Source: Salinigranum marinum
GTDB taxonomy: Archaea; Halobacteriota; Halobacteria; Halobacteriales; Haloferacaceae
Reading direction: 5' to 3'
Assembly: GCF_024228675.1 (NCBI RefSeq)
Contig: NZ_CP100462.1
Span: 248,001 to 312,000, forward strand
Length of the DNA stretch: 64,000 nucleotides
Shown in pieces: positions 1-64,000 of this stretch (position 1 is its first letter; every line of letters begins with the position of its first letter). Under the pieces are notes generated by a model. It had not been told where the DNA came from. It saw nothing but the letters and a program-made list of their open reading frames with translations, and searched no databases. The translations under genes and the position numbers were made by a program.

Positions 1-1
1 G

Positions 2-976
2 GTCGTCCCTCCCGGCGTTCCCGCCACAACGACCAGCGGTGCCCCAGCCGGTGGTGAGGCCGAGGAAGCGGAGTCAGAACGATTTCGGATTCTCGTCGCG
101 ATTGCACGCCCAGAGCGGGCTGTTCCCTACGTACGGCTCGCGGAGATGTTGAGTCGCGGACGAGGCACCGAGCCGCTGGTGCAGATCCTGAACGTCACGC
201 ATATCCCCGACCAGACGCCGAACGAAATGGTCCGCGAGACAGCCCAGGAACGAGCCATGCGAATCGAAGAGCAACTCTCCGCAGCCGACGTCGACGTGGA
301 ATACACTGTCGAAGGACACGTCTGTCGGGACATCGCATTCGACATCCTCCAGACGGCCCGGGACGACCAGGCTGATCAGATTCTGATGGGCTACCCAGAG
401 GAGCACCCAACAATCACCGAAACCGTCGAATACAACGCTCCGTGTGGTGTGTTCTTCACGAGCAATGTGGACGCCATCGACGATCTCTCGACCATCAACA
501 TCGGTGCCGGGGGCGGTCCGCACCATCTCGCGCTGTTGCCGATCGTGAATCGGCTGGGGGAGCAGGGTGCCGAGGTACACGTCATCAGCGTCACTCCGGA
601 GACGGGGGGGACCGCCGAACCCGTCGACGAAACCGTCTCGGCCCTCATGGAGATCGAGTCGCTCCACGTACACAACGTGACCGCCGACACGGTCGCCGAA
701 GGGCTCGTCTCGACGACGATTGGAAACGGCGGACTTCTGGTTATTGGGGCGACCCGTGACCGCCGGCTCCGACGCTGGGTGTTCGGCAGCACGCCCGACC
801 GAACGATCGATCTCGCCCGTTCCTCAAACGTTCCATTGCTGATTCACGCGAGCACGAGTGGCGTCTCCGGTCGTATCGAAGAGTACCTCTTCCCCATCTA
901 CCGCTATCTCCGACGTCACCTCGGGGAGCGACGTGCGTTCAGACGCATCATTGAGACGCCCAGTGAAACGGAGTAG
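2..976 (+). CDS. Tandem UspA-domain C-terminal part of a larger (probably transporter-linked) protein, 5' end outside window
   Basis: The frame is open from the first codons of the window, so the first in-frame ATG (146) is unlikely to be the real start. Two Usp-like units are visible: one beginning at RFRILVAIARPE (about codon 27) and one beginning near INIGAGGGPHHLALL (about codon 165). The second ends with an ATP-loop-like segment GATRDRRLRRWVFGSTPDR and a hydrophobic strand VPLLIHAST. Haloarchaeal APC permeases often carry two such cytoplasmic Usp units after the membrane part, so this is probably the tail of one; the membrane part is not in view. The Gly-rich loop is degenerate (GATRDRR in place of the usual G2xG), so nucleotide binding is uncertain. 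The C-terminal tail is basic (RRHLGERRAFRRI). Confidence 0.75.
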   Translation, partial: VVPPGVPATTTSGAPAGGEAEEAESERFRILVAIARPERAVPYVRLAEMLSRGRGTEPLVQILNVTHIPDQTPNEMVRETAQERAMRIEEQLSAADVDVEYTVEGHVCRDIAFDILQTARDDQADQILMGYPEEHPTITETVEYNAPCGVFFTSNVDAIDDLSTINIGAGGGPHHLALLPIVNRLGEQGAEVHVISVTPETGGTAEPVDETVSALMEIESLHVHNVTADTVAEGLVSTTIGNGGLLVIGATRDRRLRRWVFGSTPDRTIDLARSSNVPLLIHASTSGVSGRIEEYLFPIYRYLRRHLGERRAFRRIIETPSETE

Positions 977-1137
977 TAAGCAACCCGGTAGGAGAGTAAT
1001 CCGAGAAACAATCCGACCTTCGGACCGGATAAATCCGACGATCAACCACCTGTATCACGTCCGAAGCAGGACACGGTTGGATCGCCTTTCCGCTGGTCGT
1101 ATCCGAGATCCGGAAAACGACCGTTCGAAAGCAACAT

Positions 1138-1782
1138 TCACTGTTCTCCTGCAAGATATTCCATCGCCTCTTCGTCGGAAACCTGGTCGAAGCGCTCGTA
1201 GAACTGGCCGACCCCCATGAAGCGACTCGGTGTCTCGAGGACGACCACCTCGTCAGCCAATTCCTGTAACTCGTGAACGGTGTCGGGTGGCCCAACCGGG
1301 ACCGCCAGCACGACGCGTTCGGCGTCGGTTTTCCGGAGCATCTGGAGGCACGCTCTGACGGTCGAACCCGTGGCTACTCCATCATCGACGACGGCGACGG
1401 TCTTCCCGGTCAGGTCGGGTTCGGATCGCTCGCCCCGGTAGCGATCGGCCTTCTGACGCGCGTTCTCGGCTTCCCGCTCGCGCTCCTGTTCGAAGTATTC
1501 CTCGTCAGCACCCGTCCCGTGGACGGCTTCTCCGTTGCGCCAGACGCTGCCGTCACTGGCGACGGCACCGATGGCCAGCTCCGGGTTGCCTGGCGCGCCG
1601 ATCTTCGACGCGACGACGATATCGAGCGGGACATTGAGCACGTCGGCGACGGCTCGTCCGAGCGGGAGCCCCCCACGAGGGATAGCGAGCACAATATCTA
1701 CGTCGATCTCCCGCTCGCTGAGCGCTTCTCCGAGTTGTGTTCCCGCCTCAGTACGGTCTTTGAATCGGGAAGAGTCTGGCAT
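1138..1782 (-). CDS. Phosphoribosyltransferase-family protein
   Basis: 214 residues. The type I phosphoribosyltransferase signature VAVVDDGVATGST is at residues 129-141 (acidic pair plus Thr/Gly PRPP loop). An upstream IPRGG segment (34-38) resembles the pyrophosphate loop, followed by a GAPGNPELAIGAVA segment (63-75). A charged helix (about 95-120, EQEREREAENARQKADRYRGE) is inserted before the PRPP loop, as in the uncharacterised PRTase group often found with dienelactone-hydrolase-like genes. It may use PRPP or related phosphoribosyl substrates; the acceptor base cannot be told. It is transcribed divergently from the alpha/beta hydrolase at 1889, with about 100 bp between the starts. In other haloarchaea the two activities occur adjacent or fused (recall, not checked). 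Confidence 0.85.
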   Translation of the reverse strand: MPDSSRFKDRTEAGTQLGEALSEREIDVDIVLAIPRGGLPLGRAVADVLNVPLDIVVASKIGAPGNPELAIGAVASDGSVWRNGEAVHGTGADEEYFEQEREREAENARQKADRYRGERSEPDLTGKTVAVVDDGVATGSTVRACLQMLRKTDAERVVLAVPVGPPDTVHELQELADEVVVLETPSRFMGVGQFYERFDQVSDEEAMEYLAGEQ

Positions 1783-1888
1783 GAGTCCTCAATAGAAAGA
1801 GATGCCACAGCGGCCTGTAACATGTGACCGTTCTCACGAACTCGGAATGACCGTGTGAATGATGACCACGGCGGGTGTCGGGGTCAGT

Positions 1889-2530
1889 ATGTCCCAGACG
1901 ACCGAGAATCTCGTCCATATCCCGGTCGACGATGTCGAACTCGAGGGAATCCTCGACGTTCCGGACGGAGCGAGGGGCCTGGTGGTCTTCGCCCACGGGA
2001 GCGGGTCAAGTCGGAAAAGCCCGCGCAACAACTTCGTGGCGGAGGTCATTCGCGACCGAGGGCTTGGAACCCTCCTGTTCGATCTGCTGACCGAGGAAGA
2101 AGACCAAATTCGTGAGAATCGGTTCGACATCTCGTTGCTGATGGATCGTCTCGTAGCCGTCACCGAGTGGCTGTGGACGCGTGACGCCACTCGTGACCTG
2201 AACGTGGGCTACTTCGGCTCCAGTACGGGTGCGGCGTCTGCACTCCGAGCGGCGGATAGTCTGGAAGACGATATCGACGCGGTCGTCTCACGCGGGGGGC
2301 GCGTCGACATGGCGTCCGAGGTCCTCAACGAGATCACGATGCCGACGCTGTTCATCGTCGGCGGCGCCGACACGCAGGTACTCGAACTCAATCGCGAGGC
2401 CTACGACCAACTTTCCTGCGAGAAGGAACTGCACGTCGTCGAGGGAGCGGGACACCTCTTCGAAGGTGAAGGTGAACTCGAAGAAGTCGCGGACGTAGCG
2501 GCCGACTGGTTCGCCGAGGCGCTACAGTGA
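1889..2530 (+). CDS. Alpha/beta hydrolase, dienelactone-hydrolase-like
   Basis: 213 residues from the ATG at 1889. An upstream ATG at 1859 would add ten residues (MMTTAGVGVS) with no family-like character, so the later start is preferred. Features in order: strand and oxyanion segment FAHGSGSS (35-41); nucleophile elbow GSSTG (110-114, Ser112); an acid-bearing turn IVGGADTQVLEL; and the C-terminal catalytic His in GAGHLFEGEGELEEV. This Ser-His-Asp layout is typical of small DLH-type hydrolases. Canonical dienelactone hydrolase uses Cys, so this one is more likely an esterase or lyase of unknown substrate. A DUF2892 gene follows at about 70 bp and may be co-transcribed. Confidence 0.85.
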   Translation: MSQTTENLVHIPVDDVELEGILDVPDGARGLVVFAHGSGSSRKSPRNNFVAEVIRDRGLGTLLFDLLTEEEDQIRENRFDISLLMDRLVAVTEWLWTRDATRDLNVGYFGSSTGAASALRAADSLEDDIDAVVSRGGRVDMASEVLNEITMPTLFIVGGADTQVLELNREAYDQLSCEKELHVVEGAGHLFEGEGELEEVADVAADWFAEALQ

Positions 2531-2598
2531 TTCCAAGTGATTGGGAAGGACCCTTGCTAACAATATCCCCGCTCGATAAATCTAGTATCCGAACACGT

Positions 2599-2856
2599 AT
2601 GGACAAGAACGTCGGCGGGATCGATCGAATCGGGCGTATCATCATCGGTGCCATCGTAGTTATCACCGGTATTGCCGCTCTCACCGGCTACTGGGCTGCT
2701 GGAGCTGTCATCGGGGGCGTCGCACTCGTCGTAGGAGCGATTCTCCTCGTCACCGGCACAACCCAGAAGTGTCCGATCAACGAGGCCGTCGGCATCGACA
2801 CCACTGAAAAGGGGAAATGGGTCCGCTTCTCGGTCAACTCGGAAGACGGTGAGTGA
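2599..2856 (+). CDS. DUF2892 (YgaP-type) small membrane protein
   Basis: 85 residues from the ATG at 2599, chosen because it gives the usual MDKNVGGIDRIGR family opening; the open frame reaches back to 2527 but codes nothing family-like. Two closely spaced hydrophobic helices (about residues 14-31 and 34-54) are followed by KCPINEAVGIDT, the Cys-Pro motif common in this family, and a short acidic cytoplasmic tail. The function is unknown; in bacteria this domain is attached to rhodanese proteins. The gene follows the hydrolase on the same strand. Confidence 0.85.
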   Translation: MDKNVGGIDRIGRIIIGAIVVITGIAALTGYWAAGAVIGGVALVVGAILLVTGTTQKCPINEAVGIDTTEKGKWVRFSVNSEDGE

Positions 2857-2964
2857 AATCCACTCTGACGATAGCACGCTACATTCATTGACCATCACTA
2901 ATAGGAAGAATCAGATTCGACGCCGAACACGTACACGCCGGAGTCTAAGAGGACACGCAAGATA

Positions 2965-3930
2965 ATGGGCCATCAGCGCGATATCGCTACCCTTCCGACG
3001 TTCACTGCCCTGGACGGTTATGCAGTTCTCGCTGGCCAAAGACGCGGAGCGAGCGTCCAGCTCGACGATACGTATTTGTCCGGGCAACTACGAGCTATTA
3101 AGATATTTGACGGCGCGACCGATGGATCCTCGAACTCGAGTCGCGGACAACGGGTGCGAGATCTCCGAGAATCGAGACGTGCGTACAGAAGCATCGAGGT
3201 CGACCTGGATGCACTCACGGAGGAGGGCCTATGGACTGCATCGACACAGTTTCGCCGAGAGTTACAGCGTATCCCGGAAATAAACCGTCTCAAGCGTCAG
3301 TTCCAGGGGGAGTGTTTCGTCGTTCCGGAATGGCTGCACACGGGAGACCGGGTCCACTATGGGGCACGCATCTATTTCTTTCGGGAGGAGGAGTCCGTAA
3401 CGCCGGAAGATGTAATCCAGAAAAATATCGACGCGATTCCGAGTGATTCATTCCATAATTTCGAACGGTATCAGGGACGGTTACATGGGTATCCGGACTG
3501 CTGTATCGACTTTTATCACGAGCGCACATCAAACGCGCCCGCACCCGAGTGGCGTTCGATCAAACCATTCGCTGACCAAATTAATGACGAAGCTCTCGGG
3601 AATGGTAGTTCTGCACCTATCGACGATGTGCTGCCTCGATTCTCTGAATGGGAGGATCGCTATGCGTTCTTCGCCCGGGAATTCTTTCCCGAGCCAGGAT
3701 GTGAAACTGCGCTGACGAAAGGCAGGGCTATCTACGATGGACTGTCGTCTGAGTATTCCACTCGCCTCGTCGAAGAGTATTTCGGACTCACCTTCGGCTA
3801 CAACTACCTCGTCGCTCGGGCGGTCCATACTGGCGGATCCCACCGACCAACACCAGGAGACCTCGGTCGGGAACATCTCAGGTTCTATCTACCACTACGT
3901 GAATTATTAACAACTTCACGATATTCGTAG
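2965..3930 (+). CDS. DUF483-like hypothetical protein with a GYPDCC motif
   Basis: 321 residues from an ATG at 2965. The N-terminal 100 residues look poorly conserved, and the true start could lie further in. The centre carries RYQGRLHGYPDCCIDFYHE, with the paired-Cys GYPxCC signature that I associate with the archaeal family DUF483. The next segment (about 210-260) is aromatic-rich and acidic (FSEWEDRYAFFAREFFPEPGC). No membrane segment or signal is visible. Function unknown; the Cys pair could bind metal. It is a lone gene between the DUF2892 gene and halocyanin, with somewhat lower GC than its neighbours, which may mean recent acquisition. Confidence 0.6.
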   Translation: MGHQRDIATLPTFTALDGYAVLAGQRRGASVQLDDTYLSGQLRAIKIFDGATDGSSNSSRGQRVRDLRESRRAYRSIEVDLDALTEEGLWTASTQFRRELQRIPEINRLKRQFQGECFVVPEWLHTGDRVHYGARIYFFREEESVTPEDVIQKNIDAIPSDSFHNFERYQGRLHGYPDCCIDFYHERTSNAPAPEWRSIKPFADQINDEALGNGSSAPIDDVLPRFSEWEDRYAFFAREFFPEPGCETALTKGRAIYDGLSSEYSTRLVEEYFGLTFGYNYLVARAVHTGGSHRPTPGDLGREHLRFYLPLRELLTTSRYS

Positions 3931-4103
3931 TTTACTGCTTCTGAAACGGATGTCACTGGATGAAATATCATTTCTGTCAGCGGGTGTTGAATTGTACGGG
4001 AACGTCAGCCAAATTTATCAATTACAATACTGTTCCTCTGATTCCTAACATACAAGAACTCGGGATGGGGGTATATGTTCGGCTGTGGTATCTTCGTTCG
4101 AAG

Positions 4104-4643
4104 ATGACTCAGTCACCTTTCACCGAGGCAGACAGACGAACTGTTCTCAAAATACTCGGTGCCTCCTCGGCCGTCGGAATAACAGGACTGGCCGGCTGTG
4201 CCGGCAATGGTAACGGAGACGGGAACGGTGCTGACACCATTCCAGCGAGTGATTATCCCGCCGTCGATGAGTGGATGACCGAGACGGATATCGGAGACGC
4301 GGCCAATAATTACGATGGGGTGATCGTGAATCTCCGTGACGAGAGCGATGTGACTATCGACGTCGGAGCCGGGGACGACGGGTTTGCGTACGGACCATCC
4401 GCGGTAGCTGTCTCGGCTGGAACTGAGGTTCTGTGGGATTGGACCGGCGAGGGAGGCCAGCACAACGTCGAAGCAGAACCGGACGACCAGATCGGCGAAT
4501 CCGACTACGAGTTCAGTTCCGGTGAACCAGTCGGAGGAGCCGACAACGAGTACTCGTCTACGTTCGATGAGTCCGGCATCGCCCTGTACCACTGTGAACC
4601 ACACCTGTCACTCGGGATGAAAGGCTCCATCGTCGTGGACTGA
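4104..4643 (+). CDS. Halocyanin-like blue copper lipoprotein
   Basis: 179 residues from the ATG at 4104; the longer open frame to 3960 lacks a signal and is rejected. The leader has a twin-Arg (RRTVLKILGA, 11-20) and lipobox LAGC ending at Cys32, followed by a Gly/Asn-rich linker, as in Tat-exported, lipid-anchored halocyanins. Type I copper ligands are His120 (GGQHN), Cys164 (YHCEPH), His167 and Met172 (GMKGS). It would carry electrons at the outer face of the membrane. It stands alone; an AT-rich stretch around 4010-4035 may hold its promoter, which would give a leader of several tens of bases. Confidence 0.92.
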   Translation: MTQSPFTEADRRTVLKILGASSAVGITGLAGCAGNGNGDGNGADTIPASDYPAVDEWMTETDIGDAANNYDGVIVNLRDESDVTIDVGAGDDGFAYGPSAVAVSAGTEVLWDWTGEGGQHNVEAEPDDQIGESDYEFSSGEPVGGADNEYSSTFDESGIALYHCEPHLSLGMKGSIVVD

Positions 4644-4741
4644 ATCACCACAACAATCGCTCCGATGGGCTGATCGACGAATTGAGTCCCGTATCAGCCT
4701 CCGACACCGCGGTTCGATGGGAAGTCGACTGCCCAATTCCG

Positions 4742-5674
4742 TCACGCCGACAGCGCCTCGTCTAGTCGCGCCTCCAGGTTCCGTAGATCCTCGCGCAGAT
4801 CATCGCTTTTCTCCTCATCAAGCTCCTCGATACGCTCCGCGAGCCCTTGCAGTCGGGAATACTTCTCGTCCTCTTCGACTTCGGTCTTCTGGACATATGC
4901 CTGTTCCTCAACGTCGTATACTTCGTCTTCCTCGAGATCAGTCGCGGTCAAAACGACGTCGAGCTTGTCGGGATCGACCCCGAGTACCCATTCACTGGGA
5001 ATCCCGTGCTTGTCCAGAGCGTCGAAGATGGTCTCGTCGTCCTTTGGCCGCCGGCGCTCGCGGGTCGTCCGGCGTACAGTACCGAACCTGCCGTGGAGTT
5101 CCTGATCCGGCCCGAGACGGCTCAAAAGTGACTCCCGAGCCGTTTGTCGGAGACGGTCCGCCTCGTGTTGCACGTCCGAGAGGAGAACGTACAGATCGGT
5201 TAGCGTGCCTGTCTCGAGTGTCTCGGGATCGACGGGCTCCATCGTATCGAGCAAATCTGCCAGCAGGATCGCATCGTCGTGGAGGCGCTCTGGACGAGTA
5301 CGAGCGTCCGCCGGCGAGATCAGATATGGACTCCCCCCGCCCATCTCCGGATCGGGGACGTAGGCGATTTCGTCGTCCTCGACGCTGAAATCAGCCAACA
5401 GTGTCAACATCGTCGCGTATGGTTCGACCCCGGGCGGGAGTTCAGCCACGGCGAGTCGGTACTCCGCCAGGCGATCGGTGAGGACCTCGAACTGCTCGCG
5501 CCAGAGCGGACGCTTCTCGCCACTATCGTCGAAGCGGATCTGGAGCCGATCGGTCGAAATTTCCCTGACTCGAAACGGTCGGTTCGAGAGCGGTGTCACC
5601 AGTTCGGTTCCCGGTTCCAGGGCCACACATCGCTCTTGGATGGCGTTCCAAAGCTCTTCGTGACCGACACTCAT
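4742..5674 (-). CDS. Hypothetical haloarchaeal protein, charged with C-terminal coiled coil
   Basis: 310 residues from the ATG at 5674. This start is favoured over the upstream one at 5737 because a TATA-like box lies about 26 bp ahead of it, giving a leaderless transcript. Residues 1-60 hold a small beta-rich segment (TPLSNRPFRVREISTDRLQI), residues 60-150 a mixed region, and residues 165-200 a helix with many Arg (LSDVQHEADRLRQTARESL). A very acidic C-terminal region (about 225-310, LEEDEVYDVEEQAY, RIEELDEEKSDDLREDL) predicts a coiled coil. I do not recognise a family. No catalytic motif is visible. It may be a DNA- or protein-binding scaffold. Confidence 0.7.
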   Translation of the reverse strand: MSVGHEELWNAIQERCVALEPGTELVTPLSNRPFRVREISTDRLQIRFDDSGEKRPLWREQFEVLTDRLAEYRLAVAELPPGVEPYATMLTLLADFSVEDDEIAYVPDPEMGGGSPYLISPADARTRPERLHDDAILLADLLDTMEPVDPETLETGTLTDLYVLLSDVQHEADRLRQTARESLLSRLGPDQELHGRFGTVRRTTRERRRPKDDETIFDALDKHGIPSEWVLGVDPDKLDVVLTATDLEEDEVYDVEEQAYVQKTEVEEDEKYSRLQGLAERIEELDEEKSDDLREDLRNLEARLDEALSA

Positions 5675-5696
5675 ACTGTGTAGTTTATAATAGCGC

Positions 5697-5703
5697 GATA
5701 AAG
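5697..5703 (-). promoter_or_regulatory. TATA-like box for the leaderless gene at 5674
   Basis: On the minus strand the sequence reads CTTTATC, centred about 26 bp upstream of the ATG at 5674. This is the distance expected if transcription starts at the A of the start codon, the common leaderless arrangement in haloarchaea. Confidence 0.5.
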
Positions 5704-5775
5704 AGCTGTTATCCCTTTTCAAGCGGTGGGAAAGCACACTTCGATTGATGTCGGTCCCCGACCAACATCGACCGT

Positions 5776-6185
5776 ATGAAATTCGACGAATTCATCGACG
5801 AAGTCCAGCACTGACTCGAACTTCCTGGCACCGGCGAGACGGTACGAGCAATCCGGGCAACGCTGTTGACGCTGGGCCAGCGTCTTCCCGAGGGCAATGC
5901 CGAGGATCTCGCCGCCTCGCTTCCGATGGAGATAAACTGGTACCTGACTGGAGCAGTCCACGAACACGGTCAGCGCTTCGACTGGCAGGAGTTCGTCTCA
6001 CGTGTCAGCGAGATCGAGGAGACTGACCCGGCCGACGCAGCCTACTACGCGCGCGCGTCATCATTGACTTGGTCCACACGCTGGTTCCGGAATCGGACTT
6101 CCAGCAACTGCGTGACTCACTCCCCGAAAGCGAGGATGACGAGAACTGGCGCAAACTCTTCGAAGTCGTCGATAACGGAGGATAG
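5776..6185 (+). pseudogene. DUF2267-family gene broken by a nonsense codon and a frameshift
   Basis: The reading begins MKFDEFIDEVQH at 5776 and is stopped by TGA at codon 13, where the family has Arg (CGA to TGA fits). The same frame continues LELPGTGETVRAIRATLLTL and SLPMEINWYLTGAVHEHGQR, both highly typical of haloarchaeal DUF2267 proteins. In the GCGCGCG run near 6049-6058 the frame shifts, and the tail VIIDLVHTLVPESDFQQLRD through FEVVDNGG continues in another frame to TAG at 6185. Two independent lesions make this a real pseudogene rather than one sequencing error. A second fragment of the same family lies downstream of the tRNA. Confidence 0.85.
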
Positions 6186-6391
6186 AGCGAAACCGCGGAG
6201 GCATAGACGGGGCCGGTCCACAACCCGAAGTGATGAGTCAAAACGAACGCGAACTGACGATAGTCCAGCCGAAGCGGCAGATAGAAGCGTTTCTTTGGAG
6301 TACTTTACGAATGGCTCTGATACATTATATTTTGGATGATATGAATAGCAACACCCCCTTACGCACTCCTCCCTCAGCGAACATCGTGAGT

Positions 6392-6475
6392 GGTGGGATG
6401 ACAGAGCGGACTATTGTGCCTGCCTGGAAAGCAGGTGGCCGAGAGGCCTCGTGGGTTCGAATCCCACTCCCACCG
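6392..6475 (+). tRNA. tRNA-Ser (anticodon GGA)
   Basis: The acceptor stem GGTGGGA (6392-6398) pairs with TCCCACC (6468-6474), followed by discriminator G73. The anticodon arm is CCTGC-CTGGAAA-GCAGG, with GGA in the loop decoding UCC (and UCU by wobble). A long class II variable arm (GGCC GAGA GGCC) and a perfect T arm (GTGGG TTCGAAT CCCAC) fit tRNA-Ser. CCA is not encoded (TAT follows). No intron is seen. The gene stands between two broken DUF2267 copies. Confidence 0.95.
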
Positions 6476-6580
6476 TATCTGTTGTAGTACGAGTAGTGTT
6501 GGCGAATGCGCTGGGATTTCCGATAGTGTTCGTCGTTAGCATGTGTTCTAGAAGGCGCTTGTTCAGCAGATAGCGTAGCA

Positions 6581-6682
6581 ATACTTGAGAAGGTGGATCG
6601 GCCGGAGGCAGCCTATCACGCGCAAATTATCATGGAACTCGTGAGTACGCTTGTTCCACAGTCCGACTTACAACTCGCCGGT
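6581..6682 (+). pseudogene. Second DUF2267 remnant (C-terminal fragment)
   Basis: The frame reads ILEKVDRPEAAYHAQIIMEL and then VSTLVPQSDLQ, which aligns with the same part of the first DUF2267 pseudogene (EIEETDPADAAYYARVIIDL, VHTLVPESDFQ) but differs at many positions. It is therefore a diverged paralogue, not a recent copy. There is no start and no family sequence after about 6682. The Usp gene starts about 85 bp further on. Confidence 0.65.
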
Positions 6683-6764
6683 TCCGGTGATGTGGGTTCG
6701 CGAGCCGGAATCGAGTGGGTGACAAACCATTTCGACGTGATTCCCGTAGTCACGCACAGTAGAG

Positions 6765-7634
6765 ATGTACGAAGACATTCTGCTCCCGTTCGATGGAAGC
6801 GATGGGGCTGCGGAAGCACTACATCACGCCGCCGAAATTGCACACTGGGCCGACGCTACCATCCACGTTCTCTTTGTCGCGGATACGACACGAGATAGCG
6901 TCACCGTCGTCGAAACCCGGGTCGTCGACGCACTCGTCCAGGAGGGCGAGGACATCGTCGAGGAAGCAGAAAAGACACTGCAGACGCTCGGAGCGGACTA
7001 CGATTCCGACATCGTCCAGGGGAATCCAGCGCCGACGATCGTCGAGTATGCCGAGCGTTACGATTACGACCTGATCGTGATGCCAACCCACGGCCGGAAG
7101 GGGGTGTCACGATACCTTCTCGGAAGTGTCACCGAAAAGGTCGTCCGTCTGGCGTCTGTCCCCGTTCTCACGGTGCGGATGCAGCCCGACGAGCAACTGG
7201 TGTTCCCCTACGAGAACATCCTCATCCCGACCGACGGGAGTGCCGGTGCAGGCCACGCTGCCGAGCATGGTTTCTCACTTGCTGCGTCTCTCGATGCGAC
7301 CGTTCACGCGCTATCGGTCATGGATGATACGTCGCTCGGTTTGGATGTTCGCTCGACTGTAGCGGGACGGCAAGGAGAACAGGTGGCGACTGATGCCGTT
7401 GACGACCTCTTCTCCGGGGCAGAGACACATGGTGTCACGAACATCGTCCGGCACATCGAACACGGGACACCGATCGAGGGTATACTCGACACGATTGAAT
7501 CGAGTGACATCCACGCCGTGGTGATAGGGACGACGGGGCGACGCGGGACTGATCGAATTCTACTCGGGAGCGTCGCCGAAAAGACCGTTCGCTCTGCGCC
7601 CGTGCCCGTTATCACGGTTGGACAGCGGGAGTAG
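6765..7634 (+). CDS. Two-domain universal stress protein
   Basis: 289 residues. Domain 1 (about 1-140) opens MYEDILLPFDGSDGA and ends with the nucleotide loop THGRKGVSRYLLGSVTEKVV. Domain 2 (about 145-289) opens ENILIPTDGSAGAGHAAEH and ends TTGRRGTDRILLGSVAEKTV. Both loops keep the G2xG9xG(S/T) spacing associated with ATP-binding Usp proteins, so both halves may bind nucleotide and form an intramolecular dimer. Start: ATG at 6765, directly followed by the family-typical YEDIL. No operon partner; about 300 bp without a recognisable gene follows. Confidence 0.92.
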   Translation: MYEDILLPFDGSDGAAEALHHAAEIAHWADATIHVLFVADTTRDSVTVVETRVVDALVQEGEDIVEEAEKTLQTLGADYDSDIVQGNPAPTIVEYAERYDYDLIVMPTHGRKGVSRYLLGSVTEKVVRLASVPVLTVRMQPDEQLVFPYENILIPTDGSAGAGHAAEHGFSLAASLDATVHALSVMDDTSLGLDVRSTVAGRQGEQVATDAVDDLFSGAETHGVTNIVRHIEHGTPIEGILDTIESSDIHAVVIGTTGRRGTDRILLGSVAEKTVRSAPVPVITVGQRE

Positions 7635-7943
7635 CGGTACCGTCGGGTGTCGAGTGGCTACTACATCTCCTTGCTTATTTACTACGAGACTCGGTAATAG
7701 GGCATTATGATCCCGCGCAAGCGTAGCCTCCGTCTTATTGCCGGTCTCGCACTCATTTCCAGCCCACAAGAGTTCATTAACGAGGTGGTGAGGACGAACT
7801 CGAAGATCAGCCTGATGACCGGACTATTGCCAGACCTACACTCTTTTTAAGAAACCGATATGATGTCTTGACGAAGGACGATCACTCCCATCTCCAAAAT
7901 GACTCGCACTCCCAGACAATCCATGGACGGGATTTCCTGAGCG
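7635..7943. other. Intergenic region, no supported gene
   Basis: About 310 bp between the two-domain Usp gene and the DUF4010 gene. A 47-codon frame starting at 7707 (MIPRKRSLRLIAGLALISSP...) is present but has no recognisable family. An AT-rich tract near 7835-7865 (CTCTTTTTAAGAAACC) may belong to the promoter of the next gene or a terminator. Confidence 0.4.
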
Positions 7944-9197
7944 ATGGTCGATCCTCTAACGTCGCCCCTCAGTGAAGTCGTCTTACATCTTCTCCTCGCG
8001 GGTGGCCTCGGCGCGCTCATCGGTCTGGAACGCGAACAGAGCGAATCCGGTGGAACCTTCGCCGGGAGTCGGACGTTTCCGCTGATCGCACTCTATGGGG
8101 CACTCGTTCAGGCGTTCTTCCCAGCTGTGCTTCCCCTCGCATTTGGGATACTCGTCGTGCCACTCACAGTCGCGTACGTCGGGAAAATCTGGTATCAAGA
8201 GGATATCGGTCTGACGACGCTCGTGGCCGCGCTCGTGACAGTCATCCTCGGTGCAATGACAATGCATTCCGACCGCGGCGCGATCATCGCGATCATCGTT
8301 GGAGGTGCCGTCACAGTCCTTCTCTCCGTGAAAGGACCCGTCCACGAATTCGCCGATCGGATCGAGGAGAGTGAACGGCGGGCGTCGGTGAAGTTCATTC
8401 TCGTCGTTCTAGTTGTTTTTCCGACACTTCCCGACCGGTCGCTTGAGGCCCTCTACGGCCTCAATCCGAGATTCATTTGGTTGATGGTTGTCTTCGTCAC
8501 TGGCCTTGGATTCGTGGCATACGTCCTCGGACGAACGCTCGGTCCCGAACGCGGAATCGCCCTCACGGGGATCGTCGGAGGGTTTGTCTCGTCCACGGCA
8601 ACGACGGTCTCGATGGCCGAGAAGACGACCCAGAACGCGACGCTGTATCACGTCTGTGCCTTCGCGGTCGTCACCGCCTCCATCGTGATGTTCCCGCGAG
8701 CACTCATCGAGATCGCAGTCGTCAACCCTGACTTGCTCCCGAGCGTTGCGTTCCCGTTAGGAGCGATGACTGTTGTCGGGGTGGCTGCTGCTGGGGTGTT
8801 GTACTGGCGAACCGCATCCGACGAGACAGTGGAACCGGAGGAACTCAAGAATCCGTTACGCCTGCGGCCTGCCCTCCTCTTCGGGGCCATATTTGCGGCC
8901 GTGTTGCTCGTCTCGGAGTACGCCAACGAATGGTTCGGTGCGTCAGGGGTGTACGCGACCGCGTTCTTCTCCGGGCTCGCCGATGTCGATGCGATGACAA
9001 TCACGTTGAGTCAACTCGCAGCCGAGGGAACAGTCTCGACGCAGGTCGCCACGACGGGAATCGTCATCGCGGCCATCGCAAACACCTTTGTGAAAGCCGT
9101 GTTAGCGTGGGTTCTCGGCACCTACCGGTTGGGAAGGCTGGTGTCCATCGTACTTGGCGTCGTGGTCCTGAGCGGCCTAGTTTTTCTTGCTCTGTGA
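7944..9197 (+). CDS. MgtC/SapB-DUF4010 family membrane protein
   Basis: 417 residues, almost wholly hydrophobic, with about 11-12 predicted membrane helices. The N-terminal MgtC-like signature GGLGALIGLEREQSESGGTFAGSR is at about residues 17-40 (GLEREQ is diagnostic). The second half is the DUF4010-type repeat (GIVGGFVSSTATTVSMAEKT; GASGVYATAFFSGLADVDAM). The STATTVSMAEKT and GLADVDAMT segments are the conserved polar motifs. Function is not settled: MgtC proteins influence membrane potential and Mg/Pi homeostasis, and the duplicated polar motifs suggest transport. It converges with the antiporter gene (33 bp between stops). Confidence 0.88.
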   Translation: MVDPLTSPLSEVVLHLLLAGGLGALIGLEREQSESGGTFAGSRTFPLIALYGALVQAFFPAVLPLAFGILVVPLTVAYVGKIWYQEDIGLTTLVAALVTVILGAMTMHSDRGAIIAIIVGGAVTVLLSVKGPVHEFADRIEESERRASVKFILVVLVVFPTLPDRSLEALYGLNPRFIWLMVVFVTGLGFVAYVLGRTLGPERGIALTGIVGGFVSSTATTVSMAEKTTQNATLYHVCAFAVVTASIVMFPRALIEIAVVNPDLLPSVAFPLGAMTVVGVAAAGVLYWRTASDETVEPEELKNPLRLRPALLFGAIFAAVLLVSEYANEWFGASGVYATAFFSGLADVDAMTITLSQLAAEGTVSTQVATTGIVIAAIANTFVKAVLAWVLGTYRLGRLVSIVLGVVVLSGLVFLAL

Positions 9198-9230
9198 ACC
9201 CTTACTTTTCAGGGGCGCTCAGTACTCGTG

Positions 9231-11099
9231 TCACGTTGTACAATACGCGATCGCATCGCGAACGGCCTCTTTTCGCCCGATGAGCGTCAAGTGGTCGCCC
9301 ATCTCGATCTGATCGTCGGGCTCCGGGAGTCGGTTCACCTCGTTCTGACTGATCAGCGCCAGGTGACACCCCTCCGGGAGTTCATCTATCAATTCAGACA
9401 CCGTCTTTCCGGCGTGTTCTTTCGATGTGACTTCGATCTCCTGAACGTCGCCTTCCTCGTCGAGTTCCCGCATCCACTGTGAAATTCCAGGCCGCTCGAT
9501 GACGTTGTCCATCGACCATGCGACTGACATCGACGTCGAGATCGCTTCGATATCGATATCCTCGAACGCGTCGAGATTCGAGGGCTCGTTCACGCGGGCA
9601 ACCACGGTCTCGACTCCGTACGTGTTTCTCGCGAGTTGTCCGACAAGGAGATTCACGTCATCGTCTTTCGTCGCCAGTGCAACGATTTTCGCGTTCTCGA
9701 TACCAGCTTTCTCGATGACCTGCTGTTCAGTTCCATCGCCATTATGAACCGTACGCCCTGCCTGGCGCAACTCCTCGACCACCTGTTGGTCTTTTTCGAT
9801 GATGACGACCTCCTCACCCCGGCTTTCGAGTCGTTCTGCGAGTTCTCTTCCGACTCGCCCACCGCCGATAATGATCGCACGCATCGGTATCACGTCGAGT
9901 GCCTGGGCGATATGACGGGCCAGCCCGCCTTCAAACACGACGGTCACGAAGATGACGAGAAAGACCATGCCGACCAGCGTCGTCGCCGCAGTCGGGTTCG
10001 TCGACTGGAGTTCGAGCGCGAACAGCGTCGCAACGCTGGCAGGGATAATCCCTCGAGGGCCCAGCGCACTGATGAAGAGTCGTTCGCGAACGGTCAGCCG
10101 GTCACCGACGGTACTGATGAGAACAACCGCTGGACGAATAATGGTGGCGATGGCGAGAACAGCGATGATGCCGGCGAAACCCAGCTCGAGGAAGTCCCGG
10201 AGCGAGAGCAACGAGGCGAGCGTGATGAACACGAACGCGATCACGAGTATCGAGACGTCACCTTTGAACTGCTCGATCGTATCCCGATAGGGGATATCCG
10301 CGTTGCCGAGGATGAACCCACCAGTCGCGACCGCAGCGATACCGGCTTCCGCCGCACCAAACGCTGCCCCCAGCACTTCTGCAATCCCGTACATCGTCAA
10401 CGAGGAGACGAGTACCATCAGGCGAGCGTTCTGGGGTGCATTCTCGACCGCCTGCCTCCCGTATCGAAGAATGTACCACAGGACGCCCGCCACCGTCGCA
10501 CCGACGAGGATCCCGAGGCCGAACCGGACGGCGAACTCCCGGACGAGCGTCGGTAGCCCTCGTGACCCTACCAAGACGTACTCGAAGGTGACGATCGCCA
10601 GGATGGCCGCTGTGACGTCGTTGACGACGCCTTCCGTTTCGAGCGTCGAGGCGACGCGTTCACGGACGGGAACGACGTTCATGATCGGGGTAATCACGGT
10701 GGGGCCGGTTGCGATGAGCAGTGCTCCGATGAGAAACGCGATGTCCCACGGCGCCCCAAGAACGTAGTGGACGACGAGTGCCGTCCCAACAAGTGATCCA
10801 AACGCCCCGAACGTGATCAATCGAAGCGTCTCTCGCTGCGCACTCCGAATCCGGTCGATCCGAAGGTGGAAGGCGCCCTCAAACACGATGATCGCGACGC
10901 TCAGGCCGACGATCGCCCGGAGCGCGTTTCCGAAGACTGCGGGAGTGATGAGACCGAGCCCTTCCGGCCCGACGATGACGCCTGCAAAAATCAAAAACAC
11001 GACACTCGGGATCCGAAGCCTATCTGCGAGGACTTGCGCAGCGACGCCTAAACCCATGATCGTCACGACGATCTGGATGATGTCGACTGCGGCACTCAT
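9231..11099 (-). CDS. CPA-family cation:proton antiporter with TrkA-N and TrkA-C domains
   Basis: 622 residues. Residues 1 to about 390 form the antiporter membrane domain (12-13 helices; FLIFAGVIVGPEGLGLI, IAFLIGALLIATGPTVI, TEGVVNDVTAAILAIVTFEY, ISALGPRGIIPASVATLFAL). A Rossmann TrkA-N domain starts at MRAIIIGGGRVGRELAERL, with the GxGxxG motif and Glu at the end of beta 2 (VVIIEKD, suggesting NAD(H) preference). A TrkA-C domain follows at about 540-622. It probably exports K+ or Na+ in exchange for H+, gated by a nucleotide ligand. It resembles KefB/NhaP-RCK proteins. Confidence 0.92.
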   Translation of the reverse strand: MSAAVDIIQIVVTIMGLGVAAQVLADRLRIPSVVFLIFAGVIVGPEGLGLITPAVFGNALRAIVGLSVAIIVFEGAFHLRIDRIRSAQRETLRLITFGAFGSLVGTALVVHYVLGAPWDIAFLIGALLIATGPTVITPIMNVVPVRERVASTLETEGVVNDVTAAILAIVTFEYVLVGSRGLPTLVREFAVRFGLGILVGATVAGVLWYILRYGRQAVENAPQNARLMVLVSSLTMYGIAEVLGAAFGAAEAGIAAVATGGFILGNADIPYRDTIEQFKGDVSILVIAFVFITLASLLSLRDFLELGFAGIIAVLAIATIIRPAVVLISTVGDRLTVRERLFISALGPRGIIPASVATLFALELQSTNPTAATTLVGMVFLVIFVTVVFEGGLARHIAQALDVIPMRAIIIGGGRVGRELAERLESRGEEVVIIEKDQQVVEELRQAGRTVHNGDGTEQQVIEKAGIENAKIVALATKDDDVNLLVGQLARNTYGVETVVARVNEPSNLDAFEDIDIEAISTSMSVAWSMDNVIERPGISQWMRELDEEGDVQEIEVTSKEHAGKTVSELIDELPEGCHLALISQNEVNRLPEPDDQIEMGDHLTLIGRKEAVRDAIAYCTT

Positions 11100-11545
11100 G
11101 ATGTGAAGCCCCAGGAGGTTGGGGGATCGCTGGTAGACGAGTCCACTGAGATCGCTCTATGAAATACAGAGATATCAGTCCACAAAGCGCCTTCCAAATC
11201 GAATGATGGGTTCGTCACCAAACCCGACCGAGAGCGAAACGCTCCATTTAGGATAGGGCTCATCAAAGAGCCATAGAGGACGAACGCCGCTCCGACGCCG
11301 CTCTCGAAACACGCCGCCTCAGTAGGGGTCATACCGTAGTACGTCGTGACCTTTCGTAGCGCCGCAGCCCCACAGTGGACGCCTCGGCTGGTGATCGGAG
11401 CCTTCGACGAGCTCCGTACCGGACCTACACGGGGAGTCAACTCCCTCAGTCACGGTCACCGTTCTAAAAGAGTGAGATCCTCAGTCGCCTGACAACGGAA
11501 GCCTGGAGAGAACTATGATACCCTCCCGCGAGCGGAAACGATCGG
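11100..11545. other. Intergenic region with a possible short remnant
   Basis: About 446 bp upstream of the antiporter. A minus-strand frame (11096-11440) contains MTPTEAACFESGVGAAFVLY, which faintly resembles the start of archaeal dihydroneopterin aldolase (MptD), but the rest of the frame does not match. I see no functional gene. The region probably holds the antiporter promoter and the 3' flank of the CBS gene. Confidence 0.35.
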
Positions 11546-12760
11546 TCACTCCTTGAGCATCCAGCCGAAGCGCTTCTCCCAGTACTCCTCGCTCGGAGGT
11601 TTCTTGCTCTCGCCGTACGTCTTGCGGTCACGAATTCGTCGTTCGAGCACGTCGCGAGCCTCGTTGAGTGCGTGACTCGCCCCGTAGCCTTCTCCGGAGG
11701 CGATGTACAGTCCTCGATCAGTGTGTAGGCGGATGCGGGCGAGTAAGAGGGGCGTCCCGCGACGTTTTTCGTCGTGTTCGTGGAGGTGGATTTTCGCGTC
11801 CAGAACAGTCATCCCGTGGTCTCGGTCGTCGAACTTCTCGACCATTGCCACGACATCCTCGTATTGTACGTCGTCCAGCAGGTCGGTGCCGTAGATCTGA
11901 ACGGCCCGATTGCCGCCGGCCTCCCACGTGAGCGAATCGAGGACGTCGGTTTTCGTGACGATCCCGTACGGGCGACCGTTTTCAGTGACGACGAGCGACG
12001 AGCTGTCGATGGCGAACATCTCTTCGACAGCCGTCTCGAGCGTTGCGTCCTGGCGAACAGTATGTACCGGGGAGACCATGATGTCCCGGACCGGGAGATC
12101 CAAGATACGGGCGAGTTCTCCCTCCCGGGCGCCGAAGCCACCGTGAGCCCGACCAGTACTGGCGGAGACGTCTCCGCCGAACGAATCCGTCCCGCCCGCA
12201 TCGCCACCCTGGCTCTGTTTCACGGAGCGAACCGTGAGAGCGGTCACGTCGTAGAGGCTCAGGATGCCGATAGCCGTACCGTCCTCGACCACCGGGAGGT
12301 GGGTGATCCGGTGTTCCCGGAAGACGTGAAGCGCTTCACCGAAGGTCGATCCCGGATCGAGCGTGACGAGCTCGGCAGTGGAGGCCTCACCGACGGTCGC
12401 CGCGTCGAGGAACGGCTGGACTTTGTTCAGAATTGCGTCCACGGTGACGACGCCCATCAGTTCCCCCCCGTCGAAGACCGGCAGGAGCCGTGTATCGCTG
12501 TCGATCATGAGCTGGGCGACCTTGCGGACGTCCTCGTCGGGGACGAGTCGGGGAACGTGCCAGACCAGCGACCCGATCTTCTCGTTGGGCTGGTGATGTG
12601 AGGTGGCGAGCTGTCTCCTGGTGATGATCCCCTCGAACACGTCGCCGCGTACCACGACCCCCTTGACGGTGGGATCGTCGAACGTCCCGACGAGCTTCGA
12701 GACGGGTGTATCCGGGGGGAATTCTACGTATTCTTCCGAGACGATGTTGGCAATGTCCAT
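11546..12760 (-). CDS. CBS-domain protein with C-terminal HPF-like segment
   Basis: 404 residues from the ATG at 12760. The longer frame to 12925 adds 55 low-complexity residues and is rejected. Four CBS repeats in two Bateman pairs: 1-60 (VSEEYVEFPPDTPVSKLVGT), 70-130 (LVPDEDVRKVAQLMIDSDTR), 135-185 (VTLDPGSTFGEALHVFREHR) and about 220-275 (VSPVHTVRQDATLETAVEEM), with a Gly/Ser linker (GGDAGGTDSFGGDVSAS) between pairs 1 and 2. The last 110 residues (DVVAMVEKFDDRDHGMTVLD, ALNEARDVLERRIRDRK) resemble the hibernation-promoting-factor fold. It likely senses adenine nucleotides and acts on ribosomes in starvation; the second part is inference. Confidence 0.85.
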   Translation of the reverse strand: MDIANIVSEEYVEFPPDTPVSKLVGTFDDPTVKGVVVRGDVFEGIITRRQLATSHHQPNEKIGSLVWHVPRLVPDEDVRKVAQLMIDSDTRLLPVFDGGELMGVVTVDAILNKVQPFLDAATVGEASTAELVTLDPGSTFGEALHVFREHRITHLPVVEDGTAIGILSLYDVTALTVRSVKQSQGGDAGGTDSFGGDVSASTGRAHGGFGAREGELARILDLPVRDIMVSPVHTVRQDATLETAVEEMFAIDSSSLVVTENGRPYGIVTKTDVLDSLTWEAGGNRAVQIYGTDLLDDVQYEDVVAMVEKFDDRDHGMTVLDAKIHLHEHDEKRRGTPLLLARIRLHTDRGLYIASGEGYGASHALNEARDVLERRIRDRKTYGESKKPPSEEYWEKRFGWMLKE

Positions 12761-13072
12761 GGCTGTGAGTGTATGTCCGCTCTGGTTGGTAGTCTGTGAG
12801 TTCGGCCGCGAGTGCGTTACCGATAGGTGATAGTTCGGTACGAGTTGACAAGTGCTCGCTGGTCGTTCCCGATATCTGGAAAGCGACATGCAGGGCTCAT
12901 CCCGCGACGAGCCCCCAGAGATCATCAGTATCCCGTTCGACCCCGCTCGATCGATATATTCGGCAATGTATCGACGTCAGAGAGGGCTTCAGAGATCAGA
13001 AGGGTGACTCGAAGACAGTACGAAAACACCCAGTACAACGGCTCCATCGAGCGTCCGACTGGAGGACTATTC
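12761..13072. other. Intergenic region, nothing recognised
   Basis: About 310 bp between the CBS/HPF gene and the end of the erythromycin-esterase-like gene. Open frames here are short and unlike known proteins. It should contain the promoter of the CBS gene and the 3' end of the operon to its right. Confidence 0.4.
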
Positions 13073-14407
13073 TTAGAATCCCCACGGGTACAGGTCCGGT
13101 ACCGCGACACGGTCCACATGAATGTCGAGCGGGTGGAGGGCGTTCGTCTCACCCAGGTAGGCAAATGCGTCGTACCGGTCAGGGAGAACCGTCGGCACGT
13201 AGTTCCCGGATTCGTGCTCCGGGTGATACACGACGCCGATGGCGCGATGGCCCCGCGGTCGGGCGAGCGGCGAGTCGTCGGGGAAATCCTCGGTCACGAG
13301 GAGGCGGTCGAGTCTACCAGCCCGCTCGAAGACGTGTTCGTAGCTCCCCTCCTGCGCAGGTGGGACCGTCATCTCTTCCAGCCGTGCTCCCCACGAGTCC
13401 GCGGCGATCACACTGCCCCGGTGTGAACCCATACCAACCAGTGCCACGTCGGACCTGTCCTCGCGCTCGCGAACGAGCTGGCCAACGTTGAGTCGCCCTC
13501 GCGCCTCCATGTCGGTCGCTCTGGCGTCGCCGACGTGGGTGTTGTGTGCCCAGACGATGCCCTTCGCATCCGATCCATGGTGGTCCTGCAGGCGCTCCAG
13601 CGTCTCGACCATGTGCCGGTCGCGGATGTTCCAAGAGTCGACGTCGCCCTGGACCATCTCACGGTAGTACTGTTCGGCATTTTTCGCGATCAGCGCGTTC
13701 TGTTCGGCATTGAAGTAGTCGTCGCGGCCGTGATCGTACGCCGCGACCTGTTCGCGGAGCCGAGTCAACATCTCCACCACCTCGTCCTCGCAGGTCTCGG
13801 GGACCATCCGGAGCGCTCGCGCGTACTCCTGGGCGTCGTCACCGTACGGTTCGAAACACCGATAGGCGGCCCTGGCCTCGGCTGCCGCGTCCGGGTCGAC
13901 GTCCTCCAGATAGTCCACGACCGCTTCCATGGACTCGAACAGGCTGTACACGTCGAGGCCGTAGAACCCGACCCGTTCCGCTTCGTCGAGGGTCTGGTTG
14001 TGGACCTCTAGCCAGTCGAGGAATTCGAGGGTCTCCCAGTTCGCCCACAGCCACGTCGGCCACCGTTCGAACGCCTCAAGCGCATCGCGGATCGTCTCGT
14101 GAGACTCGGGGAATCTCTTGACGTACCGATTGATCTCGTAACAGTCCGTCCAGTCACCCTCGACGGCGACGAACGAGAAGTCTTTCTCCTGGATGAGTCG
14201 GGCCGTCAATCGCGAACGCCAGCGATAGTACTCCGACGTTCCGTGGGAGGCCTCGCCGAGCAATACGTACGTTCGATCCCCGAACCGCTCGACGAGACGA
14301 TCAAGCTCGTCTGGATGCTCCAGGCCGTATGACTTAGAGCGGATCTCTTCGATAGCTGCATCGACGTCATCTGGTTCCGCCCACGACGTGCGGTCCTGCA
14401 GTGTCAT
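13073..14407 (-). CDS. Erythromycin esterase family protein
   Basis: 444 residues. The family signature LLGEASHGTSEYYRWRS is at about 49-65, followed by FVAVEGDWTDCYEINRYVKR. Further conserved pieces are WANWETLEFLDWL, IVWAHNTHVGDARATDME (metal/active-site His) and VALVGMGSHRGSVIA. In this family Glu and His of GEASHGT and the later His residues form the hydrolytic site. Haloarchaeal members are not linked to macrolides and sit in stress clusters with Usp genes, so the natural substrate is unknown. Its ATG overlaps the stop of the upstream gene by 4 bp (14404-14407), so the two are translationally coupled. Confidence 0.92.
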   Translation of the reverse strand: MTLQDRTSWAEPDDVDAAIEEIRSKSYGLEHPDELDRLVERFGDRTYVLLGEASHGTSEYYRWRSRLTARLIQEKDFSFVAVEGDWTDCYEINRYVKRFPESHETIRDALEAFERWPTWLWANWETLEFLDWLEVHNQTLDEAERVGFYGLDVYSLFESMEAVVDYLEDVDPDAAAEARAAYRCFEPYGDDAQEYARALRMVPETCEDEVVEMLTRLREQVAAYDHGRDDYFNAEQNALIAKNAEQYYREMVQGDVDSWNIRDRHMVETLERLQDHHGSDAKGIVWAHNTHVGDARATDMEARGRLNVGQLVREREDRSDVALVGMGSHRGSVIAADSWGARLEEMTVPPAQEGSYEHVFERAGRLDRLLVTEDFPDDSPLARPRGHRAIGVVYHPEHESGNYVPTVLPDRYDAFAYLGETNALHPLDIHVDRVAVPDLYPWGF

Positions 14408-15000
14408 AGGGACTCCTGTCCAGTTCCGTTCGAACGGTCGAGTCGCTGGCTGACTTCTTGCTTGAGTTGGTCGTCGTTGACATCCACTTCGAAGACGAAC
14501 TCGTCACCGTTTTCCAACCTCGCCGTCTCTCGAATATTCGCACTCACGAGATCGTTATCCAAGTAATACGGGGTGAATCGGGTCATGATTTGCTCGTAGA
14601 CCGCCGTCTCGATCGTGCGAATGGCCTTCCTGGTGGTCGTGTCGACGGCACGAAGTCCGTGTTCGAGGGCGTCCTCCCACTTCTCGAGGACGTCCTCGGG
14701 TCCATCTCCTTCGACCTTCTCGATCGATTCGAGGGCGTGCTCGCTCGCCCGTTCGAGATCCTCTCTGGCTGCCTGTCCAGCCTCTTCGCCAGCACTTTCT
14801 TTGATGCGAGCCTGTGCGACGGTCTTCTCGCTCACTTCCTCACCGAGTTCTTCGTGAGCTTTCGGCCGCCAGTCCTCCCACTCGTCGAGTGCAACCGCAT
14901 CGACGTCACTCTCCCGCAACGCTCGGGCAATCCGCTCACCGTGAGCGACGACCTCCTCCCACGATCCGCGGACACGAAAGCCGGAGACGCGTTCCTCCAT
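14404..15000 (-). CDS. Haloarchaeal hypothetical protein (DUF5828-like)
   Basis: 198 residues, strongly acidic and helical. It opens MEERVSGFRVRGSWEEVVAH, and most of the length (50-125) is Glu/Ala-rich helix (KESAGEEAGQAAREDLERAS). An aromatic patch MTRFTPYYLDNDLVSANIRE at about 140-160 precedes a C-terminal beta segment (NGDEFVFEVDVNDDQLK). I associate this layout with the haloarchaeal family DUF5828, from memory. Function unknown. It is coupled by a 4-bp overlap to the erythromycin-esterase-like gene and preceded at 26 bp by a 49-residue gene, so the three form one operon. Confidence 0.75.
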   Translation of the reverse strand: MEERVSGFRVRGSWEEVVAHGERIARALRESDVDAVALDEWEDWRPKAHEELGEEVSEKTVAQARIKESAGEEAGQAAREDLERASEHALESIEKVEGDGPEDVLEKWEDALEHGLRAVDTTTRKAIRTIETAVYEQIMTRFTPYYLDNDLVSANIRETARLENGDEFVFEVDVNDDQLKQEVSQRLDRSNGTGQESL

Positions 15001-15026
15001 GGTGGACGTTCACCTCGAAGGGTGGG

Positions 15027-15176
15027 TCACTCCGAATAGCCCTCTTGGAGGAACTCCCCTTCCGTCTCGTAGATGGAAACTAACTCCGTGATGAACTCCT
15101 CGTACGATTCGTCCTCCTCGAGGTGGTCGTCCAGTCGGTCTTTGAGTTCGTCACTGATTTCGAGCGTGTAGGTCAT
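15027..15176 (-). CDS. Small RHH/VapB-like acidic protein
   Basis: 49 residues from the ATG at 15176: MTYTLEISDELKDRLDDHLE, then EDESYEEFITELVSIYETEG. The opening beta strand followed by two short helices (MTYTLEISDELKDRL) is the shape of haloarchaeal RHH/VapB-like small proteins. No toxin gene follows; it heads the operon with the DUF5828-like and erythromycin-esterase-like genes. It may be an autoregulator of this operon (inference). Longer starts upstream (to 15275) are rejected because that part has no family character. Confidence 0.65.
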   Translation of the reverse strand: MTYTLEISDELKDRLDDHLEEDESYEEFITELVSIYETEGEFLQEGYSE

Positions 15177-15302
15177 GATCGGGAATCTGTTGCAACGTCT
15201 CCTGTATCGTAGACGATGTGTAAATACCACGACAGCTATTCCCGCTCGATAGTAATCGTCGACCAGTACATCCAACTCCCATCATGATATCAGCACATAT
15301 CG

Positions 15303-17117
15303 ATGCCTGCAGCGACTGTTGGGACGTTCCTCGTCTTTCTGATTATTCTCGTCGCTCTCGTGTTGTTCGTCACCGAGCCGATCCCGATCGACGTCACAGC
15401 GATCGGGATCATGGTCACGCTTATGATACTCGGTCCGTGGACGGGCGTTTCGCCGCGCGAGGGTGTCTCCGGTTTCTCGAACCCGGCAACGATCACGATT
15501 CTCGCGATGATGATCCTGAGCGAAGGCGTCCGTCGGACGGGTGCGATTCAGCGTCTCGAACAGACAGTCGCCTCTTTCACGGGCGAGAGCGAACACAAGC
15601 AACTCGGCGCAACGGTCGGGCTCGTCGGTCCGCTCTCGGGAATTATCAACAACACCGCTGCCGTTGCCGTCTTGCTGCCGATGGTGAGCGATCTTGCTCA
15701 CGAGAACGGGACATCGCCGTCAAAGTTGCTCATTCCGCTCTCCTACGCGTCGATGGCCGGTGGGATGCTCACGCTCATCGGAACGTCCACGAACCTTCTG
15801 GCCAGCGACGTGGCGAGTCGACTCGCCACCGACTATCCCTCCTTGCACGCGTTCTCGATGTTCGAGTTCACCCACCTCGGTCTCGTGGTGTTTCTCGTCA
15901 CCGGGCTGTACCTCCTTACGGTCGGGTACTGGCTTGCTCCGTCCCATGTGACGCCCCGCAGTAAGCTCGAAACGACCCAGAAAGAGGAGTTTCTCACCGA
16001 GGTGATCGTGGGCGAAGAATCACCGTTCGTCAGCTCAAGGATCCGGGAAGCGCTCGAAGAGGTCGACTTCGAAGCGAACGTCACCCAACTGATTCGTGAT
16101 GGTACCTATCATCGAGAGCCGAGACTGTCGATGACGATACGGGAGGGGGACACGTTCACGATCCGGCTCACCGAAGACGCGTTACGGACGCTACACGAGG
16201 TAGAGGGGATCGAGTTCGTTCCGGAAGTCACGCCGCCAGGTGGGCTCGATGCGCTCGGCCCCGGGCAAACGCTCAGCGAAATCGTCGTCACCGCCGGGTC
16301 TGATCTTGTCGGCGAGACGGTCGAGTCGTCACGGTTTCAAGACCAGTATCAGACGGCTGTTCTGGCTATCCGCCGTGGTGGTGAGACCGCCTACGAACGC
16401 CTCACAGAGTATCGAATCCGTCCGGGCGACCTGCTCCTGATCGAGTCCGAACCGGACACCGTCGACCGACTCGCCGATGATCCGAACGTGATCGTGGCTG
16501 GCGAACTCGCCCTCCAACAGTTCCGGTCGTCGAAGCTCCCGCTCGCAGTCGGCGTCGTGCTCTCGGTCGTCGGAGTGGCAGCACTCGGCATCCTGCCGGT
16601 CATGGTCGCAGCACTTAGCGGCGTCATGGTGATGATCGTAACTGGAATCGTCAAGCCGGCGGAGGCCTACGAGGCCGTCCAGTGGGACGTGATCTTCCTC
16701 CTGGCCGGCGTCATCCCACTCGGCAGAGCACTGGCGGAGACGGGCGGTGCCGATCTGCTCGGCACGTTCGTCGTCTCGACGGCTGACTTCCTGCCCGCAA
16801 TCGCCGTTCTCGGCCTGTTCTATCTGCTGACCGTTACGATGACCAACCTCATCAGCAACCAGGCCAGCGTCGTGTTGCTCATCCCCGTCGCCGTCGACGC
16901 GGCCGCCCGGTTGAACGCGAACGCATTCGCGTTCGTCCTCGCAGTCACGTTCGCCGCCAGCACGGCCTTCATGTCGCCGGTCGGGTATCAGACCAACCTC
17001 TTCGTCTATGGCCCTGGTGGATACGAGTTCAGCGACTTCGCTCGTGTCGGCGGGCCGCTTCAGGTGATCCTGGCCGTCGTCACGACCCTCGGGATCGACG
17101 CATTCTGGGGGCTGTAA
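15303..17117 (+). CDS. SLC13-family permease with two RCK_C (TrkA-C) domains
   Basis: 604 residues. The membrane half-domains are at about 1-215 and about 405-604 (each with 5-6 helices and one re-entrant segment: NPATITILAMMILSEGV, GIINNTAAVAVLLPMVSDLA; NLISNQASVVLLIPVAVDAA, FMSPVGYQTNLFVYGPGGYE). Two cytosolic RCK_C units lie between them at about 225-305 (FLTEVIVGEESPFVSSRIRE) and about 325-400 (LSEIVVTAGSDLVGETVESS). The SNQAS and INNTAAV motifs are the Asn-containing sites of the divalent-anion:Na+ family. It probably takes up a dicarboxylate, sulfate or similar anion under nucleotide control. Confidence 0.9.
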   Translation: MPAATVGTFLVFLIILVALVLFVTEPIPIDVTAIGIMVTLMILGPWTGVSPREGVSGFSNPATITILAMMILSEGVRRTGAIQRLEQTVASFTGESEHKQLGATVGLVGPLSGIINNTAAVAVLLPMVSDLAHENGTSPSKLLIPLSYASMAGGMLTLIGTSTNLLASDVASRLATDYPSLHAFSMFEFTHLGLVVFLVTGLYLLTVGYWLAPSHVTPRSKLETTQKEEFLTEVIVGEESPFVSSRIREALEEVDFEANVTQLIRDGTYHREPRLSMTIREGDTFTIRLTEDALRTLHEVEGIEFVPEVTPPGGLDALGPGQTLSEIVVTAGSDLVGETVESSRFQDQYQTAVLAIRRGGETAYERLTEYRIRPGDLLLIESEPDTVDRLADDPNVIVAGELALQQFRSSKLPLAVGVVLSVVGVAALGILPVMVAALSGVMVMIVTGIVKPAEAYEAVQWDVIFLLAGVIPLGRALAETGGADLLGTFVVSTADFLPAIAVLGLFYLLTVTMTNLISNQASVVLLIPVAVDAAARLNANAFAFVLAVTFAASTAFMSPVGYQTNLFVYGPGGYEFSDFARVGGPLQVILAVVTTLGIDAFWGL

Positions 17118-17235
17118 ATTTGCGCAGGATCCCTGACTCCCCGGTTCGGCGTATCTGTTCCTGAATTCAGCAGTTATCGTCCTGTGGGAAATACTGACCG
17201 AGATTGTAGGATAATAAACACTATGACTGAACGTG

Positions 17236-17634
17236 ATGTACAGAGTACTCGTTCCGGTCGACAGAAGTGAGGAACGCGCGTTCCACCAACCACAGTACGT
17301 GTCACAGCTTCCGAACGCCACCGACGATGTCGAGGCGACGGGGCTGTACGTGGTGCCTCCCGATGAGTTTAGCGACGCCGACGCGGTGGAGTTCTCCGAC
17401 ATCGACGCGGCCGTCGGGGCGGCCAACCTTCTCGAAGGCGAGGGTGTTTCGGTGACTCGAACCGTGGACGACGGTGGCATCTCGGACCAGATCGTCCGTT
17501 CCGCTGAGGGACTTGAGGCCGACGAAATCGTTATGAGCGGGCGCAAGCGGTCGGGGCTCCAGGAGGTACTCATCGGGAGCATCACGCAGGACGTGATGCT
17601 CTCGGCCGAACGACCGGTCACTATCACCGGCTAA
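17236..17634 (+). CDS. Universal stress protein, single domain
   Basis: 132 residues from the ATG at 17236 (a GTG lies one codon before). It opens MYRVLVPVDRSEERAFHQPQ, and the nucleotide loop is SGRKRSGLQEVLIGSITQDV, close to but shorter in Gly than the ATP-binding consensus (GRKRSG). The N-terminal strand-loop has Arg in place of the common Gly-Ser, so nucleotide binding may be weaker. It follows the SLC13-type permease on the same strand after about 120 bp. Confidence 0.88.
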   Translation: MYRVLVPVDRSEERAFHQPQYVSQLPNATDDVEATGLYVVPPDEFSDADAVEFSDIDAAVGAANLLEGEGVSVTRTVDDGGISDQIVRSAEGLEADEIVMSGRKRSGLQEVLIGSITQDVMLSAERPVTITG

Positions 17635-17986
17635 CCTCGGTCGAACGCGCACCCGCGTGAGTCGCTTCCGGAGTTCGGACGGTCTGGGATAGGTGTCTCG
17701 AATGTGCCGGGAACCGCGAGCCTGAGGCCGACCAGGGAACGCGGATTCCTCTCGATGTTCCGTTTGCGCTCCCAGGACCACCACCACAGTGGCTCGCGGC
17801 GCGACGGGTGGCCACGTCCGCACGTAAGTGTCTGTGGCGCCACTTCGCGAGAGCTACGAGCAGTTCACTGTGGCGGATTCCCGGACCTCTGGAATGACGT
17901 GAGAGTTGAAATGTGACCTGGTCGAATATTCGAAGAGGCTGAGAGGGACGGTCTACCCTCGAGTAAGCCGATGGAGGGAGAAACCC
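17635..17986. other. Intergenic region, nothing recognised
   Basis: About 350 bp of GC-rich sequence between the Usp gene and the TrkA gene. Frames on both strands are short and low in complexity (Arg/Pro-rich), as expected for shadows. No RNA gene was recognised. Confidence 0.4.
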
Positions 17987-18640
17987 ATGCCAGACACGAA
18001 ACGTATCGTCATCGCCGGCGGCGGCCGTATCGGACTACGAACCGCACAGGAGCTCGCAGACCGCGGATACGAGATCGTATTGATCGAGAAAGAGGAGGCT
18101 CGGTCAGACGAGGTCGCGGATGAATACGTCGCGATGGTCTTGCAGGGAGACGCGACAGCGCCCTCGATTCTTGAACAGGCGGATCTCAAGCGGGCTGACG
18201 CCATCGCCGCGTTGACCGATGAACCCGGGACCAATCTCGCGATCTGTATGGAGGCAAAGCGAATCGCGCCTCACATCCGAACACTCGCTCGAACCGGTAC
18301 TGGGACCGAGGACGAGTACGACGAGATTGCCGACGCGACGATCCTGCCCCAGGAACTCAGCGCGAACACGGCTGCCGACATCCTTTCGGGCGACGAGGTA
18401 CGGACCATTATCGGCACCCACCACGACCTCGAAATTCTGGAGATCAAGGTCGCCGAGGACGCCCCGGTAGCCGGACATACGCTCGCGGAGATCAGCCTCC
18501 CGAAAGGGAGCCTTGTCATCTCGGATCGGAACCGAACACAGATCGCACGTGCCGATATGGAACTCGAACCCAGTGAGTATTACATCGTCGGTGTGGAACC
18601 AGATGTCCTCGACGAGGTTCTGAACCTCTTCCGCGGCTAA
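17987..18640 (+). CDS. TrkA-type K+ uptake regulatory protein (TrkA-N plus TrkA-C)
   Basis: 217 residues from the ATG at 17987 (MPDTKRIVIAGGGRIGLRTA). The Rossmann motif GGGRIGLRTAQELADRG is at 11-27 with the acidic end of beta 2 in VLIEKEE, indicating NAD(H)-type binding. ALTDEPGTNLAICMEAKRI is the typical partner helix. TrkA-C covers about 145-217 (LEILEIKVAEDAPVAGHTLA). A single RCK unit without a membrane part works as a gating subunit for a separate TrkH-type channel or another transporter. None is adjacent; the next gene is an APC permease 44 bp downstream on the same strand, an obvious candidate partner. Confidence 0.9.
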   Translation: MPDTKRIVIAGGGRIGLRTAQELADRGYEIVLIEKEEARSDEVADEYVAMVLQGDATAPSILEQADLKRADAIAALTDEPGTNLAICMEAKRIAPHIRTLARTGTGTEDEYDEIADATILPQELSANTAADILSGDEVRTIIGTHHDLEILEIKVAEDAPVAGHTLAEISLPKGSLVISDRNRTQIARADMELEPSEYYIVGVEPDVLDEVLNLFRG

Positions 18641-18684
18641 TCCTGGGGGACTTATTTTACGCTCCGTCCGCATCTCGACATGTA

Positions 18685-20136
18685 ATGGTGAGCGGGACCG
18701 AGACCCAACTCGAACGTACGCTCGGATTCAGGGAGGCCTTGACCATCGGCGTCGGAACCATGGTGGGAGCGGGCATTTTTGTCCTCCCCGGTCCGGCGGC
18801 CGCCCTCGCCGGCCCCGCGGCAGCCGTTGCGTTCGTCGCCGCGGGTGGGATCGCTGTTCTGACCGCGCTCTCGGCGAGCGAACTCGCCACTGCGATGCCG
18901 GCCTCCGGTGGACCGTATCATTTCATCAATCGGGGGTTGGGCCCTGTCTTCGGGAGTATCGCCGGGCTGGGCAACTGGCTCGGGCTGGCGTTCGCGACGG
19001 CGTTCTACGCGGTTGGATTCGGCAATTATGTCGCGCCGCTGGTGATAGGGATACTCCCACCCCTCGGCATCGGGCCCCTGCCGCTCTCCGCGGCCCAACT
19101 CGGCGGACTCGTCGCTGCAGTCCTCTTTATCGGCGTCAACTACCTCAGTACGAAGGGAACCGGCGACTTACAGAACGTCATCGTCATCGTGTTACTCGGC
19201 ATCCTCGGCCTGTTCATCCTCCTCGGGGTGACCCAGGCTGACGTCGCGACGCTCCGCCCCCTGTTTCCCGAGGGCCCCGGATCGGTGTTCCCCGCCACCG
19301 CGCTGGTGTTCGTCTCCTACCTCGGGTTCGCCCAGGTGGCGACCGTCGCCGGCGAGATCAAGCAGCCTGGAACGAACCTCCCGCGAGCGATGGTCGGCGG
19401 CGTTCTCTTGGTTACGGCCGTCTACGCGGTGTCGATGGTCATCCTGCTCGGCGTCGTCGAACGCGCTGCCATCGCCGGCTCCGGGACGGCAATCGCGGAC
19501 GGTGCGGCCGTCGTCTTCGGCGCGTTCGGGAGCGGCGTCGTCGGCGTCGGGCTGCTCATCTTCGGCGGGCTGTTGGCAACCGCCTCGTCGGCGAACGCGT
19601 CGGTGTTGTCGGCTTCCCGTATCAACTACGCAATGGGCCGGGACGGCCTGATGGACGCCCGGCTCTCGGCCATCCACGAGCGGTTCGACACGCCACACCG
19701 CTCTATCCTGCTGACCGGCGGGCTCATTCTCGTGTTCATCGTCGCGGGGGAGGTCAACAGCCTCGCCCGAGCGGGGAGTGTCCTGCACCTGCTGGTCTAC
19801 GGCCTGTTGAACGTCTCGCTCATCGTCTTCCGGGAGACCCGTGCCGGCGGCTACGATCCGGACTTCGAAGTCCCATTCTATCCGGCGGTGCCGGCACTGG
19901 GTGCCGTTCTCTCGTTCGCGCTCATCGGATTCATGGAACTGCCGGAAGTACTGCTGGCCGCCGGACTCGTCGCCGGGGGCATCGTCTGGTACGTACTATA
20001 TGTCCGCCGCCGCGTTGTGGATACCAGCGCGCTGGCGATGTACCGCGGCGCGGTCCCGCTCGAGATTGAAGTCGAGGTGGAGTTCGACTTCGACACCCCG
20101 GCGAAACGCGCCGAGGAGGTGGCGGAGGATGGCTGA
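18685..20136 (+). CDS. APC-superfamily amino acid permease
   Basis: 483 residues with about 12 membrane helices. The first helix carries the substrate-binding break GVGTMVGAGIFVLPGPAAAL (about 22-41), and helix 6 has VFVSYLGFAQVATVAGEIKQ, both diagnostic. The C-terminal 40 residues after the last helix are acidic (EIEVEVEFDFDTPAKRAEEV) and end the protein. Unlike many haloarchaeal relatives it has no fused Usp domains; instead two Usp-like genes follow directly on the same strand. It probably imports an amino acid or polyamine. Confidence 0.92.
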   Translation: MVSGTETQLERTLGFREALTIGVGTMVGAGIFVLPGPAAALAGPAAAVAFVAAGGIAVLTALSASELATAMPASGGPYHFINRGLGPVFGSIAGLGNWLGLAFATAFYAVGFGNYVAPLVIGILPPLGIGPLPLSAAQLGGLVAAVLFIGVNYLSTKGTGDLQNVIVIVLLGILGLFILLGVTQADVATLRPLFPEGPGSVFPATALVFVSYLGFAQVATVAGEIKQPGTNLPRAMVGGVLLVTAVYAVSMVILLGVVERAAIAGSGTAIADGAAVVFGAFGSGVVGVGLLIFGGLLATASSANASVLSASRINYAMGRDGLMDARLSAIHERFDTPHRSILLTGGLILVFIVAGEVNSLARAGSVLHLLVYGLLNVSLIVFRETRAGGYDPDFEVPFYPAVPALGAVLSFALIGFMELPEVLLAAGLVAGGIVWYVLYVRRRVVDTSALAMYRGAVPLEIEVEVEFDFDTPAKRAEEVAEDG

Positions 20137-20232
20137 CAGCTGGATGCCGTACGTCGGGAATCAGTGGCGGACAACCGCGCTTGGCCGGTCACGCACGCAC
20201 CGATCGCACCCGCTGGACATCACCCACCAATT

Positions 20233-20946
20233 ATGATAGATGATCCCACCCTGTTGATACCCATCGACGCATCGGCCCCGGAGGACCCACCACAGGCACT
20301 CGTGGACCTCCTGGAACCACTCCACATCGTTGTACTCGGTCACTACCCGGTGCCCGATCAGGCTGTTCCCCAACAGCTCCAAGAGGCCCATGAGGAAGAG
20401 GCGAAGGCTGCGATGGAACCGATCGTCCGCCGGTTCGTGCAGCAAGGAACCGATGTCGAGTCGGTGCTGGTATTCACGCGGGACCACGTCACGTCGATCG
20501 ATCGAGTAGCCAACGAGCACGACTGCGACGCGGTGCTCGTTCCGGGGTCCGTCGGAGAGTTAAGCAACGTCCTCGTTTCACTGAAGGACGAGCAGAACAT
20601 GTTCAGGGTCCTCGAGGTGGTCGGGCTCTTGCTGGGAGAGACAGATCCCGACGTGACGCTGTTTCACTCCGAGAGCGTCGAGAAAGGGAGCGCCATCTCG
20701 GAACTCCTGCTTCGCGGTGCGACTGACTGGCTGACCGAACGGGGCCTCGAACGAAACCGCATCACTTGGCGCGAGCCGACCGCCGAGACCCAGACGACCG
20801 ACCTACTCGAACTGGCCGACGAACACGACTTCGTCATCATGGGCGAGGAGGAGCCGTCACTCCCCGAGCGCGTCCTCGGCGAACTACCCGACCGTATTCA
20901 CGCCCGGACCGGACGAGCGGTCCTCGTGGTCCGCAAGGAGCGCTGA
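20233..20946 (+). CDS. Divergent Usp-like protein A, paralogue of the next gene
   Basis: 237 residues from the ATG at 20233 (MIDDPTLLIPIDASAPEDPP). It contains a Usp-like fold twice in shortened form, with DLLEPLHIVVLGHYPVPDQA, then EHDCDAVLVPGS in the first half and EHDFVIMGEEEPSLPERVLG in the second. The Gly-rich ATP loop is missing (GEEEPSLPERVLGELPDR), so it is probably of the non-ATP-binding type. It shares PVPDQ-(A/T)-(V/P)-PQQLQEAHEEEA with the following gene, proving tandem duplication. Placement after the APC permease suggests a detached regulatory partner. Confidence 0.8.
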   Translation: MIDDPTLLIPIDASAPEDPPQALVDLLEPLHIVVLGHYPVPDQAVPQQLQEAHEEEAKAAMEPIVRRFVQQGTDVESVLVFTRDHVTSIDRVANEHDCDAVLVPGSVGELSNVLVSLKDEQNMFRVLEVVGLLLGETDPDVTLFHSESVEKGSAISELLLRGATDWLTERGLERNRITWREPTAETQTTDLLELADEHDFVIMGEEEPSLPERVLGELPDRIHARTGRAVLVVRKER

Positions 20947-20951
20947 TTTCG

Positions 20952-21704
20952 ATGCCCGAGAACAGCCACAAGCCGTCGGTGCTCGTGCCCGTCGACGTTT
21001 CGACGGACGAACAGCCTGACCCGCAGCTGCTCGAACTCCTCGAGCCCGCCCGGGTCGTCCTCGGCGGCTGGTATCCCGTCCCCGATCAGACGCCCCCCGA
21101 GCAGCTCCAGGAAGCCCACGAGGAGGAGGCGATCGAGCGCATCGATGCCATCGCAGCCGAATTACAGGACGCCGACACGGCGGTCGAGACGGTCGTCGTC
21201 TTCACCCGGGATCGGTCGACGACAATCGACCGGCTCGCCGACGAGTACGACTGCGGGGTCGTCCTGGTTCCCAGGGCTGTCCAGCGGGTTGAGCGCATCC
21301 TCGTGCCGATCCGGGCCGACGTCAACCTCTCGGCTATTCTCTCGGTCGTAGGCGTCCTGTTGGAGGACAGCGAGGCGACTGTCACGCTCCTGCACGCCGC
21401 AGAAGCCGACGAGGACACCGAGGCTGGGGCGGTTATGCTCAGGGGCGCGGCCGACGAACTGCTTGACGGCGGCGTCGACGCCGACCGTATCGATACAGTG
21501 AGTCTCGAATCCGGCACTCCTGTTGACGATATCGTCGATGCCGCGGCCAATCACGACGTGCTGGTCATCGGCGAGTCTGACCCGTCGCTCATTGAACGAA
21601 TCATCGGCGACGTGCCAGGTCAGCTCATCGACCGGACGGACCGGCCGGTGCTGATCGTCCGGAAGCTGCCGACCGAGGAGGAAGAAGACGAAGCTGGCGA
21701 GTAA
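20952..21704 (+). CDS. Divergent Usp-like protein B, paralogue of the preceding gene
   Basis: 250 residues from the ATG at 20952, five bases after the stop of the previous gene. It opens MPENSHKPSVLVPVDVSTDE and shares with protein A the LLEPARVVLGGWYPVPDQTP and QLQEAHEEEA segments and the ending DRPVLIVRK. The second half has a Usp-like ending DVLVIGESDPSLIERIIGDV that again lacks the G2xG loop. The tail EEEEDEAGE is acidic. It forms an operon with protein A and probably the APC permease. No catalytic motif is seen. Confidence 0.8.
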   Translation: MPENSHKPSVLVPVDVSTDEQPDPQLLELLEPARVVLGGWYPVPDQTPPEQLQEAHEEEAIERIDAIAAELQDADTAVETVVVFTRDRSTTIDRLADEYDCGVVLVPRAVQRVERILVPIRADVNLSAILSVVGVLLEDSEATVTLLHAAEADEDTEAGAVMLRGAADELLDGGVDADRIDTVSLESGTPVDDIVDAAANHDVLVIGESDPSLIERIIGDVPGQLIDRTDRPVLIVRKLPTEEEEDEAGE

Positions 21705-21774
21705 ACACTAGAGTACACCGGTAACTATCCCAGCTGCGGTACGGGAAGGCGCGCCATGAACGGCGCGGAGAACG

Positions 21775-22452
21775 TCACATCGGTCGAGCAATCAGGATCT
21801 CGACTGGCCACACCCACACTCGATGGAGATGCTCTTGTCGTTCAACCACGAATCCCTCTTTTTCAAGGGTTCGGGAGGCGTAAATCGGTCGACAGCCGAA
21901 CCGTTCGTAGCCCGGGACCCGTTCGAACAGCCAGTCGTACGCTCGTACGAACAGGTCCTCTTCAGCTCCAGCCCGTTCCATCGTCACGACACAGAGCCGA
22001 CCATCCGGTCGGAGGATGCGCTTGAGTTCCCTGACAACTGTCGGTATCTCGTCTTCCGCAAACAGTTCCAACGTGTCCTCGATAAAAGCGATGTCGGCGA
22101 CGTTCTCTCGAAACGGAAGCGATCGAGCGTCCCCAAGACAGATCTCGATTTGCGTATTTGCTCCCTCTCGAACAGCCCGCCGGCGAACCCGACCCGCCAT
22201 ACTCGCTGCAGCATCAAGCCCGACGGTGTCCCCCTCTGGACCGACTCGCTCGGCGAGCGCGACTAATGCGTGCCCGGGTCCACATCCGACCTCCACGACG
22301 TGTTCTCCACGTTCGATAGCGAGCAAGCCCAAAGCCCGCTGCCGTGTGTCCGCTTGCAACGGTGTGATGAACCAGTCGTATAGTGCCGCCAACCGGTGAT
22401 ACGTCTCTACGACGGTTTCGTTGGACACATCTGGTTCCGGCAGAGTGGTCAT
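21775..22452 (-). CDS. Class I SAM-dependent methyltransferase
   Basis: 225 residues from the ATG at 22452 (MTTLPEPDVSNETVVETYHR). Upstream frame to 22710 is Arg-rich and not family-like. SAM motif I is VVEVGCGPGHALVALAE (about 48-64); the acidic motif II is TVGLDAAASMAGRVRRR; GDARSLPF and DIAFIEDTLELF follow, and LKRILRPDGRLCVVTMER is the post-motif. The pattern is of the UbiE/Methyltransf_11 type; small molecules or quinones are possible substrates. It follows the PfkB kinase on the same strand with about 150 bp between. Confidence 0.88.
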   Translation of the reverse strand: MTTLPEPDVSNETVVETYHRLAALYDWFITPLQADTRQRALGLLAIERGEHVVEVGCGPGHALVALAERVGPEGDTVGLDAAASMAGRVRRRAVREGANTQIEICLGDARSLPFRENVADIAFIEDTLELFAEDEIPTVVRELKRILRPDGRLCVVTMERAGAEEDLFVRAYDWLFERVPGYERFGCRPIYASRTLEKEGFVVERQEHLHRVWVWPVEILIARPM

Positions 22453-22600
22453 GTGCTGGAGGCGTCGCGTCGATTTTCGGAACGTACTATCGAGTTGCGA
22501 TCGAAGGAAAACACCACACTCTGCGTCCAGCCTGGGGAGAGCAGCTTCCGACGGCGACTGCTCGACTAGACGCCGCCAACGTACGGACAGACGTCCCTGT

Positions 22601-23551
22601 TCACCCGGTGACATCCTCGGAAGTGCGATACGTTCGAACATCCTCAAGCGTCGGGATACCTCGTCGAGCCCCCTTCTCGCGCGTGGAGAGTGACCCGGCG
22701 ATCGTTCCAATTTCGATGGCTTTCTGCAATGATGCCCCGGCTGCGAGTTGGGCCGCCAGGAATCCGTTCAGAACATCGCCGGCACCGGTCGTATCGACCG
22801 CTTTGACTGTCGGTGGCGTTACAGTGAACCGTCGCTCCGCTTCGACGATGACATCGTCCGCACCTCGTTTGCGAATGAGGACTCCATCGAACTCTCCAAG
22901 GGAGGATTGTAGCGCCCGATACTCGTTTTCATTCGGGGTGAGGTAGTCGACCGCATCGCACCCAAGGAGTTCTTCGATTCCATCTGCAGGCGCGGGGTCG
23001 AGGATAATAGTTGGTCGGTCCCGTTCGGCAGCCAACTCCGAAAGTAGTGCCACAACCGGATCAATCGGAATCTCATTTTGCAGGAGGAGACACTCGGCCG
23101 AGAGAATCGTGTCGTACTGCTCTCGGATGTAGGCACTATCGATTGCACTATTGGCCCCTGGCCGGACGATGATCCAGTTGTCGCCCTCCGGTCCGACGAA
23201 CACGTAGGCCGTTCCAGTTGGTTCTGACGCAGTTCCAATCCGAGCAACACCGACTCCGGCTTCTGTGAGATGACTGCGGACCCCGAATTCCCGGCCATCG
23301 GGGCCTACCTTGCCGAGCATTTCCGTCTCTGCTCCGTCCTTCGCCGCAGCTACGGCCTGGTTCGCACCTTTCCCTCCTTGACGAAGACTATCGGGATCGG
23401 CTGAGAAATCCGTCGGGAGGTCATCGGTCTGGACAGTCTGCCCGCGGTCTGGAAACCAGCTATATCGGTCTCTGAGGTCGGTGATTTCGGCATCGGACAC
23501 ATGATGTATTTTGTCCACGTTGATGCTCCCGAGACTGACGACGTCTCCCAT
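22601..23551 (-). CDS. PfkB-family (ribokinase-like) sugar kinase
   Basis: 316 residues. It opens VVSLGSINVDKIHHVSD; RQGGKGANQAVAAAKDGAET at about 57-76 is the PfkB signature 1 region, and VKAVDTTGAGDVLNGFLAAQ at about 260-279 is signature 2, with the catalytic Asp in GAGD. LIRKRGADDVIV and LDPAPADGIEEL are the expected ADP-side segments. Ribokinase is the closest match, but substrate cannot be assigned. It starts 29 bp after a Usp gene on the same strand and may form an operon with it and the methyltransferase. Confidence 0.9.
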   Translation of the reverse strand: MGDVVSLGSINVDKIHHVSDAEITDLRDRYSWFPDRGQTVQTDDLPTDFSADPDSLRQGGKGANQAVAAAKDGAETEMLGKVGPDGREFGVRSHLTEAGVGVARIGTASEPTGTAYVFVGPEGDNWIIVRPGANSAIDSAYIREQYDTILSAECLLLQNEIPIDPVVALLSELAAERDRPTIILDPAPADGIEELLGCDAVDYLTPNENEYRALQSSLGEFDGVLIRKRGADDVIVEAERRFTVTPPTVKAVDTTGAGDVLNGFLAAQLAAGASLQKAIEIGTIAGSLSTREKGARRGIPTLEDVRTYRTSEDVTG

Positions 23552-23580
23552 ATCGAAAGCTCACTCAATCACAGTTGCTC

Positions 23581-24027
23581 TCATCGGATGAGTGTCACAG
23601 GAACCGACGCCCTCCGTGCGACGATCTCCGCGATGCTCCCGAATACGGATCGTTCTTCCTCCGGACGTCCGTGCGCTCCGAGAACGATGTGGTCGATCTC
23701 CTCCTCGTCGGCGTACTCCACGATGACCCGCTTTGGATCACCGATCTCGGACGTGGTGGAGATCTCGCGGTCGTGCTCATCAGCGAGTTCTCGAGCCTCA
23801 TCGAAGAGTTGCTCTGAGACTTCTTCAGCCCGCTCGTACCACTCTTCGGATCCCATCAACGGTTCGTACGACGTCTTGAAGTCGGGATAGGCACCGTAGC
23901 CCGGCTCGAAGAGATCAACCACGTGAAGCACGGTGACCGATGCATCCGGGAATTCTTCGAGGGCATGACGAAGCGCTCTTCGCGACAGCGGCGAGCCATC
24001 GAGTGGGACGAGAATGTGTTCGGTCAT
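23581..24027 (-). CDS. Universal stress protein
   Basis: 148 residues, MTEHILVPLDGSPLSRRALR, with an intact beta1-loop (PLDGS). The nucleotide loop reads GAHGRPEEERSVFGSIAEIV: the second Gly is replaced (GRPE), so ATP binding is doubtful. A long acidic insert (EEWYERAEEVSEQLFDEARE) sits in the central helix. Its stop is 29 bp from the PfkB kinase start, which suggests co-transcription. Confidence 0.9.
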   Translation of the reverse strand: MTEHILVPLDGSPLSRRALRHALEEFPDASVTVLHVVDLFEPGYGAYPDFKTSYEPLMGSEEWYERAEEVSEQLFDEARELADEHDREISTTSEIGDPKRVIVEYADEEEIDHIVLGAHGRPEEERSVFGSIAEIVARRASVPVTLIR

Positions 24028-24189
24028 ATCTCCATCTCCTGTACGATGCTCCGTCCGAACGGTTTTGAATTAACCTGGATTCGGAGTCTCTCTGTAATCA
24101 ACGCCATTGTCGATTTTTACTTGGAGCGAGCCAAAATAGGGGCCGTCGGTGATTCCAGTCGAGTGAGAATTCGCGAGTATATTCCTGGA

Positions 24190-24942
24190 TTACTGATACA
24201 TTCCCGGCACCGCCGGTTGCTGGTCCTGTTGTTGCTGATACTGCCGGAGTTGCTCCGCGATCTGTTGTTTCTGTTTCTGGATCTCCTCGGCCTGTTCGCG
24301 GAGTTCCTGCGTGTCGATATCGAATTCGACGAGCGATTCGAGAGCCTCTTCGATCACCGCCCGAGCAGCCGCTGGATCGGGAATGTATGGGTTCGAACGC
24401 ACGATGAGCACCGCCGCTGGAATGTCGTCGTGGTAACAATCAGCCAGTAGCGCACCGGTCACGCCACCGACGACGCCAGAGCCATCGGCCAAGGTGATCC
24501 CTGCATCGGCGAGAGCGGTCTCCAGATCGTCCGTCGTGGCAACGCCGACGACCTCGCCGATTTCGTCTTCGGACTCCGCCGGAGCCCCTGCGAGGAAGAT
24601 AGCCCGCTCGAACTCCTCAGATAGGTCGTGCAGGACACATCGGCTCAACGAGTCGACTGCAGTAGGTGGGATTGGGACGTCGCTTTGGAGAGTCATTACA
24701 GCTGGATCTTCCCCTGCGTAGACTCGTACTGCGTCACGAACTCGGCCTTCGTCGAACGCCGCGACTGGAGGAAAATCGTCAGAAACGATAGTTCCGTGCT
24801 GGTCCAGCTCGAGTTGCTTCGTGATTTGATCGACTGCAATCGCCGCAACTAATCCCAATCCAGGGAGGCCCTCGATGAGCGTCGGCGATTCGGTCCCTAG
24901 TTCTGTGGTCTTCTCGAAACTCGTCGATGAATCAGGAGTCAT
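24190..24942 (-). CDS. PAC2-family protein (proteasome assembly chaperone-like)
   Basis: 250 residues. The core has LIEGLPGLGLVAAIAVDQIT (about 18-37, the typical GxPGxGxxG opening), AFDEGRVRDAVRVYAGEDPA, IFLAGAPAESEDEIGEVVGV and DGSGVVGGVTGALLADCYHD. The C-terminal 50 residues are a Gln-rich helix (QEIQKQKQQIAEQLR...QQQQDQ) predicted as a coiled coil. Archaeal homologues of the proteasome assembly factor PAC2 show this core and a similar tail, with proposed ATP-independent 20S assembly. No partner genes adjoin. Confidence 0.88.
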   Translation of the reverse strand: MTPDSSTSFEKTTELGTESPTLIEGLPGLGLVAAIAVDQITKQLELDQHGTIVSDDFPPVAAFDEGRVRDAVRVYAGEDPAVMTLQSDVPIPPTAVDSLSRCVLHDLSEEFERAIFLAGAPAESEDEIGEVVGVATTDDLETALADAGITLADGSGVVGGVTGALLADCYHDDIPAAVLIVRSNPYIPDPAAARAVIEEALESLVEFDIDTQELREQAEEIQKQKQQIAEQLRQYQQQQDQQPAVPGMYQ

Positions 24943-25025
24943 TACTCGACACCGAGTCTACTATCGAATAGTACGGCCTTATCAACACGTCTTATTTCCA
25001 ATCCGTGAGAAGGGTGCTTGTCTGA

Positions 25026-25472
25026 TTACGAAGGCCCATCAGAGGATTCAGCTGGCATACGAACCGTCAACACCGGCGCATCCGAGAGCCGGACGACTTT
25101 CTCGGTGACGCTGCCCAGAAGATATCGATCCAGACCCGTGCGGCCATGCGTCCCCATCACGACGAGATCGATGTCGTGTTCGTCGACGTAATCGAGAATG
25201 GCTTGGTGGGGTGCTCCCTGTGCCACTACACCTTCGATCGTGTTCACACCAGCTGCCTCTGCTTGCCGGATCACCTCCTCAATCGCGTTCTCACCAGCTT
25301 CTTCGATGGCATCGAGCGTTCCGGGGACCGAGGAATCGATGCCGACGTTCGTATCGACGACATAGATCGTATGGAGTGCGGCGTCGTAGGTCGTTGCGAG
25401 ATCGATTGCGTGTTCGACGGCGCCTCGTGTCCCTTCACTTCCGTCCGTCGGGACCACTATCTGGTCGTACAT
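25026..25472 (-). CDS. Universal stress protein, ATP-binding type
   Basis: 148 residues, MYDQIVVPTDGSEGTRGAVE. The loop GTHGRTGLDRYLLGSVTEKV matches the ATP-binding Usp consensus fully (G2xG9xGS). Of the single-domain Usp proteins here, this and the one at 30210 are the most canonical. No close partner gene on its strand; the next gene on the minus strand (carbamate kinase) is broken. Confidence 0.92.
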   Translation of the reverse strand: MYDQIVVPTDGSEGTRGAVEHAIDLATTYDAALHTIYVVDTNVGIDSSVPGTLDAIEEAGENAIEEVIRQAEAAGVNTIEGVVAQGAPHQAILDYVDEHDIDLVVMGTHGRTGLDRYLLGSVTEKVVRLSDAPVLTVRMPAESSDGPS

Positions 25473-25557
25473 ATCGAATACTCGTTAGCGAAGGGACAAA
25501 GAGAACATGTCGATTACGAGACGCTGGGAAGTCCTCAGTTCCCGTTCTAGGGGAGAT

Positions 25558-26516
25558 TCAGGCGCGGACCCGTGTTCCGGTCTCGCCGGCCAGTGCGTCC
25601 ATCAGGTGCTCAGGAGAGGTAACCACGGCCCGGTCTCCGCCCTGTTCGATAAAGCGGAGACATGCCTCTATCTTCGGTTGCATACTGCCTTCACCGAACT
25701 CACCCGCGTCGAGATGCGCGCGCAACTCCTCGGGTGAAGGCCGACAGAGCGGTCGCTGATCGGGCCTATCGTAGTTCACGTACGCGAACTCGACGTCCGT
25801 CAGGATAATGAGGGTATCGGCGCCGAGTTCCGAGGCGAGCAGTTGCGAAGCCTTGTCCTTATTGACGACTGCTTCGATACCCCGGAGCCCGTCGTCACGA
25901 ACGACGGGGACACCCCCACCGCCAGCGGTGATCACGAGGTTCCCTCGTTCCACGAGGTTCCCTCGTTCCACGAGGCGAGTGAGTTCCTTTCCTTCGACGA
26001 GTTCGACGGGCTCGGGAGATGGAACGACACGACGGCACGGGCGGTCACCGGTCGCTACGCGCCGCGTCTCGAATGAGTTCTCCGCTGCTTCCGCTTCCGT
26101 GTAGAACGGTCCGATGGGTTTCGTCGGGTTCTGGAACGCAGGATCGTCGGGGTCGACGATCACTTGTGTTACGACGGTGATAAAGTCGGGCGAGCCAGCG
26201 AGTTCGTTGTCGAGGGCCTGTTGGAGCAAATAGCCGATCTGAGCCTGGGTTTCGGCCACCAAGACGTCGAGCGGTAACTCCGCGTCTCGCTGACGCGCTC
26301 CTGCTGTAAGAGGAGGTTGCCGACCTGCGGTCCGTTCCCATGGGTCAACACCACGTCGTAGCCGGCCTGGATCGCATCCGCGATCTGTCGGGCTGTTAGC
26401 GCTATCACGTCGAGCTGTTCGTCGATCGTTCCAAGACCGTGCGCACCGAGTAGCGTGTTTCCGCCCAGCGCCACGACGATTGGATCCGTTCCCGTCTCGT
26501 GAGAGGTGTCGCCCAT
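25558..26516 (-). pseudogene. arcC: Carbamate kinase gene (arcC-like) with a frameshift and an in-frame 18-bp duplication
   Basis: The frame from the ATG at 26516 reads MGDTSHETGTDPIVVALGGN, LTHGNGPQVGNLLLQQERVS and then loses phase at about 26275-26285, where one base appears to be missing (ACGCGGAG, with ACGCCGGAG expected). The second frame restores ELPLDVLVAETQAQIGYLLQ and runs to 25558 (ITAGGGGVPVV, VVNKDKASQLLASELGADTL, GSMQPKIEACLRFIEQGGDR), all diagnostic of carbamate kinase. In addition LVERGN is repeated as VERGNLVERGNLV by an 18-bp tandem duplication. It would have made ATP from carbamoyl phosphate in arginine fermentation. Decay is likely; a single sequencing error cannot be excluded for the frameshift alone. 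Confidence 0.85.
25933..25968. repeat. Tandem 18-bp duplication inside the arcC pseudogene
   Basis: The unit CACGAGGTTCCCTCGTTC occurs twice in direct succession, followed by seven bases of a third (CACGAGG). It adds six residues (VERGNL) in frame just before the ITAGGGG loop of carbamate kinase. Confidence 0.9.
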
Positions 26517-26549
26517 ACTAATCCCACCCTCCACGCGTAATTAGTACTA

Positions 26550-27549
26550 CGCTCATGTGTAGCAGATTGTTGATTTCAGAGAGTCGCTTCGACAGCGTGC
26601 TTGAGTGCTTGTCGACCGGGTTTTCTGAAGAGTTCGCTGCGTAGCTGGAAGGCGCGAAGATACTGTGTCAACTTGTCTTTCGAGATACCTCGATGGGGCG
26701 AGAGCCACCGTCGCGCCAGCGACGCGTGGCTCTCGCAGGTGTTCACGTGAACGTCTCCATCCGCGTATTCGCCGTCACCGTGGACGACGTATTCGCGGTC
26801 GAACTCGTCGTCGTCCTCTAGTGGGTCGTATGCCCGAAATCCATCGGTGTAGACGGTCAGCGACTCCTCCTCGTGTTCTTCAAGGAGGAGTCGCACCGTC
26901 GATTCGTCGGCGGATTTCGCGGGAACGACGTATCGCTGTCCAGTTCCACGGTCAACGAGTGTGAAGATCGGCGGCTTGTCTTGATCGTACCTTCCGCGTC
27001 CGCGTTGTGAGAGTCCACGCGAGCGCGACTCTTGGTCGCGCTCGCGGCCTTTCAGTCCGGCAGAGACGTACAGTTCGTCGATCTCAACCGGTCCAACAAG
27101 ATCGAGACGAGGCGCGTCGAGCGCTCTGGTAAAGCGCTCGACGCGCCGATGCATCGTCTTGTAGGTCACTCCGATCTCTCGCTGAAGTTGCCGGAGACTC
27201 GTGTTGAATCGCAAGAACGCGTAGATCGAGAACAACCACTTGCGGAGCGCAACCTTCGAGTGAGCGAAGATTGTGCCCGTCTTATCGTTGAACGTGCGGT
27301 CGCAATCCTTACACAGATAGCGTTGAAACGCCCCATAGCTGCCGTTTCTGACCGTCCGGTCAGAACGGCAGCGAGGGCAAGAAACACCGTCACGCCAGCG
27401 AACCTGCTGTAACAGGTCCGCTGCGAGCGATTCCGAGCTAAACACATCGAGCGGAATCATTCGTGTCGGACACCGCTACGCGGTGTCCTTGCTCTCTTCG
27501 ATTCCAGAGCGACAGCTGAACGCTATCAACAATCTCCTACTGAAGAGCG
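26550..27549 (-). mobile_element. IS1595-family element, ISH4 group (1,000 bp)
   Basis: Imperfect terminal inverted repeats: the left end reads CGCTCATGTGTAGCAGATTG and the reverse complement of the right end reads CGCTCTTCAGTAGGAGATTG, both followed by TTGAT. The nine bases TTAGTACTA flank both ends (26541-26549 and 27550-27558), a fresh target duplication (8-9 bp is usual for this family). The element inserted just ahead of the cpgS-like start codon and about 25 bp upstream of the arcC start, so it separates two formerly divergent genes. Confidence 0.92.
26576..27460 (-). CDS. IS1595-family transposase
   Basis: 294 residues. An N-terminal zinc ribbon (CPRCRSDRTVRNGSY, LCKDCDRTFNDKTGT; about 26-60) is followed by an HTH-type segment (RQLQREIGVTYKTMHRRVER) and the ISXO2-like DDE domain: EIDELYVSAGLKGR (D), VYTDGFRAYDPL (D) and the C-terminal VNTCESHASLARRWLSPHRG (N/E-containing). 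The gene looks intact and fills the element, so the IS may still be mobile. Confidence 0.93.
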   Translation of the reverse strand: MIPLDVFSSESLAADLLQQVRWRDGVSCPRCRSDRTVRNGSYGAFQRYLCKDCDRTFNDKTGTIFAHSKVALRKWLFSIYAFLRFNTSLRQLQREIGVTYKTMHRRVERFTRALDAPRLDLVGPVEIDELYVSAGLKGRERDQESRSRGLSQRGRGRYDQDKPPIFTLVDRGTGQRYVVPAKSADESTVRLLLEEHEEESLTVYTDGFRAYDPLEDDDEFDREYVVHGDGEYADGDVHVNTCESHASLARRWLSPHRGISKDKLTQYLRAFQLRSELFRKPGRQALKHAVEATL

Positions 27550-27557
27550 TTAGTACT

Positions 27558-28598
27558 ATGAGTCAGACGCAGATCGTCATCATGGGTGCAGCGGGTCGCG
27601 ACTTCCACGACTTTAATACCGTCTTCAGAGGCGACGAGCGCTTTGACGTCATCGCGTTCACGCACACCGGCACACAAAACATCGGCGAACTCGACGACCT
27701 CCCCAACCGCCGCTATCCTTCCGAGTTGGCCGGTGAGAACTATCCCGAGGGCATCCCGATCCGCGCCGAATCGGAGCTCGAGACCATCGTCGACGAGGAA
27801 GAGGTGGATACGGTCGTGTTCTCCTATTCGGACGTCTCACACGTACACGTGATGCATCAGGCGTCGCGTGTACTCGCCGCCGTGCCGACTGCCGACTGAT
27901 CGGCCCGGACCGGATGATGCTCCACGCTGAGGTCCCCGTCGTCGCCGTCGACGCGGTTCGAACTGGGTGCGGAAAATCTCAGACTGCACGTCGTTGTGGC
28001 CGATCCCCATCGTGCTGGGTCCGAACTGCGATACCATCCGGGTGAAACCAACCTCCTGCTCGCGGATTACGTCCTCATCAACAAGGAGAACACCGCCGAC
28101 GTGGTCGGAATTCACGAGGTCGAATCGAACGTTCGGCAAACGAATCCAGACGCGGAAATCATTCACCCGAACTCGACGATTACGGCCGACAGGAACGCCA
28201 TCGCTGGAAAACGCGTTCTCGTCGTCGAAGGCGGACCGACGCTCACCCACGGTGACGCACCCTATGGTGCCGGCTTGATTGCCGCCCGGAAATACGGAGC
28301 TGCGGAAATCGTTGATCCCGAACCGGCGGCCGTCGGTTCGCTCCAGCGCGTCTTCGAGGAATACGATCATCTCGATGCAGTTCTCCCGGCGATAGGCTAT
28401 CGCGACGCACAGATTCGGGATCTGGAAGCGACGATACGGAACGCAGCACCCGACGTCGTGGTCTCGGGGACACCCCACGATCTCGCGCGACTGATCGGCG
28501 TAGACAGCCCTATCATACGGGTTCGCTGCGAACTCGAGGAGAAAGACGTCACACTCGACACGGTGCTTGATCGTCACGCCCAAGCATTGAGCCTCTGA
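27558..28598 (+). pseudogene. Cyclic 2,3-diphosphoglycerate synthetase-like gene, frameshifted and internally deleted
   Basis: The frame opens at the ATG 27558 (MSQTQIVIMGAAGRDFHDFN) within the right target duplication of the IS. Family sequence runs to HVMHQASRVLAA, then one missing G near 27888 ends the frame; the correct phase continues as LIGPDRMMLHAEVPVVAVDA and CGKSQTARR (P-loop-like). It then jumps to VVADPHRAGSELRYHPGETN near 27990, so the stretch that normally lies between is deleted (about 80-90 codons by recall of the family). The rest (LVVEGGPTLTHGDAPYGAGL to the stop at 28598) is intact. It would have belonged to the GTPase/P-loop family that makes or handles cyclic diphosphoglycerate. 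Confidence 0.82.
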
Positions 28599-28628
28599 TA
28601 CCCGTCAAACAGCGACCCATCGGAATCT

Positions 28629-29363
28629 ATGGATACCGCTCTCGATCGATCGCGTATCTGGTTCGGAAACACCCAGGTCTTTGCATCATCCGGGAGCAGG
28701 CGGCGCTTCTTCGTCCATCTGCTCGCACTCGGACTCGCGTTTGTCTTCGTGACTACTTTTGTTCACCGCCGCTTCGGATTCCTGACCGATGCGCAGGCCT
28801 TGCGTGAGTTCATTCGGGGGTACGGGATCTTGGCGCCCGGCGTACTCGTTGTTCTCCAAACAGTCCAGGTCGTCGCTGCACCGATTCCTGGACAGGTTCT
28901 CGCTGTGGTCGCCGGCTATCTCTTCGGCGCATGGTGGGGAACACTCTACAACATGATCGGAATCACTATGAGAAGTACCATCGCGTTCTGGATATCCCGG
29001 CGATACGGTCGTGCGTCCGTGGAGAACACCGTCCACGAAGAGGCACTTAATCGATTCGATGCTGTCAGCGACGACTACGGCCAACTCGCGCTGTTTTTCT
29101 TCTTTCTGGTTCCAGGACTTCCGGATGACGTCACCTGTTTTGCCGGCGGACTCACCAATATCCCACTGTGGCAACTCGTCGTTCTCGCCATAATCGGACG
29201 AGCACCGGCGTTCTTCCTCGTCAACGCCGTCGGTGATCTACTTGGCACCGATCAGTTCCCGGCCGCTGTGGTGCTCGCCGTCGTGCTCGTCGTGATTTCC
29301 GCGGTCGGATATCGGAAACGCGACCTTCTCACCGGCTTTTCCGAGGGGATTTGTAACGGCTGA
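28629..29363 (+). CDS. TVP38/TMEM64 (DedA-type) membrane protein
   Basis: 244 residues with about six hydrophobic segments. The family core is PIPGQVLAVVAGYLFGAWWG (about 88-107) and, after a polar helix (ISRRYGRASVENTVHEEALN), the conserved FFLVPGLPDDVTCFAGGLTN (about 157-176). These two motif regions form the re-entrant loops of the SNARE-associated/TVP38 family, thought to move lipids or ions. Start at ATG 28629. Part of its 3' end is duplicated further right (30053-30143) next to a second Usp gene. Confidence 0.9.
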   Translation: MDTALDRSRIWFGNTQVFASSGSRRRFFVHLLALGLAFVFVTTFVHRRFGFLTDAQALREFIRGYGILAPGVLVVLQTVQVVAAPIPGQVLAVVAGYLFGAWWGTLYNMIGITMRSTIAFWISRRYGRASVENTVHEEALNRFDAVSDDYGQLALFFFFLVPGLPDDVTCFAGGLTNIPLWQLVVLAIIGRAPAFFLVNAVGDLLGTDQFPAAVVLAVVLVVISAVGYRKRDLLTGFSEGICNG

Positions 29364-29562
29364 CCGTTGCATCGATTCCGTTGACGACCCTGCCATCATA
29401 TTGGGGAACTTGTGCCCGTCACGATAGCATATTACCCTACTTTACTGAGACGAACTGCTCCTCGTCGATGTACTGAGATGCATTCGATCGGTAGCGATCC
29501 CTCCTCTCTGATCAAAAGAAGTGCGGTTCATCCACAGTACGAGCGTAGTGACCGTCCTCGGT

Positions 29563-29985
29563 TCAGGTGGCGACCAAGACCGGTCTCCCCGCGTTCTGGA
29601 CGACACGGTCGGTCACACTCCCGATCTGCTCCCCTTCTGCGTGGGAGTGCCCGTGGTAGCCAAGCACGATCAGGTCGGCGTCGATCTCGTCGGCGTAATT
29701 AATGATCTCCAGATATGGCTTCCCGTGACAACACTGAGTGGTAACCGCAATTCCGAGTTCTTCGCCCCGGTCGGCGATCTCCGAGAGTTCCTGGTTGCCC
29801 CAGTCTTCGATCTCGATGGTTTCCAGTTCCGTGCTACTCAGGGCTGGTTCGGTGTATCGATCGGTATCGACCACGAAGATCGCATGGAGTCCGGCGTCGT
29901 GCTGTTCGGCCTGTTCGAGCGCGTGTGTCGCTGCGCGGTTCGCATCGGCACTACCATCGGTTGCGACCAGAATCGTATCGTACAT
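29563..29985 (-). CDS. Universal stress protein
   Basis: 140 residues, MYDTILVATDGSADANRAAT. The nucleotide loop reads GYHGHSHAEGEQIGSVTDRV, altered between the first Gly and the GSV (GHSH in place of GRTG), so ATP binding is uncertain. It converges with the TVP38 gene (200 bp between stops), and its organisation mirrors the pair TVP38 remnant plus Usp at 30053-30644. Confidence 0.9.
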   Translation of the reverse strand: MYDTILVATDGSADANRAATHALEQAEQHDAGLHAIFVVDTDRYTEPALSSTELETIEIEDWGNQELSEIADRGEELGIAVTTQCCHGKPYLEIINYADEIDADLIVLGYHGHSHAEGEQIGSVTDRVVQNAGRPVLVAT

Positions 29986-30052
29986 ACTGTTCGAGACGCG
30001 GCGAGTCGCTTTGTAGTCGCTGGCAATTCCCAGATGCTGATAGGGGCCTCAT

Positions 30053-30143
30053 TCTAGGGATTCCGGACGACGTGATCTATCTTGCCAGCAACTTCACCGA
30101 TATCCCCTGTGGCAACTCACGATTCTCGCCCTGCCTCCTCTGA
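30053..30143 (+). pseudogene. Remnant of a second TVP38/TMEM64 gene
   Basis: The bases translate to GIPDDVIYLASNFTDIPCGN, matching GLPDDVTCFAGGLTNIPLWQ of the intact gene at 28629, and the DNA matches at roughly three of four positions over about 80 bp. It has neither start nor the rest of the gene. Position, before a minus-strand Usp gene, repeats the TVP38-Usp order to its left. Confidence 0.75.
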
Positions 30144-30209
30144 ACTTTCAGATGGACATTAAGATACGCTCTCGAAGCGGTTCAATCCTGATATTCGCCA
30201 TCTCCGCTC

Positions 30210-30644
30210 TTAGCTTGGGTCGAGGTGGACCGTCAAAACTGGTACGTCGACGGTGCGGACGATCCGTTCCGTCGTACTGCCCAAGAGGGTGTGCTCGAGG
30301 CCGGTCCGACCATGCGTTCCCATCACCACGAGATCGACATCGTTTTGATCGATGTATTCACGAATGATCTCGTGTGGAACGCCGAGCCGAATCGCCTCCG
30401 TCGCGGGAATATCCTTCTCCTCAGCTTGGTCCAGTACCGGAGTTGTCGGCCTCTCGTCTGATTGATCGATCAACTGGATGACCTCGTCACGGTCCATCTC
30501 CGTGCTGATAGGACTCATTCGGACATCGACTACATAGAGCGCATGTAGCGTCGCGTCATATCTACTCGCGATATCAACTGCATGTTGGGCAGCCGCGTTC
30601 GCCCCCTCGCTACCGTCCGTCAGCACGAGAATTGTTTCGTACAT
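30210..30644 (-). CDS. Universal stress protein, ATP-binding type
   Basis: 144 residues, MYETILVLTDGSEGANAAAQ, with the canonical loop GTHGRTGLEHTLLGSTTERI. Central part: VYVVDVRM-type strand and a DRDEVIQLIDQSDERP insert. The promoter is probably the TATA-like box 35-40 bp upstream; an IS copy begins about 16 bp beyond that box (30700), which may have altered its regulation. Confidence 0.92.
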   Translation of the reverse strand: MYETILVLTDGSEGANAAAQHAVDIASRYDATLHALYVVDVRMSPISTEMDRDEVIQLIDQSDERPTTPVLDQAEEKDIPATEAIRLGVPHEIIREYIDQNDVDLVVMGTHGRTGLEHTLLGSTTERIVRTVDVPVLTVHLDPS

Positions 30645-30678
30645 TTGTCTCGGTCTTGGCTACCGGTGGGCAATAGTC

Positions 30679-30684
30679 TATAAG
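30679..30684 (-). promoter_or_regulatory. TATA-like box of the Usp gene at 30644
   Basis: Minus strand reads CTTATA within GGAATATCTTATAGAC. It is about 35-40 bp before the ATG and would give a leader of about 10 bases. The insertion element at 30700 lies directly upstream. Confidence 0.4.
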
Positions 30685-30699
30685 ATATTCCCACACGGT

Positions 30700-31767
30700 G
30701 AGGGTGTCATAGAACGATTAGCACACCAAAGAGCAGGGTGAACGCTGAGGTGGATGAGTTCAGCGACCCTGCAAGATGATCCTTCGGTAGACTCGTTCTT
30801 CAATGCCGTGGAGACAGAGACGCTAGCGCTGTTCGAGCACCTCTCTTTCGAGTTTCTCGAAGAGTTCGACGTGTTCGCCCCGGCGAAGACGGGGCGAACA
30901 CGAGACCACGAACCACCAGAACTGATGCGTGGCTTTCTCCACTGCTACTACAAGGACATCTACGGCATTCGTCCCGTTGAACGAGAGCTTCGGAACACGG
31001 TCGTCTGGCTGAGCTGTGGATTCGATCGACCGCCGTCGAGAGACGCGGTCGATCGCTTTCTCACCGATCTTGAACACGTCGTTGACAAGGTGTTCGACCA
31101 CCTCGTCGAGCAGGCCGCCCGGCGCGGCCTGCTCGACTTGACCTACTGTATCGATTCAACAGACGTGAGGGCGATGCCCGCCGATCCAGACGCCTCAAAG
31201 TGCTACGATCCAACCGACGACGAGTACTACTACGGCTACGGCTGTACGATCGTCTCGACCGGGCAAAAGATCCCGATCGGAGCGGAGTTCACCGAGAGTA
31301 AGCAAGCGCCAGAAGAGACGGCGATGCGCGTCACGCGTGACGCGCTCGCCGTCGCCACACCGATCTGGATGGTCGGTGACAGCGCCTACGACACGCTCGA
31401 CTGGCACGACCACCTGCTGACCGCAGGGGTCGTGCCAGTCGCTCCATACAACGCCCGGAACGCTGATGACCCGAAAGACATTGAGTACAGGGTCGAAGAC
31501 CGCATCACCGAACACGGCGAGGACGTTCAGTTGAAGCAGTCCACGTTGGATGAGACGTACAACCGCCGTAGTGGAGTCGAACGAACCAACGAATCAGTGA
31601 AGGACTGCGGCCTCGGGCGAACGCACGCCCGAGGCCGCGTCCACGCACGGGCGCAGGTATTTCTCGCCCTGTGCCTTCGCCTCGTCGTCGCAATCACCAA
31701 CTACGAACGTGGAGACAATCCGGGAAGTACCGTGATCACGGTGTGAGAACTCTTCTATGACACCCTC
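30700..31767 (+). mobile_element. DDE-type insertion sequence (1,068 bp), family not certain
   Basis: Perfect 15-bp terminal inverted repeats GAGGGTGTCATAGAA at 30700-30714 and TTCTATGACACCCTC at 31753-31767. The bases ACACGGT flank both ends (30693-30699, 31768-31774), a 7-bp target duplication (8 if one C is counted in the repeat). One transposase gene fills it. The sharp ends suggest recent insertion. Confidence 0.92.
30754..31746 (+). CDS. IS4/IS5-superfamily DDE transposase
   Basis: 330 residues. The catalytic triad region: CIDSTDVRAMPADPDASKCY (first Asp), PIWMVGDSAYDTLDWHDHLL (second Asp) and SGVERTNESVKDCGLGRTHA (Glu in Y-(2)R-(3)E-type motif). A DEYYYGYGCTIVSTGQKIPI strand is between the first two. 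The N-terminus holds a helical domain (HEPPELMRGFLHCYYKDIYG). The frame is full length and spans the element. Confidence 0.88.
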   Translation: MSSATLQDDPSVDSFFNAVETETLALFEHLSFEFLEEFDVFAPAKTGRTRDHEPPELMRGFLHCYYKDIYGIRPVERELRNTVVWLSCGFDRPPSRDAVDRFLTDLEHVVDKVFDHLVEQAARRGLLDLTYCIDSTDVRAMPADPDASKCYDPTDDEYYYGYGCTIVSTGQKIPIGAEFTESKQAPEETAMRVTRDALAVATPIWMVGDSAYDTLDWHDHLLTAGVVPVAPYNARNADDPKDIEYRVEDRITEHGEDVQLKQSTLDETYNRRSGVERTNESVKDCGLGRTHARGRVHARAQVFLALCLRLVVAITNYERGDNPGSTVITV

Positions 31768-31942
31768 ACACGGTGACAAACCAGTGACTTTGGGTTCATC
31801 TATCTCTCCACGAGTGATATGGGTCGTTCGAACGATTCCGGCAGTGCACTGTTAGGTTTTTGAGCGAACACATGGAGGGAGGCTCCCGGAGAATAGGAAC
31901 TACCGGGCTGACCTAACCCGATGTAGAGTGTAATTTCTAGAC

Positions 31943-33292
31943 ATGAGCGAGGCCTTCGCTACGAGTCGCACGATTCCAGAGGAACCAGCGACGGGCGTCC
32001 GTGTGGGGGTGTTGAGTTTTCACAATAGCAAAGAAACCAAGACGATCTGTAACGCGGTTCGAGCGCTCGGGCACAGCCAGTCTGGCTTCGCGAAGAGAAC
32101 ACCCGTACCTGGATGGAAAACGGGACGCTCCATTTCGATCCAGATGTCGATATCGTCGCGAACAGGCTCCTGACGACGAAGGCCTCGCAACCGCTCGATG
32201 ATCTCGGTGTGGCGACGAGCTATGCCGCCGCACGCCCCGTCCTGAACGCGCCCGAAACCGTCATGCGGGCGATGCACAAGTACGGCGCGGCGGCTACCTC
32301 GCTGCAGCGGGCCTCCCGGTCCCGGACGCCTACATGGCCTTCGCTCATCAAACCATCAATAACGGCGATCATCCCGTCGACGGCCCGACCGTTCACAAGC
32401 CTGCGATCGGGACGAACGGCGACCGGATGGAACTCGTAGACGTGAACGAGGCCGTCTCTCCACAGATCGCCCGACGACGGGCGTTCCTCCAGCAGTTCCT
32501 CGACACCGACGCCGAACGACCATTCGATGTCCGTGTCTACGTCGTCGACGATCACATCGTGGGTGCGATGAAACGGTACGCGCCAGCCGATGAATGGCGG
32601 ACCAACGTCGCGCTCGGCGGCGATGTCGAGGGGATCTCGGACGACCTTCCCGAGGATCCCGCTCGCCTCGCGATAGAGGCGACGACCGTTCTCGATCTCG
32701 ACTACGCGGGCGTCGATCTGCTGCGGCGTGACGACACGTGGTACGTCCTCGAAGTGAACGCGACAGCCGGGTTCAAGGGCTTTTTCGAGTCGACGGGCGT
32801 GAGTCCCGCACCGTACATCGCCCGGCTCGCGATCGAGCGGGCGGAGGGACGCGTCGAGTCAGAGCGGGTCGCAGAACTCGCCACAACACTCGACGACTCC
32901 GTGCCCGACTGCAAACCCTCGATCGGTTCGAAGCCAGAGACTCCGGAGACGGTCGGCTACACCGAGCACGTGGCCGTGAGCGGGAGACGGAAGATCGAAT
33001 ACGCGGTCGCCAAGTCGGACACTGGAGCCCAGCGAACGAGCATCGACATCGATCTCGCCGCGGCCGTCGGGGCGGGTCCGATCGTCGACACGACTCGCGT
33101 GAAATCCGGAACGCGGAACGGGAGACAGAAGCGTGTCCACTCGTGGACCTCGAGGTCAAACTCGGCAATCGGTGGCACTCCACGACGGCCAGCATCGAGG
33201 ACAGAAGCCACACGAGCTATCCCGTGCTTCTGGGACGGGACGTCCTGCGAGGCTACCACGTGGATATCGAACAACGGGTGGCCGAAGAATGA
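31943..33292 (+). pseudogene. RimK-type ATP-grasp ligase fused to a retropepsin-like (RimB/zinc-protease) domain, broken by three frameshifts
   Basis: Frame 1: MSEAFATSRTIPEEPATGVR to KETKTICNAVRALGH. After a one-base shift near 32080, PVWLREENTRTWMENGTLHF, then DPDVDIVANRLL and NAPETVMRAMHKYGAAA. After a shift near 32285, YLAAAGLPVPDAYMAFAHQT and the ATP-grasp core (RAFLQQFLDTDAERPFDVRV, DYAGVDLLRRDDTWYVLEVN with the E/N metal ligands). The C-terminal part AKSDTGAQRTSIDIDLAAAV is the retropepsin-like Asp motif, and after a 2-base insertion near 33133 it ends PLVDLEVKLGNRW...VLLGRDVLRGYHVD. Three lesions exclude function. RimK enzymes ligate Glu to protein or small molecules. Confidence 0.85.
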
Positions 33293-33345
33293 CGTCCGAG
33301 TACTACCCTGCATCCCCTGTCACGCGAGGAATACGTCGAATACGC

Positions 33346-33666
33346 CTACACGAGCGGCATGGACGATTCGGAGATCGCGGTCCACCGTGGCCGATCTTGG
33401 ACATCGAGTACGTCGAAGACGAGCCAGAGAGTGGCGACGAACATACCCACCGTTAGGTACACCGTCAGAGTTTGGAAAGACGAGCCAGACGAACCGACGA
33501 CATTCATCGACCGCACGAACGCGACGCCCACCACAACGGCAACGAACCACGGAATTACCGCAGTGATTATCGCTGGAGAGACAACCATATTCCGCCGCCG
33601 AAGAGAGTGCCAGAGTCCAGCGAGTGCGAACGCAGCAATGACAACTACGACCTCCGTTCGAATCAT
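33346..33666 (-). CDS. Hypothetical membrane protein, possibly truncated
   Basis: 106 residues from the ATG at 33666 (MIRTEVVVVIAAFALAGLWH). Three hydrophobic segments (about 4-19, 28-47, 62-83). The last 20 residues (RPRWTAISESSMPLV) run into a remnant region read on the other strand (LSREEYVEYAYTSGMDDSEI), so the true C-terminus may be lost. No family recognised. Alternatively it is a chance frame; confidence is modest. Confidence 0.5.
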   Translation of the reverse strand: MIRTEVVVVIAAFALAGLWHSLRRRNMVVSPAIITAVIPWFVAVVVGVAFVRSMNVVGSSGSSFQTLTVYLTVGMFVATLWLVFDVLDVQDRPRWTAISESSMPLV

Positions 33667-33726
33667 CAGGACGCCCCGGCCGATGCTGTCTCCCGATATG
33701 CTATTCGACAAGAACCGTTGGCCACG

Positions 33727-33966
33727 TCAGTTGTACGTCTCTTCGAGATACTCGACGATGTCGTCACTCTCGGCCATTCCGTCAATACCATGTTCTGGGT
33801 CAACGAGGACGGGAACACCTGCTTGGCCGCTGATTGATTTGACCTCGAAGCGGAGGAATCGAAACGGGAGGACGTTGTGCTGTTCGTACTCGAGGCCTAG
33901 CTCGTCGAGCTTCCGCTCCACTTTCGCACAGTAGGGACAGCCAGGGAGGCGATAGAGTTCCAGCAT
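33727..33966 (-). CDS. Glutaredoxin/GST-N-like thioredoxin-fold protein
   Basis: 79 residues from the ATG at 33966 (MLELYRLPGCPYCAKVERKL). The redox motif CPYC is at 10-13; the cis-Pro segment GVPVLVDPEHGIDGMAESDD follows. The C-terminal DDIVEYLEETYN is typical of haloarchaeal glutaredoxin-like/GST N-terminal proteins. The longer frame to 34116 is Arg/Ser-rich and is rejected as start. It likely reduces protein disulfides or gamma-glutamylcysteine mixed disulfides. An IS5 element starts about 130 bp upstream of the gene. Confidence 0.9.
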   Translation of the reverse strand: MLELYRLPGCPYCAKVERKLDELGLEYEQHNVLPFRFLRFEVKSISGQAGVPVLVDPEHGIDGMAESDDIVEYLEETYN

Positions 33967-34100
33967 CTGAATTCGACCGTCAGGAGGCACCTCCAGAATA
34001 AGAACCCGTCGCGGATCCGATACCGGACTGCACGATCGCTTACGACGCGAGAGCTCCGATATCACAGCACTTACTGACGGGAGAACAGTTTTGAATGAAC

Positions 34101-35038
34101 GGCTCTGGTGAATCACTAGACGGCATCTGATTCGTCCGTCAGAACTAGGGAATTGAAGCGGGAAATTGACGATGCTCTATGTCGAAAATCTCCCGCTTCA
34201 CGAGCAAAGCAGTCACGTTGGATAAAAATGCTGTTGATGGACGAGGCGAAGTCGCCGCCCCCGAAGGGGGTGGCGGCTTCGCCGATTACGCACTCGTTTC
34301 CCTCCACTGTCTGCGGGTTTACCTCGATGCGTCGTACCGTGACGCCTTGGACTGGCTGAGCGAGATGCCACAAATTCTCGGGGAGATCGGCCTCGAAGAG
34401 GACGATCTCCCTGATCACTCGACGCTAGTGAAGGCATTCGATAGGTTCCAGATGAAGATCTGGCGAGTGCTGCTCCGACTCTCGTCGGAGCTGCACGACC
34501 TCTCGGGTCACGCCGCTATCGACGCGACGTTCTTCGACCGTGAAAACGCGAGCAAACATTACTGCCGTCGGACGAATTATCGCGTTCAAACACTCAAAAC
34601 AACCGCTCTCGTCGACACAGAGACTCAAGCCATCCGTGACATTCACTGTACGACCGAGAAACGTCACGACACACAACTCGGCTGGCAGGTCGCCTGCCGC
34701 AACGCAGGCGACCTGACCAGCCTCGCCGCCGACAAAGGTTACGACTGGATGGCGTTACGCGAAAAACTTCGAGAAGAGGGCGTGAGACCGCTGATTAAGC
34801 ACCGACTCTTCCGGCCCATCGACCACGCGCACAACGCGCGGGTCGATGGGCCTCGCTACCGCCAGAGATCGATGTGTGAGACCGTCTTCTCGTCGATCAA
34901 GCGCACGCTCGGCAACGCCGTGCGTGCGCGAACCTGGTTCCGTGAATTTCGTGAACTCGTTTTGATGTGTATCGTTCACAACATCAAGCAAGCTGTAGAC
35001 CCGTGAAATCACGCGCTGTATGGCGATTCACCAGAGCC
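34101..35038 (+). mobile_element. IS5-family insertion sequence (938 bp)
   Basis: Terminal inverted repeats GGCTCTGGTGAATC at 34101-34114 and GATTCACCAGAGCC at 35025-35038 are perfect. I could not see a direct target duplication (TTGAATGAAC left, AAAATTACGA right). The transposase gene is complete. Confidence 0.88.
34179..35006 (+). CDS. IS5-family transposase
   Basis: 275 residues. N-terminal helical part DYALVSLHCLRVYLDASYRD and DDLPDHSTLVKAFDRFQMKI, then the DDE core: GHAAIDATFFDRENASKHYC (first Asp), LTSLAADKGYDWMALREKLR (second Asp) and YRQRSMCETVFSSIKRTLGN (Glu), the typical Y-(2)R-(3)E motif. The related fragment at 61404 (PSVFG end) shares this architecture but belongs to another copy. 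Confidence 0.92.
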   Translation: MSKISRFTSKAVTLDKNAVDGRGEVAAPEGGGGFADYALVSLHCLRVYLDASYRDALDWLSEMPQILGEIGLEEDDLPDHSTLVKAFDRFQMKIWRVLLRLSSELHDLSGHAAIDATFFDRENASKHYCRRTNYRVQTLKTTALVDTETQAIRDIHCTTEKRHDTQLGWQVACRNAGDLTSLAADKGYDWMALREKLREEGVRPLIKHRLFRPIDHAHNARVDGPRYRQRSMCETVFSSIKRTLGNAVRARTWFREFRELVLMCIVHNIKQAVDP

Positions 35039-35146
35039 AAAATTACGATACGCCCGTGACAATCCCCAGCAGACCGAACTGCACCCATACTCCAGTTCCG
35101 CCCGAAGAAGCCGAAGACAACTAAATTTCTGCGTGGAATATCGGCT

Positions 35147-35490
35147 CTATAGGTTTTTCAAGCCGAGACTGTATTCTGGTGCATCATCGACTTCCTCCAT
35201 CCGAGTGTTGGGGATGGAATCGATATTGTTTGCGATGCGGTGTTCAATAGAGACGGTGCGAATCTGACTGCAGAAGGCGACCGAGTCTTCTCTCAGCGAG
35301 CACGCACCGGCCGAGACGAGAACCTCGAAGGGATACAGCAGGTCTCCTCGGGATGTCGTGAATGGGACGACAATCCTCGTCGGGGCGTCCCGTTCCCAAC
35401 GTCGTTTTGCATAACGAGACACGGGCAAGTTCCCCGCTGCTCCGCGCCCCCCACCGGATTGAGGTCAACGATAACTATGTCCGGACGAGG
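35147..35490 (-). pseudogene. MazF/PemK-like toxin, frameshifted
   Basis: In one frame: DIVIVDLNPVGGAEQRGTCP, CLVMQNDVGNG; after one extra or missing base near 35380, TRIVVPFTTSRGDLLYPFEV, LVSAGACSLREDSVAF, CSQIRTVSIEHRIANNIDSI and the tail to 35147. These strings match MazF/PemK endoribonucleases (DLNPVGG, Q.RT at CSQIRTVS). The normal start, just after the antitoxin stop, is damaged as well. It would cut RNA; as read it is dead. Confidence 0.8.
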
Positions 35491-35689
35491 AACGTTCAGC
35501 AGTTACCAATCCGGCACATCGCCGAGATATCGATTGTTCTCGTGCGACACACGGCCATCTCTTCTTCGAGGACTTCCGACTCTGCTGCATATCGTCGATA
35601 GCCTTCGGCGAGCACATCTCGGCTTACTGGCTTCTCGATAGTGATTTTCCCGTTTTCCTCGTGGATGATTACCTTGTCGCCTCCGTGAA

Positions 35690-37092
35690 CATTCGTCTTT
35701 AGTTAGACCTCACACCTCGGTTGCGTAGCGGTAGCGAGCGTCTCTTGGAGTATCGTTCGTTGCTGGTGGATCTTCTGGGCATCCTCGATCAGCCGCTCCA
35801 GCAACGGCGGTGGCGAGTAGCCGAGATACTCACCAAGTTCGTGGAGGATAAGCTGGGCGTGCGACCGGAAGGTCGCCGCCCAGCGTTCCGGTGGAAACAC
35901 GATCTCGTCGTCAGCCTGCTCGGTAACCAGATCCAACAGCTCACGGCTCACCAGCAGTGACAGCAACGCCGCATACAGCAGAATTTTCACTACATCCGGG
36001 TCGCTTGTGTCGAACTCGTCCAACTCGTACTGCGTCTTCAGTTCACGAAACAGGGTTTCTACTTCCCAACGACACCGATACAACGTTGCTAGATCCTCTG
36101 GGAAGAACTCATCTCGCGGCAGATTCGTGATGTACAGATGGTAGTCGTCGGCGTCCTCATCGCGGACGCCGACGACGCGGAATTGCTTCGTATCCAGCGA
36201 GCGCGTTCCCTCGTACTGGCCTCGCTTGAACTCCGCTTCGACCTCTACGTCGATATACTTCCGCGAGAGATCATCGACTACATCGTGGATCTGCTTGCCC
36301 TCCAAGGGAATGGCGCGCCCGCGCCATTCCCGTAATTCCTCCGTTATCACCGGGTTCGCGCTCTTCTTCAGCCGACTCACGAAGTAGCCGTCATTCTCGT
36401 CGATCAACGCGAACCGGCGGTACTTGAAGTACGCCAGATCAAGCAACACCAGCCGTCCTTGTAGCCACGAACCTGTCTTGAACAGCGTGCTGTCGTGCGT
36501 TTTCTCGTCTGTCACGTCGATCCGTTCAATCGTCTCATCGGTGGCGTTGTGGAGCAGGTGGAGCTTCGCTCCAGCCTGCTCCTCGTGACGGGCTTGGAAC
36601 TCATCAGAGAGAAACTCGTGCAACCGCAACACCGTTCCATCAGCGATCATCACGTCCCTGAATCGGTCGATATCAGCGTCAACAGCGTCGGGAACAGCGA
36701 CCTCGTCGAGGCCGTGCTCGACGAGGTCGCGCAGATACTCCGCAAACGTCGGCGTCAACCGCTGATGGAATCCGCCGGGAGAGAGCGGTTCATCGGCGGT
36801 AGCGTTGTAGCTGCGACGGAATCCAGCGAGTGTTCGGCTCTCGCCTGCGGCGAAGCCGAACACGAACGACCACACGAGGGCGGGCATCTGTGTTTTCCTG
36901 TTGCGTTCGACCACGCCGAGTTCCTCGGCGTGCTCTTCGAGGAACTCAGATGGAAAAAGCGTAGTGAGTCGACGCATAATTCGAGGTGAGGACGGAGAGT
37001 TGTGCACAGACTTCTCCTCCTCACTCCTTCCGAAAAGTAGCCTCGATAAGCCGCTACTGTCACGCGGTTCGTCTCCTAACTAAAGACGGATG
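35690..37092 (-). mobile_element. ISH8-like insertion sequence (IS4 family, 1,403 bp)
   Basis: Ends CATTCGTCTTTAGTTAG (left) and CATCCGTCTTTAGTTAG (reverse complement of the right end). A 10-bp target duplication CCTCCGTGAA is at 35680-35689 and 37093-37102 (11 bp if the preceding G is counted). Length and duplication size fit ISH8. It is inserted in the antitoxin reading frame of the MazEF-like pair. Confidence 0.93.
35703..37007 (-). CDS. ISH8-type (IS4-family) transposase
   Basis: 434 residues, full length. Core: VMIADGTVLRLHEFLSDEFQ (first Asp), WLQGRLVLLDLAYFKYRRFA (second Asp), and TLYRCRWEVETLFRELKTQY with the Y-(2)R-(3)E-(6)K signature near residue 327-346. A long beta insertion precedes the Glu motif, as in IS4 members. 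A second, clearly different ISH8-like transposase is at 61896. Confidence 0.93.
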   Translation of the reverse strand: MHNSPSSPRIMRRLTTLFPSEFLEEHAEELGVVERNRKTQMPALVWSFVFGFAAGESRTLAGFRRSYNATADEPLSPGGFHQRLTPTFAEYLRDLVEHGLDEVAVPDAVDADIDRFRDVMIADGTVLRLHEFLSDEFQARHEEQAGAKLHLLHNATDETIERIDVTDEKTHDSTLFKTGSWLQGRLVLLDLAYFKYRRFALIDENDGYFVSRLKKSANPVITEELREWRGRAIPLEGKQIHDVVDDLSRKYIDVEVEAEFKRGQYEGTRSLDTKQFRVVGVRDEDADDYHLYITNLPRDEFFPEDLATLYRCRWEVETLFRELKTQYELDEFDTSDPDVVKILLYAALLSLLVSRELLDLVTEQADDEIVFPPERWAATFRSHAQLILHELGEYLGYSPPPLLERLIEDAQKIHQQRTILQETLATATQPRCEV

Positions 37093-37264
37093 CCTCCGTG
37101 AATGTCGAACTTCTCTCGGAGCTCCTTAGGGATGATGACTTGCCCGCGTTCTCCGACCTTGCGCTCCTCGCTGCGGCCCATATATACACGTATGATACAG
37201 ATACTCAAAGCGCTTTCCGGCTCCCCAAGTAAACGCTACGAGTCAGGGGTACGGCCGTGACGAA

Positions 37265-37657
37265 TCACTCTTCCTGCTCATCGGTTGGTTCCAACGGGAC
37301 CCTCGAAACCTCAATATTCTCGTAATCTTTCTCCGAGGAGAGCACGTCTAGTCTTCGGGTTTCTGCAGTTGCGGCGTGGAACGCGTCGAAAGGCGTCATT
37401 CCCTCGTCGTAGTAGTTTACGGCTTTGAGAACCACCTGCTTCTCCTCCTCGTCACGGACGGGAACTAATTCGAGCAGATTGGCCACGAGCGGAACGTAAT
37501 CGAACTCGTAACGTTCCCGAGCGAGGACGAGTTCGAGATACGAGAACGCCGACGTTTCGACTTCGTGTTCGTCAAGCGCGGCTTCTGCCGACTCCTGTAG
37601 CCAATCGGTGTCTTTCGCGAGGGCAAGAAGAAAGTCCGTTTCGACGTACACCGTCAT
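37265..37657 (-). CDS. vapC: PIN-domain toxin (VapC-like)
   Basis: 130 residues, MTVYVETDFLLALAKDTDWL. The PIN acidic residues are Asp8 (ETDFLL), Glu in SYLELVLARERY (about 41) and Asp in MTPFDAFHAATAETRRLDVL (about 91), followed by SSEKDYENI at the end. It would cleave RNA with Mg2+. The start overlaps the antitoxin stop by 4 bp (37654-37657), the normal operon form, with the antitoxin first. Intact in sequence. Confidence 0.9.
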   Translation of the reverse strand: MTVYVETDFLLALAKDTDWLQESAEAALDEHEVETSAFSYLELVLARERYEFDYVPLVANLLELVPVRDEEEKQVVLKAVNYYDEGMTPFDAFHAATAETRRLDVLSSEKDYENIEVSRVPLEPTDEQEE

Positions 37658-37896
37658 CTACCGCCCTCACTCCGAGCTTCCGCCTTCGCTTCGTCCTCGA
37701 TATCCTCTCGTATCTCTTCGACAGAAGCATCACGGAGCTCACCTGCCGCTGCGCGGACAGCCGCGAGCGGGTCGTCTGCGACCGGAATGAGTTCGATTCT
37801 ATCCTCGTAGGTCACGATGTGGTACCGTTCCCCGTACTTTTCTCGCACCTCTTTGGGGATGTAGAGGCGGCCCTGTTTGTCCGTCTCTGCTGACAT
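37654..37896 (-). CDS. vapB: AbrB-type antitoxin (VapB-like)
   Basis: 80 residues. N-terminal swapped-hairpin DNA-binding domain DKQGRLYIPKEVREKYGERY (6-25) followed by HIVTYEDRIELIPV. The C-terminal tail is an acidic helix (ASVEEIREDIEDEAKAEARS) that should bind and block the PIN toxin. A 9-bp-arm inverted repeat lies directly upstream and probably is its own operator. Confidence 0.9.
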   Translation of the reverse strand: MSAETDKQGRLYIPKEVREKYGERYHIVTYEDRIELIPVADDPLAAVRAAAGELRDASVEEIREDIEDEAKAEARSEGGR

Positions 37897-37904
37897 AGAT
37901 TAGA

Positions 37905-37940
37905 ATTTGGTGGCATAGATGAAATATCTTTCCACCAAAT
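37905..37940 (-). promoter_or_regulatory. Palindromic operator/promoter of the VapBC pair
   Basis: Inverted repeat ATTTGGTGG (37905-37913) and CCACCAAAT (37932-37940), perfect 9-bp arms separated by 18 bp, ending 9 bp upstream of the antitoxin ATG (37896). The AT-rich middle (GAAATATCTT on the plus strand) contains a TATA-like AAGATATTT on the minus strand. Binding of the VapB AbrB domain here would block the promoter. Confidence 0.75.
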
Positions 37941-38087
37941 CCAATATAATACCATTCGATGAAGGCGTCCGGCTGGTCTGTAGTGTGATGAACGGCCTTG
38001 TTGAAACCCTCACCCGGTGATAGGTTTCAGTAGTCCTGCCGAATACAGAGCGCTTACACAGCAAGTCGCTGATTGATAGGAACCGAC

Positions 38088-38513
38088 TTATTCCCCACTT
38101 GTTGCAGTCCACGTCGCACTCGCCTCGACTGCGTTTTCGAATGTGAGTTGCGTCACTTCTGGAGGGGTATCCTCTCCACCTGCCGGGAGAAACTGGAACC
38201 GTATATCATCTCCTGTCGAGCCGAGTTGGGCGATGAGCATGACTATCTCACCCTGCTCAGCGGTGACAAACGCACGACGAACGACCGTCGTCCCGGCAGC
38301 GACATCAATATCAAGGGAGGCATCGTATTCATCTAACTTCGTCTCGACCGATACTGGGACAGCGTTGTTCCCTGTGTTCTTAATGACGAGTGTTCCCCCC
38401 GGATACTCGGGCTCTTGATTACTCCCCGGAAGGATTCCCGTGCAGCCTGATACTGATACGGCACCGAGACATCCCCCGATTGCACGTAGATATCGCCGTC
38501 TCTGCATACTCAT
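38088..38513 (-). CDS. Tat-exported lipoprotein of unknown function
   Basis: 141 residues. Leader MSMQRRRYLRAIGGCLGAVS, with RRR and a lipobox SGC (VSGCTG, Cys at about 24). The mature part is a single small beta domain (TLVIKNTGNNAVPVSVETKL, IDVAAGTTVVRRAF), resembling an Ig-like or CARDB-type fold. The start could be the ATG at 38507 (MQRRRY) two codons later. No neighbour suggests a role. An upstream gap of 280 bp separates it from the TumE-like gene. Confidence 0.85.
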   Translation of the reverse strand: MSMQRRRYLRAIGGCLGAVSVSGCTGILPGSNQEPEYPGGTLVIKNTGNNAVPVSVETKLDEYDASLDIDVAAGTTVVRRAFVTAEQGEIVMLIAQLGSTGDDIRFQFLPAGGEDTPPEVTQLTFENAVEASATWTATSGE

Positions 38514-38792
38514 GCTTCCGAACCGGCTGGTAAAATGTCTTCATCCACAACGATTACTGTTCGTTGGGTATCTCTCACCGATTCAACCGGTCTTTCTATC
38601 CAGACTCGAATCTACCGAAGCCGCTGTGTTGGATAGATTCTCTGTACCTTGCACGCCGATATTGTCGAGCGTTGAGGGTTTCAACAGAGCCAGATGAACG
38701 TATTCGTCCCGTTGGCAAACAATAGAGGACCACGCGGGGATTGCATAAGTGACTCCTTTGATTTTCTCTCTCAGCCACTCCGGTCGAAATGC

Positions 38793-39236
38793 TTAGCGGT
38801 CGGTGAGACGGGTTTCGAGGCGGTCGAGAATTCCCCAGAGCAACGGAACTGGCTGGAGGCTGTCGAAAGAGACCGCCTCGTACTCGTATTCATTGCCCGC
38901 GGAGAGACGTTCTTGATAGTGTGCCCATCCATCTACGTGCGGATTCGGCTCGTGGTGCCACCCACAGTCGAAGTTCGAGCTTTCGCTGTAATGAAAGGCG
39001 AACTCTGGGTCTGCGTCGGCAGTCTCGCCCGCGTACCACCGAAGGGTGAGTGTTCCCTCGTCCGCTTCGCTTCCGAGAATAGCCGGGTCAAGTGTCGCAA
39101 CCACACGGATGAATTGGCCGGGGGGTTCCCCACTCGCATGTTGGACGGCAGGATGCCGCTCAATCGTGCGTCTGAGTTCAAGTAGAACCGTGTGCGATGC
39201 CTGTCCGGGGTCGTAGCCGCCGTCGAACGCGAACAT
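38793..39236 (-). CDS. TumE-like (DUF6516-type) putative toxin, copy 1
   Basis: 147 residues. The conserved block FHYSESSNFDCGWHHEPNPH and VDGWAHYQ (81-108) resembles the YxxHxxd...fRwdnaPHhpe..hkH core of TumE-like proteins, with the His residues retained. A hydrophobic LRWYAG strand precedes it. It lies 4 bp after the stop of the HTH gene on the same strand. A second pair with the same layout is at 53801-54880. The family assignment is from the motif only. Confidence 0.65.
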   Translation of the reverse strand: MFAFDGGYDPGQASHTVLLELRRTIERHPAVQHASGEPPGQFIRVVATLDPAILGSEADEGTLTLRWYAGETADADPEFAFHYSESSNFDCGWHHEPNPHVDGWAHYQERLSAGNEYEYEAVSFDSLQPVPLLWGILDRLETRLTDR

Positions 39237-39240
39237 CCGG

Positions 39241-39759
39241 TCAGGCAGGTGCCGGGGTACTTCCAGCGTAGTCAGAATAGTGTTCGATAGCGTCCTCTAC
39301 AAGCTGGAGACGATACGCGAGGATGTCCCAGTCGTTCGCCGTCTGGCGCATCTCTCGCGTTGTCTCGGCGGTATCGGTATGTGCCGCCTGCTTGCGAAGG
39401 TCACTCGGTGAATCTGCGTCATACTCAGTCTGCCACTCCTCGACCTGCTCCTGTAGGTCGCCACGCAGTTCGAGAAGGTCGTCGCGGGTCCGGTTGTCGA
39501 GGAGGTCGCGGAGGGCTTGCATTCGCGTGTAGAGCGGGTCGGGCTCGTACTGGGTTGCGGTTCCTCCGGTAGTGGTTCGGAGAACGTTCATCTCGACGAG
39601 GCGCTGGAGATGGTCGCGCGCAGTATTTCCCGCGACGTGGGCCTGCTCTGCAATCCAGTCAGCCGGCTTGGGCTCGGAAACTGTAATGGCGACTGCGCGC
39701 ACGCGGTCAAAGGCGCTCTGGTGCTCTTTCCAGAGTTCGGCCCCTGATTCATCGGTCAT
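39241..39759 (-). CDS. Winged-HTH regulator paired with TumE-like protein, copy 1
   Basis: 172 residues from the ATG at 39759 (MTDESGAELWKEHQSAFDRV); the longer frame to 39879 has no family character. HTH: PADWIAEQAHVAGNTARDHL, QRLVEMNVLRTTTGGTATQY (about 32-72). A helical acidic C-terminal half follows (LRDLLDNRTRDDLLELRGDL). It resembles the haloarchaeal DUF7342-type regulators. The TATA-like AATAATT is about 28 bp upstream, implying a leaderless message. It may be the antitoxin/autoregulator. Confidence 0.75.
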   Translation of the reverse strand: MTDESGAELWKEHQSAFDRVRAVAITVSEPKPADWIAEQAHVAGNTARDHLQRLVEMNVLRTTTGGTATQYEPDPLYTRMQALRDLLDNRTRDDLLELRGDLQEQVEEWQTEYDADSPSDLRKQAAHTDTAETTREMRQTANDWDILAYRLQLVEDAIEHYSDYAGSTPAPA

Positions 39760-39783
39760 ACGTAGCGGTTGACGCTGGACCAC

Positions 39784-39790
39784 AATAATT
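39784..39790 (-). promoter_or_regulatory. TATA-like box for the HTH/TumE-like operon, copy 1
   Basis: On the minus strand AATTATT centred about 28 bp upstream of the ATG at 39759, the spacing for leaderless transcription. Confidence 0.4.
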
Positions 39791-40105
39791 CTATGGAGAA
39801 AACAAACTATTGAACAGGAACGACGGCAGAAGTGACGAGCTGACCGCGGGAGAGGCTGACGCGTTCTCCAGAAAGTCAAGCGTCAGTGGTTTTATTATGA
39901 ACTACGGTAATCTTGACTCTAGTAAATCGCACGACGGAGGAGATGGGGATGACGTGGCATAATGAACTCTACTCCGAAATGGGAGAAGGGTTTAAATACA
40001 CCTCGTCGCCGTCTGTTGACTCCTAGTGCCGCTTCAGCCCTGAACTGCTAGATTTTTCTCCTCAGCGCACCTCTTAGGAGTATCAGACGTGTTCTGAAGT
40101 CCATC

Positions 40106-40573
40106 ATGCCACGAACCAAACAGTACGTTGTCGATCTGTCTGCCGATGAACGAGCTGAACTCGAAGCGATGCTAGCGGCTGGAACGCACAAAACACGCGT
40201 TCTCACGCGTGCACGGTGTCTCTTGCACGCCGATGACGGCTTGACTGACAAGCAGGTCAGTCAAGCCGTCGGCTGTCACCCCGGCACGGTTGGACGCATT
40301 CGGAAACGGTACGTGGAGGACGGCCTTGCGGCGATTAATCGCCGCGAGGCCGACCGTGTCTACGAGCGTAAACTCGATGGGCGCGAAGAAGCTCACCTCA
40401 TCGCATTGGCCTGTAGCGACCCACCAGAAGGACGCTCTCGCTGGTCGCTTCACCTTCTAGCCGAACACCTCGTTGCCCTCAACGAGATCGACGTCGAGTC
40501 GATCTCTCACGAAACCGTCCGACAGGTGCTAAAAAAACACGGCTACACCCTCACCGATCAGAATCGTGGGTGA
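40106..40573 (+). CDS. IS630 transposase, upstream frame (DNA-binding half)
   Basis: 155 residues. Double HTH region: RAELEAMLAAGTHKTRVLTR, GLTDKQVSQAVGCHPGTVGR, then the Homeodomain-like segment RSRWSLHLLAEHLVALNEID and SISHETVRQVLKKHGYT. It ends TGA at 40573, overlapping the second frame by 4 bp. The run AAAAAAA at 40531-40537 within LKK codons is a -1 slippery tract, and the -1 frame from there (KKTRLHPHRSESWVIKPEHN) matches the family better than the zero frame (KKHGYTLTDQNRG). Confidence 0.88.
   Translation: MPRTKQYVVDLSADERAELEAMLAAGTHKTRVLTRARCLLHADDGLTDKQVSQAVGCHPGTVGRIRKRYVEDGLAAINRREADRVYERKLDGREEAHLIALACSDPPEGRSRWSLHLLAEHLVALNEIDVESISHETVRQVLKKHGYTLTDQNRG
40531..40537 (+). other. 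A7 slippery sequence, candidate -1 frameshift site
   Basis: Sequence CTAAAAAAACAC in the upstream transposase frame (CTA AAA AAA CAC). A slip by -1 joins the DNA-binding frame with the catalytic frame; after the slip the frame remains open through the second ORF. Confidence 0.6.
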
Positions 40574-41235
40574 TCAAACCCGAACACAACGCCGCGTTTG
40601 TCTGTCGGATGGAAGACCTCCTCGACCTCTACCACGAACCGTACGACCCAGTTCGTCCTGTCGTCTGCTTCGACGAGAGTAACAAAGCGCTTCACAAGCA
40701 CGTCCGTGACCCGCTCCCGGCCCGTCCGGGAGCGGTCGCTCGGTACGACTACACCTACGAACGAAACGGCACACGGAACCTCTTCATGATGAGTGAACCG
40801 CTCGTTGGCTGGCGACACGTCGAGGTGACAAAACGCCGTCGCAAGCAAGAATTCGTCCAGCAGATGCAGACACTTTCCGATGAGCACTACCCGGATGCCG
40901 AGTGCATCCGGGTGGTGCTCGACAACCTCGATACGCACAAAGCCTACGCGTTCTACGAATTTCTCCCACCGAAGGAAGCACGCCGTCTGCTTGGGAAGCT
41001 AGAGTTCCATTTCACGCCCAAACACGGTAGCTGGCTCAACATGGCCGAAATAGAGTTCAGCGCACTCACTACCGAATGCCTCGATCGTCGTATTCCCGAC
41101 GCAGCGACCCTCCGTGCGGAGGTAGCTGCGTGGGAGCGCACTCGAAATGAGGATAACTCGGCCATCGACTGGCAGTTCACCACCGAGGACGCACGTATCA
41201 AACTCCGTCAGCTATATCCAACAAATCACGCTTGA
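40570..41235 (+). CDS. IS630 transposase, downstream frame (DDE half)
   Basis: 221 residues as an ORF from the GTG at 40570, but it is probably made only as the fusion. Catalytic motif: RPVVCFDESNKALHKHVRDP (Asp), CIRVVLDNLDTHKAYAFYEF (Asp, the DNxxxH motif), FHFTPKHGSWLNMAEIEFSA (Glu). These are the typical DDE residues of IS630. A basic MSEPLVGWRHVEVTKRRRKQ segment links the first two. Confidence 0.9.
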   Translation: MIKPEHNAAFVCRMEDLLDLYHEPYDPVRPVVCFDESNKALHKHVRDPLPARPGAVARYDYTYERNGTRNLFMMSEPLVGWRHVEVTKRRRKQEFVQQMQTLSDEHYPDAECIRVVLDNLDTHKAYAFYEFLPPKEARRLLGKLEFHFTPKHGSWLNMAEIEFSALTTECLDRRIPDAATLRAEVAAWERTRNEDNSAIDWQFTTEDARIKLRQLYPTNHA

Positions 41236-41245
41236 AGCGGCACTA

Positions 41246-41561
41246 GGTGTTATGCGGCAGGATGGGCGCTGCAGCAGATGACCAAGCTGCCTCCACCGAA
41301 GAAGTCGCCAGCATGATTGACCAGGTTGCAGATGCCGCGGAACAAGTAAGTGGTGAATCCGGGAACGTTTCTGCAGCCGCCCAAGAGCAGGCATCCTCGC
41401 TCACACAAATTGCACAGAACACGCAGACGCTTGCCGACCAAGCAGAGGAACTCCAAGGGCTGCTCTCGGGGTTCACGATTGGAGAAGCAGCGGCTGAGTC
41501 ATCAGTGCACACATCCAAAACGGGTGCGATGGTGTCAACAGATGGTGGTATCCATCGCTAG
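41246..41561 (+). pseudogene. C-terminal remnant of a haloarchaeal transducer (methyl-accepting protein)
   Basis: The frame reads ADDQAASTEEVASMIDQVAD, SGNVSAAAQEQASSLTQIAQ and ends TSKTGAMVSTDGGIHR. The EEVASMID and AAQEQASSL repeats are typical of the signalling helix of Htr proteins. The 5' part was replaced by the IS630 element ending at 41243. No transducer membrane or HAMP part remains in the window. Confidence 0.85.
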
Positions 41562-41604
41562 ACTGCAGATATTCATACGTCGACAGTTACAGCAACGGTA
41601 AGAC

Positions 41605-42243
41605 AGACTTGATGAGTTCGCAAGCGTCGTCTCGCACGACCTGCGGAGCCGACTCTATGTCGCACAGGGACGGCCGATGCTCGTGGCCGAAGCGTGTGAG
41701 ACTGCACATACGGAGCACTGTTGAAGTACTCGGTCGAATCAGGAGAGTATCGAAGATATGCTGACGCTTGCGCGACAAGGCGAGACAGTGGGCGAGACAA
41801 CACGGGTTGCAGGCCCTAATTTCGTCGAGAGTTGCTGGGAGTTATCGGGAGCTGACAGCGCCACAGTCGAACTCGTTGATTCGTTCGATCTGTTCGGTGA
41901 CCGGTCACGGCTCCGGTACGTCTTTGAGAACCTCCTTCGAAACACGGTCGAGCACGGCCCTGACGACGTCACTGTCCATGTCGGCCGGACCGGTGAGGGC
42001 CTCTACGTAGAGGACGAGGGACTGAGTATTCCCATAGACAAGCACGAGACCGTGTACCAGCCAAGTCACTCTTCGGCGTCCGGCGGGACAGGGTTTGGAC
42101 TCAGTATTGTCCGCCGGATCGCTGAGGCACACGAGTCGGACGTGGACATCACCGAGCGTTCTGCTGGCGGTTCCTGATTCGAGTTCGGTGGCGTTCGGCT
42201 CGAACCCCGGTCGGATGACGCTGAGTTAGCGGCTCACGAGTGA
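41605..42243 (+). pseudogene. Histidine-kinase remnant (HisKA plus HATPase)
   Basis: The 5' part reads LDEFASVVSHDLRSRLYVAQ, with the phospho-His of the H-box, then is broken by TGA codons and a shift near 41720. The next frame: NQESIEDMLTLARQGETVGE, RYVFENLLRNTVEHGPDDVT (N-box), GGTGFGLSIVRRIAEAHES (G2-box). A TGA at 42175-42177 replaces the Arg of GGSRFEFGGV, after which the frame continues to 42243. At least three lesions. It resembles the C-terminal kinase part of the large sensor kinase at 43786. Confidence 0.85.
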
Positions 42244-42289
42244 ACGCAGAAGCCGCTGCTCTACGGGTACGACACCACCAGCCGGCCAG

Positions 42290-43486
42290 TCAGCGCCGTT
42301 CGTCGCTCGACTGGTCCGTCGTGTCGCGGTAGAGCCACAGGTTCGCCGCGCCCTTGGGGAGCGTGTATGGGATATAATCGCGCTCGAGGGTCCGACCGTC
42401 TGCCAGCTGGAACCGCTCACCGTGCACAGGTTCTCGTCGGTCGAGGAGCTCCTCGATCCGGTCGACGAACCGGTCGGGGTCGGCGAAGAGGCCCTGCAAT
42501 TCCGCGGCCGCCTGCGCACAATCGCGACCGATGAGGTCGTCACACGAGGCAGGCACACCGAACAGGCCACAGAGCGCGTCGTTCGCCACGATGATCTCCC
42601 GGTCGATGTTCTCGACGAGGACGCCGGTCGACAGTTCGTCGACGACCGTCTCCAGTACCGTGGCCGTCCGTGCGGCGTGTCGCTCGCGGCGTTTCCGCCC
42701 GGTGATGTCACGCCCGAAGCCGGCGATTCGTGTGACGGTCCCGCTGCCGTCGGCGATCGGGGTGGCCTGCACCCACACCCACCGGTGTGTCCCCTCGGCG
42801 GGTGTGACCCGGTACTCGATGTCGACCCGTTTGCCGTCCGAGGCGGTGGCCATCGCCGCCTCGACGTCGTTCCGATCCGCCGGATGGACTTGGTCGAGAA
42901 AGCTCCGTGGGTCGTCGAACAGGTCGTCGACAGGGTATCCCCAGATGTCCTCGTACGCGGAGTTGATGTAGAGCAATTCCTCCCAGTCGCTGTCGAACAT
43001 CCAGAGCAGGTCCGACGTCGCCTCGGTCAGGTCTCGAAGCCGTGACTCGACTTCGGCGACCTGCGTCTCGGCACGGTATTGCGAAACCGCGTTCTGGACG
43101 CGGTTGGCCAGCAACTCATACTGCTCCGTGCCGAGCCCCTTCTGGAGGTAATCGGTGACGCCGGCGGAGATCGCGTCGCTCGCGACGTCCTCGCTCCCCT
43201 TCCCCGTGTACAGAATGAACGGCAGATCGGGGTGTCGGGTCCGGACCGTCCGGAGAAACTCGATGCCGTTCTGCCCGGGCATGTCGAAGTCCGAGACGAC
43301 GCAGTCAAACGCCGCGAGGTCGAACGCCTCGAGTGCCTGCGTCGGGCTCGTCGCCGTCTCGATACCAATCTGATCGGACTCCCCTTGGAGAAACGTCGCG
43401 GTCAGATCGGTGAACGCGGGGTCGTCGTCGACGTGGAGGATCCGAGTCCGGCAGTCGGCCTGTCGGCGCTGGACGGTGATCCTCAC
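42290..43486 (-). CDS. Response-regulator receiver fused to two PAS domains, no output kinase
   Basis: 398 residues from the GTG at 43486 (VRITVQRRQADCRTRILHVD); the longer frame to 43585 is Arg/Pro-rich and rejected. Receiver domain (about 15-125) with acidic Asp20-Asp22, phosphoacceptor Asp66 (VVSDFDMPG) and Lys116 (YLQKG), all present. PAS 1 with PAC (TEATSDLLWMFDSDWEELLY, VEYRVTP-type, FGRDITGRKRR; about 155-275) and a second PAS (DELSTGVLVENIDREIIVAN; about 285-380). No kinase or DNA-binding part: it must act through other proteins. It converges on no operon; the large sensor kinase is upstream on the same strand with 300 bp between. Confidence 0.85.
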   Translation of the reverse strand: MRITVQRRQADCRTRILHVDDDPAFTDLTATFLQGESDQIGIETATSPTQALEAFDLAAFDCVVSDFDMPGQNGIEFLRTVRTRHPDLPFILYTGKGSEDVASDAISAGVTDYLQKGLGTEQYELLANRVQNAVSQYRAETQVAEVESRLRDLTEATSDLLWMFDSDWEELLYINSAYEDIWGYPVDDLFDDPRSFLDQVHPADRNDVEAAMATASDGKRVDIEYRVTPAEGTHRWVWVQATPIADGSGTVTRIAGFGRDITGRKRRERHAARTATVLETVVDELSTGVLVENIDREIIVANDALCGLFGVPASCDDLIGRDCAQAAAELQGLFADPDRFVDRIEELLDRREPVHGERFQLADGRTLERDYIPYTLPKGAANLWLYRDTTDQSSDERR

Positions 43487-43785
43487 GGTCGCTCCAGGGG
43501 TGTGCGGTGGGGTCGCATGCCGACCAGTGCGCGGGTGTCGGCACTCGACCGAGCGCCTGCTCCCCGCGCCGCGCCGGTGGAGCACCCTATCTGGCGGTCG
43601 CTCACTCCCACTCGAACCCGGTGGAACGTAGGCACGGGACTGTCACTCGTCGTCGCGCCGAGTCCGACCCGTGCAATCATTAGATCTCTTCGTCCATGCC
43701 TGCTGTTCTCATGCTATGCGTATCAGAATTGTCCGTCCGTATTGAATTCATGCCTCATTATCTTCACAGATAACTACAACCCCGA

Positions 43786-46700
43786 TCACCGAGGGTCTCG
43801 CCCGGGTGGAGTGAAATCGAAGCGCACACCCCCGGACGCGCTCTCCGCGAGGCCGACCGACCAGCCGTGTGCGCCGGCGAGGTCGGTCACGATCGCCAGC
43901 CCGAACCCCGTGCCGTCGGGACTCGACGTGTAGCCGTACTCGAAGACCTCCTCACGTTTCTCCGGCGGGATCCCGGGACCGTCGTCTGCCACGTAGAACC
44001 CCGGTTGGTCCGTCAGTGGCCCGACGGTGACGCTCACGTCGTCGGGACCGTGTTCGACCGCGTTGCGAAAGAGGTTCTCGAACAGTTGCGTGAGCAGGCT
44101 CTCGTCGCCCTCGACCGTCGGGAGTCCTTCGTCGACGTGCACCGCCGCGTCCTTCGTCTCGACGTAGCTCCACGCGTCGCGAGCGACCGCACACAGCGCA
44201 CAGTCGGTCGGGTCCTCGATCTCGGTGCCCGCCTTCGACAGGGTCAGCAGGTCGTCGACGAGCGCCTCCATCCGATCGAGCGCCGACGCCGTCTTCTCGA
44301 AGTACGCGGGCTCTCCCATCTCTTCGGCGAGTTCAAGATAGCCGTTCGCGACGCCGAGTGGGTTTCGCAGGTCGTGGGAGACGATACTGGCGAACTTCTC
44401 GAGGCGATCGTTCTGTGCTTCGAGCGCCCGCTCGCGGTCACGGAGGAGTGCCGTCCCTTCCGCGCGGGACAGCGCACCGGACAGCGCTTCGGCGAGGAGT
44501 TCCAGGACGGTCGTGTCGATCTCGTCGAAGTCGGCTGCATCGAGTTCGGAGACACCGATCACGCCGTGGGTTCCGAGCGGGATGGTCAGTGGCGTCTCCC
44601 TCGCCGCTGGGTCAACCGTCCCGCCGTCCGGAGATGTCTGTTTCCGAGCTACCTCGCCGGTCGACGTGTTTCGCGCGAACGCCGAGAGCGGGCCGGCCTC
44701 GGCCGCTCGTTCGTACGTCGTCACCGCTCGGGTGGTCGCCTCGTCTTGGGACGTGTCGGTAGCCCGTTGTGCGGGACCCTGCAGCTGGATCCGGCAGAAG
44801 TCCACCCCGACGACGTCGATCGCTGCGTCGACACCGATCCGGGCTGCTTCGGCCGCATCCGATACATCGATCAGTTGACTCGTGTACTGCTGAAGCTGTT
44901 CCAGCTTTCGCCTGTGCTTCTCGAATGGGGTGATATCAGCAGCGATCCCCGCGAGCTGCACGACCCTTCCGTCAGTGTCCCGGATCGGGTAGACCTGCGA
45001 CCGAAGCCACCGCGTGCCGCGCTTGGGGTGCCGGACACGGAACTGCTGTACCTGTGGCCAGTCCGCATCCCCCGTCATTTGTCGCTCGATGTCTGTTTCC
45101 ATCGCCTCGACATCGTCCGGGTGAATCTTGTCGAGCCACGCTTCCGGGTTCCGGCGCAGTTCGTGTTCAGAGACGCCGTAGAGGTCCTCGGCGGCAGAGT
45201 TCACGAACAACACTTCCGAGTAGTCCGGCCGCACGAGAAAAAAGCCCTGATCGACGTTCTTGGTGAACGTCTCGAACTGCTGTCGCGCCCGTCGCAACTC
45301 TCGTTCCCGGCGTTTCTGCTCGGTGATGTCTTGCATCACACCCCGCAGCACGGTGTTCGAGTCGTTGTTCACTACCGGATTGCCCCACGCCCGAACGTCT
45401 CTGACGTCGCCATCGACCCGGACGACGCGGAGGTCGAGTTTGTACGGGTCTCCCGTTTCGAGCGCTTGTTCGACGGCAGCAGTGATCGTGTCCCTGTCGT
45501 CGGGGTGGTAGAACTCGATCCCGTCGGTCAGCGTCGGCTCATCGCTCGGCTCGACGCCGTGGATGCGTCGGACGCCGCTGGACCAGTAGAGGTCGTCCGC
45601 CGCCGGATCGTACTCCCAGATCCCGATGTCGGCGAGGTCCTGCACGCGCTCGAAGAGGAAGCTCTGTCGCTCGAGTTCGGTGCGCCGCGTTTCCCGCGTG
45701 AGTTCCGCACCGATCAGTTCGGCCATGAGTTCCACGAGCGTGCGTTCGAACTCGTCGAACGGCTTGTCGCGGGCGCTCGGGCTCGAGAAGTTGAGCGTCC
45801 CAAACCGTTTCCCGTCGACGGTGAGGGGCACGCCAACGTACGCCTCTAGCTCGAACTCTTGATACGCGGGGTGTGAGCTCTTGCCGGCGTCGATCGCGTC
45901 AACGAACGAGCTGACGGTGTCCGTCCTGATCACCTCGTCACAGTACGTCGTAGACAGGGCGAACCGGTCGCCGGGTTCGATCGGTGCGTCCGGCGCGTAC
46001 GCGCTGTCGACGGTGTACGTGTCGTCTTCGATCGCCGCGACCAGCCCGATGTCGAGGTCCAGCGTCTCACACCCGAGTTCGAGAAGCGACTCGACGCGCT
46101 CGTCGCTCGAGAGCGTCTCGTCGGCGACCACGGTCTGGACCTCTCGGAGCCGGTCGCGTTCGCGTTCGAGTTGCTGCTGGACCGCGTGTTGGTCAGTGAC
46201 GTCCCGTGCCACGACGAGCACGTCCTGGTCCTCGCCGTTCTCCAGGGGTGCCAGCCGAACGTCGTACCACCGTCGATCCAGTTGCGTGTCGAGACTGAGC
46301 CGGAGGTCAAAGTCATACAACCCGGTCGCACCGCCGTCGCCCTCAATCTCTCTGCGTGTCTCTTTGACCGCTTGAGTGAACTCCGTCGCGTCGGCGGCAG
46401 AAACCATCCCTTCGACGAGAGTACCGAGCGACTCATCTTCGACTCGCGCCGCGGTGCGCCGGCCCAAGGCTCTGGCGGCGGCGGTGTTCGCGAACCGCAC
46501 GGTGAGTGTGTCGTCGACGACGAACACCGCATCGTGCACGCTCTGGAGCACTGCCTCGTGTCGCTCGAGTTCCTGTTGTCGGTCTCGTTCACTGCTGATT
46601 TCTCGAGAAAAGACGGTGAGCCCGTCGGTGTCCGGGAAGGCGCGGGCACGTACCCAGGAGTCGAACGGCTTGCCGAGCCGTTTCTCGAACGAGACGGGGA

Positions 46701-47340
46701 ATCCGGTCTCCATCGCAGTCCGGTACTTCTCTTCAATATCCGTTCCGACGATCGCGGGGAACTCCTCCCAGAGCGTGTTCCCGACCACGGCGTCGGGGTC
46801 ACGACCGACGCGCTCGGCCATGGCCCTGTTCATGTACTCGATACGCCACTCCCTGTCGACCGCGTACACAGCGTCGGTTGTCCGTTCGATCGTCTGTCGA
46901 AATCGCGTTTCGAGTCGCCTCGTGTGCCGTCGTTCGCGCACGTCCCTGACCTGTGCCCGGAGACGATCGGCGAGAAGCGCCACCCCGTCGTCGGGCGTCT
47001 CATACGGGACGTAGCCGGAAACGCCCGCTCGGATGGCGCTTCGCGCCGTCTCGTCGCAACCGCTGTCGGTGAACAGCAGCACCGGAAGCGTCTCGTCGCG
47101 TTCTCTGATCGACGCGACGAGGTCGACGCCGGTCCGGTCCGGAAGTTCACTGGCAGTGACGACGCAGTCGACTCGCTCGGACGCGACCCGTTCGACGACG
47201 TCTTCGGCACGGCTCTCGGAGACGATATTGATGTCGCTGTCCCGTTCGAACTGGGACCGCAACGCCTCTTCGATCGCCGGCTCACCGCCCACGCACAGAA
47301 CCCGTGCCGGTGCGTCTCGTTCGTCGACCGGTCCACGCAT
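43786..47340 (-). CDS. Large multi-PAS/GAF sensor histidine kinase with a degenerate N-terminal receiver
   Basis: 1,184 residues from the ATG at 47340 (MRGPVDERDAPARVLCVGGE); a GTG 15 bp before is an alternative. Order: receiver-like domain 11-125; PAS (FRQTIERTTDAVYAVDREWR, about 140-245); PAS (LQSVHDAVFVVDDTLTVRFA); GAF (LESLLELGCETLDLDIGLVA); two further PAS/PAC (WEYDPAADDLYWSSGVRRIH; DQGFFLVRPDYSEVLFVNSA); a second GAF (RIGVDAAIDVVGVDFCRIQL); HisKA FASIVSHDLRNPLGVANGYL; HATPase FENLFRNAVEHGPDDVSVTV, DDGPGIPPEKREEVF. Receiver lacks the key residues (see findings). It probably senses redox, light or small ligands in the cytoplasm; no membrane helices. Confidence 0.92.
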   Translation of the reverse strand: MRGPVDERDAPARVLCVGGEPAIEEALRSQFERDSDINIVSESRAEDVVERVASERVDCVVTASELPDRTGVDLVASIRERDETLPVLLFTDSGCDETARSAIRAGVSGYVPYETPDDGVALLADRLRAQVRDVRERRHTRRLETRFRQTIERTTDAVYAVDREWRIEYMNRAMAERVGRDPDAVVGNTLWEEFPAIVGTDIEEKYRTAMETGFPVSFEKRLGKPFDSWVRARAFPDTDGLTVFSREISSERDRQQELERHEAVLQSVHDAVFVVDDTLTVRFANTAAARALGRRTAARVEDESLGTLVEGMVSAADATEFTQAVKETRREIEGDGGATGLYDFDLRLSLDTQLDRRWYDVRLAPLENGEDQDVLVVARDVTDQHAVQQQLERERDRLREVQTVVADETLSSDERVESLLELGCETLDLDIGLVAAIEDDTYTVDSAYAPDAPIEPGDRFALSTTYCDEVIRTDTVSSFVDAIDAGKSSHPAYQEFELEAYVGVPLTVDGKRFGTLNFSSPSARDKPFDEFERTLVELMAELIGAELTRETRRTELERQSFLFERVQDLADIGIWEYDPAADDLYWSSGVRRIHGVEPSDEPTLTDGIEFYHPDDRDTITAAVEQALETGDPYKLDLRVVRVDGDVRDVRAWGNPVVNNDSNTVLRGVMQDITEQKRRERELRRARQQFETFTKNVDQGFFLVRPDYSEVLFVNSAAEDLYGVSEHELRRNPEAWLDKIHPDDVEAMETDIERQMTGDADWPQVQQFRVRHPKRGTRWLRSQVYPIRDTDGRVVQLAGIAADITPFEKHRRKLEQLQQYTSQLIDVSDAAEAARIGVDAAIDVVGVDFCRIQLQGPAQRATDTSQDEATTRAVTTYERAAEAGPLSAFARNTSTGEVARKQTSPDGGTVDPAARETPLTIPLGTHGVIGVSELDAADFDEIDTTVLELLAEALSGALSRAEGTALLRDRERALEAQNDRLEKFASIVSHDLRNPLGVANGYLELAEEMGEPAYFEKTASALDRMEALVDDLLTLSKAGTEIEDPTDCALCAVARDAWSYVETKDAAVHVDEGLPTVEGDESLLTQLFENLFRNAVEHGPDDVSVTVGPLTDQPGFYVADDGPGIPPEKREEVFEYGYTSSPDGTGFGLAIVTDLAGAHGWSVGLAESASGGVRFDFTPPGRDPR

Positions 47341-47467
47341 ATCACCAGACTCCACGCAAAATCAGAAAATAAGCGTTTCCTGATATATTCAGAAGTGATA
47401 GCCATACCGTCGAATAACCGATACATACGGCTGGGCGTGACCTCCCGTCGGTGAGCCAGAGAACTCG

Positions 47468-47845
47468 TCACGTCCCGCGCTCCGGGTCGGCGGGAACGCG
47501 GCGACCGACGCGCGGAACCACCGTGAGGCGTGGCTCGCGACCGTCGAGTGTTCGCTGGCCGGGATTCGGCGAGGCGAACAGCGACTCCTGCTCACCAATA
47601 TCCACCTTGCCGTCACTCGTCTGCGGCCGATCGTCGATGAAGCTCTCGCTCGTGGGCATATCAAGTCGAGTCGATCGCTGATGGCCCACCTCGATGCTGT
47701 GATCGGTGAGCGTGGTCTCGACCGCACCCGTCTCGACCTCCAGTCCCCCCGTCCCGAAGACTGCCTGACGATGGACCGAGAGACCGAGTCGTGAATGGTC
47801 GTCTGCCGGTTCGTGATCGGACGGCCGTGAATCGTCGGTGGGCAT
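47468..47845 (-). CDS. Hypothetical protein linked to the AAA+/metallopeptidase cassette
   Basis: 125 residues from the ATG at 47845 (MPTDDSRPSDHEPADDHSRL). Middle part LEVETGAVETTLTDHSIEVG, RSTRLDMPTSESFIDDRPQT, then DGKVDIGEQESLFASPNPGQ and a basic tail (RTLDGREPRLTVVPRVGRR). It looks unstructured and rich in Thr/Asp with short conserved-looking blocks. I do not recognise it. It lies downstream of the METSRE gene on the same strand, separated by about 130 bp. Confidence 0.55.
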   Translation of the reverse strand: MPTDDSRPSDHEPADDHSRLGLSVHRQAVFGTGGLEVETGAVETTLTDHSIEVGHQRSTRLDMPTSESFIDDRPQTSDGKVDIGEQESLFASPNPGQRTLDGREPRLTVVPRVGRRVPADPERGT

Positions 47846-47972
47846 GAGGTCCCGAGGAAACTGGCGTTGCAGAACCGCCAGCTCCCTCGCCCCATTCGAG
47901 GCGGTAAATTTCGTCTGCCAGCAGTGACCTCCTGGAGTCGTTCTCCCATTTCGACTCGCCCTAGGCTGGCGG

Positions 47973-48467
47973 TCACAGGTCGGTCCTCGCGAACGCGCCT
48001 CCTCGGGGACCGTCTCCCTTGATGTACTGTCCCTCGAGGTGAACCTCCAGCGCGTCCGGTCGTCCACCGGTGAACTGCCCGGTCACGGTGTAGGGGGTGA
48101 GCCACGGCCCTCGTGCTTCGTCGTTGTCGTTCGTTCGGCACGCGTCGTTGGGAGCGGCTTCGACGTACACCTCGGCCGTTCGGTCGTCGACGAGGACGTG
48201 AGCGAGCGCGAATCCATCACAGTCCCACTCGAGGTGGCCTCGCCCGTCGACGGTGAATCGGTCGTCGGCGACGGTAATCGAGAGTTCGTCGGGCTCTGTC
48301 CCGAGGAAATCTCGAGTCCGGTCCGTCCCCACCGTGAGGGTCACCTCAGTCAATCCCAGTCCGTCAGCAGGATCGTCGACCCAGGGATGATCGTTGGTCG
48401 GGGGGCTGTCGACGGGGCCGTCGATAACGTCGACGCTGCGTTCCGACGGCTCTCGGCTGGTCTCCAT
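47973..48467 (-). CDS. Hypothetical protein overlapping the end of the metallopeptidase gene
   Basis: 164 residues from the ATG at 48467 (METSREPSERSVDVIDGPVD). A compact beta-rich domain follows (LTEVTLTVGTDRTRDFLGTE, ITVADDRFTVDGRGHLEWDC, FALAHVLVDDRTAEVYVEAA). Its frame overlaps the last 104 bp of the metallopeptidase gene. Either it is a separate gene with a long overlap, or a frameshift has detached the C-terminal domain of that protein; I cannot decide. The overlapped part of the metallopeptidase frame is low-complexity (RRRYRRPRRQPP), which favours a frameshift. Confidence 0.5.
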   Translation of the reverse strand: METSREPSERSVDVIDGPVDSPPTNDHPWVDDPADGLGLTEVTLTVGTDRTRDFLGTEPDELSITVADDRFTVDGRGHLEWDCDGFALAHVLVDDRTAEVYVEAAPNDACRTNDNDEARGPWLTPYTVTGQFTGGRPDALEVHLEGQYIKGDGPRGGAFARTDL

Positions 48468-49671
48468 CGCTGCCTGCCGTTGGCGATGAATCGACAGGGT
48501 TCGGGCCGGAGGTATCGGCAGTGTGGGCGTTCGGATCTTCGAGGACAGGTGTCTCGTCGAGGTCTTCGTCGAGCCGATCCGGGGTGATTGCGGGCTGATC
48601 GAGGGCGTCCTGGAACGGATCATCCGTTGCGCTCCGTTCGAACTGCGCGCGCTCGTCGCTCCTTACGTCAGTCCTCTCGTCGCTCGCTCGATCAGTTTGA
48701 GTTTCAGGACCAGCTGCTTCCGAGCCGTCCGAGTCCGGCGATAAGACGGAGTCCGCAGCAGTCTCTTGATTATCGCCCTCTGTTGGCGACTCGGAGGGTG
48801 CTTCGGAACGGTCCTCGAGGAGCGGGAGGGTCGCCGACTGCCAGGTCTCGCCGACGAGCCGAGCTCGCCGTACAGATGCGGTCTTGTCGTGGCTGTGGGT
48901 GACGTCGTCGCGTTCGGCGCTCCGGATCGCGAGGGCATTCCTTGCCAACCTCTGGAGCGCTTCCTGAACAGTATCGAAGCCCGTGGCATCCGCCTCCGAC
49001 GCGAAGACGATCCGCTTGTCGTCTTCATCGAGGAGTACCTCCGTGATGCCCGTTGGATAGATCGACCATTCGTAGAGCGCGCTCGTCACGGCGTCCCAGA
49101 AGGAGAACCGAACCCGCTCTCCGTCGGGAATGTCATCGGGAACTTGCGAATGGATCCGGCGGGTGAGTTCGAGGCGAATCTCGGCGTTGTCACTGAAGTT
49201 CGCTCCTTCAACGGCTTCCTGTTCGATGGCTCCATCCTCGATGATGTTGACGAGATCGTGGACCTGCTGGCGATAGTCGGGATCGATCTCGGTTTCGAGG
49301 AGTTCTGCGATGGGGCCGATAGCCGTCTTGAGGATATGGAGCAGTTCGTGAAAGGCGAGCCCGAACTGGTGGGCGTGGTCGGCCGTCAGTTGATCGTTCA
49401 CCGGGATCCTGTCTAGCGGCGCCGGTTCGGTCGTCACGAGAACGAGGAACTCGGCGTCGACGTTCTCGAGGAGCTGTTCGGCCTGCTGCCGCTCGAATTC
49501 AGTTGCATCGCTGGCCACGAGCGCATCGGGATTGGCAGGAAGGACCGCAGCGGTTTCGACAGCTGGCGTGAGAACGACCTCGACATCGATTCCCGGTGGC
49601 AGATGACCACGAATGAATGCACAGTCGCTCTGTTCGTCCAGATGACGTCCGCACTTGAGCAGCCACGTCAT
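48364..49671 (-). CDS. HELLH metallopeptidase-like protein with acidic linker (CobT/VWA-partner type)
   Basis: 435 residues. Zinc site candidate HELLH at 108-112, preceded by HAHQFGLAFHEL, with the next acidic ligand candidates in DLVNIIEDGAIEQEAVEG (about 139-156). Predicted helical domain to about 270 (RLARNALAIRSAERDDVTHS), then an acidic Ser/Asp/Glu-rich linker (SEAPSESPTEGDNQETAADS). The final 40 residues are an Arg-rich run that looks out of frame. In the same cassette is an AAA+ MoxR-like gene, a pairing seen in MoxR-VWA systems; no VWA domain is found here. Starts at the ATG 49671, MTWLLKCGRHLDEQSD. Confidence 0.75.
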   Translation of the reverse strand: MTWLLKCGRHLDEQSDCAFIRGHLPPGIDVEVVLTPAVETAAVLPANPDALVASDATEFERQQAEQLLENVDAEFLVLVTTEPAPLDRIPVNDQLTADHAHQFGLAFHELLHILKTAIGPIAELLETEIDPDYRQQVHDLVNIIEDGAIEQEAVEGANFSDNAEIRLELTRRIHSQVPDDIPDGERVRFSFWDAVTSALYEWSIYPTGITEVLLDEDDKRIVFASEADATGFDTVQEALQRLARNALAIRSAERDDVTHSHDKTASVRRARLVGETWQSATLPLLEDRSEAPSESPTEGDNQETAADSVLSPDSDGSEAAGPETQTDRASDERTDVRSDERAQFERSATDDPFQDALDQPAITPDRLDEDLDETPVLEDPNAHTADTSGPNPVDSSPTAGSDGDQPRAVGTQRRRYRRPRRQPPDQRSSLGRRSC

Positions 49672-50095
49672 GGGCGAATTTCTGTGCTGTAGCTCCGATG
49701 GATGAAGTGGTGTCGAACGTGGTGATACACGAGAAGGCTACGCGCTTCTCGTTCATTTCCGAGTGATAAACTCCTCCGAAGAACGTAGCTCTCACCAAAC
49801 CGAGCGAAATTATATCAGTCATGTATTATAACGGCCCGTGCAAGATGGAAGGCGCGTATCTCGCACGCCAGTTCTAGCAGCGTTCAGATAGGTTAGCCAG
49901 ACCGTGCAAGATACAGCGCACCAATCTGGTGCTGAACTCCATAATATCTCATAGCAGATGGAATTCTACCACCGGAAACCGAACTTATCAGTTGACGATT
50001 TGGTTGCAAGCGACTTCGCACGAGACCGTCCTGAATCACCCCTCCGACAACGCAGATAACTCGGACCGATCCCACCGCGCAACTCCGTACTCCAC
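49672..50095. other. Intergenic region with a dispersed short repeat
   Basis: About 420 bp between the metallopeptidase and the CNNM gene. It contains CCGTGCAAGATACAG (49902-49916) and a partial copy CCCGTGCAAGATGGA (49835-49849). No gene was recognised; short frames on both strands have no family character. It may hold the metallopeptidase promoter and IS or MITE debris. Confidence 0.4.
49902..49916 (+). repeat. CCGTGCAAGATACAG, inverted partner at 51599-51613
   Basis: The 15-mer CCGTGCAAGATACAG appears here and in reverse complement at 51599-51613, bracketing the CNNM gene at 50096-51430. A third degenerate copy (CGTGCAAGGTACAGAG) is at 38640-38655 in reverse. Confidence 0.55.
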
Positions 50096-51430
50096 TCAAT
50101 CCTCCACTGATTCATCCCTTTCGTGGACCCAGACCGTCGAAATTCGGGTCCCATCAACGGCTGTGACCTCAAGGATGTAGCCCGCGACCTCGACGTGATC
50201 GCCACGTTGTGGCGCACGGTTGAGTTTTTCGAGTACCAGTCCACCAATTGTTTCGACCTCTTCACTTACGAATTTTGCTTCAAACGTGTCGTTGACCTTC
50301 GACAATGGGACGCCACCGTCAACGTCGTACCCATCATCGTCACGTCGGCGAATCGAGTGCTCGCGTTCGTCCACATCAAACTCATCTCGGAGGTCTCCGA
50401 CGAGTGCCTCGACGACGTCTTCGACAGTCGCAATCCCCTCGAACGTTCCCCACTCGTCGATGACTGCGGCCATTTGCTGTTGATCATCTCTGAACTGTCT
50501 CAGTAGGTCGTCCAGTGCCATCGTCTCGGGAGCGATGACAATATCACGGGCGATGTCGCTTACTAACTCAGCATCTCCATCCTCCACCTCCGCCCGTAGC
50601 ACGTCCTTGAGGTCAACGAATCCGATCACTTGGTCGCCATCGTCGGCATCGAGAACTGGATAGCGCGTATGACCCGCCTCGAGGATGATTGACTGGAGGT
50701 CAGAAAGCGAGGTATCAGCTGGAACGCTCACCACATCCGGTCGTGGAACCATTACCTCCCGCACCACGATGTCGTCGAGATCAAACACCCGCTCAATCAT
50801 CGTCACTTCCGCAACGTCGATATCTCCTTCCTCGCCAGATCGAGTCAGTACTCGAAGGAGCTCCCGCTCGCCGAGCGTTTCATCCGTTTCAGAAGCGGGT
50901 GGCACGCCGAGTGCTCGCGTGAATGCATTGGCAGCTCCATTGAAGACGACGATGCCCGGATAGAGAATGTAATAGAAGATCTTCATTGGTGGGGCGAGGA
51001 ACAGAGAGAGCCGCTCGGTTTGGGCGATTGCGAGTGTCTTCGGCGCGAGTTCACCGAAGACGACGTGGAGGAACGTGATGAAACTAAAGCCGATTGCAAA
51101 GGCGACGAGGTGGATGAGACCGCCAGGGAGAATCGGTGCCAGCACGGGTTCGATGAGCGACGCCACAGCTGGTTCGCCGACCCACCCTAACCCAAGAGAG
51201 GCGATGGTGATACCGAGTTGCGTCGTCGCAAGATAGTCATCGAGATTCACCATCACTTCTTGGAGTGTCCCCGCGCCGGGGCGTCCTTCCTCAGCAAGTT
51301 GTTCGACCGATGTCCCTCGTATCCGTACAAAGGCGAACTCTGCAGCGACAAAAAAGCCGTTGAGTACCACAAGAGCCAACGCTATGACGACCTGCGCCAG
51401 CGAGAGCACGACGTTTACCATCGGTGGCAT
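50096..51430 (-). CDS. CNNM/CorC-type (DUF21-CBS-CorC_HlyC) membrane transporter
   Basis: 444 residues. DUF21 domain about 1-195 with four hydrophobic segments (VIALALVVLNGFFVAAEFAF; FSFITFLHVVFGELAPKTLA; MKIFYYILYPGIVVFNGAAN). CBS pair about 215-345 (MVPRPDVVSVPADTSLSDLQ, QQQMAAVIDEWGTFEGIATV). C-terminal CorC_HlyC domain (VDGGVPLSKVNDTFEAKFVS) about 360-435. Family members act in Mg2+ or Co2+ efflux/homeostasis with ATP bound by the CBS pair. It interrupts the AAA+/metallopeptidase cassette on the same strand and is bracketed by short inverted repeats. Confidence 0.92.
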   Translation of the reverse strand: MPPMVNVVLSLAQVVIALALVVLNGFFVAAEFAFVRIRGTSVEQLAEEGRPGAGTLQEVMVNLDDYLATTQLGITIASLGLGWVGEPAVASLIEPVLAPILPGGLIHLVAFAIGFSFITFLHVVFGELAPKTLAIAQTERLSLFLAPPMKIFYYILYPGIVVFNGAANAFTRALGVPPASETDETLGERELLRVLTRSGEEGDIDVAEVTMIERVFDLDDIVVREVMVPRPDVVSVPADTSLSDLQSIILEAGHTRYPVLDADDGDQVIGFVDLKDVLRAEVEDGDAELVSDIARDIVIAPETMALDDLLRQFRDDQQQMAAVIDEWGTFEGIATVEDVVEALVGDLRDEFDVDEREHSIRRRDDDGYDVDGGVPLSKVNDTFEAKFVSEEVETIGGLVLEKLNRAPQRGDHVEVAGYILEVTAVDGTRISTVWVHERDESVED

Positions 51431-51679
51431 TGGAAGCTACGGCTGCTTGATTGTTGGGTGTCCAGATTTCGGAATCTCGTTTCATTACTCAAAATGGTTA
51501 AATAATTTCAAACCAATATGTATTATTGTACCTATCGAACCCGTGTTGTAGATTTCCTGACAAAGGCTGTTCTGTGGAACATCTGCTGAATATACGCTCT
51601 GTATCTTGCACGGCAGTCCGTGACAATATTAGTAGGCTGATAGTTGGTTTGCCAGGTTAGGCAAGAGCCTCGGAAACAA

Positions 51680-53290
51680 TTACAGATAGTCGTTTAGCGT
51701 CTCGTAGGTATCGTCGAGATACTGATTCGGCTCGGCGACTGCCCACATCTCGTTCTTCACCGCGGCCTTCGGGGAGGCGCCGTCCTCAACGTGCTCACAG
51801 AGAATCGTCAGATTTCGCGTCGAGAGTGTGGGCCAGTTCTCGTTCTGCCGGGTCTGGTGGGCGAACTGGACGATTTTCCGGAGTGTCCCCCGGTCCACGA
51901 CCTCGTGACTGGTGTTCACCTGTGCATCCAGCGTCGCGACCTCCTCGTCGACGTCCTGAATGTAGGGCTGTTTGAGCGCTCGGAACCGACCACGTGTGGC
52001 CGAGTTCATCGGCTCGGAATCCCGGTACTCACGGGTCGGCGGGTTCATCGTGATCACAATTCGCGTCGACGGATGGGGTTCGACCAACTCGCCGTGAGCC
52101 TTCACGAGGAGCTTTCCCTCGTTGAGCAAGCGATGAAGCGACATCGCGGCGCCGGCTCGCATCACGGGGAATTCGTTGAGCACCAGCACCGACCCATTCA
52201 GCAGCGCTTGCTTGGCCGGGCCGTTCCGAGGCGCGATCAACCCGTCTTCAGTGGGCGTGAGCGGTCCGAAGAGGTCCTCCGTGTGGGTTGCCTCGTCACA
52301 GTCCACCGAGACGTAACCACGGTTCGTCCGGTGACACAGGTACTTAACGAGGTAGTTCTTCCCGGAGCCGCGTGGGCCAACCAAACGGACCGGAACCAGC
52401 CCACGGGCCAGTTTCTTCGCAAGCAGTTCACCTAGTGGAAGCTGGAGCCGCGGCTCCGTCGGAACCGCTGGTGGAACCACTTCCCCCGACACATCGACTG
52501 GCAGGGCATCGTCACCCGCCTCGGGATGGGTCGCAGCCTTCGGGACGTCAGGGTGATCGGGTTCGTCGAGGACGTGCAACCCGGTCGGCACCGGGTCCTG
52601 TTCGTTCCGTCCGATGTCCGAGACGTACTGGGCCTCGACAGCGTCCGGCTCGAGCCCCTCGGATCGATAACGGGGTTCGCCGACAGGTTCGGTGGCGGTG
52701 GTGATGTCGAGGATCCTGGCCGTCCCTCGGCCCGTCGTCGCGTCAACCCGACGACCGTATCGGACGTCAGCACTCCTGGCAAGCCACACGCCAACCGGGA
52801 CGTGCCGGGGTGCCGCCTGGATGATGGCCTCCGCGCGGCTCTCGGTCAGTGTCCCGGTTAACCCGGCGAGGTCGTTGACGTCGGCGTCCGCGAGATCGGT
52901 GAACGTCGCGTAGCCGGCGTCACGGAGCGCGGTCGCGATGCTCTCGGTGACGACCTCGAGAGCCTGAAAGTCAGCAGTACCCGTCGCGTCAGCAGGGCCG
53001 CCGAAGGCCTCGGTGATCACAGCCGGCTCCGGTCCCTGTGGCGAAACCCCGACGATGGTCGTACTCCCACGGGACCCCCTGTCGAGACTGAAAATCCCCT
53101 CGGCAGCACCAGCATTGATGAGGTCGGCGGCTTCCTGGTCGCCGATGTCGACGTAGTCGCTGACCCGGAAGGTGACCCGTTCGAGCGGGACACTACCCCT
53201 CTCGCGCTTGAGCAGGCGATGGACGAGGTGCGACAGGACCAGGAGCGGTTCGGGGCGATCGACATCTGGATCTGGATCGGATGTAGACAT
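51680..53290 (-). CDS. MoxR/CbbQ-like AAA+ ATPase with altered Walker motifs
   Basis: 536 residues from the ATG at 53290 (MSTSDPDPDVDRPEPLLVLS). N-terminal segment 13-75 looks like a winged-helix/tetramer domain; 122-160 (LRDAGYATFTDLADADVNDL, TGTLTESRAEAIIQAA) resembles a helix-hairpin-helix. The AAA+ core begins near 284. Walker A is GPRGSGKN (305-312), with Asn where Thr/Ser is usual. The Walker B-like strand is VLVLNEF (368-374), with Asn in place of Asp. Sensor-type segment RIVITMNPPTREYRDSEPMN and arginine finger candidate ATRGRF follow. It probably remodels a partner, most likely the HELLH protein encoded downstream. Confidence 0.85.
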   Translation of the reverse strand: MSTSDPDPDVDRPEPLLVLSHLVHRLLKRERGSVPLERVTFRVSDYVDIGDQEAADLINAGAAEGIFSLDRGSRGSTTIVGVSPQGPEPAVITEAFGGPADATGTADFQALEVVTESIATALRDAGYATFTDLADADVNDLAGLTGTLTESRAEAIIQAAPRHVPVGVWLARSADVRYGRRVDATTGRGTARILDITTATEPVGEPRYRSEGLEPDAVEAQYVSDIGRNEQDPVPTGLHVLDEPDHPDVPKAATHPEAGDDALPVDVSGEVVPPAVPTEPRLQLPLGELLAKKLARGLVPVRLVGPRGSGKNYLVKYLCHRTNRGYVSVDCDEATHTEDLFGPLTPTEDGLIAPRNGPAKQALLNGSVLVLNEFPVMRAGAAMSLHRLLNEGKLLVKAHGELVEPHPSTRIVITMNPPTREYRDSEPMNSATRGRFRALKQPYIQDVDEEVATLDAQVNTSHEVVDRGTLRKIVQFAHQTRQNENWPTLSTRNLTILCEHVEDGASPKAAVKNEMWAVAEPNQYLDDTYETLNDYL

Positions 53291-53455
53291 GAATATGAGA
53301 CGGAACCTGCGTGGGAATCCCGCCACCCGATTGTGGGTCGATAAATCAGCGGCGGACTGAGAATCCAGACAGAACACTCGATGAGGACCGCCCGGTCGAC
53401 CTGAGTGGTTATGATGCGAGACGCGTTAGTAGCGCACAGAGGACACCAACGACTC

Positions 53456-53770
53456 ATGGCTGGAACTGGGTCACAATCGAATTCGGATGGGACGATGCCG
53501 GAGATTGTGAAGACGGACGATATCCTGGGCGGAGACTCCCGAATCGAAGGGCACCGCATCGGCGTATATCACGTCTACCAGCGCTACGTCGACGGAGACG
53601 ACACGCCGGAGGAGATCGCCACAAGTTACGATATCTCAGTCGTTGAGGTCCATGCCGCGCTCGCATACGCGTTCAGCCACCCCGAGGAGATGCGCGCCAT
53701 TGAGGCTCGAAACCAGCCGATGTACGAAGAAAAGGCGGCGAACCGGCTCGTTCCTGACGAGACTGACTGA
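53456..53770 (+). CDS. DUF433-family (antitoxin-like) protein
   Basis: 104 residues from the ATG at 53456; the ATG at 53498 (MPEIVKTDDILGGDSRIEGH) is equally possible and gives 90. DUF433 signature: GGDSRIEGHRIGVYHVYQRY and SYDISVVEVHAALAYAFSHP. The family is usually an antitoxin paired with a PIN-like toxin (DUF5615), but none follows here. It stands divergent from the AAA+ gene (about 165 bp between the starts) and may be an orphan. Confidence 0.85.
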   Translation: MAGTGSQSNSDGTMPEIVKTDDILGGDSRIEGHRIGVYHVYQRYVDGDDTPEEIATSYDISVVEVHAALAYAFSHPEEMRAIEARNQPMYEEKAANRLVPDETD

Positions 53771-53800
53771 GAGTTCTCATCTAGAGCGGTAACTCAGCCC

Positions 53801-54283
53801 TCAAGCAGGGTTCCTTCCCGAGTTGAGCGGCTTGAGTGAGTCTGCACGATAGGCAGTCCGCCACAGTTTGAGCACTGCACGAGCCACTAGAAGGTCGGGT
53901 GACTGTTGGATACAGGACTCCTCGACATCGTTTGGGTCGGACGATGCATCTGGCGGCGGGTGGTAGTGCGCTAGTCCGGTGACGTGAACATAGTCGCCAC
54001 CGTGAGGGTGTTTTCCCCAGCGGAGGTTGACGTTCAGCGTGTCCGTATAGTGGAATTTGTAGTCGTCTTGGACCGTCCACTGGATATCAAGGCGACAGGA
54101 GTCGGCACCACAGAGACCGTCGTCAAACCGTACTTCGAGCGTGGTGGGATTGAGAAAATCGTCTAACGTCGCCGTTGCAAGGGGTTCCTCGTCGTTGAAA
54201 ATGTCACGGATGACGAGGAGTGCGGGTCTGTCGATGGCACCTCGAAGCGAGTGACGTTCACCCGAGTCACGGGGTCCGTTCAT
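53801..54283 (-). CDS. TumE-like (DUF6516-type) putative toxin, copy 2
   Basis: 160 residues. The block FHYTDTLNVNLRWGKHPHGG, DYVHVTGLAHYHP (78-109) carries the same HY...RW..PH...H pattern as copy 1 at 38793. Upstream half: FDDGLCGADSCRLDIQWTVQ (two Cys). It starts 4 bp after the HTH gene stop on the same strand. Sequence identity to copy 1 outside the block is very low, so the two pairs are old paralogues or separate arrivals. Confidence 0.65.
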   Translation of the reverse strand: MNGPRDSGERHSLRGAIDRPALLVIRDIFNDEEPLATATLDDFLNPTTLEVRFDDGLCGADSCRLDIQWTVQDDYKFHYTDTLNVNLRWGKHPHGGDYVHVTGLAHYHPPPDASSDPNDVEESCIQQSPDLLVARAVLKLWRTAYRADSLKPLNSGRNPA

Positions 54284-54286
54284 ACG

Positions 54287-54880
54287 CTACGGTGTGGAGG
54301 TGTTCTCTTCGAGATGCGACGAGTCTCCGCCGACGAACCGTTCTGCGTTCGCGATAGAGAGCGCGGCGTTGGCGAACGCGAGGTTGCGCCGCGTTGTCTG
54401 CCACTCTTGGAGTGTGTCTGAGTCGATCTCGCGTTCGTGCTCCGACGCTTCAGAGAGGGTTTGGTTCGTTTGCTCGACCATCAGTTCCTCAGGCGATTCG
54501 ACGCCGTACTCCGTCTGGAACTCACTGATGGTCTCACGCATGGCAGCGATACGGTTCACGAGTTCATCGACAGAGACGTGAGAGAGAATGTCCGCCGCCT
54601 GTTCCATGACGAGCGACTCCGGCGATCGACGATAGTACGTCCCGCCATGGTCTCCCGTCGACGTGGCGACGAACCCCTCCTCGGCGAGTGCCGTGAGATG
54701 TTTCCGAGCAGTCTTCGGTGACGTGCGTGCATCCGCTGCGACCGTCTCGGCCGAGCGTGGGGTATACTCGCGGCTAATGACTTCACGGACACGTTCATAC
54801 GGCGTCGTCTCGGCCTCCCATTCCTCGCCGACTGCCTCGTTAACATCGTCGAATGTTCCGGGAGCGGCGGAGTCTGTCAT
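54287..54880 (-). CDS. Winged-HTH regulator paired with TumE-like protein, copy 2
   Basis: 197 residues from the ATG at 54880 (MTDSAAPGTFDDVNEAVGEE). HTH: PRSAETVAADARTSPKTARK, HLTALAEEGFVATST (about 45-79), with a GGTYYRRS wing, then a helical region (LVNRIAAMRETISEFQTEYG) and an acidic end. Same layout as copy 1: HTH gene first, then TumE-like gene 4 bp on. A TATA-like box sits about 26 bp before the ATG, so the message is probably leaderless. Confidence 0.78.
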   Translation of the reverse strand: MTDSAAPGTFDDVNEAVGEEWEAETTPYERVREVISREYTPRSAETVAADARTSPKTARKHLTALAEEGFVATSTGDHGGTYYRRSPESLVMEQAADILSHVSVDELVNRIAAMRETISEFQTEYGVESPEELMVEQTNQTLSEASEHEREIDSDTLQEWQTTRRNLAFANAALSIANAERFVGGDSSHLEENTSTP

Positions 54881-54902
54881 ATATCCGACCACGATTTGGA
54901 GT

Positions 54903-54911
54903 AGTATAGAC
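54903..54911 (-). promoter_or_regulatory. TATA-like box for the HTH/TumE-like operon, copy 2
   Basis: Minus strand GTCTATACT, centred about 26 bp before the ATG at 54880. This matches leaderless spacing, as for copy 1. Confidence 0.45.
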
Positions 54912-55003
54912 TTTTGGCACGGTAATATACTACTTATCTCTCGCGAAGTAGCTGAAGTGAACGCGGATAGGTGTGAAGACCTACAGAGATTGTACTGCAC
55001 GGC

Positions 55004-55859
55004 TCAGTCGAGGTCATCTAGGCGACGTTGAATCCGGTTATGGAGTTGCTGGGCTTGCCCGTCGGAGAGATCTGCTTCCGTATCGACCTCGATGCCCGGA
55101 ACGTCGACGATGTCTTCCAGCACATCAGTCAGCCGTGGGAGAAAGTCGACGGGCAAAGCTGGGGGAATCCGTAGTGACAGCTCCCGATTGAGCACCCCAT
55201 ACGCCAGCCGGAACTTCCCACAGTCGACCCGAGCCGCCTCGGCGATCTCGTCGAGAAAGCGGGGCAGTCGGCGGCGGCGACACGCCGCGTACACCGCGGC
55301 GCTCGCCATCGATTCGAGGGACCGACCGCGAATCAGATCTGCCGACTGTGCCTCGCGAAACAGCTGACCAGCCTCCGCCTGTATGCTCTCGCCCACGCCC
55401 AGCGCCCCACCAATCCGACGGATCTCACCGAGACCATGCGCGAGGTTCTGGTCGGCCTTGCTCTCGAAGCGAGCCCGTCGGTTCCACCGGCGGAGTCGAC
55501 GCAGGCGGGCCCGGGTCGCAGCCGGGAGTTCGCGACCGTGGCCGTCTCGGAATTGGCCTATCTCGGCAGAGACTCCCCAGTCGTGACGCATAGGGGGTCA
55601 CTGGGCCGCCGACTCGACGCCGCTCTGCTTCGTCGTAGGGCGTCCACTCCGGGCCGTGGTCCAAGCCGGCATCCTCCACAATCAGACCGCAGTCGGGACA
55701 GTACGTCTCGGTGTCGTCGCTGACGAGCTGTACACCGTCACATTCTGGACAGCAGTCAGACGTGTTCGCCGGCGTTTCGTCGACGGCGTCGACGTGATGA
55801 CGGGAATCGGTACACTGGTCGGTCGAGACAGTCGCGTAGCTGGGCGAATTGAGGGACAT
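55004..55859 (-). pseudogene. tfb: Transcription factor B (TFB) gene, frameshifted and C-terminally shortened
   Basis: The 5' frame from the ATG at 55859 carries the zinc ribbon (CCPECDGVQLVSDDTETYCPDC split here for length) and the B-finger-like ending DHGPEWTPYDEAERRRVGGP, then an inserted T near 55592 shifts the frame. The second frame gives RHDWGVSAEIGQFRDGHGRE (B-linker) and a first cyclin repeat (SKADQNLAHGLGEIRRIGGA, RGRSLESMASAAVYAACRRR). It stops after DGQAQQLHNRIQRRLDDLD, so the second cyclin repeat is missing. TFB recruits RNA polymerase; this copy cannot work as a normal factor. Confidence 0.85.
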
Positions 55860-55904
55860 CTGGGAAAACAGCCCGGTGAGGGCCGAGGATTGGTCGTCAG
55901 TCAG

Positions 55905-56441
55905 TTAGTCGGGAGCGTGGTCGACGAGATCTGGCGGGAACGGTGGGTCGAACGTATCGTGGAAGGCGAGACAGACCCGGTCCTGCCAGGCAGCGTATTC
56001 GTCTGGCGGTGTCTGCTCGAATCGCTTCACGCCGATGCCGGACTCACGAGCGAAGGCCTCGAGATCGATCGCCTCGATGCTCGTAATGGCCCCCGGCGAT
56101 GGTGTCGGCGTGGCTGCTGCTAGCGGTCGCTCGATCCAGCCGTCGAAACAGCCGTCGGTCGAACTAATCACCACGACACCGTCGGTCGCACCGACAAACA
56201 GCCGCGTAGTGATCCGGGCGAGGTTGCGATACAACCCGGGCGGGATGACGAGCACCAACTGGTCGGTATCGATTGTCTCGACCCGACCGTGCTCGATGAC
56301 GCGCCCGTCGACCCGCCAGCGCTGGTGGTCGTCAAGCCAGCCACCGGTCTGGAGTCGGCCAACAGCGGTCTCCAGACACGCGAGGGTTCGGTACCGGATG
56401 TAGCCGGTCACTGTCGCATAGAAGCTCACTGCATCCTCCAA
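55905..56441 (-). CDS. Hypothetical protein
   Basis: 178 residues, MEDAVSFYATVTGYIRYRTL. A region of alternating strands follows (WRVDGRVIEHGRVETIDTDQ, LVIPPGLYRNLARITTRLFV, GVVVISSTDGCFDGWIERPL), suggesting a small beta-sheet protein; the C-terminus is Asp/Pro-rich (FDPPFPPDLVDHAPD). I do not recognise it. It lies downstream of the broken MHMLIR gene on the same strand with about 80 bp between, and may have been co-transcribed with it. Confidence 0.6.
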   Translation of the reverse strand: MEDAVSFYATVTGYIRYRTLACLETAVGRLQTGGWLDDHQRWRVDGRVIEHGRVETIDTDQLVLVIPPGLYRNLARITTRLFVGATDGVVVISSTDGCFDGWIERPLAAATPTPSPGAITSIEAIDLEAFARESGIGVKRFEQTPPDEYAAWQDRVCLAFHDTFDPPFPPDLVDHAPD

Positions 56442-56522
56442 GAGTACTCCCGAGTGCCGCGGCTTACGCGCCCCTCGAACGAGGCAGGTCGGCTAGCCGA
56501 GCTGCGACTCGCCGTCGGCCGT

Positions 56523-57015
56523 TTAGTAGTGGACATCAGCGGGCACCACCCAGAGCGAATCGGTGTCTCGGTCCTCGACGTAGCGGTCGACCGCACTCCG
56601 GGAACGGAGCCCGGCACCGTGCTCGTCGTAGATCCAGACTGACGGCCCAGCGAACTGTCCGATAGCAGTCGTACCGGGCGAGGTCGACATCGTCCATCAC
56701 CTCGGCCGGATCGAGCCTGTTGAGTTTCTCATGAAGCGTCCCAACAGTTTCGACGAACCACGTCGTCTGTGCCTCGATCGCATCGTCCAGCAGTTGTTCA
56801 CCGGTCTCGGACGACAGCCGATAAGCGGAATCGAGCCCGCCATAGCGTGGGTGGTCGCGATACCGGGCGGTCGATTCGTCGAGCGTCTTGTAGTAGTCGA
56901 AGGCAGTACTCGCACCCTCACTGATCCCGATCAGTCGGTCGAGGGCGAGTCGAGCGACGCCGACCGCCTCGGTCGCGTCGGTTGCAGGGACGAGTACGCG
57001 TATGAGCATGTGCAT
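56523..57015 (-). pseudogene. Hypothetical gene broken by one inserted base
   Basis: From the ATG at 57015 (MHMLIRVLVPATDATEAVGV) the frame reads a helical protein (HPRYGGLDSAYRLSSETGEQ, LDDAIEAQTTWFVETVGTLH, EKLNRLDPAEVMDDVDLARY) to about 56670. There one extra T switches phase, and the original ending continues AIGQFAGPSVWIYDEHGAGL, RSRSAVDRYVEDRDTDSLWV, VPADVHY and stops at 56523. Without the shift the frame runs on into an Arg-rich tail. Function unknown. Confidence 0.65.
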
Positions 57016-57060
57016 GGTCGCCGTTCCTCGCCCCCCTTCGGGGCAAATAAACCGGAGCCC

Positions 57061-57756
57061 TCAGGAGAGGCGGTCGATCTGCACGGAGAGATACCCCTTG
57101 AGATCAGCCACTGTGGACTCGGAGACTGTCGACGCGCCGAAGTCGCTCCGAGATCCATGCCGAAGCTCGTCGCTCTCGAGGATCTCGACGCCACGTTCGA
57201 GTTGTGCGCGGAGCGCATCCGTATCCCCTCGGTGGAGATGTGGCGTCACCGCATCGAGATCGATCTCCTCGGCAATGGCGAGGACGTCACGGAGGTCGGT
57301 TTCGCGACCGCTGTGAAGTTTGGCAGCGACGAGGACTGCTCCATCGACCACGCGAGCGGTGGTCGTCGCGGTGCCACCGCTAATCTCCTGCTGAGCGCTG
57401 TGCTTGTGGAGATAGTCGAACGACCACTGCGCCTCTGTCTGTCGGCACCCGAGGCCGTTTACAAGGAGGTCAAACCCGATCGGTTGCTGTGGAGACAGTC
57501 GCTTCTCGTATTCGACCACTTCCGTATCGTAGACCCACTTCTTCGCGTGGCTATCGGTTTCCTCGAAGTCACGGGTTTCGAGGAACTCGACGAGCGCGTC
57601 TTTCTCCTCGGGCAGGACGACGATATCGAGATCCGTCGAGAACCGCGTGTTAAATGCTGAAACCGCGTAGCCACCGACGAGGACGTATTCGAGGTCGCTC
57701 TCGTTGAGTTCTTCGAGGAGTTCGATCAACGCGGTACTGCGGTCGTCGAAGCTCAC
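57061..57756 (-). CDS. AbiEii-type nucleotidyltransferase (putative toxin)
   Basis: 231 residues from the GTG at 57756 (VSFDDRSTALIELLEELNES). NTase signature: VLVGGYAVSAFNTRFSTDLD (26-44), with Gly-Gly and the metal-binding Asp42-X-Asp44. A His-rich SFDYLHKHSAQQEISG segment and AVLVAAKLHSGRETDLRDVL (typical K...R.KD-like helix) follow. The start overlaps the stop of a 29-codon remnant of the upstream partner by 3-4 bp (GTGA), the normal antitoxin-toxin join. The antitoxin itself is truncated, so this toxin, if active, is no longer encoded with its partner. Confidence 0.8.
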   Translation of the reverse strand: MSFDDRSTALIELLEELNESDLEYVLVGGYAVSAFNTRFSTDLDIVVLPEEKDALVEFLETRDFEETDSHAKKWVYDTEVVEYEKRLSPQQPIGFDLLVNGLGCRQTEAQWSFDYLHKHSAQQEISGGTATTTARVVDGAVLVAAKLHSGRETDLRDVLAIAEEIDLDAVTPHLHRGDTDALRAQLERGVEILESDELRHGSRSDFGASTVSESTVADLKGYLSVQIDRLS

Positions 57757-57839
57757 GAGTGAACCCGCTCCGACTCGCGGTAGGCCACGTCGAGATCGAG
57801 GTCGTCGTACATGCGATCGAGCATCGACAGCGCCGACTT
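57753..57839 (-). pseudogene. C-terminal remnant of the partner (antitoxin) gene of the AbiEii-type toxin
   Basis: The frame KSALSMLDRMYDDLDLDVAY, RESERVHS ends TGA at 57753-57755 and overlaps the toxin start. The 5' side is cut near 57839 and continues as the N-terminus of an IS6-type transposase, so a former upstream gene was replaced by an insertion and deletion. Confidence 0.7.
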
Positions 57840-57927
57840 GAATCGCGAACTCGGGTGTCCGCTGTCGCTCCACAAATTCCACGTCAATCCACTCGGTAGG
57901 TTTGCTGAGGCGGTTGATTTCGGTCAT
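57840..57927 (-). pseudogene. IS6-family transposase N-terminal fragment
   Basis: The frame opens MTEINRLSKPTEWIDVEFVE and RQRTPEFAIQV, which resembles the start of haloarchaeal IS6/IS240-type transposases (LSxxxxWIDxEFVERxRTPE). Only about 30 codons remain before the frame runs into the antitoxin remnant. Its other end lies next to the truncated end of the M50 gene. Confidence 0.65.
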
Positions 57928-57956
57928 AGAACATTCGAACTTCGACCGCCTCGTTC

Positions 57957-58556
57957 CTAACTTAACACGGCCGTCGCCCGAGCGTGTGGCTGATTGCGAG
58001 CGAGAATCGCCCGGAGGGTACGTCCCCCGTCCATCGGAAAGCCGGGGAGGAGATTGAACGCAGCGAGCACGATATTGAGAACGGTGAGATAGCCGAAGAC
58101 GAAGCGGACGGGGTCCAGACTCGACGGTAGTGAGACGAACGCGACGTAGGAGCCAATACCGATGAGGACGCTCACGATTGGCCCGGCGATAGCAATCACC
58201 AGCTCGTGTCGCCAGTCTTCAGGGAATTCGGTGAAGCTCGCCACGCCGCCGAGCAACCAGAGGGTAATCGAATCGATCTCGTACCCGTACCGCAGTGCGA
58301 CCAGCGAGGGGCCGAACTCGTGTAGGAGTACGCCGACAAAGAGTCCCAGAGCTGATGCCAGTGCAAGTATCCACGGGAGGTATCCGCTCGTCAGTTGCTC
58401 GGAGTCGATCGTTGCGGCAAATGTCTCGTTGATCACGAGCACCAATTCGGTGACGTCCCAGGCGATGAACGCAGCGAACAAGGGGAGGACGATCAGAAAG
58501 GTCCAGTTGAGCCTGATCGGGATCCCGAACGCCGAACCGATCCGAAACCCTCGCAT
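57957..58556 (-). pseudogene. Site-2-protease (M50) gene, truncated, HExxH mutated to HEFGP
   Basis: 199 residues, MRGFRIGSAFGIPIRLNWTF. The membrane-embedded motif reads LLHEFGPSLVALRYG (77-91): the second zinc His of HExxH is Pro (CAC to CCC fits). The later NLLPGFPMDGGRTLRAILAR motif with the third ligand Asp is present. The reading ends ATAVLS soon after, whereas relatives go on with more helices or CBS domains (recall). The end is next to the IS6 fragment. It is probably inactive; Asp and one His alone are not expected to hold zinc well. Confidence 0.78.
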
Positions 58557-58757
58557 ACGTGAGTGATTGCGGTGGAATTGGTTAAAGAGCGTCTGTTGAC
58601 AGAACGACCTGTGTCGGTGAGTTCGGGAATGTTGCTCTCGCCGCTTATCAAGGGTTCTGGTCAGGGATGCATCTATGACTATCTTGCCGAGTAGAGGACA
58701 TCCCTACCTCTGGACAGCACCGAAACCATATCATCCGACGCTGAGTGGTCCTACTTC

Positions 58758-59516
58758 ATGGGACCCCTCGGCTGGATTATTGGATCGACGGTTTTGATCA
58801 GCCTCCTCGCGTGGCTTGGGATCTTGACGCTCTTTCTGAATGACGAACTGTTGGATCAGATCCTACTGGTGCTCGTCGCGCTTGCCGCCGGTGGACTGAT
58901 CGGGGGCGCATTCCTCCATCTCCTCCCTCGCGCCATTCAAGAGTACGGGACGACGGACACGCTGCCCCTGTTTCTGTCCCTAATCGTTGGCTTCTGTCTC
59001 TTCTATGTTCTCGAACAGTTCATTCACTGGCATCATCACCACACGGCAGTACAGGAGCACGAACCTGTGTCATATCTCGTGCTGATCTCGGATACGATTC
59101 ATAACTTCATCGATGGGTTGGTCGTCGCCGGTGCGTTTCTCCTCGGTATTGACGTCGGCATTGTGACGGCAGCTGCGATCGCTCTCCACGAGATCCCTCA
59201 AGAGATCGGTGATTTCGGAGTGCTCGTCTACGGCGGATTCGACCGCATGCAGGCCCTCGTATTGAATTATCTGACGCAGGCTACCGTCATCCTCGGCGGA
59301 ATCGTGGGGTACTATCTTGCCGGCGTTATCGAAGGAACGCCGGTACTGCTCCTTCCATTTGCAGCCGGGAATTTCATTTACATCGCCAGTTCCGACCTGA
59401 TTCCCGAGATCAAAGAGGAGGAGGACGTTCGGAGAGCCGCCATCTATTTTATGATGTTCCTGACTGGTGTAGTGCTCATGCTGGGAATCAAGCTTTTCCG
59501 CCGAGGGGTCAGCTAA
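58758..59516 (+). CDS. ZIP-family metal transporter
   Basis: 252 residues, about seven or eight helices. Helix 4 has LISDTIHNFIDGLVVAGAFL (HNxxDG) and helix 5 AAIALHEIPQEIGDFGVLVY (HEIPQEIGD), the metal-site motifs. The His-rich loop IHWHHHHTAVQEHE is between helices 3 and 4. C-terminal helix VVLMLGIKLFRRGVS. It would import Zn2+, Fe2+ or a similar divalent metal. About 90 bp downstream is a Usp/GNAT remnant on the same strand. Confidence 0.92.
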   Translation: MGPLGWIIGSTVLISLLAWLGILTLFLNDELLDQILLVLVALAAGGLIGGAFLHLLPRAIQEYGTTDTLPLFLSLIVGFCLFYVLEQFIHWHHHHTAVQEHEPVSYLVLISDTIHNFIDGLVVAGAFLLGIDVGIVTAAAIALHEIPQEIGDFGVLVYGGFDRMQALVLNYLTQATVILGGIVGYYLAGVIEGTPVLLLPFAAGNFIYIASSDLIPEIKEEEDVRRAAIYFMMFLTGVVLMLGIKLFRRGVS

Positions 59517-59607
59517 CTGGCTGGGACCATTCGTTCAGGGGTGGCTGGATTTCCATCATATGAGATTGTGAGTTCGGTATTTTATCGACGGACGAGAAGA
59601 GAGTCAC

Positions 59608-59910
59608 ATGTCCGAGGGAATCATCGATACCGCCAGGCAGGTCGGGGGCGACCTGATCGTGATGGGAACGGAACGACGGTCGGAGGAGTACCGACGGATG
59701 CTCGGCAGTGTCAGCGAGCGCGTCGTCCGATTGAGTCCTGTCCCTGTTCACCTCGTCAAAGTCCACGCTGATAGCGACGCTGGAATCTCGATTCGAGAGG
59801 CGACGGCAACTGATGGTGACGCGATCCGGACGATCGCCAAGCGTTCGATGAACACGTCGCACAGTGCTTTTCTTACCGAGACGGAAATCGACGAGTCTAT
59901 GCAGCTGACC
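59608..59910 (+). pseudogene. Chimeric remnant: Usp C-terminus joined to a GNAT N-terminus, cut by a TnpB element
   Basis: From 59608: MSEGIIDTARQVGGDLIVMG, TERRSEEYRRMLGSVSERVV is the last third of a Usp protein (no first strand). In the same frame follows ISIREATATDGDAIRTIAKR, SMNTSHSAFLTETEIDES, the opening of a GNAT acetyltransferase. The frame then runs into TnpB sequence near 59908. It may come from a natural Usp-GNAT gene whose ends were lost; neither part can work. Confidence 0.75.
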
Positions 59911-59918
59911 TCTCGGAC

Positions 59919-60948
59919 GTGTACTCGACGGTTCTGCAAACAGCGGTCATGCGAATCGAGCAGAACGTCAAAGGACTCTCCAAACTCAAGAATAATGGCT
60001 ACGGTGTCGGCCAACTCAAGTGGAAGCCACCACGCGAGTTCCGCAGTTTCACCTACAGTCAGTCTGGCTTCAAGCTCGGCAAGAAGGGCGGTCAGACTGT
60101 GCTGTCTCTCTCGAAACTCGCGGACATCCCGATACGACTCCACCGCGCTATCCCCGACGACGCCAAACTCAAACAGGTCACACTCAAGAAGGAACCGACA
60201 GGCGAGTGGTTCGCCACCTTCGGGGTCCAAATGGACCATGAACCGCCCGCGAAACCCGAGAACCCCGAGAAGTGCGTCGGTATCGACGTGGGGATTCTCA
60301 CGTACGCCCACGACACCGACGGCACGGCGGTTGGGTCGCTCGACCTCTCCGACGAGCGCGAACGCTTGGAGCGTGAGCAACGGAACTTTTCGCGGAAGCA
60401 ACACGGGTCGAACAACTACGAGACGCAACGACGGTGCGTAGCGGAGTGTCACGCCGACCTCCGTCGAAAGCGCCGGGACTTCCTGCACAAGTTGTCGAAC
60501 CACTACGCGAGAGAGTACGACCTCGTGGCGGTCGAAGAGCTGAACGTGAAGGGGGATGATGGAATCGCCATCGAACAGCCGCAAGACGGCATCTGCGGCG
60601 TGGCGAACGTTTCTCTCGGTGCTCGAATACAAGTGCAAGCGCGAGGGGACGCATTTCGTAGCGGTCAACCCGAGAGGGACGACCAAGGAGTGCGCGTCCT
60701 GCGGCGTCTCGACGGAGAAGCCGTTGTGGGTCCGTGAACACTCCTGTCCGGCCTGTGGGTTTGAGGCGGACAGGGACGCGAACGCGGCGTGGAACATTCT
60801 TTCTCGCGGCCTCGAAGACGTAGGAGTGGGATACCCCGAAGCAACGCCTGTGGTGACTGTGCTTCCTGTGGATACCTCGGTGTCTGCAAAGCGCGTCGTC
60901 GAAGCAGGAAGCCCCACCCTCAAGCAGTCTGCGTCAGCAGACGAGTAG
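59919..60948 (+). pseudogene. tnpB: TnpB gene, N-terminally truncated and frameshifted
   Basis: Frame 1 (59919-60560): VLQTAVMRIEQNVKGLSKLK, QLKWKPPREFRSFTYSQSGF, CVGIDVGILTYAHDTDG (first RuvC Asp), LVAVEELNVKG (RuvC Glu). After an extra G in the GGGGG near 60552-60556, frame 2: MMESPSNSRKTASAAWRTFL, the zinc ribbon TTKECASCGVSTEKPLWV and HSCPACGFEADRDANAAWNI (third RuvC Asp). The usual N-terminal 70 or so residues are missing. All three catalytic acids are present, but the protein is split. TnpB is an RNA-guided nuclease. Confidence 0.85.
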
Positions 60949-60955
60949 GGTGGGG
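60912..60955 (+). repeat. Right-end hairpin of the TnpB element (possible omega-RNA 3' structure)
   Basis: Outer stem CCCCACCCT (60912-60920) with AGGGTGGGG (60947-60955); inner stem GTCTGC with GCAGAC around a GTCA loop. It overlaps the last codons of tnpB, as the omega RNA of IS605 elements does. Confidence 0.6.
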
Positions 60956-61044
60956 TAGTTCACACTGCAAGGCCTCTCCTACAAGCTCGGAATGCGTTGA
61001 GCGATCTCCAGTACTCGTAAGGGGAGACCGCGCGAACGAATACC

Positions 61045-61330
61045 ATGCCCAAGTCCGAACCCTTCGAACGATACACCGAGCGATACGAAGGCTGGTTCGA
61101 CACACACGAAGCCGCCTATCAGTCCGAAGTCGAGGCGCTCCAGCGACTAATTCCGCAGCCAGGCTTCGGGATCGAGATCGGTGTCGGAAGCGCTCGGTTC
61201 GCGGCCCCGCTCGGGATGCAAGTGGGGCTCGATCCTGCTGGCGACATGCTGGTTCGCGCTCGCGAGCGAGGGATCGACGTCGTCAAAGGCGTCGCCGAAT
61301 CCCTCCCGTTTAGAAACGGGACATTCTGCG
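61045..61330 (+). pseudogene. SAM-methyltransferase gene truncated by an IS5-type insertion
   Basis: MPKSEPFERYTERYEGWFDT opens, then GFGIEIGVGSARFAAPLGMQ (SAM motif I variant), VGLDPAGDMLVRARERGIDV and VAESLPFRNGTF. The frame is cut near 61330, where IS5-type sequence begins; no continuation was found to the right of the insertions. It would have been a Methyltransf_11-type enzyme. Confidence 0.8.
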
Positions 61331-61812
61331 GTGTTGAATAGCGATCTAATCTGTCGATATCGCTGCTTTAGAAGGGTGAAGCCGAGGAATTCGATTCTGA
61401 CTTATGGAAGTCGACCTCCTCGACTTCGTTGAACGGTGTCGTCACCTAGCCAAACAAGCTTTAGGAAAGCACGCGGGCGAGCCCGCCAGCGGCGGGTTCG
61501 CCCGCTGGATCCACGTCGTTCTACACTGCTTTTGGCTCGAAGAGGGCCATAGCTACCGTGAAACGCCGAATCGGCTGGAGTACATGGCTGAGATACGTGA
61601 TGTACTCGGGCTTGATCGGGACGATCTGCCCGAGTTCAGCACGGTCTACAAGTCGTTCGATCGGTTCAAGATGTGGGTGTGGCGGGCGTTGCTGCGCGTT
61701 TCAGCGCAGCAACACCCGCACTCTGGGCACGCGGCTCTCGACAGCACATTTTTCGACCGACGCTCAGCCTCGTCGTACTACCGCCAACGATCCGGCAGCA
61801 CCGTCCAGACAC
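61327..61812 (+). mobile_element. IS5-family element, 3' part lost
   Basis: The 5' end (near GCGGTGTTGAATAGCGATC) lies inside the methyltransferase gene. Only the first half of the transposase remains before the ISH8-like element starts at 61813. The left limit is estimated from where family-like methyltransferase sequence stops. Confidence 0.6.
61404..61812 (+). pseudogene. IS5-family transposase fragment
   Basis: 136 codons: MEVDLLDFVERCRHLAKQAL, WIHVVLHCFWLEEGHSYRET, DDLPEFSTVYKSFDRFKMWV, GHAALDSTFFDRRSASSYYR (first Asp of DDE). It ends at QRSGSTVQT as the ISH8-like element begins. Related to, but distinct from, the intact IS5 transposase at 34179 (shared GHAA(I/L)D(A/S)TFFDR). Confidence 0.85.
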
Positions 61813-63207
61813 CATCCGTGTTCGGTTAAGACGTTGAATCGGGTGACTGCGCTCCACTGACGAAGCTATCGATGTAGACCGCGTGGGGAGAGAATGTGTT
61901 CAAGACGCTCTCCCCGAACCTCATACGACGGCGGCTCACTTCCCTGTTTCCAGCAGCGGTTATCGAAGACATCGCGCGCGAGCGCGATGTCGTCCAACGC
62001 CACCGGACAATCGACATCACGATGCTCGTCTGGACGCTCATCATGGGCTTCGCCGTCGACGGCGAAGCCCGCACTATCGCCGGGTTTCAGCGGGCTTACT
62101 CCGCAGCGACCAACCAGACTGTTGCCCGCTCCAGTTTTTACGACCGGTTCACACCAGCACTTGCGACACTGTTGAGCGACCTCCTCGAGCACGCTCTCGA
62201 GGAGGTCGCGGTTCCCCACACGATCGCTCCCCAGTTCGAGTTGTTTCGTGAGGTGTTGATCGCCGATGCAACCGTCTTCCGGTTGCATCGGCTCCTCAGC
62301 GAGTTTCCGGCGACTCACGCGGATCAGTCCGGCGCGAAGCTTCACCTCGTCCATAACGCGACGACACAGACGATCGAGCAGTTCCAGCTCACCGACGAAT
62401 GCACCCACGAGAGCAGCCAGCTCCGCACGGGGAGCTGGCTGCGAGGCCGGTTGGTGCTGTTCGATCTCGGGTTCTACAATTTCCGTCGGTTCGCGTTGAT
62501 CGAGGAAAACGGTGGGTTCTTCCTGACACGGCTGAAGTCGAACGCGAACCCGTTGATCGTCGGAGAACGGCGGAAATGGCGCGGGCGCGCCATTTCCTTG
62601 CCAGGACGTCGCCTCCAGGACGTCCTGAGTGACCTCACACGGGAGATAATCGATGTGACCGTGGAGATCTCGTTCAAGCGGCGAGCATACGCTGGGAAGG
62701 AGTCAACCGATTCGATGGAGGTTCGCGTCGTCGGTGTCCGCAACGAGGACACCGACGACTACCATCTGTACGTCACAAATCTCCCCGACGCGTTCACTCC
62801 GAGGCAGATCGCGGCCCTGTACGGGTTGCGGTGGGAAGTGGAGTTGCTGTTCCGGGAACTGAAGTCGCTGTATGGGCTGGAGAAGTTCCAGACGAGTGAT
62901 CCAGCGATCGTCCACCTGTTGGTGGTGGCGGCTCTGCTGACACTGACGGTCAGCAGAGCCTTGCTCGGCGTGTTTCAAGAGCTGTTTCCAGAGACGGTGT
63001 TCCCCCGTGAGCGCTGGGCGAAGACCTTCCGGTCTTTCGCCCAGCTCATCCTCGAAGATCTGGCACAGTCGCTCGGACATCCACCGCCGAATCTGTCGGA
63101 GCTGATGTTTCGTGACGCCCGCCAACCAGAGAAATCGCGGCTCTTACTCAGCGAACGAGTGGCTGAGGCCTTCATGAGGCGATCCAATGCTTAACCGAAC
63201 ACCGATG
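61813..63207 (+). mobile_element. ISH8-like insertion sequence, second copy (about 1,395 bp)
   Basis: Ends CATCCGTGTTCGGTTAAG (61813) and CATCGGTGTTCGGTTAAG (reverse complement, ending 63207). A clean target duplication is not seen: the ten bases left are GTCCAGACAC, and GTCCGGACAC occurs only 7 bp beyond the right end (63215-63224). The right flank does not continue the IS5 transposase, so a deletion or rearrangement probably followed. Confidence 0.8.
61896..63194 (+). CDS. ISH8-type (IS4-family) transposase, second type
   Basis: 432 residues, full length. EVLIADATVFRLHRLLSEFP (first Asp), WLRGRLVLFDLGFYNFRRFA (second Asp), ALYGLRWEVELLFRELKSLY (Y-(2)R-(3)E-(6)K). It shares the layout of the transposase at 35703 but differs through much of the sequence, so these are two separate ISH8-like types. 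Confidence 0.92.
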   Translation: MFKTLSPNLIRRRLTSLFPAAVIEDIARERDVVQRHRTIDITMLVWTLIMGFAVDGEARTIAGFQRAYSAATNQTVARSSFYDRFTPALATLLSDLLEHALEEVAVPHTIAPQFELFREVLIADATVFRLHRLLSEFPATHADQSGAKLHLVHNATTQTIEQFQLTDECTHESSQLRTGSWLRGRLVLFDLGFYNFRRFALIEENGGFFLTRLKSNANPLIVGERRKWRGRAISLPGRRLQDVLSDLTREIIDVTVEISFKRRAYAGKESTDSMEVRVVGVRNEDTDDYHLYVTNLPDAFTPRQIAALYGLRWEVELLFRELKSLYGLEKFQTSDPAIVHLLVVAALLTLTVSRALLGVFQELFPETVFPRERWAKTFRSFAQLILEDLAQSLGHPPPNLSELMFRDARQPEKSRLLLSERVAEAFMRRSNA

Positions 63208-63478
63208 CACCACAGTCCGGACACTGGCGCTCATCCATTGGTCTCAGCTCAGTATTGATACCAATTCATAAAAGGCCACATTCGGAATGTCACGCTTGGA
63301 AACACTGGGTGGGACCGAGCTTGGTCGACGTTTTTGAGTAGTCTGACGGACCCGGGAGTGCGAAATCCTCCGTGCCGATGGAACTGCAAGTCAGCTGTGA
63401 CCGGATTGCACGGAGCTGTTTCTGAGATTGGAACAGTGGTCTGTGGTTGATACACTGGCCCTCCTATCACTACGGTAT

Positions 63479-64000
63479 GACTCGGAGCCAACAGTTCGAT
63501 ACGGCAGAAGCTGGCGGCTGGTCACTAGCGAACCGTCTCTTCGGCGTCGGGTTTCGTCGTGAGACCTACGCGAACTTGGCGTATCTGCTCGCCCGGTTTC
63601 CGCTTGGCATCGCTTACTTCACGGTCTTGATAACCGGTCTTAGTCTGGGGGTGGGCCTGGTTCCGATGGTCGTCGGAATCCCGATACTGGCCGGTGTTCT
63701 CGCGCTTGGCGGCTGCATCGGGGTAGTCGAAGCGGAGCTCTTGACCCGACTCCGCGGGCGTGACGTGTCCGTCACCCTCGCCGACCCTCACGAACTGTCC
63801 ATAACGGAGTATCTGAAAACCGTCGCAACCACCCCCCGCAACTACCTGCTTGTCGCGTTCGGGTTTGCGTCGTTTGTCGTCGGTATTCCATTGTTCGTTG
63901 CCATTACGGTCGTGTTTTCGATTGGGTTCACGCTCGCAGCCACACCCTTCCTCTACTGGATCCCTGGTGTCGAATACGAGTTCACAGGCCTCCGTGGTAC
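63479..64000 (+). CDS. Sensor-domain membrane protein, 3' end outside window
   Basis: 174 codons in view from the ATG at 63479 (MTRSQQFDTAEAGGWSLANR). After RETYANLAYLLARFPLGIAY there are two hydrophobic helices (FTVLITGLSLGVGLVPMVVG; GIPILAGVLALGGCIGVVEA), a polar loop (ELLTRLRGRDVSVTLADPHE), then two more helices (YLLVAFGFASFVVGIPLFVA; TVVFSIGFTLAATPFLYWIP). The R(F/L)PLG(I/L)xxF motif and repeat resemble the putative sensor domain (PF13796-like) of some membrane-bound kinases. No stop is reached at the window end. Confidence 0.75.

Follow-up and report, generated by a model that had tools for sequence, protein, structure and literature searches.

A probably decayed haloarchaeal plasmid MoxR-VWA cassette and its AAA+ clade with asparagine in both Walker motifs

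The window (the whole 64,000-nt stretch of Salinigranum marinum DNA that was analysed) contains an intact gene for a CobS/MoxR-like AAA+ protein set among damaged members of a gene cassette. To map the lesions, the DNA of the window was aligned with L057, a second copy on contig C4 of the same genome, and with L035, another cassette locus. The features recovered are as follows:

47468..48067, minus strand: homologue of the small cassette gene K, 71% to L035; a shorter start at 47845 is possible
47973..48449, minus strand: lipoprotein-like gene J, of which only the 3′ part is present (257 aa when whole, in L035)
48364..49671, minus strand: remnant of a HExxH-linker-VWA (CobT-like) gene, reduced to its HExxH domain and a portion of the acidic linker
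48455..48464, minus strand: deletion junction that joins the HExxH-VWA gene to the lipoprotein gene, with an 11-bp shared stretch (GAGACCAGCCG)
49776..51673, minus strand: insert of about 1.9 kb separating the AAA+ gene from the HExxH gene (only about 52 bp at this place in the sister copy L057)
50096-51430: intact CNNM/CorC gene (CBS, CorC_HlyC) inside the insert (Pfam CNNM, E = 1.4e-50)
51680..53290, minus strand: intact CobS/MoxR-like AAA+ gene, 536 aa (ORF list, Pfam and motif reading)
52169..52189, minus strand: Walker B codons V-L-V-L-N-E-F, residues 368-374, with Asn372 replacing Asp and Glu373 kept (coordinates from residue numbers)
52355..52378, minus strand: Walker A codons G-P-R-G-S-G-K-N, residues 305-312, with Asn312 replacing Ser/Thr
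55004..55133, minus strand: C-terminal remnant of the DUF932-like gene (G), profile positions 460-501 (the last 42), fused to a broken TFB gene
55134..55859, minus strand: TFB gene of the cassette, truncated and frameshifted
55905..56441, minus strand: 178-aa cassette gene, 58% to gene A of L030

P-loop ATPases are regarded as unable to do without the Mg2+ coordination that the Walker A Ser/Thr and the Walker B Asp provide. An earlier sequence-only reading of this DNA had described the AAA+ frame, its length and both asparagine-bearing motifs exactly as listed above, and had noted a resemblance to MoxR/CbbQ proteins, which our searches support. A helix-hairpin-helix motif in the N-terminal region is followed by an AAA_5 domain (Pfam, 1.9e-20), sequence searches matched structures of CbbQ, NorQ and CobS, and the Walker, sensor and Arg-finger motifs that mark AAA_5 proteins are all present. 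The canonical Mg2+ ligands (GK[ST] and DE), which are usual in such proteins but not required for homology, are absent from the whole clade to which the protein belongs.

This absence is ancestral to the window copy. GPRGSGKN and NEF were found in 32 of 32 distinct homologues, at identities down to 35-36%, and GKN with NE in every clade row holding both motifs (75 rows, repeats included, from homologues in related genomes and a genome collection). In a tree built from an alignment that excluded the two Asn columns, the 32 distinct GKN/NE rows formed one clade (support 100/99), in agreement with the earlier suggestion that the residues are a family trait and not a product of decay. Clade homologues are mostly haloarchaeal and plasmid-borne, where the replicon is named, with up to three copies per genome; the Salinigranum marinum genome of the window itself has three. 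The sister of the clade is a Salinibaculum plasmid protein (L069) with GKD/DE (support 95/89), the haloviruses HVTV-1 and HCTV-1 have GKN/DE, haloarchaeal GvpN-like rows have GKT/NE, and more distant haloarchaeal MoxR proteins have GKS/DE. Each change alone thus occurs elsewhere, and within the sequences sampled both occur together only in this clade. Lys311, the catalytic Glu373, Asn416 (sensor 1), Arg435 (Arg finger) and Arg492 (sensor 2) are invariant across the clade and common to the canonical outgroup; because this remaining catalytic set is invariant, the two asparagines represent a selected family trait. D330, K397 and T432 are particular to the clade and may compensate for the altered ligands. 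In this tree the replacement of both Mg2+ ligands by Asn has a single origin, probably through an intermediate in which only Walker A had changed, an order suggested by the sister states rather than proven since several outgroup branches are long; the haloviruses and the sister plasmid may be natural intermediates. Other AAA_5 proteins of the relatives showed DE with GKT, GKS or AKT where a simple pattern was readable, a weak control because the pattern failed at about half of the loci. A scan of viral contigs for the GKN/NEF clade returned no relative, a literature search with the terms tried returned no paper describing MoxR proteins whose two Walker motifs both carry Asn, and we found no biochemistry for any GKN/NE member.

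To describe the cassette, we tabulated the neighbours of the AAA+ gene at 40 other distinct loci, setting two duplicate loci aside. At 39 of these the upstream side carries a DUF932-like gene, and at 35 a HExxH domain is encoded downstream in the same orientation, so the HELLH gene earlier proposed as a regular neighbour is indeed a near-constant one. Five loci lack it: for one, just 3.3 kb of downstream sequence is available; in another the AAA+ gene is truncated; and in L027, L043 and L064 no HExxH-VWA gene was detectable in 7.7 kb or more of downstream sequence each. A VWA domain follows in 32 of the 35 HExxH loci (two of the remainder end at a contig edge and L051 is decayed). Within the available flanks, a SWIM-like gene was seen at 21/40 loci (no Pfam support, with a CxC..CxH motif conserved by eye) and a PCNA-like gene at 18/40. 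Upstream gene G (G_487) gave nothing by Pfam or by PDB sequence search; its sequence matches phrog_13083 (8.5e-82), and its model, of low confidence (pLDDT 64), matches the fold of DUF932/TIGR03299 phage and plasmid proteins, so that it may be called DUF932-like by predicted fold only. The profile of this family is matched in 96/392 genomes, and shorter relatives, matched over the C-terminal half, occur in many haloarchaeal genomes (L116-L120, e.g., L117 5060-6229).

Intact HExxH partners are 843-1,195 aa long and consist of a HExxH domain, an acidic linker and a C-terminal VWA domain with an intact MIDAS; one such locus is L057, on contig C4 of the window's own genome, where the HExxH-VWA protein has 864 aa. 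Pfam VWA_2 was recovered in all 16 partner members (best 6.5e-15), with the DxSxS, T and D of the MIDAS conserved, and in the HExxH domain HExLH and a downstream N-x2-E-D motif (a candidate third ligand; N-x2-E-D-x2-I-E in fuller form) are invariant. Similarity to CobT itself is slight, with CobT_C detected in 5/16 members (best only 0.00097) and PDB CobT matched at E 0.02-0.07. Profile comparison with HVTV-1 gp57 and a Halomicrobium vWA protein, the latter adjoining a GKS/DE ATPase, gave 4e-8 to 4e-11 for the HExxH domain and about 1e-28 to 1e-29 for the VWA domain, and a model of the HExxH domain (pLDDT 85.6) matched the fold of HVTV-1 gp57 (6.5e-8) and of an HHTV-2 protein (9.8e-4). Judged from its sequence, the HExxH protein is of CobT/NorD-like architecture, as found beside CobS-like ATPases in haloviruses, phages and plasmids. 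Against the PDB, the HExxH domain found no significant match by sequence or by fold, solved protease folds included, which leaves protease activity possible but unsupported. A published survey notes that HHTV-2 has a divided cobT, the vWA having an ORF of its own, and that cyanophage cobT is usually misannotated as a peptidase (PMC8651126).

Compared with these loci, the window copy is decayed. A 2-bp deletion near 49621 shifts the frame of the HExxH remnant, leaving its 5′ end in another frame (49499-49822), and at about 48455-48464 the gene is cut by a deletion that runs from the middle of the HExxH-VWA gene to the middle of the lipoprotein-like gene, 2.76 kb being missing relative to L035. 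The VWA domain and the SWIM-like gene were lost with it, and the last part of the remnant ORF is lipoprotein-gene sequence read out of frame. The sequence-only reading had seen an AAA+ gene followed by a HELLH protein with an acidic linker, a beta-rich protein in an overlapping frame and a third small protein. An ORF with an acidic C-terminal stretch does lie there, but it is no whole gene, and the CNNM/CorC gene, which had been missed, intervenes; the overlapping ORF is likewise present but is really the 3′ half of the lipoprotein-like gene, a separate gene that the deletion has joined to the remnant, and the third ORF is the gene K homologue. The statement that no VWA domain is present does not extend to the family, since intact HExxH proteins are themselves the VWA partner. 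In the window the domain is missing because a deletion cut the partner gene; its absence reflects the decay of this one copy and does not mark a new type of system. The locus thus provides an example of a deletion imitating a novel architecture.

The MoxR-VWA pair is a known kind of system, and what is unusual here is its AAA+ clade. Among the systems closest to it are the CobS-CobT-like pairs of haloviruses (HVTV-1 gp59-gp57, HCTV-1 gp57-gp56), in which a CobS-like AAA+ protein with the same Walker A GKN lies beside a HExxH-acidic linker-VWA protein with homologous domains; they differ in a normal Walker B DE, in residing in tailed-virus genomes and in having no DUF932-like or SWIM-like gene annotated alongside. 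NorQ-NorD and CbbQ-CbbO share the MoxR-type AAA+ and a partner made of an N-terminal domain, a flexible linker and a VWA with MIDAS (PMC9976466, PMC13036017), whereas NorQ, for which the usual Walker motifs are described (PMC9976466), serves to insert iron into NO reductase and does not belong to a plasmid cassette. The AAA+ profile also matches cobaltochelatase CobS (3.7e-12), with a weak VWA match to CobT, but the clade has Asn in both Walker motifs and different neighbours, and a chelatase role is not supported for it. On plasmid pCAR1 (IncP-7), an AAA - DUF3150 - ‘NorD’ triad similarly combines a plasmid-borne AAA+ with a VWA partner and carries HECSH and N-x2-E-D-x-R-I-E motifs comparable to those of the clade partner, although its ATPase is GKS/DE and its third gene is another. 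Haloarchaeal GvpN-like proteins share the Walker B NE but have a Walker A GKT, and an identification of the window protein as GvpN was rejected (35.7 bits against a family cut-off of 266.8). Escherichia coli YehL-YehM-YehP-YehQ likewise unites MoxR AAA+, VWA and SWIM genes in one operon; kinship was rejected, only the VWA domains being alike, since the AAA+, SWIM and third-gene proteins are not significantly related by profile (hhalign probabilities below 1% for the SWIM and third-gene proteins). In a comparison with the VMAP/TPP/FtsH vWA-MoxR conflict systems (PMC7159879), the third component of the cassette core is DUF932-like by fold, and PADLOC, run on the window proteins, gave no match to a VWA-MoxR defence system.

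Taken together, we consider it likely that the window holds a decayed haloarchaeal plasmid MoxR-VWA cassette whose partner gene is broken and whose Asn/Asn ring still cycles ATP. Three proteins would make up the cassette core: one DUF932-like, one CobS/MoxR-like AAA+ and one CobT/NorD-like HExxH-linker-VWA; genes for a SWIM-like protein and a PCNA-like clamp often lie nearby. In NorQ-NorD, the best-studied analogue, the MoxR protein forms a hexameric ring that rotates the VWA finger against an N-terminal domain (PMC13036017, PMC9976466). By analogy, the AAA+ protein of the cassette is most likely also a hexameric ring, one that engages the VWA protein and would remodel a client bound between the MIDAS and the HExxH domain at the N terminus. 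Given that no other member of the catalytic set varies, ATP binding and cycling have most likely been retained, the latter perhaps slow or with altered metal handling. A more specific proposal, that these AAA+ motors hydrolyse ATP with both protein ligands of Mg2+ replaced by Asn, with an altered metal dependence in KCl-rich cells and with Walker A changed first, is put forward only tentatively. A clade in which both ligands are replaced and the other catalytic residues kept offers a direct test of an AAA+ motor without them.

The main rival to a cycling ring is a hydrolysis-dead one: nucleotide would be bound, perhaps in the absence of Mg2+, and the HExxH-VWA partner would be offered a static scaffold or switch. 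Replacement of both Mg2+-holding side chains in every member speaks for it, as does the NorQ Walker B Glu-to-Gln mutant, which assembles and binds ATP while hydrolysing little (PMC13036017); invariance of Glu373, Asn416, Arg435 and Arg492 over deep divergence would be unexpected had hydrolysis been lost, and we regard this scaffold as possible but doubtful. Somewhat better placed, if still short of an even chance, is a functionless AAA+ gene in the window copy, the last survivor of a dying locus that has lost or damaged most of the cassette genes around it. Its private changes (8 replacement to 24 silent, compared with 7 to 42 summed over four relatives) include somewhat more replacements and are suggestive of relaxed selection, counts too small for this to be judged. 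Against loss of function, the ORF is intact, silent changes still exceed replacements and intact partners exist elsewhere in the same genome; moreover, all intact relatives share the Asn pair, which therefore predates the decay. The AAA+ gene is the only intact core gene of the window; its product would depend on a partner supplied by a different copy, and the cycling ring that we favour could pair with one from, for example, the intact C4 copy.

Two further readings concern what the pair might do. The sequence-only reading had proposed that a metallopeptidase stands in for the VWA partner, giving a non-canonical chaperone-protease pair, and the conserved HExLH and downstream N-x2-E-D-x2-I-E, together with the near-constancy of the HExxH gene, are what such a pair would predict; yet intact partners end in a VWA domain with MIDAS, the same HExxH-VWA design stands beside canonical GKS/DE ATPases and viral CobS, and no solved protease fold was matched significantly, making this reading highly improbable. 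It is also unlikely, if less so, that the cassette is a plasmid CobST feeding the host cobaltochelatase (CobN), as has been proposed for archaeal tailed viruses (PMC8651126). Its AAA+ and VWA genes do stand in the same order as halovirus cobST, but direct similarity to cellular CobT is weak (E 0.02-0.07) and the genes that accompany the plasmid cassette are of DUF932-like, SWIM-like, PCNA-like and TFB type.

Several additional features of the cassette surroundings were recorded. Between the AAA+ and HExxH-VWA genes lies a variable cargo site of about 0.1 to 6 kb (L028 9612-14765; L031 9620-14423; L065 9676-12394; L075 11673-14476; window 49776-51673), the contents of which include a STAND-type NTPase, a HerA-like ATPase, a DNA methyltransferase, TIGR02391, M48 and MCP-like proteins and, in the window, CNNM; some cargo genes resemble defence genes. 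Upstream of the window AAA+ gene, a DUF433 gene (53405-53770, plus strand) stands without a partner, while its counterpart in the C4 copy (L057 13887-14595) precedes a DUF5615 PIN-like gene, so the toxin-antitoxin-like pair of the window seems to have lost one half. A recurrent two-gene module of a DUF7342 helix-turn-helix-like protein and a protein of about 150 aa lies on either side of the AAA+ gene depending on the copy (window 53801-55000; L033 9701-10705; L044 9876-10844; L049 3744-4810). Finally, in the bacterial phages L076 and L078 a CobS-like gene lies close to sliding-clamp genes, and this proximity, together with the PCNA-like gene of the cassette, points to a possible link to replication.
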